This document shows, piece after piece, positions 1-33,440 of a stretch of 33,440 nt of DNA. Made by a program: the position numbers and the translations under genes. The notes below the pieces were generated by a model that made no database searches, was not told the origin of the DNA, and worked only from the letters and a program-made list of their open reading frames with translations. The DNA comes from Promethearchaeota archaeon. GTDB lineage: Archaea > Asgardarchaeota > Lokiarchaeia > Sigyniarchaeales > SOKP01. Every line of letters begins with the position of its first letter. The first letter of the stretch is position 1. The DNA lies in the NCBI GenBank assembly GCA_019894715.1, contig JAGXOA010000145.1, positions 1 through 33,440 of the forward strand, read 5' to 3'.

Positions 1-2667
1 GAAATTCAAACTATATTTGAAAATATAGGACAACTAGATGAAATTCTCGATGCGATTAAATGGGGAACAGATTATCTAATAAGATGTCATCCCACTCCAG
101 ACGAATTTTATTTTCAAATCGGAGATATTAGTACGTTAAACGAATGGAGAGGCCCTGTTGAGACAGCACATATGTTTTTTGATCGGCCATCATATAAAGT
201 GAATGAAACTCAAGGAGGTTCTGCAGTAACAGCAGCTACAGCAGCAGCTCTTGCAATTTCTTCAATAGTTTTCAATGAAACAGACCAAGATTATGCATCA
301 ACATTATTAACTCATGCTGAACAATTGGATAATCTAGCATGGAAAATGTTATCAGATGACTACTATAATGCTAATTCTCTAGAAGATTATCAGTCTTTTA
401 ATGGTTTTTATGATGAATTATCAACATCAGGAATTTTATTATACATGAAGACAGATAATATCACTTATTTAGAAAAAGCAGAAAATGCCACAAGAAATTG
501 GCCGAAAGATGGTTCTTATTTTGAATATAGAGAAACACATTCTTGGGATGATATGCATTATATGGCACAAATCTTCCTTTCAAGAGAAACTAGTAATCAA
601 ACTTATGTTGAATCAATAGAACGTAATTTAGACTATTGGTCTCGAGCTTTAGGGACAGATAATATTACATATACTCTTGGAGGGCTTGCTTATTGCAATC
701 CATCTTGGGCTGGAGAAGGTGCACTCAGATTTGCTGCAAATTCCGCATTTATTGCGTCAGTTTGGTCTGATGATTTAAATTGTACCCCCGTGAATGCTTC
801 TATTTACAGAAGTTTTGCAGAATCCCAGATTAATTATACACTTGGAGATAATCCATATAATAGAAGTTATTTATTAGGATTTGGAAATAGTTCTTGGCAA
901 AATATTAGTCATAGAACGGCTCATGGTTCTTGGACTGGAAGTGTGGATAATCCAACAGAAAATCGTCATATTCTTTATGGGGCACTTTTGAGTGGACCTA
1001 GAAGTGGTAATGATTTTTGGAATAATCAAAGATCAATCACAGAAGAAACAGGAGTTGCATGTGATTATAATGCCGGATATATCGGTGCTTTGGCAAAAAT
1101 GGTAGATTTATATGGAGGAACACCACATATAGATTTTCCAAATGCTTCATGGTTTAGACCAAAAAATATAACGGGTCTTGAATATTATGGGTACGCACTT
1201 ACTAACAACAATATAATATCTACAGATATCAGTGTAGACCTTACAAATCATGGAACTTGGCCAGCAAAAGTAGCAAATATGTTGTCTTATAGATATTATC
1301 TTAATTTAACAGAAGTTTTTGAAGCAGGTTATTCTATTGAAAATATTACAATTAATATTAATCCTGAAGGACCTATTTCAGTAACAGTTTCAAATTTAAT
1401 TCATATAGCTAATAATACATATTATGTTGTGGTTGATTATACAGGAGTTGAGATTTATCCTGGTCGCGATGATACTAATGCAAAAGAATCAACACTTACA
1501 TTTTCATTACCTTCTGGAGCCCTAGATTCGGCATGGGATCCAACAAATGACTGGTCTTTTCAAGGATTAAATAGTACAAGACACGCTTCTGAATATATCC
1601 CTATTTTTGATGATAATGTCTTAATTTATGGAAAATGCCCTGGTAATGATACAATTCCACCAATGGCAGCAACAGGTCTAAATGCTTCAGTTATAGACTC
1701 ATCAAGGATCGAATTGAATTGGGACGATAATATCGATTCAGATCTTTATGCATATTATATTTATAGAGGTAATTATTCAGGTTTTGAACCAAATAGCCTT
1801 AATAAAATCGGAGAATCAACAATAAATCAATATCTTAGTACTATGTTATATGATAATACTACATACTATTATATTGTAAAACCCGTTGATAAGAGTCTTA
1901 ATTTAGGAGCACCTTCAAATGAAGTTAATGCAACTACTCTGATTGATTTTTCAGCACCCGATTCACCTACAGGTTTATCCCCCCCAATAATTAATTCTAC
2001 TGAAGTTTTTCTTGATTGGAATGACAATCTAGAACCAGATGTAGCTAAATATTTTATATATAGAAGTATAATTGAAAGTTTTATAACAAACGAATTAACA
2101 TTTTTGGCAGAAACAACGATTAGCGAATATACAGACATAAATATTTCTGTTGGGACGACATATTATTATCTTATAATTGCAGTCGATATAAATGGAAATC
2201 CAAGCGCACCTTCATTTAAAATAAGTGCCACAGTACCATCTATAAACAAGATCCCACCAGGATTAATAACAGGCATTGCTTTATTCATAGCTATTATGAT
2301 GTCCTTATTAGGATCTATATATATTTTAACAAAGAAAAGTAGAAAGAGTACCGTTCTTGTTAAGGATTCTCATGAAAAAAGTCGAGATCATACTATTTTT
2401 GTGAAGAGTGAAGTAGATGTTTTAGATAATAGCAGACTTATACATATTTTTGAAGAAGAAGAACTATTACAAAGACTTGATCAATTTAAAAATATAACAA
2501 TAACAATACTTGAAGAAGATTTTCTTGAAAATATCGAAAAATTAGATTGGGATAATGAATTTGAGAGAAAAACTTTCATAAAAGAGATGCTTATATTAAC
2601 CCCAAATGAGAGGAAGAAAATCATTAAAGAAATGCTCAATGATTTCTATAACCAATCACCAAAATAA
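1..2667 (+). CDS. GH9 endoglucanase with CBM3, two FN3 domains and C-terminal membrane anchor (5' partial)
   Basis: Extracellular glycoside hydrolase family 9 (cellulase-type beta-1,4-glucanase), cut at its 5' end by the window: the frame is open from base 1, and codons before the ATG at 172 already encode GH9 sequence (WGTDYLIRCHP, then FQIGD). Counting from that ATG, GH9 continues to about residue 325, with LGDNPYNRS, the catalytic HRTAHGS and VACDYNAGYIGALA. A CBM3c-like module follows (about 335-490: WPAKVANMLSYRYY, YYVVVDYTG, IYPGRDD), then two FN3 domains (about 497-690), a membrane helix (about 697-720) and a cytoplasmic tail of about 110 residues. The order GH9-CBM3c is that of processive endoglucanases. 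About 25 N-x-S/T sequons lie in the outer part, which fits surface N-glycosylation. There is no dockerin. The usual general-acid Glu six residues before the Asn of DYNA appears to be Gly. Family assignment is firm; activity is uncertain. Confidence 0.9.
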   Translation, partial: EIQTIFENIGQLDEILDAIKWGTDYLIRCHPTPDEFYFQIGDISTLNEWRGPVETAHMFFDRPSYKVNETQGGSAVTAATAAALAISSIVFNETDQDYASTLLTHAEQLDNLAWKMLSDDYYNANSLEDYQSFNGFYDELSTSGILLYMKTDNITYLEKAENATRNWPKDGSYFEYRETHSWDDMHYMAQIFLSRETSNQTYVESIERNLDYWSRALGTDNITYTLGGLAYCNPSWAGEGALRFAANSAFIASVWSDDLNCTPVNASIYRSFAESQINYTLGDNPYNRSYLLGFGNSSWQNISHRTAHGSWTGSVDNPTENRHILYGALLSGPRSGNDFWNNQRSITEETGVACDYNAGYIGALAKMVDLYGGTPHIDFPNASWFRPKNITGLEYYGYALTNNNIISTDISVDLTNHGTWPAKVANMLSYRYYLNLTEVFEAGYSIENITININPEGPISVTVSNLIHIANNTYYVVVDYTGVEIYPGRDDTNAKESTLTFSLPSGALDSAWDPTNDWSFQGLNSTRHASEYIPIFDDNVLIYGKCPGNDTIPPMAATGLNASVIDSSRIELNWDDNIDSDLYAYYIYRGNYSGFEPNSLNKIGESTINQYLSTMLYDNTTYYYIVKPVDKSLNLGAPSNEVNATTLIDFSAPDSPTGLSPPIINSTEVFLDWNDNLEPDVAKYFIYRSIIESFITNELTFLAETTISEYTDINISVGTTYYYLIIAVDINGNPSAPSFKISATVPSINKIPPGLITGIALFIAIMMSLLGSIYILTKKSRKSTVLVKDSHEKSRDHTIFVKSEVDVLDNSRLIHIFEEEELLQRLDQFKNITITILEEDFLENIEKLDWDNEFERKTFIKEMLILTPNERKKIIKEMLNDFYNQSPK

Positions 2668-2740
2668 TTGAATAATTTATTCAAAAAGGAATAATATTTG
2701 AAGAATTAAAAAATCTAATATGTTAATCTACAGTTACTAA

Positions 2741-2753
2741 AAATCTGGACATT
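2741..2753 (+). repeat. IS607 left-end-like motif (relic)
   Basis: AAATCTGGACATT is identical to 33060-33072, which lies upstream of an IS607-type tnpA start. A close variant, AATCTGGACACT, lies upstream of the tnpA fragment at 23.5 kb (minus strand). No tnpA reading frame follows here, so this is probably a solo end left after deletion. That it is a transposon end is inferred from the shared context of the other two copies. Confidence 0.45.
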
Positions 2754-2791
2754 TACGAACATCCTCTTTTATGACTGGTAACTGACAGTCC

Positions 2792-2838
2792 TGAGCACCC
2801 ATATAGGGAGGCTCAATGTTGTGTTTCTTTTTTTTTTT
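2792..2838 (+). terminator. GC-rich hairpin followed by a T tract in the 2668-3015 gap
   Basis: TGAGC (2792-2796) pairs with GCTCA (2811-2815), and CCC (2798-2800) with GGG (2806-2808) around an ATATA loop. Shortly after comes an uninterrupted run of 11 T (2828-2838). It lies about 125 bases after the GH9 stop and could end that transcript or a small RNA from the relic just upstream. An adjacent imperfect repeat, GACTG (2773-2777) with CAGTC (2786-2790), adds to the local structure. The rest of the 2668-3015 gap shows only AT-rich sequence and a promoter. Confidence 0.45.
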
Positions 2839-2952
2839 AACATATTTCATAGTATGACAATAAAAATCTCATCCTTTTCGCTATCAAAAGAAAATTTATT
2901 ATCGCACGATGAAGAAAAATTTCACTATTATTCCAAAGCTCTTTATAAGCAA

Positions 2953-2963
2953 TTTATATATAT
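2953..2963 (+). promoter_or_regulatory. TATA box for the 59-residue ORF
   Basis: TTTATATATAT is a strong archaeal TATA element 53 bases before the ATG at 3016. Transcription would start near 2985 and give a short leader containing GAAAGGT (3001-3007), a weak ribosome-binding site. Confidence 0.45.
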
Positions 2964-3015
2964 TTGATATTAAGGACTAAGAATTTCTTATCTAATAATT
3001 GAAAGGTTATATTAA

Positions 3016-3195
3016 ATGGTAAATATCGCAAATAATTTTTTACATAATTTAAAATATCGAACAAAACAAAGAGGAGAACATGGAAGTTCAGTTCAGAAAA
3101 TTGAAGAATTTCCTAAATTGGTTAATTTAAAAAAAGATTATCAAAAAATTTATAGTAATATTTTAAAAGAATTTACAGAACTAGCGGAAAAATAA
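3016..3195 (+). CDS. Small protein of unknown function (59 aa)
   Basis: I do not recognise this protein. The frame encodes 59 residues: a basic N-terminal third (KYRTKQRGEHGSS) and a C-terminal half that is probably helical and rich in Lys, Glu and Leu (DYQKIYSNILKEFTELAEK). Evidence that it is real is the good TATA box at 2953-2963, an AGGT motif eight bases before the ATG, ordinary AT-rich codon use, and a stop codon that abuts exactly the stop of the convergent flavodoxin gene (3195 against 3196). No membrane segment or Cys pair is present. It could be a small nucleic-acid-binding or regulatory protein, but nothing in the sequence establishes this. Confidence 0.5.
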   Translation: MVNIANNFLHNLKYRTKQRGEHGSSVQKIEEFPKLVNLKKDYQKIYSNILKEFTELAEK

Positions 3196-3669
3196 TTAAT
3201 TTTCTAATTGATTAATAAAAACTGCTATCTTTTCATGATGAGATCCATCATTTATCATTTTTGTCGTTAGTTTTAAAGAATTAATAGGATTTTTTTCGCA
3301 AATATTGCTCATTAGATCAAAAACTTCAGTACCATCACCTTCTCCTCCTTGAGTGCAAAAGAAAGCTACTTTCTTTAATTTATTTTTATTTTCGACAAGA
3401 AAAGTTCTAATTGCAGGGGGTATTTTAGATCCCCAATTAGGAGTACCAATAAGTAATACGTCATAATTATCTGGATTCTTCACAAGAGGTTTAATTTCAG
3501 TTAATTCTCCTTTTCTAGCCGCCAATCCCCCTCTCATAAATCCTTTAAGTCCAGATCTTTTTTTTTTATCAATAATCTCTTCAAAATCACAATTGAGCTT
3601 TTCTGAGAGTATTTTCGCAATACTTTTTGTTCTTCCAGTTCTTGAATAAAATATAACTAACGTCTTCAT
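3196..3669 (-). CDS. Flavodoxin-family protein
   Basis: An FMN-binding electron carrier or small quinone/iron reductase of the flavodoxin fold, 157 residues, the usual length for a single-domain flavodoxin. The FMN phosphate loop is YSRTGRTKSIA (about residues 9-19), in the place of the canonical T/S-x-T-G-x-T. Two further isoalloxazine-contacting loops are visible: GTPNWGSKIPP (about 75-85) and FCTQGGEGDGT (about 104-114). It is cytosolic, with no signal peptide or membrane segment. The ATG has no clear Shine-Dalgarno sequence, consistent with a leaderless message. It converges with the small ORF 3016-3195, with stops touching. The fold is clear; the redox partner cannot be read from the context. 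Confidence 0.87.
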   Translation of the reverse strand: MKTLVIFYSRTGRTKSIAKILSEKLNCDFEEIIDKKKRSGLKGFMRGGLAARKGELTEIKPLVKNPDNYDVLLIGTPNWGSKIPPAIRTFLVENKNKLKKVAFFCTQGGEGDGTEVFDLMSNICEKNPINSLKLTTKMINDGSHHEKIAVFINQLEN

Positions 3670-3889
3670 ACAAGATAGAGAATATGTTTTAAAATATATT
3701 CTTTACCATATAAGATTATCAAATTTAGGTATGAATATATATTAATTAAAGAAAATTCAGAAGATAATTCAGATGATTTAGTAATCTGATAAAATCTAAA
3801 TTATTGGAAGCTTCTAAATTAGTTAATTTTATTAGAGGGTTATAGTATTATCCTTTAGACAAAGTTTTTGTAAATATGAATATTTTGAG

Positions 3890-4705
3890 GTGTATATTAA
3901 TATAACAGAATATTATGTGCCCCTAAGTGTAATTCTGGCAATTTTAGGTGTTATAGCTTCCCTACTAATGACTATTGTTTGCCAAAAACGAAAAGATTTA
4001 AGACTCATACTAATTGCTTATATTAATACAACAATTGGAGTGGTTATTAGTGCTGTTAATGATATTTTTACTCCAGATGGCATAGGACATGAAATTAGTC
4101 GAATATTCTTTATTTTAGGATCAATACTTCTATTTACTTCTATATTTAAAGAATATTTCCAAACATTTCATAAAGGAGATAGAATTTTATTTAGAGGTGT
4201 TTCAAAAATGATCGGAGGTGTTATTATCACTTCAAATTTGATTTTTACAATATCATTGGAAATTCTCATAATATCATTTTGTTTGGTAAGTGCCTTTATG
4301 TCATTTAGACTTGCTATAAAAAAAAAGGCATTTACAAATGCTTTTCTCGGTATAAGTTTATCAACTGTTTTTTCAGCATTACTTTTAACAATCATTGAAA
4401 GTCTTGGAGTAAATGAAATGAGATTATATGCATTGGGAATGGATATTATTTTCTTTAATATGCTCTTGGTAACTGCGATTATAACTTTATTAGAACAAAA
4501 ACTTAAGATTACAGAAACAGATAAAATCTATCTGAAGGATAAATATTCTCATGAGCTAGGAAATATTCTCCATACAATTTCATTATCATATGAATTAATT
4601 AAAATTGAAGATCAAGAAGATAATTTATATGAAGAATTAGATGAACTAATAAAAAAGAAAATAAGTGAAGCTTCTGATTTAGTAAAATTCATTCGATCTT
4701 TATGA
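3890..4705 (+). CDS. Multi-pass membrane protein ending in a histidine-kinase DHp-like helix, no ATPase domain
   Basis: An integral membrane protein of 271 residues. About six or seven hydrophobic segments fill residues 8-200. A short cytoplasmic C-terminus follows, containing KYSHELGNILHTISLSYEL, a good match to the histidine-kinase H-box, with the phospho-acceptor candidate His221. The protein stops about 50 residues later, after a second predicted helix, so the dimerisation/phospho-acceptor helices are present but the HATPase_c domain (N, G1, G2 boxes) is missing. I looked through 4706-4950 and saw no continuation in another frame. It may be phosphorylated in trans by a partner kinase, or be a signalling scaffold. 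The GTG start at 3890 sits inside GAGGTG, which resembles a ribosome-binding site, so initiation may lie slightly downstream at ATT 3896 or ATA 3902. Confidence 0.7.
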   Translation: MYINITEYYVPLSVILAILGVIASLLMTIVCQKRKDLRLILIAYINTTIGVVISAVNDIFTPDGIGHEISRIFFILGSILLFTSIFKEYFQTFHKGDRILFRGVSKMIGGVIITSNLIFTISLEILIISFCLVSAFMSFRLAIKKKAFTNAFLGISLSTVFSALLLTIIESLGVNEMRLYALGMDIIFFNMLLVTAIITLLEQKLKITETDKIYLKDKYSHELGNILHTISLSYELIKIEDQEDNLYEELDELIKKKISEASDLVKFIRSL

Positions 4706-4950
4706 GTCCATCTTATAAGAGAATTTAATTATTATTAATTAGCAATTTAAGAATTAATCCAAGATTTATCATATAAACTGACTGACTTTTTATTCTTTTG
4801 AAATAATTTTCAGTAGATTTTTATCTATAATATTTGGAATATTCTCTTTTAACATGTCTTCGTGAATAACATTACAGATATAGATTAATTTTGATCTTGA
4901 GAAAATTTAGAGACTACATCAGAAGTTATCGGTTATGCTTTTGAATTATC

Positions 4951-5175
4951 TTAATTTATATCTGTTTTGTTTGTAATAATTGCGTTAAAAACAACTTGAG
5001 TACCTCGAACTTTGAAATTACCATCTATATGGATAAGAATTGTTTTTTCACAATGTTCAATAACAAAAGGATTCAGATGTTTCTTAGAATTCAAAACTAA
5101 ATCTTTTTCTATCTCAATAGACATTGTTTTATTACATAGAGGACAGTTAGAAAATATTTTTTTTATTTCAACCAT
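4951..5175 (-). CDS. Small zinc-ribbon-like protein
   Basis: A 74-residue protein with one clear metal-binding knuckle, CPLCNK, near residue 11, followed by a beta-rich segment containing HLNPFVIEHCEKTILIHID and ending KVRGTQVV. I know of similar short Cys-x2-Cys proteins in Asgard genomes but cannot name a function; the second half of a zinc site would have to come from the His/Cys of the IEHCEK segment or from a partner. The ATG at 5175 (MVEIKK) is preferred over an in-frame TTG at 5187. A plus-strand frame overlaps it almost entirely, but the Cys-x2-Cys knuckle and the charged composition favour this strand. It is divergent from the GTPase-LRR-TIR gene. Confidence 0.6.
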   Translation of the reverse strand: MVEIKKIFSNCPLCNKTMSIEIEKDLVLNSKKHLNPFVIEHCEKTILIHIDGNFKVRGTQVVFNAIITNKTDIN

Positions 5176-5300
5176 TTTTAGTTTCAAGAAAATATTTAGG
5201 AATTTACTGTATAATATATATGAAATCTTTATAATTTAATATTAGAGTATTATGGTAATTATTTTAATTAGTAGCAATTATTATTATAAAGTTAATCATA

Positions 5301-5315
5301 AAGGTGTTTTAAATA
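5301..5315 (+). promoter_or_regulatory. Ribosome-binding site AAGGTG and probable ATA start of the GTPase-LRR-TIR gene
   Basis: AAGGTG (5301-5306) is followed after six bases by an in-frame ATA at 5313. The 25 codons from there to the TTG at 5388 are open and encode the first beta strand and P-loop region of a small GTPase (RYKIVLFENWDVGRSL). No ATG, GTG or TTG occurs in this stretch. The site therefore argues for a rare ATA start. Confidence 0.4.
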
Positions 5316-5387
5316 TCTAATAAACAGAATAATATCTTAGAAAGATACAAAATCGTTCTTTTTGAAAATTGGGATGTTGGAAGATCA

Positions 5388-6905
5388 TTGATGCATTGGT
5401 ATATTGAAAAGACAAAAAGAATAGATAGAAAAATGACAATAGGAGTAGAATTTGTGAGAAAAGATATTAAATTAAACGAAAATCAAAATATTGGTGTTGA
5501 TTTTTGGCGATTAGGAGGTCAAGCAAGATTTGGAGCAATTAGAAGTAATTTTTATAAAGGAGCTTCTGGTTCAATTATATTCTATAATCTAAAAGATTCA
5601 GAACAAGGATTTAAGTATTTTACGGATCGATATAATGAAATTCAAGAATTTGTAGGTAATGTTCCAGTTTTAGTTATTGCTGTAGATCTAGAGGAGGATC
5701 ATGGGAAAGCCCCGACAGAGTTTGATGAAAAAATAAAGAAGATAATAGAAAAGGATGGAAATTTATATATCCAATGTAGAAACGAAATAATTGAAGATAT
5801 CGAAGAAGGAATAAAAAAATTATCTCAAATGATAGTTAAAAGAGAAGAAAAGAGAAAATCTGAAGAACTCAGTCCTTCAGAAAAAGTGGTTATTGAGAAA
5901 TTAGAAGAAATAATTGGAAAAAAGATTCCAAAATTACAAGTTAATGTGGAAGATATTTTTGGGTATAAGATAGAAAATAGTCATTCTATAGAACTATATC
6001 TGCGAAATTTTGGAATAAAAGAACTTCCTAAAAATATTGGGGATTTAAAATACTTAAAAATAATAGATTTAGAATCAAATCAATTAAATTCAATTCCTCC
6101 TTCTATAAAAAAATTAAAATCTCTTGCTCTCATCAACTTATCAAATAATCAATTTACGTCTATCCCAATAGAGTTATGGTCATTGATAAATTTAAAATTA
6201 ATAGACTTGAAGAAAAATCCTTGGCAAGGGGAATCAAAAGAATTTTATGATAAATCTCCAGAGATTATAAGAGATTTTTGTAGGAAAAGAGCTAACATTC
6301 ATATTTTTTTAAGTCATGCGGTAAATGACTTCAGGGAATATAGAATTAAAGAACTTTCAACTTATCTAAATAATCAGGAAGAAATATACAAATCTTATTA
6401 TTGCGAAGAGGATCTTAAAGGAAATATAGATGAATTCATGAACCAAACCATACCTCAATGCCATCTTTTATTATTTATTGCAACGAGAAATTCTGTTTTT
6501 AATTCTGTAGATTGCAAATATGAACTTATGCTGGCTAAAAAACACAAACTGCAAATAATTCCTATAAGGGGAAAAGATATTGCATGGAGTGAATTAATTA
6601 ATATTGGACTAAGCCGAGAATTAGGTCTGGAATTCAATGATACCAATTTTAATATTTTTTGTGAAGATATTTATCAATACATACTTGAATTTAAGAGAAA
6701 AATTGATTTAATCAATAGAGAAAAAGGAAGGATCGATAAGATTAATATTAATATTATGAATATTCTTGAAGGATATTTAAAATCAGAATTATCTAATATG
6801 ATGATAAAGAAAAATACAAATAAAGTAGAAGACATAATAGAAAAATATAGGAGTGAAAAAATCTCATTTAAAAAATTTTTGAGAAAATTAAAAGATATAA
6901 TCTGA
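5388..6905 (+). CDS. Pseudo-GTPase, leucine-rich-repeat and TIR fusion protein
   Basis: A cytosolic three-part signalling protein. Residues 1-150 are a Ras/Rab-like domain: WRLGGQARFGAIRSNFYKGASG matches switch II onward. Homology continues upstream of this start (see 5301-5315), giving a P-loop NWDVGRS with Arg for the catalytic Lys; NKxD reads IAVD, so GTP binding is probably lost. Residues about 155-200 link to three or four LRRs (about 200-285, e.g. LKIIDLESNQLNSIP). A TIR domain follows (about 300-440: HIFLSHA; SVDCKYELMLA, where Glu379 matches the NADase catalytic Glu of SARM1-type TIRs), then a helical C-terminus. Switch-LRR-TIR order recalls Roco proteins and NLR immune receptors. A role in defence or cell-death signalling is inference. 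The start given is the first conventional codon; the true one is probably near 5313. A transposon relic lies directly downstream. Confidence 0.85.
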   Translation: MMHWYIEKTKRIDRKMTIGVEFVRKDIKLNENQNIGVDFWRLGGQARFGAIRSNFYKGASGSIIFYNLKDSEQGFKYFTDRYNEIQEFVGNVPVLVIAVDLEEDHGKAPTEFDEKIKKIIEKDGNLYIQCRNEIIEDIEEGIKKLSQMIVKREEKRKSEELSPSEKVVIEKLEEIIGKKIPKLQVNVEDIFGYKIENSHSIELYLRNFGIKELPKNIGDLKYLKIIDLESNQLNSIPPSIKKLKSLALINLSNNQFTSIPIELWSLINLKLIDLKKNPWQGESKEFYDKSPEIIRDFCRKRANIHIFLSHAVNDFREYRIKELSTYLNNQEEIYKSYYCEEDLKGNIDEFMNQTIPQCHLLLFIATRNSVFNSVDCKYELMLAKKHKLQIIPIRGKDIAWSELINIGLSRELGLEFNDTNFNIFCEDIYQYILEFKRKIDLINREKGRIDKININIMNILEGYLKSELSNMMIKKNTNKVEDIIEKYRSEKISFKKFLRKLKDII

Positions 6906-6914
6906 AAAAAATCA

Positions 6915-7056
6915 GTGAACTACACACGGCCTAAAGGCCGTGGCTTCCTACGAGTGCACAATCACTTCTAGTACGGATTGGTCTGTATATCGTATAAAAC
7001 CATCTCAATGCTTTTGGAATGATTCCTCGTTCACAGAGGATTGATGCGATAGGAAA
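6915..7056 (-). mobile_element. Solo IS607/TnpB right end with tnpB C-terminal remnant and omega-RNA-like hairpin
   Basis: Bases 6915-7003 match 23090-23178 without gaps (12 differences in 89, about 87% identity). Both carry the hairpin CACGGCC-TAAA-GGCCGTG (6925-6942 here) followed by GCTTCCTACGAG. On the minus strand an open frame runs 7056-6931 and ends LVGSHGL before a TAG; the 23 kb copy encodes WFSTINRPTRSRSGCVLVGSYGL, with the frame kept. This is what the 3' end of tnpB overlapping its omega RNA and the right transposon end would look like. No tnpA or rest of tnpB is present. The end (GTGAACTAC, 6915) lies 10 bases after the stop of the GTPase-LRR-TIR gene. Bases 7057-7153 hold no gene that I can see. 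Confidence 0.65.
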
Positions 7057-7153
7057 TCAAAGATATCCTTTATATCAAGGAAATATACATATAAAAGAAT
7101 TTTAGTTTAGAAAAAGAAATATTTAATAATAATTCAATCCTCCTTTCCTAAGA

Positions 7154-8062
7154 ATGTATGATGTATATCTTTTTGGGATGATCTCAGCCAGTACAGTGTA
7201 TATTCTTGATAAAAACTTCTCATTCCCTAAACCTAATCAATATGCGGAAATAAACCAAGAACTTCCCTCTATAGGCGGTGAAGCGGTGAATTCTGCTATT
7301 ATGCTTTCCAAACTTGGTATAACTACTAAATTAGATGGAAATTGGTTAGGTGAAAAAAACTCCAAAAAAGTTTTTTCTTTATTAGAACCATATAAAATTG
7401 AACTTTCTCGATTATCAATTAAAAAAGAATATAATGGTACAGAAGAAATAGTTATAGTAGATCAAACAACTCGAACTGTTTTTGGTAATTATGCTAGTTT
7501 TCATAGTGGAGATAGGCAATGGAATTATCCCCAAGAATCTGATATCCAAGATGCGAAGATAATTTCTATAGATCCCTATTTTAAAGAAGAATCCCTTTCA
7601 GTAGCTAAGATGTGTGTGAAAAATCAAAAATCTTTTGTTTCTTTAGATTGTAAATATGATAATTTTATCGCTCAAAATGCAGAGGTATTAGTAATTTCAC
7701 ATGAACTAAGAAATCAATCATATCCCAATATTGATCTTGAAGAATTATTTGGTCAATATCAGAAAAATTGTAAAGGTTTAATTATTTTTACATTTGGAGA
7801 TAAGGATCTATGGTATTCGAGAGGAGATATGGAAAGAAAATTATATTCTCCATACAAAATTGTTCCTATTGATACAACAGGTGCAGGAGACTCATTTCGT
7901 TCAGGAATTATTTATGGGCTACTCAATTCATGGAATGATAAAACAACAATTGAATTTGCTTGTGCTGTCTCTGCTTGTGTCTGCCTTACTATTCCTCATA
8001 CATTAAATGCTCCAAATTTAGAAGGAGTGTTTAATTTTATAAAAGGGAAGAAAAAAAAATAA
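7154..8062 (+). CDS. PfkB-family carbohydrate kinase
   Basis: An ATP-dependent ribokinase-fold kinase of 302 residues, the usual length. Near the N-terminus GGEAVNSAIMLSKLG (about 41-55) corresponds to PfkB signature 1, which lines the sugar site. Near the C-terminus DTTGAGDSFRSG (about 241-252) is signature 2, with the catalytic Asp in GAGD and the anion-hole glycines. It would phosphorylate a sugar, nucleoside or similar alcohol in the cytosol; the substrate cannot be read from the sequence. It begins after a transposon relic and has a single-gene transcription pattern, with a clean ATG and no obvious Shine-Dalgarno motif. The FGGY kinase 3 kb downstream may act in a related sugar pathway, but they are not in one operon. 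Confidence 0.88.
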   Translation: MYDVYLFGMISASTVYILDKNFSFPKPNQYAEINQELPSIGGEAVNSAIMLSKLGITTKLDGNWLGEKNSKKVFSLLEPYKIELSRLSIKKEYNGTEEIVIVDQTTRTVFGNYASFHSGDRQWNYPQESDIQDAKIISIDPYFKEESLSVAKMCVKNQKSFVSLDCKYDNFIAQNAEVLVISHELRNQSYPNIDLEELFGQYQKNCKGLIIFTFGDKDLWYSRGDMERKLYSPYKIVPIDTTGAGDSFRSGIIYGLLNSWNDKTTIEFACAVSACVCLTIPHTLNAPNLEGVFNFIKGKKKK

Positions 8063-8109
8063 AAACTTCTGAAATCTCTTGTTTTTTCTATCTTTTTAGT
8101 TTTTCATAA

Positions 8110-8331
8110 TTAAAATATGTAGATTTCAATATCTCTCTTTATATCGATAAGTATCTTATTGTAAGTAAATTTATTATCCGCTTCTTTGAAGGAATTACTT
8201 ATAGTTTTATCTGTATTTAATATCTCTTTTGTTAATGAAATAACTTTCTCACTATTATGTTCTTTATAAGCGATCTTTAGTTGTTTAAATAAATCACTTG
8301 TTTCTTTTTCTTCTATTATCTTTTTTAGCAT
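8110..8331 (-). CDS. Hypothetical short helical protein
   Basis: I do not recognise this 73-residue protein. It is very rich in Lys, Glu and Ile and predicted to be mostly helical, with a TPR- or hairpin-like pattern (FKQLKIAYKEHNSEKVISLTKEIL). There is no Cys pair and no membrane segment. AGGT lies 12 bases before its ATG on the minus strand and a TATA-like element is present near 8420-8430, so it may have its own promoter. It follows the nucleotidyltransferase-like gene in the same direction after 143 bases, so it might be a partner such as an antitoxin, though nothing beyond position supports that. Confidence 0.45.
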   Translation of the reverse strand: MLKKIIEEKETSDLFKQLKIAYKEHNSEKVISLTKEILNTDKTISNSFKEADNKFTYNKILIDIKRDIEIYIF

Positions 8332-8474
8332 TTTTTTAGATTTTACCTATTTAATTACAAAACTTTAACGATATTTTCAGAATTTAATCTATGTACTACT
8401 AATAAAAACACTATTATTAAAATCTTTATAAAAGTTTAATAAATTATAAAAATCCAGACACTCAAAAAAAAACA

Positions 8475-9632
8475 TTACTTTGTTCTGATCTCAAATATGA
8501 TATTTTGATATTTAAATTTAGAATTTAATAATTTTAATATTTTTTTAGAAAAAAGAATCAGATTCTTTACTGATTTATTTCTCTCTTCTTTCTGTTCAAG
8601 AATATAATCATGTATTATCTGCCTAACTTTCTCAATATCGTTATCTTTACAAGATTTTACCCAATGAACAGAGATTTTACAGAGTGATCTAATTGTGTCT
8701 TCAGAATATTCAGATTTATCATATATCAAATCATGATATTTTTCTATTGCGTTACTTATTTTTTCTTGATGATCCGCAATTGCTAGTGAATAGCGACATA
8801 AACTTATTAGATTTGCAACAGTTCTTGTATTTCGAGTGTTTCCCGCCTCTTCAAAAGCAGACCAAGCTTTAATCCATTCCTCTTTATGATCTGTATCTTC
8901 ACTTATATTAACCATAGCAACATTGATAATATCACTTAAATCTACATCATGCCCTCTTTTAATCTTTTTAGTAAAAATTTGTTTTAAACTAGCTCCCTCT
9001 AAATAACTTCCTGCTCCAAAATCTAATAATTGATTTGTATCATTGGCCGCATATATAGTCTCAACATGAGGTTGATCTGTTTTTAGATTTGTCCATGAGA
9101 CTTGTTTTTTCCATTCTTTTGTTTTTTTATTCTTTACAAAACCATTTTCAATCAATGCAGATTTTAATATATTTGTGTGAAATGTCCAAAAATCAATATC
9201 ATCAGTAAATCTTTTTCTTCTCCAATCTCTAGTTGTATATTTTTCCAAATATAATTTTAAAGTACCTCTCACTAAAGATTTTCTATTATTTCTTAATACT
9301 TTATTCGCTTCTTCATAACAGACATAATTTGGATCTTGAGCATATTTTTGTATTGTATTTAGAATTTGTCTTGTTTCTTTAGCTACAATATCACATGGAA
9401 TTTTTCCATCTGAAGGATAACATCGTGCTCCGCCTTCTAAAAAATACTTAAATAGCTTTATATCAGATGATGGAATTGTATACCAAGGATTATCAAACAT
9501 AATTTTACTAAAAATATAGTGAATTATCCCATTTTCATCAATTTCTTTTTTTAAAGGAGAAACATCCCTTAAATTATCACCATTTTTTACAGAATCAGCT
9601 TTATGGTCAAAAAATTCGTCAATAAAATTCAA
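8475..9632 (-). CDS. Nucleotidyltransferase-fold protein, AbiEii-like (tentative)
   Basis: A 385-residue cytosolic protein. The central part resembles the minimal nucleotidyltransferase fold of AbiEii-type proteins: LVRGTLKLYLEK sits where the family has a G-G/S-T helix start, followed by RRKRFTDDIDFWTF, which matches the R-x-T-x-D-I-D-F metal-binding motif. Further on, KIKRGHDVDLSDIINVAM fits the RD-x-x-D-x helix that closes the fold. The Gly-Gly/Ser pair is degenerate (Arg-Gly), so activity may be altered. The C-terminal third is helical. In bacteria such proteins are often toxins acting by transferring nucleotides to tRNA or protein. A divergent 140-residue gene across a 150-base promoter region and a 73-residue gene downstream are the only possible partners. 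The assignment is by motif recognition and is only moderately sure. Confidence 0.5.
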   Translation of the reverse strand: MNFIDEFFDHKADSVKNGDNLRDVSPLKKEIDENGIIHYIFSKIMFDNPWYTIPSSDIKLFKYFLEGGARCYPSDGKIPCDIVAKETRQILNTIQKYAQDPNYVCYEEANKVLRNNRKSLVRGTLKLYLEKYTTRDWRRKRFTDDIDFWTFHTNILKSALIENGFVKNKKTKEWKKQVSWTNLKTDQPHVETIYAANDTNQLLDFGAGSYLEGASLKQIFTKKIKRGHDVDLSDIINVAMVNISEDTDHKEEWIKAWSAFEEAGNTRNTRTVANLISLCRYSLAIADHQEKISNAIEKYHDLIYDKSEYSEDTIRSLCKISVHWVKSCKDNDIEKVRQIIHDYILEQKEERNKSVKNLILFSKKILKLLNSKFKYQNIIFEIRTK

Positions 9633-9782
9633 AATACTTCTATTTTATATCTCTAAATGTATTTTTTATCTATATTTTACTTTTATCTATAGATTACATT
9701 AATCTAAAGATATATAAATATGAGGTTTAAATATAGATTATAAGTAAAGAAAAAAAAACCTAAAAATTAAAGGTTCTTAATT

Positions 9783-10205
9783 TTGACTGTAAAAGAAGAA
9801 CTAAAAAGTGAAAATGATGGAGAAATCCAAACTAAAAAATTTGAATATCGAAAATTAAAATTTTTTATTTTAATAGAACATCAATCTTCTGGAAAGAGAT
9901 TTGTGCTATTACAATATTTAATTAGGGATGATTTTACTTCCAAGTGTGTTGAGCTTTTCTATACTCTTATTAATGAATTTGAGATTACCCCCTCTTTTAA
10001 TAAAGGATCATTTTTATGGGTATATAGAGATCTACCTGAAGCTGCAGAGATAACATTAGATGAGATTAATAGTTCTTTAGAAGATATTGCTAAAGAGCAA
10101 ATTGATTATTATTTTTCATTAAAAAATATAATTGATATTCAATTAAAAGAAAAGTTAAAAAAGTTAAAAGTCACAGTTCAAGAATATAAAAAAAGTACAA
10201 AATAA
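9783..10205 (+). CDS. Conserved-looking protein of unknown function (140 aa)
   Basis: I do not recognise this protein. It starts with TTG, because no in-frame ATG precedes the folded region. Residues about 20-100 look like a compact alpha/beta domain (RKLKFFILIEHQSSGKRFVL; GSFLWVYRDLPEAAEI), and the C-terminal 40 residues are a long basic helix that may form a coiled coil. There are no Cys pairs or membrane segments. It is divergent from the nucleotidyltransferase-like gene, and the 150-base spacer carries TATA-like ATATAAAT near 9711-9719 (plus strand). The spacing would allow shared regulation. Function is open. Confidence 0.6.
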   Translation: MTVKEELKSENDGEIQTKKFEYRKLKFFILIEHQSSGKRFVLLQYLIRDDFTSKCVELFYTLINEFEITPSFNKGSFLWVYRDLPEAAEITLDEINSSLEDIAKEQIDYYFSLKNIIDIQLKEKLKKLKVTVQEYKKSTK

Positions 10206-10299
10206 GCTTTAATAATAAACAATTTCAATTCATACAACAAATTTATAGCTTTTTATGAATAATACTCTACATAAGAAGTATGAATAATAATGAAAAATA

Positions 10300-10980
10300 A
10301 TGAGTCAATTTTTTAGTATTTTTACATATACACCTTGGAATAATCCTCAAATAACTGAACTTTCAAAAGTAAGATTATTATCTATAAGAGAAATATTTCA
10401 AAAGTATCCTGTTATCGAAGCTGAGTTTTTTGATGATTTAAAATCAAATATACAAAATTTTACCCATTACAAATCAATAAATACAATAAAAAGAATTATA
10501 GGTCCAACATCAGAAGATTATTCAATTCAAGATTGGATTTTTATTTGGGGAACTGATCATGACAATAGAATATATCAATTTTTAATTCAAAAAACCAAAA
10601 AAGATAATAATCTTCAAGGAATTCTTGTCGCTTTAGCACCTCCTGAATTGGTTCAATTGTTTTCAAGATTTAAAAAAAATGCTATTTTGAAGACTCTTTC
10701 CCTAATAAATAATTCTGATCAAATAAAATTTCTAAAAATATTAACTGCTCAAGGAAAATCAATAGCAGAAGACAAACAAAACTTTCAAATAAATAGTAAA
10801 GATCTTCAAAAAATTAAACTAGCTAATTATTTGAAAAATGCTCCCAACTTGTCCGGACAATGGTTTCCTGATTTTGCACCTAAATGTCCACTATGTAATG
10901 GTATTTTAACGGAACTAAAGGAATACAAAGTAGGATTTGGAAAATTAATTTGCTCTCAATGTGGTTATAAAAGTAATTGA
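10300..10980 (+). CDS. Protein of unknown function with C-terminal zinc ribbon (226 aa)
   Basis: The last 35 residues form a treble-clef or rubredoxin-like zinc ribbon: CPLCNG and, 19 residues on, CSQCGYK, with FGKLI between them in the usual strand. The first 185 residues are not a family I can name; they mix short strands and helices (e.g. DWIFIWGTDHDNRIYQFLI) and contain no membrane segments. A zinc ribbon at the end suggests nucleic-acid or protein binding. The gene stands 94 bases after the preceding one, starts with ATG without a Shine-Dalgarno motif, and is followed by an FGGY kinase after 94 bases. A defined role cannot be given. Confidence 0.65.
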   Translation: MSQFFSIFTYTPWNNPQITELSKVRLLSIREIFQKYPVIEAEFFDDLKSNIQNFTHYKSINTIKRIIGPTSEDYSIQDWIFIWGTDHDNRIYQFLIQKTKKDNNLQGILVALAPPELVQLFSRFKKNAILKTLSLINNSDQIKFLKILTAQGKSIAEDKQNFQINSKDLQKIKLANYLKNAPNLSGQWFPDFAPKCPLCNGILTELKEYKVGFGKLICSQCGYKSN

Positions 10981-11074
10981 AATTATTTGGAACTTCTGTT
11001 TATAATAATGAACTTTATTAGTATATAATGCATAAGTATATTTGATAGTCTTTTAGAGGAGAAATTTATCTTTC

Positions 11075-12616
11075 ATGTTTGTTATTGCCCTTGATTTAAG
11101 GAATATTGGTTGTCATGCCTACATTTTTGATAACACTGGTTCTATTATTGCACATGATTTTCAAGAATGGAATAGCTATTGTCCTATTCCTACCTATTTA
11201 GAACAGGATCCAAATGAATGGTGGAAATCTATAAAAATAGCAATAAATTCTACAATAAAAAAAAGTGGAATTGATTGTACAGAAATTGTTAGTATTTCTG
11301 TTGCAAACCAACGAGAAACAATAGTACCGGTTGATAAAAATGGATTTTCCTTATGTAATGCTTTTTTATCCGGAGATAGAAGAGCTAATAAAGAAGTAGA
11401 ATATATCAAGGAAAAACTTGGATCTGATAAAATATATAATACAACTGGTCTAAAAATTGATATACATTTCTCATTGCCAAAGATTTTATGGCTGAAGAAT
11501 AATAAACCAGAAATATATAGAAATACTTATAAATTTCTGCTTATGTCTGATTTTGTAATAAATAAATTAACTGGAAAATATATTACTGATTTTTCTAATG
11601 TTAGTAGGACTATGTTATTTGATATTAAAAATTTGAGATATTCAGATGACATTGCAGATGAATTAGAATTGGATTTAGACAAAATGCCCCAACCTGTAGA
11701 AAGTGGTGTTGATATTGGAGAAATTATTACTGATGAAACTTCTCTTGATAAAAAAACTTTAGTAGTTACTGGGGCAGGAGATCAACAAGCTGCAGCTTTA
11801 GGGGTTGGTGTAAGATGTCCTGGTGATATAAAATCGACAACAGGAAAGAAAAGTTTCCTTTTAGCTTATCTGAGTGAACCAATATTTGATTCAAAAAAAA
11901 GAGTATTATGTAGTTGTCATGCTATTCCTGGAGCATGGATACAAGAGGCAATTATTCCAACAACGGGATCTGTTTTAAGATGGTTTAGGGATGAACTTGG
12001 TACTCATAAAAATCAAGAATTAGATGATGAATATGAAGATCAAGAAGATCCTTACGATATAATGACAGGATTAGCAGAAAAATCTACTATTGGAGCTAAT
12101 GGGTTATTATTAATCCCGAATTTACAAGAATCAGGTGGGCTTTATAGAAATCATCTTTCAAAAGGACTGCTTTTTGGTTTAACTTTAGTTCATAAACGTA
12201 AGGATCTCTATAGAGCTATACTTGAGGGTGTTGCTTTTGAGATCAGGAAAAATATCGAAATTTTTAAAGAAATTGGTATAGATCCAATTCAACTAAAATT
12301 GACAGGAGGTGCTTCTAAATCCGATTTATGGAATCAAATAACAGCAGATATAATAAATACTACTTGTACAAGAAATATAATTGAAGAGTCTGCTCCTTTA
12401 GGTGCTGCAATCTTAGCTGTTTCTGGAGCAGGTGTTTTTCAAAATATTGCTAAAGCAGCAGAATCTCTATGTAAAATTGATAAAAAATACATCCCTGATG
12501 AAAAAAATAATAATTATTATAATAAATTATATGATTTCTCGTTGGATCTTTATAATTCAATTAACAATAAAGATTTGTATAAAAAGTTTGATGAGATATC
12601 TAAATTAAAGAAATGA
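11075..12616 (+). CDS. FGGY-family carbohydrate kinase
   Basis: An ATP-dependent sugar or polyol kinase of 513 residues, the usual length for the xylulose/glycerol kinase family. Visible landmarks: ANQRET (about 75-80), the sugar-binding Arg-Glu segment; GAGDQQAAALG, with the catalytic Asp (about 236); TGGASKSDLWNQITADI, the adenosine-binding motif near residue 415; and SAPLGAAILA. The N-terminal phosphate-1 loop, normally D-x-G-T-S/T, reads DLRNIGCHAYIFD and lacks the usual Gly-Thr-Thr, which is odd for an active kinase. The substrate is not evident. GAGGAG (11056-11061) lies 13 bases before the ATG, a strong but rather distant ribosome-binding site. Confidence 0.85.
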   Translation: MFVIALDLRNIGCHAYIFDNTGSIIAHDFQEWNSYCPIPTYLEQDPNEWWKSIKIAINSTIKKSGIDCTEIVSISVANQRETIVPVDKNGFSLCNAFLSGDRRANKEVEYIKEKLGSDKIYNTTGLKIDIHFSLPKILWLKNNKPEIYRNTYKFLLMSDFVINKLTGKYITDFSNVSRTMLFDIKNLRYSDDIADELELDLDKMPQPVESGVDIGEIITDETSLDKKTLVVTGAGDQQAAALGVGVRCPGDIKSTTGKKSFLLAYLSEPIFDSKKRVLCSCHAIPGAWIQEAIIPTTGSVLRWFRDELGTHKNQELDDEYEDQEDPYDIMTGLAEKSTIGANGLLLIPNLQESGGLYRNHLSKGLLFGLTLVHKRKDLYRAILEGVAFEIRKNIEIFKEIGIDPIQLKLTGGASKSDLWNQITADIINTTCTRNIIEESAPLGAAILAVSGAGVFQNIAKAAESLCKIDKKYIPDEKNNNYYNKLYDFSLDLYNSINNKDLYKKFDEISKLKK

Positions 12617-12840
12617 AATAAATACAATCAGTGTCTTTCTTTTTAAATTTAATATACATTTAAAAAAACTTTATTTTATGATCAAGTACAATAGGCCTTC
12701 TTTTAGTATTGCTATAATTAAGTATTATAGATCGATAGGGATGATATAATGAATTGGAAAGGTATTTTTAGTATAGGAATAAGGTTAAATATCTAAAAAT
12801 TATATTAATATTAAAATCTAAATTAAAATTTGAAGAAAGA

Positions 12841-13428
12841 ATGAATGAACAATATCTTGATTATTCTAAAAAACAGAAAAATGCTGCTAAAGGTTTTTAT
12901 CTCTCAATAGTAATCTCATGGATTATTATAATTGCAGGATTAGTATGGACAATTGCAGATTTCTTAAATCCTGCTGGAAAGCTCGACTTTTTCCTAAGTT
13001 TAAATATTTTCTATCAAATTGTAATTGTAGCAGGATATTTAGCAGGATTCTTCTTTTTGCTTGTTCTTTTTATAGGGATCTCAAAAAGAGGAACAATATT
13101 CTTATTGAAAGTTTTTTTCAGTAAAATAGAGGTAGAGGATCAATTTAAAAATAAATTTCATATAAAAATGGCAGCTGGGGGTTTTTTAATCTGTATGATC
13201 GCTATTTTTATAAGTATTATTTTAGCAGTAGTGTGGGATATTATTGACGGAACTGAAGCATCAACAACATCTATATTTGAATACTTAAATTCGATCTCTT
13301 TTGGACTTTTAATTATTACTATTGGTACGGCATTGTTGGTATTAATTTTGATTTCTCTATTTATCGTCTATTTCTTGAAAAATGGATATTATCTTATTCT
13401 TAGGATCTTTGGTGGATTAAACAAATAA
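12841..13428 (+). CDS. Four-helix integral membrane protein of unknown function
   Basis: A 195-residue membrane protein with four long hydrophobic segments at about residues 20-42, 58-82, 107-130 and 152-178, and a charged loop between helices 2 and 3 (KIEVEDQFKNKFHIK). It has no catalytic motif, no Cys pairs and no cleavable signal peptide. I do not recognise the family, and the context (FGGY kinase before, HerA after, both monocistronic in appearance) does not help. The 224-base gap before it holds only AT-rich sequence. Confidence 0.7.
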   Translation: MNEQYLDYSKKQKNAAKGFYLSIVISWIIIIAGLVWTIADFLNPAGKLDFFLSLNIFYQIVIVAGYLAGFFFLLVLFIGISKRGTIFLLKVFFSKIEVEDQFKNKFHIKMAAGGFLICMIAIFISIILAVVWDIIDGTEASTTSIFEYLNSISFGLLIITIGTALLVLILISLFIVYFLKNGYYLILRIFGGLNK

Positions 13429-13562
13429 ACAATTAAAATCCTTCTTTTCTTTTATTCATTTTTATCTAAATTAGAAAATCAGAGCACTTACTCTTTATTA
13501 TAATTGGTTATTTTTATATAATATCAAATTAAAAAACACATATATCTATAAGAAAAAAAGAT

Positions 13563-15080
13563 ATGGATATTCAAATTGGAACAATTTTAACCTATAATCA
13601 GTTACCAGATGTATCATCTTTTCCTTTTATCATAAATAAACTTAAAAATAGTGTAATTATAAAAAAGGGATTATTTATTTGTACCAAATCGAAAGAGGGA
13701 TTTTTAATCGGGATAATTGAGAAAATAATTTTATTGAATGAATATTTTTCAGATGCTTTAACAATAAAAACATATAATGATGATAAAAATCCTAATATCC
13801 TAAAAGGACTCTTTCCCAGTGAAGATTTTGAATTTGCTTTAGCTATCGTTAAATGTTTAGGAATAATTGAATTTGATGAAGTAACTAAAAAAATTAATAG
13901 AATTCATAGAATGACATACCCTGCTAATCCTGGAGGTGGAGTTTTTCTTGTTGATGAAAATATTATTAATGAATTCATAGGTTTTGATATTGAAAATGGA
14001 CTAAACTTGGGTAATATTAAGGGTTCTAATTTAAAAGCAATGATAAACATCGATCGTTTGCTAAATAAACATTTTGCAATACTCTCAATATCAGGAGGGG
14101 GAAAAAGTTATCTTACTTCTATACTCATTGAAGAATTATTATTAAAAAAGGAAATGGTTCCATGTACAATATTAATTGATGTTCATGGTGAATATTCTTA
14201 TTTAAAAAATATTAAAGAATTTAAAGATTATGTTGAAATCCAAAATATCAATTATTTTCAGATAGCCACTTCAAAAATGTCATCTTGGACTTTTAAAAAA
14301 TATCAACAACAAATCTCTCATGCCCAAGTTAGGGAATTAACAAAATATATTCAAAAATTAAATAAAGATGAAGATAAAAAAGGAAAATTCTCATTATCTG
14401 ATATAATAGAACTTATTGAATCAGATCCAGAAGGTAACAAAAATACAAAACAAGCTTTAATTGGATGGCTTTCAGAACTAGAACATCTAAATCTTTTTGG
14501 TGCTATAGAAAATCCTAATCTAAAAAATTTAGTAAGAAAGGGAAAACTTATAATTTTCTCACTTGAAAATGAGATAAGTCTCAGAAAAAAACAGATTATT
14601 ATTGATTATTTATTTAATCGCCTATTCTACTTACGTCGAATTGATAAAATACCTCCAATATTTTTTATTGTTGAAGAAGCCCATCAATTATGTCCTGAAG
14701 CATCTCAATCCTCTGCAATATCAAAAAAGATTATAGAAACAATAGCCAGAGAAGGTAGAAAATTTATGGCTTGTTTATGTCTAATTAGCCAAAGACCAAA
14801 AAAACTAAGTACTACTGCTTTATCACAAATGAATTCAAAAATGGTATTAAATATCAAAAATCCCTATGATTTAAAACATTTAATGGATAGTTCAGAAGCA
14901 ATTACAAAAGAATATGCTAATATGATTTCAAGTCTAGGAGTTGGTGAAATGGTCCTAATGGGAAATGTTGTGAATTATCCAATCTTTATTAATGTGAGAG
15001 AAAGGAAATTTAAATCAAATTACGAAGATTTATCACTTACAAATATATGTTTAAACTGGCAAAATAAAGATTTAAGATGA
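13563..15080 (+). CDS. HerA-family DNA translocase/helicase ATPase
   Basis: A hexameric DNA-pumping ATPase of the HerA/FtsK superfamily that works with NurA nuclease in end resection. The N-terminal 110 residues correspond to the HAS-barrel. Walker A is SGGGKSY (about 177-183), DVHGEYS (about 210) is the motif after strand 2, Walker B with catalytic Glu is IFFIVEEAHQL (about 363), and IAREGRKF carries the arginine finger, followed by LISQRPKKLS. The length of 505 residues is normal. It starts with ATG, with no Shine-Dalgarno sequence. No nurA, mre11 or rad50 lies in the window, whereas these are commonly adjacent in archaea. Its 3' end overlaps the convergent winged-helix gene by nine bases. 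Confidence 0.87.
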   Translation: MDIQIGTILTYNQLPDVSSFPFIINKLKNSVIIKKGLFICTKSKEGFLIGIIEKIILLNEYFSDALTIKTYNDDKNPNILKGLFPSEDFEFALAIVKCLGIIEFDEVTKKINRIHRMTYPANPGGGVFLVDENIINEFIGFDIENGLNLGNIKGSNLKAMINIDRLLNKHFAILSISGGGKSYLTSILIEELLLKKEMVPCTILIDVHGEYSYLKNIKEFKDYVEIQNINYFQIATSKMSSWTFKKYQQQISHAQVRELTKYIQKLNKDEDKKGKFSLSDIIELIESDPEGNKNTKQALIGWLSELEHLNLFGAIENPNLKNLVRKGKLIIFSLENEISLRKKQIIIDYLFNRLFYLRRIDKIPPIFFIVEEAHQLCPEASQSSAISKKIIETIAREGRKFMACLCLISQRPKKLSTTALSQMNSKMVLNIKNPYDLKHLMDSSEAITKEYANMISSLGVGEMVLMGNVVNYPIFINVRERKFKSNYEDLSLTNICLNWQNKDLR

Positions 15081-15338
15081 ATCAGTATTCTCTCTCTTAT
15101 TTATAATTGAATTATTTTTATTGAGAACAATCATATTTTTACTTTTTGAAACTCTGAAAACAGTTATTATGTTATTGCTCTCCATTTTCATAAAGATTTC
15201 TTCTAAATTAAACGAGTTAATGTAGGGGTATTCTTTCCTTAAAAGTTCTTCTATTCTCTTATCGAGAGCCTCTCCTTTACTATCGATGAGAATATCCATA
15301 ATTGAATTGATAACTGGTCTTTTATTCCATCTATCCAA
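15072..15338 (-). CDS. Small winged-helix-like protein
   Basis: A basic 88-residue protein with the helix-helix-helix-hairpin pattern of a winged helix: RPVINSIMDILIDSKG, then LLRKEYPYINSFNLEEIFMKM, then a strand pair NNIITVFRVSKSKNMIVLNK that would be the wing. It may bind DNA or take part in a protein complex, in the way small winged helices do in archaeal transcription factors; no specific family is recognised. The preferred start is TTG at 15338, six bases after AGGTG on the minus strand; a GTG at 15347 lies inside that ribosome-binding site and is less likely. It converges on herA with a nine-base overlap. Confidence 0.6.
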   Translation of the reverse strand: MDRWNKRPVINSIMDILIDSKGEALDKRIEELLRKEYPYINSFNLEEIFMKMESNNIITVFRVSKSKNMIVLNKNNSIINKRENTDSS

Positions 15339-15436
15339 GTTTTCCACCTTTTATAATAACTAATAGATATTTTTTTATATTTGAAAAATAAGGAATATTA
15401 TATAATCGTGTTTGAAAACTAATTAATTTTATCATA

Positions 15437-17668
15437 CTATACAAATAATCCTTCTTCTTTTTGATTTTTAATTTTTCTACGTTTAAGCTTTTTACCAAAT
15501 TCTTCATACCATTTTAAAATTTCAGGAGTAATCGTTGGATGTATTTCTTCTATTGTATCTTTAAAATGTTCTAATGAAACTTTTCTGGCTCTCATGTTCT
15601 CTCTAAGTGCTTTCATTGCTGCTTCTCGACACCAAGTCTCCAAATCCGCTCCTGAAAAACCTTCTGTCATCTCAATTAATATTCTTAACTCTACATTTGT
15701 TGCTAATGGCATATCTTTACTGAAGATTTTCAATATTTCTAATCGTTCTTCTTTATTTGGAGGGGGAACAAATAGAATTCGATCGATTCTACCTGGTCTT
15801 ATTAAAGCAGGATCAAGAATATCAGGCCTATTTGTAGCAGCAATTACAACAATATCTTTCATAACTTCAAGTCCATCTAATTCTGTTAAAAATTGGGACA
15901 ATACTTTTTCAGTTACTCCAGAATCAGAGTTATAACGACCTCTACTAGGTGCAATTGAATCAAACTCATCAAAAAAGATAATACAAGGTGCAGCCATCTT
16001 TGCTTTCCGGAATACTTCTCGAATGGCTTTCTCACTTTCTCCAACCCATTTTGATAATAATTCTGGTCCTTTTATTGAAATGAAATTAGCTTTGCTTTCT
16101 GTAGCAATAGCTCTAGCTAATAATGTCTTTCCGCAACCTGGTGGCCCATACAATAAAATCCCCTTTGGAGGAGATATTCCCATACGTATAAAAATATTAG
16201 GGTGAGATAAAGGCCAATCCACTGCTTCTATTAATCTTTGTTTTAATTCATCTAATCCTCCAACTTGACTCCAATTAACATTTGGAATTTCAACAAATAC
16301 TTCTCTAATACCTGAAGGGAGTACCTCTTTTAAAGCTTGTTCAAAATCTTCTCTTGTCACTTGAATTTGTTCTAATAATTCTGGATCAATAATTTCAGAC
16401 TCTAAATCTATTTTAGGTAAATATCTTCTTAAAGCTGACATTGCGGCTTCTCTACAAACAGCAGAAATGTCTGCCCCTACAAATCCATGAGTGATTTTAG
16501 CAAAATCCTTTATTAAAGACATTTTGTTATCTAGTGGCATATTTCTTGTATGTATTTGGAAGATTTCTCTTCTACCTTTTTCATTTGGAACTTTAATTTC
16601 AATCTCTCGATCAAATCTTCCAGGTCTTCTTAAAGCAGAATCTAAACTATTTGGACGATTAGTTGCACCAATAACAATCACTCTTCCTCGACTATGTAAA
16701 CCATCCATTAAAGCTAATAATTGAGCAACAACTCTTCTTTCAACCTCTCCTGTGACAGTCTCTCTCTTAGGTGCTATTGCATCGATTTCATCAATAAATA
16801 TAATTGATGGACTTTTTTCTTCTGCATCTATAAATATCTTTCTTAATTTTTTTTCCGATTCCCCATAAAACTTACTCATTACTTCTGGACCATTTAAAGA
16901 AATGAAATTAGCTTCACTTTCATTAGCCACTACTCTGGCAAGTAAAGTTTTACCACATCCGGGAGGACCTCGTAATAGAACTCCTTTAGGTGGATCTATT
17001 CCAAGACGTTTAAATAAAGATGGATGTCTAAGTGGCAATTCAACCATTTCTCGAACTCTCTGTATTTCCCGATCTAAACCTCCTACATCTTCATAAGTAA
17101 TATATTTTGCTCCTTTTTCTTCTTCCTCGGTAACATGCTCGCTAATACTCAAACTTGTTTCTTGTTTTATTATGCAAACACCTTTAGGTCTAAGATTTAT
17201 TACTTTAAAGGTTATCTCTCTACTGATTCCAATAGAAATTAAAATAATATCATCTAAAGTTACTGGATAATTGCTAAGTTTTCTTTTTACAAAAGTTTCA
17301 AACCTAGGATTGCTTCTTATTCTTACACTAGCAGGAGCTAATACAACATTTTGTGCAACTACTGCTTCTACTTTTTGTATTTCTACTGTATCATCAATAC
17401 TTGTTCCTGTATTTTTTCTCAATCGAGAATCTACTCTAACAATTCCTAAGCCATTATCTTGTGGATAACTAGGCCAAGCTATTCCTGCACTCTCCTTTTT
17501 ACCTCTAAGTGCAATAACATCTCCTGTTTGAATATCTAGTTGTTCCATGGTCTTTGGGTCAATTCTTATAATATTACGACCTATATCTCTCTTCTTTGCT
17601 TTTTGGATACGAAGAGTCACTTTAGGAGTTTCTTCTTTCTTATTATCTTTACTGTCAGAAGTTGTCAT
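15437..17668 (-). CDS. cdc48: Cdc48/VAT-type AAA+ ATPase
   Basis: A double-ring AAA+ unfoldase (archaeal p97/VAT) of 743 residues, full length. The N-domain (about 18-190: double-psi barrel then the four-stranded subdomain) binds substrates or adaptors. D1 has Walker A GPPGCGKT (234-241), Walker B IIFIDE (about 289-294) and the sensor/arginine-finger stretch [21 protein letters not shown]2 has GPPGCGKT (508-515), IIFFDEFDS and [20 protein letters not shown]. It threads ubiquitin-like-tagged or damaged proteins to the proteasome. The C-terminus ends GLFV, close to an HbYX proteasome-docking tail with Phe for Tyr. No Shine-Dalgarno motif precedes the ATG and a TATA-like TTATAAAG sits about 30 bases upstream, so the message is probably leaderless. 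Confidence 0.95.
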
Positions 17669-17909
17669 GAAAAATCGATTTATTGATATATTTCTTTATA
17701 ATTATTAAAAAACAATATTTTTGTAAAAATTTTTGTATTTTTATTCTGAAAAACCAATCATTAAAAATATAATAACTTATTAAAACGTAGAAGATATAAT
17801 TTATTTTAAATTATTACTATATCTTTTATAATTTTAACCTATTAATTTTAAATAATTAATCATTTCTTAAATTTTTTTTTAGATAAAACTATAAATAAAA
17901 TTAAATAAT

Positions 17910-18962
17910 TTATTTAAAAAAAGAATCTAAAGAAATTTGTTTGGAAGTATTATCAAATTTTTTTAATCTTTCTAGTGCATTTTCTACTCTATTTTTAGAA
18001 AAATTATGTTGTTCAACAAGTAACTCTTCGATTTTATCATATGAAATTCTCTCCCATTTTAGGGCGGAATAGTCTTTATTTATCTCTGGAGTTATAAATA
18101 TTCTTTTAACTTGTTCTATTAGGTCAAAATTTAAATCTTCTTTATTTTTTAGTATTATATTATTATTACTTTTAAGGATATTTTCTAATGATTCATATTT
18201 TTTAATCAGTTCAAGTGCTTTATGTTGCCCAATACCCTTTATCCCTGGATAAAAATCAGTACCAATTAAAATACTCATTTCTATTAACTGTTCTTTTGAA
18301 ATTTTATATTGTTCTAACACTTTTGAAAGCGATACATATTCAATATCTAAAGTAACTGATGTATTTTTTACTTTTTTACTTCGACTAACAGCAAAATTTC
18401 GGATTAGTCTTTTTCCTCCAAAAAGAAGAGTATCATAATCTTGTGAAGCACAAGCCCAAGCATCACCTTGCTGAACCATATATGCAGACTGGGCTTCTCC
18501 TTCTGACAATGCTTGTACAATAGGAATTCCCATATATTCTATTAATTTCTTACTTTCTTCAATCATATTTGTATCTAATTTAGAGGTCATTTGGGCAAAT
18601 TTTTTTGCTTCTAACATATTTCCTTTTTCTTGAGCTTCAATCATTTTAACTTGAGCAACTTTTTTTACTTTCCTTCGTTCTTCAATTGTTTCCATTTTTA
18701 AAGTAGAAGGTTTTCCATCAAAAACGTAAATAGGTTTAATATTATGCTCTATAAAATTAATTGTCCTATAAAATAACCCTGATAAGTGAGAAGTGACATT
18801 TCCTTCAAAATCTTTAAGGGGTGTTCCATCTCTTTGTCTAATAATGGCTAAAAACTGGTAAATTGTGTTAAAGGCATCAATTGCCACTTTCTTATTTAAA
18901 AGGTTTTCAAAAGTGATTTTACGTTTTACATCATTAACTAATTCATTTATTTTAACTCCCAT
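17910..18962 (-). CDS. fen: Flap endonuclease 1
   Basis: Structure-specific 5'-flap nuclease for Okazaki-fragment maturation and base-excision repair, 350 residues. The start is ATG 18962 giving MGVKINELV, because Gly2 is part of the FEN1 active site; an ATG nine bases upstream is not expected. Active-site segments: KVAIDAFNTIYQF (about 28-40), YVFDGKPSTLK, SEGEAQSAYM, ASQDYDTLLFG and LIGTDFYPGIKGIG (helix-2-turn-helix DNA binding). The C-terminus QISLDSFFK is a PIP box (Q-x-x-L-x-x-F-F) for the PCNA clamp. It lies in a leftward run with Nob1, NAD kinase and aIF5A upstream and Cdc48 downstream, but is separated from Nob1 by a 389-base gap. Confidence 0.95.
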   Translation of the reverse strand: MGVKINELVNDVKRKITFENLLNKKVAIDAFNTIYQFLAIIRQRDGTPLKDFEGNVTSHLSGLFYRTINFIEHNIKPIYVFDGKPSTLKMETIEERRKVKKVAQVKMIEAQEKGNMLEAKKFAQMTSKLDTNMIEESKKLIEYMGIPIVQALSEGEAQSAYMVQQGDAWACASQDYDTLLFGGKRLIRNFAVSRSKKVKNTSVTLDIEYVSLSKVLEQYKISKEQLIEMSILIGTDFYPGIKGIGQHKALELIKKYESLENILKSNNNIILKNKEDLNFDLIEQVKRIFITPEINKDYSALKWERISYDKIEELLVEQHNFSKNRVENALERLKKFDNTSKQISLDSFFK

Positions 18963-19004
18963 ATGGAACACTTTAATTTGATAATAATATAACCTTTTAA
19001 TTAT

Positions 19005-19274
19005 TTATAAAAAATTGGTAATTTTTATAAAATTCCAAAATTTATTCCGATTATCAACCTTTCCTGTAGAGGGAAGAACTGCCCTAAGGTTATTAGACTG
19101 TTCATTTGCCATCGAATTCAAGACATGCTTCATCAATAATGTTTCAATCATTAATTCGGAAGTCATGAAGGAATATATCCCACTATGTTTAAAGAAGTCG
19201 TGAAGTTTAGCTCGATTACTGTATGGGCTATTTGATTTTAAGTGGGATAATAATTTCTTGATTTTTACAAGTAA
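19005..19274 (-). pseudogene. Open-frame relic in the fen-nob1 gap, richer in G+C than its surroundings
   Basis: The gap between fen (18962) and nob1 (19352) holds a 90-codon minus-strand frame (stop at 19005) that has no start codon until ATG 19166. Sequence upstream of that ATG also reads coherently (KLHDFFKHSGIYSF), and the end reads NEQSNNLRAVLPSTGKVDN. It is visibly richer in G and C and in less common codons than the neighbours. This suggests a fragment of a gene brought in from elsewhere, perhaps a transposase. A plus-strand frame (19015-19203) overlaps, so strand is uncertain. I recognise no family. Confidence 0.3.
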
Positions 19275-19291
19275 CTATAAATTTTTAAAGA

Positions 19292-19312
19292 ATTTCAACG
19301 ATCAGTTGAAAT
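19292..19312. repeat. Perfect inverted repeat between fen and nob1
   Basis: ATTTCAAC (19292-19299), a five-base spacer GATCA, then GTTGAAAT (19305-19312): a perfect eight-base palindrome arm pair. It lies 40 bases past the nob1 stop on the minus strand and next to the relic frame, so it could be a terminator hairpin for nob1 or an end of the relic. Confidence 0.4.
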
Positions 19313-19351
19313 AATATTAAGTTCCTTTTTATTTAATATATAGGAATTTTT

Positions 19352-19909
19352 TTAATTTTTCCTTTCTCTTCTCTTTAATTTGGAACCACATATTTCGCAA
19401 ATATGTTCATTTGGGTCTTTAACGATTTTACAAAAGGGACAATAAATTTCAAATAAAATTTTCTTTTTAATTCCTTCTCTTTTTAATGGAGAGAACATCA
19501 AATCTAATTCTAAACATAGATTTTCCATAGCATAATCATTTGTATAAATTACAACTCCTTCATCAATTGTTTCTTTGATTTCGAGAGTTAAAGCTATTAA
19601 ATTAATATCAACATTAGATAATACTCTTAGATCATTCGTATTTTTAGCGTTTTCTTTTACTTGATTTATATATTTTTCAATAGGTGTTTTTAAAATCAAT
19701 TGATTTGACAATATTGCGTATTTGATTCTATTTATTATATTCCGATTTTTTTGAAGATATCTATCTACTTCAATTTCTTCAATTACTTCTTGAATAGTAT
19801 AGATATTATTTTTTATCACACTAAAATCAAAGCCAGTTAAAAAAATATTTGTATCAAAAACCATTGAATGTTTAATATTTTTATTTATGTTGTTGATTAG
19901 ATCTTTCAT
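19352..19909 (-). CDS. nob1: Nob1-type rRNA endonuclease (PIN domain plus zinc ribbon)
   Basis: Endoribonuclease that cuts the 3' end of pre-16S rRNA during small-subunit maturation, 185 residues. The PIN domain (1-140) shows the acidic residues VFDTNIFLTG (about 18-27), EVIEEIEVDRYL (about 41-52), NVDINLIALTLE (about 104-115) and YTNDYAMENL (about 124-133). The C-terminal zinc ribbon is CPFCK and CEICGSK, typical for Nob1. It is 52 bases downstream of NAD kinase on the same strand, so probably co-transcribed with it and aIF5A, a grouping that fits translation and ribosome assembly. Confidence 0.92.
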   Translation of the reverse strand: MKDLINNINKNIKHSMVFDTNIFLTGFDFSVIKNNIYTIQEVIEEIEVDRYLQKNRNIINRIKYAILSNQLILKTPIEKYINQVKENAKNTNDLRVLSNVDINLIALTLEIKETIDEGVVIYTNDYAMENLCLELDLMFSPLKREGIKKKILFEIYCPFCKIVKDPNEHICEICGSKLKRRERKN

Positions 19910-19961
19910 TTGTAATATCTTTTTATTATATTCTTTTAATAATGCTATATCGAAAAGATTT

Positions 19962-20876
19962 TCATTCTTCTGGTGAATCGTCTAAAGGAATCTTTAGATT
20001 TCCAACAATCTTTTTTCTTAATCGTTTATAATAATTCAAGGAGAGTGATTTTGAAAGACGAATGAATTTTGCATGAGATCTAGCTTTCCTAATTCGAATT
20101 TTTGTATTTGGTTGAATTTCTTTTATTGTAGTTTGACCATCAATTACTATTTTTCCACTTAGTCTTGGTCTTAACAATCTTATCTCAACTTCACTATTAA
20201 TTGGAATTATAATAGGTTTTAATCCTGAACGTGCGTATGGGTTTAATTCTGTTATTTGTATTATATCCAAACTAGGAGCAACTATTGATCCTCCTGCGCT
20301 GAGATTATAAGCAGTTGATCCTGTAGATGTTGAAATTATAACTCCATCAAGATAGCTCCTACTTAAAAATACACCATCAATTTTTATTGAAATTTGAAGT
20401 ACTTTTGAAAATTTAGAGGATACAATTAAGATTTCATTTAAAGCATTACCCAATTTCAATTCTTCTGAATTATTTTTAACAATATATGGTGTTATTTTCG
20501 AGAGGTTTTCTATAATATACTCCCCATTAAATACTTTTTCTAAGTCTCTGTATACTCTTTTCTCATAACTTTCGTCCAGAAAACCAATAGATCCAATATT
20601 TACTCCAAAAATAGGAGGGGGATCTTTTTGAGATAAACCTTTTACAACTCTTAGAATACTACCATCTCCTCCAATCACAATTACAAAATTAACATTGTTT
20701 GTGTTCATTTCTTCTAAATCCATGCTTCTATGGGGCATTATTCTTGGAGCAATTCTTGTTTCTAAAAAAACTTCTTTTCCTTTATCTTTATTCAGATAAT
20801 TGAAAAGATTTTTTGCTAAATTAAGAGCACGATCTGAATCCATTCTACATGCAATAATAATGGGTTTTTGTTCCAT
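19962..20876 (-). CDS. nadK: NAD kinase
   Basis: Cytosolic ATP/polyphosphate-NAD kinase making NADP+, 304 residues, normal length. Diagnostic motifs: VIGGDGSILRVVKGL (the GGDG phosphate loop with catalytic Asp, about residue 72), NVGSIGFL in the variant NIGSIGFL, and GVIISTSTGSTAYNLSAGG (about 178-196) for NAD binding. The ATG at 20876 is chosen over a TTG nine bases upstream; GAGAGGA directly precedes the ATG and leaves no spacing, so the exact start is not certain. It lies between aIF5A and nob1 in one leftward group; an apparent AT-rich spacer of 100 bases separates it from aIF5A. Confidence 0.93.
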   Translation of the reverse strand: MEQKPIIIACRMDSDRALNLAKNLFNYLNKDKGKEVFLETRIAPRIMPHRSMDLEEMNTNNVNFVIVIGGDGSILRVVKGLSQKDPPPIFGVNIGSIGFLDESYEKRVYRDLEKVFNGEYIIENLSKITPYIVKNNSEELKLGNALNEILIVSSKFSKVLQISIKIDGVFLSRSYLDGVIISTSTGSTAYNLSAGGSIVAPSLDIIQITELNPYARSGLKPIIIPINSEVEIRLLRPRLSGKIVIDGQTTIKEIQPNTKIRIRKARSHAKFIRLSKSLSLNYYKRLRKKIVGNLKIPLDDSPEE

Positions 20877-20976
20877 TCCTCTCAAGTATTTTTTTTATTT
20901 GATTTACTTTAAAAAATATTTATTTTAAATAAAAATAAAATTTATGTTTTAGAAAAAACAGAAAAAGAAAAAAAGT

Positions 20977-21408
20977 CTATTTATTTGTAAAAAATCTATT
21001 GATTAAAGTTTTACCTGCTAAATTCCAATATTCTACTTGGGTTTGTGACATTTCAGAAGGATTTTGCTTTAATTCGGTTATTTTTTTTATCATATCATCA
21101 TTCTTTGGCCAAGTAACATCAATAGATTCATATGATTCAAGATCCATTATATTAATTGTTGTTTCTTCAATGAAATTAATTTGAGCATTTCCTTTTAAAA
21201 TTTCTGGAACTTCTACCATATGGCCACTAGGTATGGTAAGTGAGCGTTTATTATCATCAAATACACCTACGCATGTAATTCGTACTTTAGCATGTCCATG
21301 TTTTCCAGATTTACTACGTTCAGTATTTTTTATTACACAAGCTTCATTTTCTACCATAATATAATTTCCAGATTTTAATTTTTGTATTTCTTCTCTTCTA
21401 ATTGAAAT
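20977..21408 (-). CDS. eif5A: Translation factor aIF5A, hypusine-containing; probable ATT start
   Basis: Archaeal IF5A binds the ribosomal E site and relieves stalling at poly-proline and other motifs. SKSGKHGHAKVRI carries the lysine modified to hypusine or deoxyhypusine (GKHGHAK). An SH3-like N-domain is followed by an OB domain ending VEYWNLAGKTLINR. The first ATG (21357, MVENEACVIK) falls inside the first beta hairpin; the codons before it read EEIQKLKSGNYI, exactly the expected N-terminal strand, and are open back to a TGA at 21415-21417. That stretch has no ATG, GTG or TTG. AGGTGA (21415-21420) stands six bases before an ATT at 21408, which I take as the start (143 residues). Deoxyhypusine synthase is not in the window. 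First gene of the leftward group, divergent from SRP54. Confidence 0.9.
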   Translation of the reverse strand: MSIRREEIQKLKSGNYIMVENEACVIKNTERSKSGKHGHAKVRITCVGVFDDNKRSLTIPSGHMVEVPEILKGNAQINFIEETTINIMDLESYESIDVTWPKNDDMIKKITELKQNPSEMSQTQVEYWNLAGKTLINRFFTNK

Positions 21409-21414
21409 AATAAT

Positions 21415-21420
21415 TCACCT
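21415..21420 (-). promoter_or_regulatory. Shine-Dalgarno AGGTGA before the aIF5A ATT start
   Basis: On the minus strand AGGTGA is followed by ATTATTATTTCA. It is a strong match to the archaeal 16S 3' end, and the spacing (six bases) favours the third ATT, at 21408, as the start. An ATG and a GTG nearby are both in other frames and quickly reach stops. Confidence 0.5.
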
Positions 21421-21707
21421 ATCTTAGCATATAATAAATTACTTGATTTATTTAACATAAAAAAATAATCCAATATTTTTTCTTTATAATATAAATCAAA
21501 ATTAATTGTTATTCATATATTTTTTTAAAAAATTTATAATTTTTTTTTTTTTTTTGAAAAAAAATACTATTATACATAGTTTAAAATATATTCTCCTATT
21601 TTCATTTGAATTTTATAAAAATATTTTCATTATTATAATCTTTTAAAAAAAATTTATTTTTAAGAATTAATTAAATAAGAATAATACTTAATTTTACGCT
21701 GGTTGTT
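21421..21707. promoter_or_regulatory. AT-rich divergent promoter region between aIF5A and SRP54, with a 15-base T tract
   Basis: No gene is visible in these 287 bases. They contain an uninterrupted T run (21541-21555) followed by an A run, and several TATA-like stretches; AATTTATTTTTAA near 21650 is positioned for SRP54. Both flanking genes are highly expressed in archaea, so a chromatin-open divergent promoter is plausible. This is inference from composition and position. Confidence 0.4.
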
Positions 21708-23063
21708 ATGGTTTTAGAAAATCTTGGTAGATCAATAGATAAAGCTATTCGTAAGATACGTAAGTTGCCAAAAATAGATAAAGATGCAATTAATGCTCTT
21801 GTTCAAGACTTACAAAGATCACTTCTTACGAGTGATGTAAAAGTCGAGTTAGTTCTTGATATGACAGAAAATATTAAGAAAGAAGCAATGAATACAGCAC
21901 TTCAAAAAGCTAGTAGGAAGGAATTTATTATAAAACTTGTTCATGATGAACTTATAAAAGTGCTAGGAGGAAAACCCGCTCCAATTAGAATTAATCCAAA
22001 AAAAAAAAATGTAATTCTGTTAGTTGGAATTCAAGGTTCTGGGAAAACTACTTCTATAGGAAAATTATCTCAATATTATAAAAGTAAAGGTTTTAAAGTT
22101 GCAACATTAACCACTGATACTTGGAGACCAGGGGCTTTTGAACAATTAACACAATTAACAAAACAATTGGGTATAAAATGTTTTGGAGATCCTAATGAAA
22201 AAAATCCTCTTAAAATTGCTATAAAAGAGACAAAAAAAGCATTAAATGAAGGATTTGATGTTTTAATAGTAGATACAGCTGGAAGACATAAAGAAGAAAA
22301 AGAATTAATGGAAGAAATGAAAAAGATTGTAAAAGTTCTAAAGCCAAATGAAGTAATTCTAGTAATTGATGGTACTTTAGGTCAACAAGCATATTCACAA
22401 GCAGAAGAATTTTCAAAAGCAACTAATCTTGGAAGTATAATAGTAACAAAATTAGATGGTACTGCGAAAGGAGGCGGAGCACTTTCTGCATGTGCTGCAA
22501 CTAATGTACCTATAAGATTTATAGGGGTTGGAGAGAAAATAGATGATCTCGATCAATTTAATCCAACTAGCTTTGTTGGAACATTATTAGGTGTTCCAGA
22601 TATGCAAGGTCTTATAGAGAGAGTACAAGAAGCAGAGATTATGCCTGATTCTGAAGCTGTAAAACGTATGTTGAAAGGGAAATTTACATTGGATGATCTT
22701 TGTACACAACTAAAATCTTTTAAAAAAATTGGAAAATTCAAACAAGTTCTTTCTATGATGGGTGGTGGAAATATTCCAGATGTCTTGAAAGAAGATGCTG
22801 AAAAAAATATTGAAAAATGGGAAATTATTTTAAATTCTATAACTCCAGAAGAGAAATTACAACCAGAGATTATTAAAAGATCTAGAAAAAAAAGAATTGC
22901 CATAGGTTCAGGCCAGCCTTATTCTGTAATAAATAAAATGCTTGATCAATATCGTCAAATGAAGAAAGTAATGAAAAATATGGCTCAAATGAGAAAAAAA
23001 GGTGCTAAAGGAGGCTTACCTCCCGGACTTGATAAGATGATGAAATCTTTCGGAGGTTTTTAA
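21708..23063 (+). CDS. srp54: Signal recognition particle protein SRP54
   Basis: SRP GTPase that binds signal sequences and 7S RNA and docks with FtsY to deliver nascent membrane and secreted proteins, 451 residues, full length. The N-domain four-helix bundle spans 1-95. The G-domain has P-loop GIQGSGKTT (107-115), DTAGRH (switch II) and TKLDGTAKGGG (NKxD and closing loop). The methionine-rich M-domain occupies about 305-451: GQPYSVINKMLDQYRQMKKV binds the RNA, and MMGGGN begins the finger loop region. It starts with ATG without a strong Shine-Dalgarno motif. The surface proteins in this window would depend on it. Confidence 0.95.
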   Translation: MVLENLGRSIDKAIRKIRKLPKIDKDAINALVQDLQRSLLTSDVKVELVLDMTENIKKEAMNTALQKASRKEFIIKLVHDELIKVLGGKPAPIRINPKKKNVILLVGIQGSGKTTSIGKLSQYYKSKGFKVATLTTDTWRPGAFEQLTQLTKQLGIKCFGDPNEKNPLKIAIKETKKALNEGFDVLIVDTAGRHKEEKELMEEMKKIVKVLKPNEVILVIDGTLGQQAYSQAEEFSKATNLGSIIVTKLDGTAKGGGALSACAATNVPIRFIGVGEKIDDLDQFNPTSFVGTLLGVPDMQGLIERVQEAEIMPDSEAVKRMLKGKFTLDDLCTQLKSFKKIGKFKQVLSMMGGGNIPDVLKEDAEKNIEKWEIILNSITPEEKLQPEIIKRSRKKRIAIGSGQPYSVINKMLDQYRQMKKVMKNMAQMRKKGAKGGLPPGLDKMMKSFGGF

Positions 23064-23089
23064 CTATCAATCTTATTTTTATGTTTAAA

Positions 23090-23568
23090 GTGAACTACCC
23101 ACGGCCTAAAGACCGTAGCTTCCTACGAGTACACAACCGCTTCTACTACGGGTTGGCCTGTTTATTGTAGAAAACCATTCCATCATATTAGACCGATTTT
23201 TTTTGCATGCTCTTTGAGTTGTTCCACTTGCCGTTCCAAGTCACCTCGCTTGGATTGTTTGTGTGAGGAAACTCTCCCATAAATGGCGCAGGTGCTTTTA
23301 AAACTTGAATGAGGATGAGATATTTCTTGTTTATAGGAACTCTTAAGTATTAATCGCTTGATTTCTTGAACAGGAAATCGTCGATGACCTCCCAGAGTTC
23401 TTACGCAAGTAATTTTTCGCTTTTTTTCCCATCGACGTAGAGTCTTGATGCACACTCCAAGCATGAGGGCTGTAATTCCAATGGTATACATAAAGAAAAA
23501 GATTTAATAAGAAGATTTAAAGTTTTGAATTATCTGAGTCGTATATCCATTTAAATAGTGTCCAGATT
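23090..23568 (-). mobile_element. Internally deleted IS607-family element
   Basis: On the minus strand, AATCTGGACACT (23557-23568), shared with 2741 and 33060, marks the left end. It is followed by a truncated tnpA (23491-23183) that runs straight into the last codons of tnpB (WFST to the TAG at 23106) and the right-end hairpin (23100-23117, TACGGTC-TTTA-GGCCGTG as RNA). The middle of the element, about 2 kb of recombinase and TnpB coding sequence, is gone. Bases 23090-23178 are about 87% identical to the solo end at 6915-7003. The end lies 27 bases after the SRP54 stop. Confidence 0.7.
23183..23491 (-). pseudogene. IS607 TnpA serine recombinase, truncated (102 aa)
   Basis: MYTIGITALMLGVCIKTLRRW starts a MerR-like helix-turn-helix (about 1-45, including RTLGGHRRF), followed by the start of a resolvase domain (CAIYGRVSSHKQ, with the catalytic Ser in RVSS; LERQVEQL). 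IS607 TnpA is normally about 200 residues, but this frame ends after 102, at the deletion junction with the tnpB remnant. The catalytic arginines and the E-helix are missing, so it is inactive as a recombinase. Confidence 0.85.
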
Positions 23569-23586
23569 CGTCTATAATTTCGGAAA

Positions 23587-23907
23587 CTATGATTTACCCT
23601 GAAAGATTTGAGAAAAAAAATCAGAGGCTTGGAATATATCTACTGTTATTGCTTTATCACATTTCTTGCAGGATAATATTGTTATAGGAAAAGCTCCTAT
23701 TTTATCAAAATATCTTCCTGCAAACTTCAATGCTATTTTTCTAAATTTCTTAGTGATTACTCCTCCAAAAGGCATAACTTCTGCTTGGAATTCTATAAAA
23801 CTACTCATTGCTTTCAAGGCATTATCTTTAAATTGTTGATCAAAATCTACTGGCTCTAAAGATAATTTTAAATCAAGTTCAGTGTTACAATATGGACATA
23901 ATGTCAT
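23587..23907 (-). CDS. Small zinc-binding protein with two Cys-x2-Cys knuckles
   Basis: A 106-residue protein. CPYCNTE at residue 4 and CKKCDKAI at about 80-87 would make one four-cysteine zinc site joining the two ends of the chain. Between them is a helical region containing EVMPFGGVITKKFRKIALKFAGRYFDKIG. It is cytosolic. I recognise no family; the arrangement, a zinc site that closes around a helical insert, is common in small Asgard proteins. It starts with ATG and lies between the deleted IS607 copy and the trmY gene. Confidence 0.65.
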   Translation of the reverse strand: MTLCPYCNTELDLKLSLEPVDFDQQFKDNALKAMSSFIEFQAEVMPFGGVITKKFRKIALKFAGRYFDKIGAFPITILSCKKCDKAITVDIFQASDFFSQIFQGKS

Positions 23908-24042
23908 AATATTTACTCTTTTTTCATTATATTAAAAAATCGGATATAAATATAATAAAATATAATTTGATAAATAAAATACTTATTTAATTATATCCTA
24001 TTTTTCTTAACATTATTCTAATTGATATTTTGTTGATCAAAA

Positions 24043-24723
24043 TTGGTTGATATCCTATTAAATATAAAGACAATCATAAATTACACAAAAAAGGATATTG
24101 ATAAAGGAAATACCCCTCCAGAGATCTATAAAATATGTTCTTGTATAAGAGAAGCATTTTGTCTTTCTTATGCTATAAGAAAAGAAAATAGATTATGGTT
24201 ATATTTTCAAAAAGTAAATTCTTTAATTGAGCTGAATGGAAGCAAATTGAGATTTCTAGGATCTGATGAAAGATCTCAAGCATTACTTTTGATGAAAGCA
24301 TTAGATCTCATAAAATTCTCTACATTATATAATTGGAAGAAATCAACTCCAGGTATTTTTGTTAGGAAATTTGAAAAGAACTCTGATTTCTTTTTATATA
24401 TAAATTCTAATATGTCTGAAGAAATTGTGTTTATTCCTTATCAAAATGCTTTAGATTTCTTATCTTTAGAAAATAATAATAAAATGAATATAAATATTGT
24501 GAATATCAGAGATTTAAAAAATATTGAAGAAAAATTATATATTATCTCATTAGATGCAGAATCTAATGATTTTTTAAATTTATATACCAATTATAAAATT
24601 GATAATGATCATGAATTATTGGAAAAAATTAAGATTGGAAATTTAATTAATATAGAAGGAGTAGAAAATAAAATCTTATATCTTAATTACTTGATTGATA
24701 CACAATTACATATAAAAAAATAG
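24043..24723 (+). CDS. trmY: tRNA (pseudouridine54-N1)-methyltransferase TrmY-like (SPOUT)
   Basis: The N-terminal two thirds match the DUF358/TrmY family, which methylates N1 of pseudouridine at position 54 in archaeal tRNA using S-adenosylmethionine. Matching points are PPEIYKICSCIREAFCLSYAIRKEN (TrmY has R-L-D-L-x-C-R-C-V-x-x-A-F-x-L-S-H-G-I-R-R-D), ELNGSKLRFLGSDERSQALL (N-G-S-E-L-R-x-L-x-P-D-E-R-S) and TPGIFVRKFEK. The homology is clear though the chain is rather diverged. The start is TTG at 24043, since a TGA stands just upstream in frame and no ATG is available. The pyrC start follows eight bases after its stop, so the two are probably co-transcribed. Confidence 0.75.
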   Translation: MVDILLNIKTIINYTKKDIDKGNTPPEIYKICSCIREAFCLSYAIRKENRLWLYFQKVNSLIELNGSKLRFLGSDERSQALLLMKALDLIKFSTLYNWKKSTPGIFVRKFEKNSDFFLYINSNMSEEIVFIPYQNALDFLSLENNNKMNINIVNIRDLKNIEEKLYIISLDAESNDFLNLYTNYKIDNDHELLEKIKIGNLINIEGVENKILYLNYLIDTQLHIKK

Positions 24724-24730
24724 GATTAAA

Positions 24731-26125
24731 TTGATATTAAAAAATGCAAAAATCTTTTCAGAAGGAATCATCAAAAAAGGAGTTCTTGTAATTCTAAATG
24801 GGAAGATCAAATCAATTCTATTTGAAGAAAATAAAGATTATCTTAAAATCTTTAATGAAGAACTAAATCATGAGACAATAATTGATTGTGAAAAAAAAAT
24901 AATAATCCCTGGAATTATTGATATTCATTCTCACTTACGAGATCTTGGGCAGAACGAAAAAGAAACATTTTTAACTTCAACAAAAGCAGCGGGTTTTTCT
25001 GGTATAACAACTGTTTTCAATATGCCTAATACTGAACCTCCTGCTATATCCGTAGATCAAGTTAAATCATGGATGTTGAAGGCAGAAAATAATATTTATG
25101 TAAATGTTTGTTTTATCTCTGGTGTTCCAAAAAAAATAAATTTCGAAGAAATATTGAAAATTGTTGAATTAGGGGTAATTGGATTTAAAATATATCCATT
25201 GGGGGCAATAAATGAAATTGATTGGACAGACTCTCTAAATATCCAAAAATTATTTGATATTTCTTCAAAGTTGCAGATTCCTATATTTATTCATCCAGAT
25301 TTTCCAATTACAAAAAAAGAAAAAAATCATATATTTGAAAAATATCAGAATCAAGAAATAAATGTTTTAAAATTACATAATGATCTTTATCCTCCTAGAA
25401 CAGAGGCAAAATATGTTAATTTTATTCTGGAAAACTATTATAAGCTTATTGATGATAATAAATTAGCGTTGAAAGAATATCCAATAATACATTTTTGTCA
25501 TATAAGTTGCATAGATAGTCTTTCATTAATTAGAAATACTTTGAAAAAGAATAACAAACTAAAAATAACTTTTGAGACAACTCCCCATCATTTATTATTA
25601 TCTAATGATATTAAATTAAAAAATCCGAATTATGGAAAAGTTTTACCTCCTTTAAGAGATAAAGCTCATTCTGAATATCTTTTTAATGAATTAATATTTG
25701 GAAATATTCAATTGATCGGAACTGATCATGCTCCTCATACTAAAAAGGAAAAAGATGAAGAATATTCTAGGGCTCCCTCAGGATTTCCTGGTTTTGAAAC
25801 TTATCCATTAGTTTTATTGGATAAAGTTTGTAATTTTGAATTATCTCTTGATCTTTTTGTTAAAATAGCATCTGAAAATCCCGCTAAAGTCTTTAATATA
25901 AAAAATAAAGGATATATAAAAGAAGGTTATGATGCTGATCTAATAATTATCGATAAAATTCATGAATATCCCATTAATCCTAATAATTTTAAAACAAAAG
26001 CAAAATTTTCCCCATTTGAAAATATTTTATCAAGAGTTCAGATATGGAAAGTATTCTTAAAGGGATATGAAATAAATCAAGAAGATTTCAATCCAAAAGG
26101 AGAAATAATAAAAAGAAATGAATAA
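24731..26125 (+). CDS. pyrC: Dihydroorotase
   Basis: Zinc amidohydrolase making dihydroorotate in pyrimidine synthesis, 464 residues, slightly longer than usual. Metal ligands: DIHSHLRDLG (the H-x-H pair, about residue 63), the bridging carbamylated Lys in VIGFKIYPLG (about residue 150), His in IIHFCHIS and in TPHHLL, and Asp in GTDHAPH. It resembles the class I (allantoinase-like) group. It starts with TTG, eight bases after the trmY stop, with AGGA just upstream. The two genes look like one operon. No other pyr gene is in the window. Confidence 0.92.
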   Translation: MILKNAKIFSEGIIKKGVLVILNGKIKSILFEENKDYLKIFNEELNHETIIDCEKKIIIPGIIDIHSHLRDLGQNEKETFLTSTKAAGFSGITTVFNMPNTEPPAISVDQVKSWMLKAENNIYVNVCFISGVPKKINFEEILKIVELGVIGFKIYPLGAINEIDWTDSLNIQKLFDISSKLQIPIFIHPDFPITKKEKNHIFEKYQNQEINVLKLHNDLYPPRTEAKYVNFILENYYKLIDDNKLALKEYPIIHFCHISCIDSLSLIRNTLKKNNKLKITFETTPHHLLLSNDIKLKNPNYGKVLPPLRDKAHSEYLFNELIFGNIQLIGTDHAPHTKKEKDEEYSRAPSGFPGFETYPLVLLDKVCNFELSLDLFVKIASENPAKVFNIKNKGYIKEGYDADLIIIDKIHEYPINPNNFKTKAKFSPFENILSRVQIWKVFLKGYEINQEDFNPKGEIIKRNE

Positions 26126-26183
26126 AATTTAAAACATTCAGTATAATGTCTTAATTATAATAATAAAAAATATAATCTTTAAA

Positions 26184-26819
26184 ATGTCCGAAGAAGAAAA
26201 ATTTTCACTAGAAGATGGCAAGTTACTTATTCAATTTGTAAGAGAAAACATTGAATTTTTTTTACAAAATTCTAGGAAAATTATTGTACCAGATAATATA
26301 AAAGAAAGATTTAGAGAGAAATATGGATGTTTTGTAACTCTAAATATGTTTAATAACAAAGGAAATTCTTTAAGAGGGTGTATAGGATATATCGAACCTA
26401 AATTTTCATTATATGATGTAATCCATAGAGTATCAATTAGTTCAGCAATAGAGGATCCAAGATTTCCTTCAGTATCTCTTGAAGAAATGGATGATATTAT
26501 TATTGAGTTATCGATATTGACTCCACCAATTTTACTTAAAGTTGATGATTCTAGTGAATATTTAGATAAAATAGTAATTGGTAGAGATGGATTAATTGCT
26601 GAAAAAGGTTTTCGACGGGGATTACTTTTACCTCAAGTTCCTATTGATCATGAAAGAAATTGGGATGTGTCTACATTTTTATCTCATACAATGACTAAAG
26701 CTTGGCTTCCAAAAGATGCTTGGAAAGACTTATCCACAAATATTTATGTTTTTCAAGCAATTTTATTCGAGGAAACAACACCACGTGGAGATGTAATAAG
26801 AAAATATCTAAATAAATAA
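26184..26819 (+). CDS. AMMECR1-domain protein
   Basis: A 211-residue member of the AMMECR1 family, conserved from archaea to humans and of no settled biochemical role. The invariant LRGCIGYIEP is at about 70-79, and the family's second block RGLLLPQVPIDHERNWD appears near 150-166. In many archaea it is found near Memo-like or radical-SAM proteins; here it follows trmY-pyrC after 58 bases in the same direction and could be in the same transcript. It is a soluble single-domain protein with ATG and no Shine-Dalgarno motif. A MITE starts 15 bases after its stop. Confidence 0.9.
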   Translation: MSEEEKFSLEDGKLLIQFVRENIEFFLQNSRKIIVPDNIKERFREKYGCFVTLNMFNNKGNSLRGCIGYIEPKFSLYDVIHRVSISSAIEDPRFPSVSLEEMDDIIIELSILTPPILLKVDDSSEYLDKIVIGRDGLIAEKGFRRGLLLPQVPIDHERNWDVSTFLSHTMTKAWLPKDAWKDLSTNIYVFQAILFEETTPRGDVIRKYLNK

Positions 26820-26833
26820 TATTTTATCATATA

Positions 26834-27105
26834 AACAAAAGAAAACCCATTCCTTTAGGGATGGGATGAATTTTGTAAAAAAAATATTGCAAAAATCACT
26901 GATTAATATCACACTCTATTTTTAAATAGAGGAAAAACTCTATATTAAATATTGATGATAAATTAGATAACCAATAATTAATCATCATACTGCCTTAGGG
27001 ACAATGGAATGTCAAGCGTTTAGAGAAACTGTAAGACTCAAGTAATCCATTGAGCTCGTTTCGATGAATTACAAATCCAACACCTTTAGGTGATGGTAGT
27101 TCAAC
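26834..27105 (+). mobile_element. MITE copy A of an IS200/IS605-like TnpB element
   Basis: A 272-base non-coding element between the AMMECR1 gene and the cohesin-like gene. The left end has a hairpin CCCATTCC-TTTA-GGGATGGG (26846-26865). The right end has CACC-TTTA-GGTG (27081-27092) followed by GGTAGTTCAAC, a pattern like TnpB omega-RNA/right-end sequence. It shares AACAAAAGAAA, the left hairpin with GGGATGGGATG, AAAAATCACTGATTAATATCACA (23 bases, 26892-26914) and the right-end block with copy B at 29387-29591, which is inverted. No TnpA or TnpB reading frame remains. The 27106-27197 gap shows nothing further. Confidence 0.6.
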
Positions 27106-27197
27106 ATATTAATAATGTAGTAGTGTGATTCATTGTTCTAATTTGAGATAATTTTAAAATGAAAAAAAAAAAATAAAGAAATGAATTATTTGAATTT

Positions 27198-28382
27198 TTA
27201 AAATCTCTTTCTCTTAAAATACAATATTCCAAGAATGGTTATTCCAATACTCAGTACTAGTATAAATACATCATATCCTGGAGCACTATTTACTTCAGGG
27301 GGGGCAGTTACTTCAACAATAACAATATCAGAAACAGTATTTCCTGCTTCATCAGTTACTTCAATAACAATAGTATGTATACCAACTGATAAAGAATCTA
27401 CATTGTAGATAATTGCATTACCAGATGTCCATGAACCACTACTTACAATTGTATTTCCTCTACTTATTGTATAATCATCAGGATATAGATCAGTTGCAGT
27501 CCATGTTATTATATTGTTAGTTTCACCCAATTCGAAGGAAATGTTTGGAGAATTAGATATAATAGGATCAACTGATGGTAATACATTCACAGACACAGAA
27601 TCAGAATTACTATTTCCTACTTCATCATCAACTTCTAATAAATAGAGATAAGAATTAGTTGTTAATCCATCTATATTAATAGTAATTGCCTCACTAGACG
27701 AATAAGATCCATTTTCGATTGGGGTGCCATTTCTTTTTATTGTATAATTATCAGGACTAGCATCTGTAACAGACCAAGAAATAAAATTACCAGTTGCACC
27801 TTCCTCATAAGTAATAGCATCGATAGAAGAGATTATTGGTGCGGTTGATTCTGAACCAATAAATGAGCTATTAACTCCTTCTGGTGTGCCAATAGTGGCG
27901 GTACTGGGGGTTACTAAAGAATCTACAGTAATATCAATAGGACATTGCCCTTCGCCGATACAAATCCAAGAAATAATTAACAAATGTAATTCGGGATTTG
28001 GACCTTTTCCTTGTGCATCAAATCCAGAAACTCTTAAATTGCCAATTGAATTATCTACATTACCAGCAGCATAGAACCCATCTGGACTTGCTTCTACATC
28101 TGGAAGATCATTTTGGATTAATTTAACCTGCACTATTGTTGGATCAAATTGAATTGTAAGCCCATATGCCGCACATAAGTCATCCCCTGTATTAGTATAC
28201 AGATTTGTAGTAAATTCCTCACCTATTTCTAGATCTCCAGGATCACTCATCCAAACATCACCTGGACCATCTGCTGTATTAATCATATTTAATGAGTTAA
28301 TACTGTTTATTTTTGGAATTGCAAAGAATAGTAAAAATACAAAAAAGATATTGATAACCAATAATGTATGTTTTTTTCTCAT
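27198..28382 (-). CDS. Secreted cohesin-like, Ig-repeat surface protein with PGY/CTERM-type anchor
   Basis: An extracellular protein of 394 residues. An N-terminal signal peptide (KKHTLLVINIFFVFLLFFAI) is followed by a cohesin-like beta domain (about 35-175: GEEFTTNLYTN, YGLTIQFDPTIVQVKL, PELHLLIISWICIGEG). Two tandem Ig-like repeats of about 87 residues each follow (about 183-270 and 272-358), each with G-x-I/F-I-S/T-W, YTI and E-V-x-D-E-x-G-N motifs. The end, NSAPGYDVFILVLSIGITIL and a basic tail, is a membrane helix with a PGY start, like archaeal CTERM sorting signals. The role may be adhesion or holding other surface proteins. A cohesin normally binds a dockerin; none is visible here. 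It is bracketed by the MITE pair. Confidence 0.7.
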   Translation of the reverse strand: MRKKHTLLVINIFFVFLLFFAIPKINSINSLNMINTADGPGDVWMSDPGDLEIGEEFTTNLYTNTGDDLCAAYGLTIQFDPTIVQVKLIQNDLPDVEASPDGFYAAGNVDNSIGNLRVSGFDAQGKGPNPELHLLIISWICIGEGQCPIDITVDSLVTPSTATIGTPEGVNSSFIGSESTAPIISSIDAITYEEGATGNFISWSVTDASPDNYTIKRNGTPIENGSYSSSEAITINIDGLTTNSYLYLLEVDDEVGNSNSDSVSVNVLPSVDPIISNSPNISFELGETNNIITWTATDLYPDDYTISRGNTIVSSGSWTSGNAIIYNVDSLSVGIHTIVIEVTDEAGNTVSDIVIVEVTAPPEVNSAPGYDVFILVLSIGITILGILYFKRKRF

Positions 28383-28440
28383 TATAATACACTTAAAGCT
28401 ATTTTTTTTGAATTTTTAATTACAAAAAAGCTTTCTAAAA

Positions 28441-28455
28441 GGCTTATATATGTTT
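28441..28455 (-). promoter_or_regulatory. TATA box of the cohesin-like gene
   Basis: On the minus strand AAACATATATAAGCC, a strong archaeal TATA element about 60 bases before the ATG at 28382. Transcription would start near 28418. Confidence 0.4.
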
Positions 28456-28635
28456 AAAAATAGTATAGAAACCTATAATATAAAAAAATGAGGTCTTATA
28501 TAAAATGATATGGAGAAAAATAGAATGTTCATTTTTCCGAAAAGTTAATAATTTAAAAATGATTGATAAAAAGAAAGTTATTGAATAATTTTTCTATGAT
28601 TATGATATTTCTGCTCAATAAGTAAATGAATTCTT

Positions 28636-29268
28636 ATGATTGAAGATTTGAAATTTAATAATATTGATATTGAAATCCCAAAATCAATTATAATTAGAGG
28701 AAAGAAAATAGGAACAATAGATGGGAATTATTCAATAATATCAATAAATAGACCAGATCAACTAAATGCACTTACAAAAGAAACATTCGAAGAAATCATA
28801 AATTTTCTTAAAAATATTAAATTTAATGAAGAAATAAAGTGTATAATCTTGCGAGGAATGAAATCTTTCACAAAAAAACCTTCATTTTCCTCTGGACTTG
28901 ACTTAAAAAATTTACCAGAACCAGATATTAAACCAATTAAACCATATCATAAATACTATTCTGCTTATTTTATACATAAATATTTTAATTTTATAGAAAA
29001 TTATTCCAAACCAATTATTGCTGCTATAGATGGATATGCTATAGGTGGAGGTTTTGAACTAGCTTTATGTTGTGATATTATTATTGCTAGCGAGCGCTCC
29101 CTTTTTGGTTTTCCTGAAATTAAGCATGGTATGTTTCCTGCAGGTGGAGGATCTCAAAAAATGCATAGACATATTGGATTAGGAAGAGCTATCAAAATGC
29201 TCTATTTTGGTAGTTTTTACTCTGCAAAAGAAATGTTTGAATGGGGATTTGTAAGTTATATTGTTTGA
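28636..29268 (+). CDS. Enoyl-CoA hydratase/isomerase family, +1-frameshifted near its 3' end
   Basis: Crotonase-fold enzyme of 210 residues plus a shifted tail. It has the oxyanion-hole segments SSGLDL (about 85-90) and IDGYAIGGGFELALCCDI (about 132-149), and the two catalytic-type glutamates: Glu in GGGFELAL and Glu in FGFPEIKHG. Together they suggest a true hydratase rather than one of the dehalogenase branches. At residue 210 the frame meets TGA TAA TGA after SYIV. Dropping one T at 29266 restores a coherent C-terminus (DNENFEKFIREKANLL) up to 29374, giving about 246 residues, close to the family's usual 255. The sequence GTT TGA T at the junction resembles the prfB-type +1 shift site CTT TGA C. 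It may also be a plain one-base insertion. Confidence 0.85.
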   Translation: MIEDLKFNNIDIEIPKSIIIRGKKIGTIDGNYSIISINRPDQLNALTKETFEEIINFLKNIKFNEEIKCIILRGMKSFTKKPSFSSGLDLKNLPEPDIKPIKPYHKYYSAYFIHKYFNFIENYSKPIIAAIDGYAIGGGFELALCCDIIIASERSLFGFPEIKHGMFPAGGGSQKMHRHIGLGRAIKMLYFGSFYSAKEMFEWGFVSYIV

Positions 29269-29374
29269 TAATGAGAATTTTGAAAAATTCATTCGTGAAA
29301 AAGCAAATTTACTGAGGAACATTCCCAACAATATTTTAGAAAAATTAAAAAAAAAATCTAAAATCATATTCTAA
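29267..29374 (+). other. Frameshifted C-terminal tail of the enoyl-CoA hydratase
   Basis: Thirty-five codons in the +1 frame continue the crotonase C-terminus (DNENFEKFIREKANLLRNIP and on) to a TAA at 29372-29374. No ATG lies at its beginning. Composition and the helix pattern are as expected for the family's C-terminal trimerisation helices. Confidence 0.6.
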
Positions 29375-29386
29375 TATTTGTTATTA

Positions 29387-29591
29387 TTGAACTACTACTA
29401 CCTAAAGGAAGTGGATTCGCAGGCCCTAAACCTCAATGATAATAATAGAGACTACAGGATAGTTCTCTATCTTAATATTATTAATGTTTTCCTCTATTTA
29501 AGAATAGGGTGTGATATTAATCAGTGATTTTTACAATATTTATTTTTAACAAAAGTCATCCCATCCCTAAAGAAATGAGCTTTCTTTTGTT
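29387..29591 (-). mobile_element. MITE copy B, inverted relative to copy A
   Basis: A 205-base non-coding element starting 12 bases after the shifted enoyl-CoA hydratase tail. Read on the minus strand it has AACAAAAGAAA, a left hairpin CTCATTTC-TTTA-GGGATGGG (a variant of copy A in which changed bases keep G-U pairing), the shared block AAAAATCACTGATTAATATCACA (29514-29536), then TCATTGAG and CTTCC-TTTA-GGTAG followed by TAGTTCAA as right end. It is about 65 bases shorter than copy A. No protein remains. The rest of the 29375-29635 gap shows nothing else. Confidence 0.6.
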
Positions 29592-29635
29592 ATTATGGTA
29601 AAGAATACATGGGTTTGAATTTACCTAATTTTTGC

Positions 29636-30034
29636 TCAAAATCTGCTTTTAGATCTTTTTAGAGAATCTTGAATTTCTAATCCAAAATTAGAAAAAGCAG
29701 TAACATCACCATACCAACATTCAAGAATATCATTATATTTATCAAAAAAGTCATCAGAGATTTTATATAATTCATCTATAATTCTTTTTTCCCTTGTTTT
29801 AATAGAAGCATTACCAACAAATAAGATATTTTTTCTTTTGATTATTCCACATCTTTTTTTTGAAAATTCAAAACTCGAAAGACCTTCATTTGCTAATATT
29901 TCTGCAAATGTATTTAGGGCACTCATTAATCCACCAAAAAGTTGTGTATCAAAACTTCTATCAAAGAATCTGTTAAATAAGACAATTCCTGATGTTGATT
30001 CTAATATCCATATATCTTGAAGAATTTTGGCCAA
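29636..30034 (-). CDS. Longin-domain-like protein
   Basis: A 132-residue protein with the profile of a longin/roadblock-superfamily domain as found in Asgard genomes: a first strand pair ILQDIWILESTSGIVLFNRFF, helix FGGLMSALNTFAEILANEG, a strand meander FEFSKKRCGIIKRKNILFVGN, and helices KRIIDELYKISDDFFDKY and GDVTAFSNFGLEIQDSL. Longin domains bind small GTPases or act in vesicle-trafficking complexes in eukaryotes; Asgard versions are counted among eukaryotic-signature proteins. Here it stands alone on the minus strand. TTG is the start, since no earlier ATG is in frame. Function in this organism is inferred from the fold only. Confidence 0.6.
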   Translation of the reverse strand: MAKILQDIWILESTSGIVLFNRFFDRSFDTQLFGGLMSALNTFAEILANEGLSSFEFSKKRCGIIKRKNILFVGNASIKTREKRIIDELYKISDDFFDKYNDILECWYGDVTAFSNFGLEIQDSLKRSKSRF

Positions 30035-30327
30035 AAATAAACCCTATTACTGATTTCTAATTTAAAATATAATATATTAAAAATTTAAATAATTATAGAA
30101 CTTTTCATTTTTTTAAACTATCAAGAAAATTCTATATGTAAATTCAATCCAAAAACCTTTATTTATAATCTCTCAAAATCATTCTTATTATTTAAATAAT
30201 AACTAAATGTCTTAATATATCCAAATTATTATCTCTTTAATTATAAATAATATCTAACAATATTGATTGAATGTATTCATGTTATTTATTTTCTAATCAA
30301 CAATATTCCATGAAATTTTTAGAAAAA

Positions 30328-30339
30328 CTTTATATATTG
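30328..30339 (+). promoter_or_regulatory. TATA box of the GNAT gene in the 30035-30391 gap
   Basis: CTTTATATATTG is a strong TATA element. The ATG at 30392 has GAGGT (30374-30378) as a possible ribosome-binding site. The rest of this 357-base gap is AT-rich with no frame or repeat I can support. Confidence 0.45.
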
Positions 30340-30391
30340 TCCTTAATTTTTAGCTTAATAATTTACATCACTTTAGAGGTATCCTCAAAAA

Positions 30392-30859
30392 ATGAAGGAT
30401 ATAATGATCATAAAACAACCTTGCTGTGAAGAAGAATTTAATGAGATGTATAATTTAAGATGGAAAATACTTAATCATCCATGGAATCAACCTAAAGGTT
30501 CTGAAAAGGATGAAATCGATTTCTGTAATGAAAGAGTATTTTATTTTATATCTATGATTAAAGGGCAGATTATTGGTACTGCTCGGTTTCATGTAAATAA
30601 TGAATATGAGGGAGATATTAAATATTTGGCAGTCCATGATGATTATCGCGGTCAAGGAATAGGCAAAAATCTAATAGCCCATATTGAATGGTTTGCAATC
30701 GGATTAGGTATTCCTTATATTACATTAAATGTCATAAAAAAAGCCCAATGTCTATTTGAAAAATTAAATTACCAAATTATTGGAGAAGGACCTCTTTTAT
30801 TTAATGAAGAAAAACAGTATAAAATGGGTAAAAATATTATACCATTGCTTACTTGCTAA
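30392..30859 (+). CDS. GNAT-family N-acetyltransferase
   Basis: An acetyl-CoA-dependent acetyltransferase of 155 residues, the usual single-domain length. The pyrophosphate-binding loop is YRGQGIGKNLI (about 88-98), preceded by strand IKYLAVHDD. The N-terminal part (CCEEEFNEMYNLRWKIL) and the C-terminal FEKLNYQIIG also fit the GNAT fold. Proteins of this type near other small genes can acetylate amino groups on small molecules or on protein N-termini; no substrate can be read. A strong TATA box lies 53 bases upstream. Confidence 0.88.
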   Translation: MKDIMIIKQPCCEEEFNEMYNLRWKILNHPWNQPKGSEKDEIDFCNERVFYFISMIKGQIIGTARFHVNNEYEGDIKYLAVHDDYRGQGIGKNLIAHIEWFAIGLGIPYITLNVIKKAQCLFEKLNYQIIGEGPLLFNEEKQYKMGKNIIPLLTC

Positions 30860-30972
30860 AATATTTAGAATAGAATGGTATAAGACTCTTATATACTATT
30901 CCCTGCAATTACATTTATTTTGTTCTCCACAAAAGAAAAAATATTCTGTATTAAAAGATTACATTAAATAGT

Positions 30973-31620
30973 ATGGTTAAAAAAGAAAATCTCTGTCATG
31001 AAATAGTTAAATTAGCAAAATTAATTTATGAAAAAGGATTAATTGATGCTTGGGAGGGAAATATAAGTATTAGAAATGAGGAAAAAGAAGAATTCTTTAT
31101 AACTCCTTCTCAAAATAATTATATAAATTTAACAGAAGATAAAATCGTCCATATGGATCTCCAAGGAAGAATTATAAGCAAGGGAAAAAAACCATCATCT
31201 GAATCGAAGATGCATTCCTTGATATATAGGAATCGAATTAAAGTCCATTGTATAATCCATACTCATTCTTTATATTCAACACTTCTCTCAATTGTTCATA
31301 AGAAAATTCCAATAATCATGGAAGAACAAATCATCCTATTAGGAGGATCTATTGATATTTCAGAATTTAAGGTTGCTCATACAGAAGAGATTGGTAATGC
31401 AGCTCTTATTGCTCTTGGTAATAAAAATGCGGCACTATTAGCAAATCATGGGACAATAGTTTGTGGTAAAACAGTTGAGCATGCAATTAAGTTTGCAGAA
31501 CTTACAGAAAAATTAGCAAAAATATACTGGGGGGCACTACAAATTGGAGAACCTCATATTCTCTTAGAAAAGGATTACAAAGACTTTATAGAAGACTTTA
31601 AAAAAAATTTTTCATCTTGA
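30973..31620 (+). CDS. Class II aldolase/adducin family protein
   Basis: A zinc-dependent aldolase of the L-fuculose-1-phosphate aldolase/ribulose-phosphate 4-epimerase fold, 215 residues. The catalytic Glu and zinc ligands are seen in GKKPSSESKMHSLIY (about 73-87), IIHTHSLYSTLLS (the H-x-H pair, about 95-107) and LLANHGTIVCG (third His, about 155-165). WEGNISIRN near residue 23 contacts the phosphate. It would cleave or epimerise a phosphorylated sugar, or a methylthioribulose-type substrate. It starts with ATG without a Shine-Dalgarno motif, 113 bases after the GNAT gene. Exact substrate is unknown. Confidence 0.87.
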   Translation: MVKKENLCHEIVKLAKLIYEKGLIDAWEGNISIRNEEKEEFFITPSQNNYINLTEDKIVHMDLQGRIISKGKKPSSESKMHSLIYRNRIKVHCIIHTHSLYSTLLSIVHKKIPIIMEEQIILLGGSIDISEFKVAHTEEIGNAALIALGNKNAALLANHGTIVCGKTVEHAIKFAELTEKLAKIYWGALQIGEPHILLEKDYKDFIEDFKKNFSS

Positions 31621-31735
31621 TAGAGAAAAAATTGAATAAATATCAAAAATTTGTAATTTACAGAGATTTTGTTTATTTTATTATGATAATACGTTAAAAT
31701 ATAATTAAAAAATTATTGAAAAAGAGCTGATCAGG

Positions 31736-32566
31736 TTGAAATTAGGTATAAGTTCTCTTGGTTATTTAATTAATTATGGTAAGAACAATAGTTATAATTC
31801 ATTAGCAGAATTAATTTTAAATTCTACTCGAAATTGTTTAAATGACGCGGAAAGATATAATTTAGATGTGTGTGAAATTGTTTTTGAACCACCTATAATG
31901 ATTTCAGAAGAATTTAGAAATTCTTTTATTGAATTGTGTAATTCTTACTCAATTGAAAAACAAATCCATGGACCATTTGTAGATATATCACTATGTTCCT
32001 TAAATACAGACATATGTAAGGCTTCAGTTAATTCTTACATAGAATCTGCGAAATTAGCCCAAGAAATTGGAGTTAAAATAATAACTATCCATCCTGGTTT
32101 TGGTAACTTTCTTATTGAACCTATTCGAATTTATAATCAAGAAATCTTAAAAAAAAATATCCTTTCCTTATTAGATTCAACCAAAGAAATAAATATCTCA
32201 TTTTGTTTAGAAAATATGCCTAAAATGTTATATATTTTTTTGAATACTGATGAAATTAAAGAATTTTTCCTTGCTGTCAATAATGACAATCTCTATATGA
32301 CTTATGATACATCTCATTTTTGGACCTGTGATGGAAACCTTTCTAACTTATGGAGGTATCTCCATAAAAGAATAAAAAATATTCATCTTGTTGAGAATTT
32401 TGATAGAGAAAATGATCCACATCCTCAATTAGGATGTGGTGAGATAAATTTTGATGAAATTTTCAACTTTTTAAAAAAATATCATTATAATGATTCACTA
32501 ATAATAGAATTATCAAATTCAGATGATATTCTAAAAAGTATTGATTTTGTCAAAAGATATTTATAG
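31736..32566 (+). CDS. Endonuclease IV-like/sugar-isomerase TIM-barrel protein
   Basis: A 276-residue AP-endonuclease-2/xylose-isomerase-like TIM barrel. All nine zinc ligands of E. coli endonuclease IV have counterparts in order: His in QIHGPF, His in TIHPGF, Glu in LENMP, Asp and His in YDTSHF, His in NIHLVEN, Asp and His in NDPHPQLGCGEI, Glu in LIIEL. The D-x-H followed by LGxGxI is typical of true Nfo. That points to an abasic-site endonuclease, but sugar isomerases of the same superfamily, some with the same ligands, are an alternative, and the neighbouring class II aldolase would fit a sugar route. It starts with TTG at 31736. Confidence 0.72.
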   Translation: MKLGISSLGYLINYGKNNSYNSLAELILNSTRNCLNDAERYNLDVCEIVFEPPIMISEEFRNSFIELCNSYSIEKQIHGPFVDISLCSLNTDICKASVNSYIESAKLAQEIGVKIITIHPGFGNFLIEPIRIYNQEILKKNILSLLDSTKEINISFCLENMPKMLYIFLNTDEIKEFFLAVNNDNLYMTYDTSHFWTCDGNLSNLWRYLHKRIKNIHLVENFDRENDPHPQLGCGEINFDEIFNFLKKYHYNDSLIIELSNSDDILKSIDFVKRYL

Positions 32567-32599
32567 ATTTTTCATCTCTTTTGCAGTTAAAAAAATAAA

Positions 32600-32611
32600 T
32601 TTTATATTTAT
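32600..32611 (+). promoter_or_regulatory. TATA box of the NikR-like gene (leaderless)
   Basis: TTTTATATTTAT is centred about 26 bases before the ATG at 32632, so transcription would start at or next to the start codon, giving a leaderless message. Confidence 0.45.
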
Positions 32612-32631
32612 TCAGATTTTATTATTACATA

Positions 32632-33027
32632 ATGTCACCTATTATTTCACTACAAATATCTGATGAATTGCATGAAAAATTTGAAAAAATTCGAAAAATA
32701 AGCGGTTTTGATTCAAAAAGTCAAGCTTTAAGAGAATCTATTGTTAATTTCATAGAAAATTATGAAAAATTTGAAAATTTAGAAGATTATAAAATAATAA
32801 CAATAACATTATCTTACCCTTTTAGAGAAATTATCATTAACGAGATATCTGATATTTATTCCCAATATAATCAAATCATTAAAACTGCTACAGATTGGAG
32901 AATTGCGGAAAAGAAAATAGAATTTATTATTGTTGTAGGAAAACTCAGTTTGATAAAAGATCTGAAGAATAAATTATCAAACGTGAAAGATGTAATGTGT
33001 TCAATGCATGAGGTTATCATTGATTAA
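32632..33027 (+). CDS. NikR-like ribbon-helix-helix regulator without the nickel ligands
   Basis: A 131-residue transcription factor with an N-terminal ribbon-helix-helix (residues 4-48: SLQISDELHEKFEKIRKISG, then SQALRESIVNFIE) and a C-terminal ferredoxin-like/ACT-type sensor domain, the architecture of NikR. In NikR the sensor binds Ni(II) through three His and one Cys. Here the corresponding stretch YNQIIKTATDWRIAEKKIEF has no His or Cys, so another ligand, or none, is sensed. Two His and one Cys near the end (CSMHEVII) are not in the usual places. Its promoter appears leaderless. The operator is not visible. Confidence 0.72.
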   Translation: MSPIISLQISDELHEKFEKIRKISGFDSKSQALRESIVNFIENYEKFENLEDYKIITITLSYPFREIIINEISDIYSQYNQIIKTATDWRIAEKKIEFIIVVGKLSLIKDLKNKLSNVKDVMCSMHEVIID

Positions 33028-33059
33028 AGGGGTTGTCCATAGGTTCTAAAATTCTGGAC

Positions 33060-33072
33060 AAATCTGGACATT
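33060..33072 (+). repeat. IS607 left-end motif
   Basis: AAATCTGGACATT, identical to 2741-2753 and close to the minus-strand motif at 23557-23568. A partial tandem copy, ATTCTGGACA, sits directly before it (33051-33060). It lies 55 bases before the tnpA-like start at 33128. Confidence 0.5.
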
Positions 33073-33127
33073 GAGTGGTAATGTTTATTTTTCGTTGAGT
33101 ATAAAAAGGTCTTCTAATAGTGATTAC

Positions 33128-33440
33128 ATGTATTCTATTGGTAATGCTGCCTTAATTTTAGGTGTGTGTATAAAAACGCTAAGAAGATGGCATAAAGTAA
33201 ATAAAATTTATTGTATCAGAACTCCTGGAGGTCATCGTCGTTTTTCCTTAAGAGAAATAAAGAGAATTATTGAAGGTAAAGACAAGCCATATGGTCTAAG
33301 AGAAGTCTCACGATATTTTATTGGTCAAAAGGAGCTTTTTGATATGAAATTTACTACAACCACAGGAAAATTTGAACAAATAAAGAGCAATCCTCACCAA
33401 AATTTAATGATTTCTACAAATATCAAATTAAAACTTATCA
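33128..33440 (+). CDS. IS607 TnpA-type helix-turn-helix protein with divergent C-terminus (3' partial)
   Basis: The first 45 residues match the tnpA fragment at 23.5 kb: MYSIGNAALILGVCIKTLRRW and RTPGGHRRF are a MerR-like DNA-binding domain that recognises transposon ends. Where the serine recombinase domain should begin (CAIYGRVSS in the other copy) this frame reads KDKPYGLREVSRYFIGQKEL and contains no catalytic Ser motif, yet it stays open to the window edge (at least 104 codons). It may be a decayed or rearranged transposase, or a helix-turn-helix that has acquired a new C-terminal part. The 3' end is outside the window. Confidence 0.6.
   Translation, partial: MYSIGNAALILGVCIKTLRRWHKVNKIYCIRTPGGHRRFSLREIKRIIEGKDKPYGLREVSRYFIGQKELFDMKFTTTTGKFEQIKSNPHQNLMISTNIKLKLI

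Follow-up and report, generated by a model that had tools for sequence, protein, structure and literature searches.

A single uninterrupted reading frame in a Lokiarchaeia genome joins a Rab-like GTPase, in frame, to the front of a complete Lokiarchaeia LRR-TIR protein. The frame lies on the forward strand of the window, the 33,440-nucleotide stretch analyzed here (contig C145), which comes from a 3.36-Mb genome bin of Lokiarchaeia type comprising 288 contigs. It extends from TAA 5310 to TGA 6903 and comprises 530 codons plus the stop codon (5313..6905), with ATA 5313 as the first codon past the upstream stop. The encoded chain combines a Rab-fold domain with a TIR domain and, between them, approximately four LRRs. 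The initial annotation had described a Ras-like domain, LRRs and a TIR domain in one chain of Asgard origin; the Pfam scan and the open frame confirm this composition, and the source is indeed Asgard, belonging to the Lokiarchaeia. In our estimate the chances are about even that the gene specifies a translated protein in which a sensor composed of the pseudo-Rab and the LRR is combined with a TIR NADase; such a protein would probably sense stress or viruses and respond by destroying NAD+.

For the analysis, the GTPase half and the LRR-TIR half were aligned and modeled as two separate pieces. Residues 11-180 (5343..5852) form a Rab-like pseudo-GTPase domain, as revealed by Pfam, an AlphaFold2 model and PDB fold matches. 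When the whole chain was scanned, Pfam Ras scored 50.7 bits (cut-off 21.6) and Roc 46.4 bits. The AlphaFold2 model displays the full Rab fold from strand 1 to helix 5 (pLDDT 77, pTM 0.78), and the nearest solved structures are those of Rab1b, Rab27a and Rab11a. Alignment of the GTPase site with intact Lokiarchaeal Rabs and with a set of 57 Rab-like proteins drawn from this genome and related ones revealed damage to all motifs except one. The P-loop reads ENWDVGRS (5364..5387) and departs from the G1 pattern GxxxxGK[ST] by the replacement of Gly by Glu and of Lys by Arg, with one residue deleted after the Arg. In switch II, WRLGGQ (5505..5522), the Asp of DxxG is replaced by Arg to give RLGG, with the Gly and the Gln retained. 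NKxD has been shortened to IAVD (5676..5687) by deletion of the NK, its Asp being retained, and QCRNE (5772..5786) takes the place of E-T-S-A-K, with the loss of the G5 motif (SAK to RNE). Altogether, 9 of the 14 nucleotide-site residues are lost and 45 of the 50 hydrophobic core columns are retained. The features of the site that survive are the switch I Thr, the Gly-Gln of switch II and the last Asp of NKxD, together with the aromatic residues F47, W65, F80 and Y81 of the switch and interswitch regions.

The motifs FENWDVGRS, with its Lys-to-Arg change, WRLGGQ, IAVD and DCKYEL had been quoted correctly in the initial annotation. Its statement that NKxD is lost also stands, but the supposed substitution by Ala-Val does not, as the alignment (LVIA--VDL versus LLFANKVDL) reveals a two-residue in-frame deletion. 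The rest of the chain contains no canonical P-loop or NKxD. The claim of a nucleotide-dead GTPase thus agrees with the lost motifs, and the Rab fold is intact in the model. Judged from the missing site residues, the Rab part probably no longer binds GTP. Degeneration of this kind was also seen in a stand-alone Rab-like protein (L130:44-589), in which 10 of the 14 nucleotide-site residues are lost according to the alignment.

The remainder of the chain, residues ~181-530, is a complete LRR-TIR protein. It begins with a junction and N-terminal cap (5853..5975) that resembles the starts of the stand-alone LRR-TIR proteins L067 and L099 and includes a loop of low pLDDT. The LRR domain of approximately four repeats follows (5976..6248; Pfam LRR_8, 37 bits, and LRR_14), with model strands at residues 226-229, 248-252, 273-275 and 296-298. 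The TIR domain (6297..6692) contains all invariant columns of the family and is followed by the helical tail typical of LRR-TIR proteins (6693..6902), which was recognized in the model and can be aligned in the relatives. TIR_2 was matched with 27.7 bits by the whole chain and 30.1 bits by the excised domain (cut-off 28), and by 20 of 20 relatives. In the LRR-TIR model (pLDDT 87), the top Foldseek matches were LRRK1 and LRRK2; the LRR fold matched these and Leptospira LRR proteins, and the TIR fold matched SPARTA (8oz6, 8qlp, 8i88) and SARM1 (7ld0). A search of the PDB sequences with the TIR profile yielded no match. The Glu that the initial annotation numbered 379 in a 505-residue protein, and reported as retained, is Glu404 of the 530-codon frame (codon GAA, 6522..6524; DCKYEL). 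The same position is occupied by Glu in 55 of 55 aligned TIR domains of the family, in a C-x-x-E-L context, so that the putative catalytic residue expected of an NAD-consuming TIR domain is present. Sequence, fold and the neighbors of the relatives together suggest that the TIR domain has NADase activity.

The 5' end of the gene is unusual. The earliest in-frame ATG, GTG or TTG is TTG 5388 at residue 26, followed by ATG 5391 (5388..5393), both within helix 1 and past the P-loop, such that strand 1 and the P-loop precede them. Present expression of the pseudo-GTPase therefore depends on an unusual start at ATA 5313, on a sequencing error at this site, or on the start having been lost only recently. 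An AAAGGTG upstream of the ATA was discarded as Shine-Dalgarno support, since motifs of this type occur in 2 of 19 window genes against a background of 18%. Exchange of one base at 5315 creates an ATG and an ordinary Rab N-terminus, and the sequence derives from a metagenome bin of 288 contigs. The true gene could accordingly begin with ATG at 5313, the ATA being an assembly or base error and some of the motif losses perhaps errors as well. This is very improbable, because an error would account for the start codon only, whereas at least four separate motifs are changed in frame, which an error model would not favor.

Loss of the start by mutation of ATG to ATA deserves more weight. In this main alternative, the fusion might be decaying: the Rab portion would be degenerating after a recent loss of the start, and translation from an internal codon, for instance ATG 5829, would yield the LRR-TIR half at most. 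The absence of a standard start ahead of residue 26 is in line with this scenario, as is the position of ATG 5829, approximately 15 residues ahead of the LRR-TIR cap and near the point at which the stand-alone relatives begin. Moreover, the terminal branch of the GTPase is the longest among the Rabs compared (1.75, median 0.14). Arguing against decay is the frame itself, which is open despite the loss of 9 of the 14 site residues and of several codons, all in frame. Intact Rab genes simulated to evolve neutrally to the point at which nine site residues were gone had acquired a mean of ~7.8 stops, and the frame was still open in 0 of 500 simulations. It follows that the GTPase region was translated through most of the motif loss. 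Based on these simulations, it was concluded that selection held the frame open and that the pseudo-GTPase belonged to the translated chain. Three-base periodicity is also intact in the GTPase half (GC1/2/3 = 0.42/0.26/0.17) and absent from the upstream non-coding DNA, and the Rab core is mostly retained. For selection on the fold itself the evidence is borderline. In comparison with simulations from which stops were excluded, the observed core retention was matched by 4-5% of the runs, the similarity of conserved residues by 10%, both together by 3% and strict identity by 14%; thus, fold conservation differs from neutral decay with P values of 0.04-0.14 (joint 0.03). Selection on the fused state is not measurable between species because the genomes searched contain no orthologue of the fusion. 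In view of the open frame, we consider decay rather unlikely.

The location of the gene is relevant to the same question. Synteny with G102, a genome of the same genus, extends from position 1 to 5246 and ends just ahead of the gene; the pfkB gene of G102 is on another contig. Approximately 9 bases past the stop codon, a non-coding repeat begins (6914-7088 in the window, GTGAACTACACACGGCCTAAAGGCCGTGGCTTCCTAC...). It is ~175-230 bp long and is represented by no fewer than 40 copies across the genome (e.g., L243-L253), with 90-98% identity and many of the copies at contig ends. It folds well as RNA (z -3.8), has no match in Rfam, and resembles the right end of IS605/IS607-type elements. That the fusion is a singleton, positioned at a break in synteny and beside a high-copy repeat, would be compatible with its decay. 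A diverged second copy of the repeat is found at 23102-23124, near a truncated IS607-like gene (23183-23491, minus strand) with a MerR-type HTH and the apparent start of a resolvase. In the window the gene has ordinary neighbors, encoding a glycosyl hydrolase, pfkB and FGGY kinases, a flavodoxin and a membrane protein weakly similar to HisKA; none of the flavodoxin, membrane-protein and pfkB genes is a defense gene.

The LRR-TIR part belongs to a multi-copy family that, in the data searched, is almost exclusively Lokiarchaeal; membership of the window protein is indicated by the LRR followed by a TIR domain with the invariant residues of the family. The same genome contains two stand-alone relatives, an LRR-TIR protein of 551 residues on contig C34 and a protein of 897 residues on contig C266. 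Matches to the TIR family with E <= 1e-5 were obtained in 50 of the 228 genomes of the phylum, and of the 48 loci recovered when 84,980 species genomes were scanned with a profile, 47 came from Lokiarchaeota and one was labeled Anoxychlamydiales. The latter (L178, bin K940_chlam_5) carries a Lokiarchaeal-type TIR on a 5.4-kb contig and reflects either transfer or misbinning. Among the ~70 family ORFs examined in full, only that of the window contains a GTPase domain. Neither the TIR nor the GTPase query recovered an orthologue of the fusion from the 228 phylum genomes, the GTDB-220 contigs or viral contigs; the search for the same domain order across Asgard genomes proposed in the initial annotation thus ended with 0 of 228 and a singleton. 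In 18 further loci, the Lokiarchaeal TIR ORFs, those read being of the WD40, membrane/secreted and other types, were not fused to a GTPase. A recurrent GTPase partner adjacent to LRR-TIR genes was likewise not seen, Rabs being present on a few flanks. A dead GTPase acting as a functional platform, as had been suggested, is not borne out by a singleton gene without a canonical start and with the longest GTPase branch.

The neighborhoods of the relatives point to NAD metabolism. LRR-TIR genes occur together with a gene for a WD40-membrane protein in six loci (L034, L078, L100, L101, L103, L104), and in all of these but L104, where no nicotinamidase-like cysteine hydrolase was seen in the stretch, a nicotinamidase-like gene is also present; L034 is from the genome of the window, and L103 has an extra isochorismatase-domain gene. 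Assignment as nicotinamidase-like is based on a sub-threshold Pfam isochorismatase match and on the motifs RDWH and HCMKGTYGAKF recognized by eye; a search of the PDB sequences gave no match. The three-gene cluster is a candidate NAD-linked defense cassette. A NUDIX gene (576-579 residues) directly adjoins a TIR-family gene in L102, L113, L121 and L122 and is nearby in a fifth locus. The adjacent TIR protein is of the propeller-membrane-TIR type in L102 and L121, whereas in L113 and L122 only the TIR end or a different N-terminus is found. Just the end of the NUDIX protein is visible in L121, and the copy in L113 also matches the PADLOC candidate PDC-S07. In four genomes (L080, L084, L087, L088), LRR-TIR genes are adjoined by an HSDR_N-N6_Mtase gene, which resembles single-chain restriction-modification systems. 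Nicotinamidase-like, NUDIX and HSDR_N-N6_Mtase genes were absent from control loci of the same clade, which at 228 kb cover less sequence than the TIR loci (570 kb); the counts are not independent, as they include paralogues and loci partly related by descent. Inspection by eye further suggests NadA (L113), NadE (L105) and an ADP-ribosylglycohydrolase (L109). Cleavage of NAD+ yields nicotinamide and ADP-ribose, products that fit the chemistry of nicotinamidases and NUDIX enzymes. The neighborhoods of the relatives are consistent with an NAD-consuming, defense-type effector. The earlier proposal of a TIR effector, perhaps in defense, is supported by the NAD metabolism and restriction genes beside the relatives but not by the non-defense neighbors in the window itself.

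Many TIR domains of other organisms serve as adaptors only, and the members of the present family are joined to many partners, including WD40, transmembrane and TPR parts. The TIR domain might thus be a non-enzymatic adaptor and the chain a scaffold in Lokiarchaeal signaling rather than an NAD-consuming effector. We judge this improbable in light of the catalytic-position Glu in every aligned family member, the enzymatic TIR domains among the fold matches, and the genes acting on NAD products beside the relatives. In the more plausible model of an NAD-consuming effector, the LRR and the pseudo-Rab would form the sensing part and bind a partner, whose engagement would bring TIR domains together. 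The clustered TIR domains would then consume NAD+ via Glu404, as do those of SARM1 and SPARTA, and the loss of NAD+ would stop cell metabolism under infection or stress. Because the core and the four switch and interswitch aromatics are retained, the pseudo-Rab may serve as a docking module that needs no nucleotide, or may have done so until recently. The NADase activity, the trigger, the oligomerization, the defense role and the docking role we infer from these data. That a Rab-like protein unable to bind GTP, with its fold and effector-facing residues kept, was recruited to provide a TIR immune-type effector with its recognition module is conceivable, albeit with clearly less than even probability. 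If the protein is translated and active, it joins the expanded Asgard Rab-like GTPases to TIR-based cell suicide and defense, which are usually discussed apart, and trafficking-type GTPase scaffolding and TIR immunity would be united in one Asgard archaeon. Perhaps weightier is the wider result, a multi-copy LRR-TIR family of the Lokiarchaeia in which the Glu at the catalytic position never varies and nicotinamidase-like, NUDIX and restriction-modification genes recur as neighbors. Its members are directly testable as candidate receptors that consume NAD, and they lie on the archaeal side of the origin of eukaryotes.

The closest known proteins are the uncharacterized Lokiarchaeia LRR-TIR proteins (L067, L066, L033, L034), to which residues ~181-530 align with 33-50% identity. 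They have the same LRR, TIR, helical tail and invariant TIR residues but not the GTPase in front. With Asgard Rab-like GTPases, such as a Thorarchaeota Rab (PDB 7ezb), the window domain shares the fold, and its identity to stand-alone Lokiarchaeal Rabs is ~30%; it differs in its destroyed nucleotide site, its fusion to LRR-TIR and its very long branch. SARM1, the TIR-APAZ of SPARTA and ThsB of Thoeris have in common with the window protein the TIR fold and the Glu in C-x-x-E-L, whereas the window gene has neither APAZ/Ago nor a ThsA neighbor. Assignment to Thoeris was rejected, as the PADLOC ThsB models match weakly (E 0.006) and ThsA is not among the adjacent genes. Roco proteins (LRRK1/2, Chlorobium tepidum Roco) likewise combine a Ras-like domain with LRRs, but in the window protein the GTPase precedes the LRR and its GTP site is dead. 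COR was absent from the Pfam scan, the LRR directly following the GTPase, which excludes membership in Roco. A different GTPase-LRR fusion is encoded in the same genome (L035:1117-3957, minus strand), a 946-residue protein with a normal P-loop, LRRs and membrane helices. TIR-NB-LRR/NLR proteins are analogous in their mode of action, in that sensor repeats, a switch-like module and a TIR effector are combined, although in another order. NACHT and NB-ARC were not detected by Pfam, and NLR/STAND membership was dismissed; the term NLR-like used in the initial annotation is apt for the function but not for the domains, the protein being neither an NLR nor a Roco. The papers on Asgard defense and GTPases that were covered (PMC11291487, PMC12988326, PMC10933270, PMC11249213) do not describe the pseudo-Rab/LRR-TIR architecture, and the main text of the Asgard defense survey among them (PMC11291487) does not mention the LRR-TIR family. 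The gene probably encodes a TIR effector whose sensor part is unusual.
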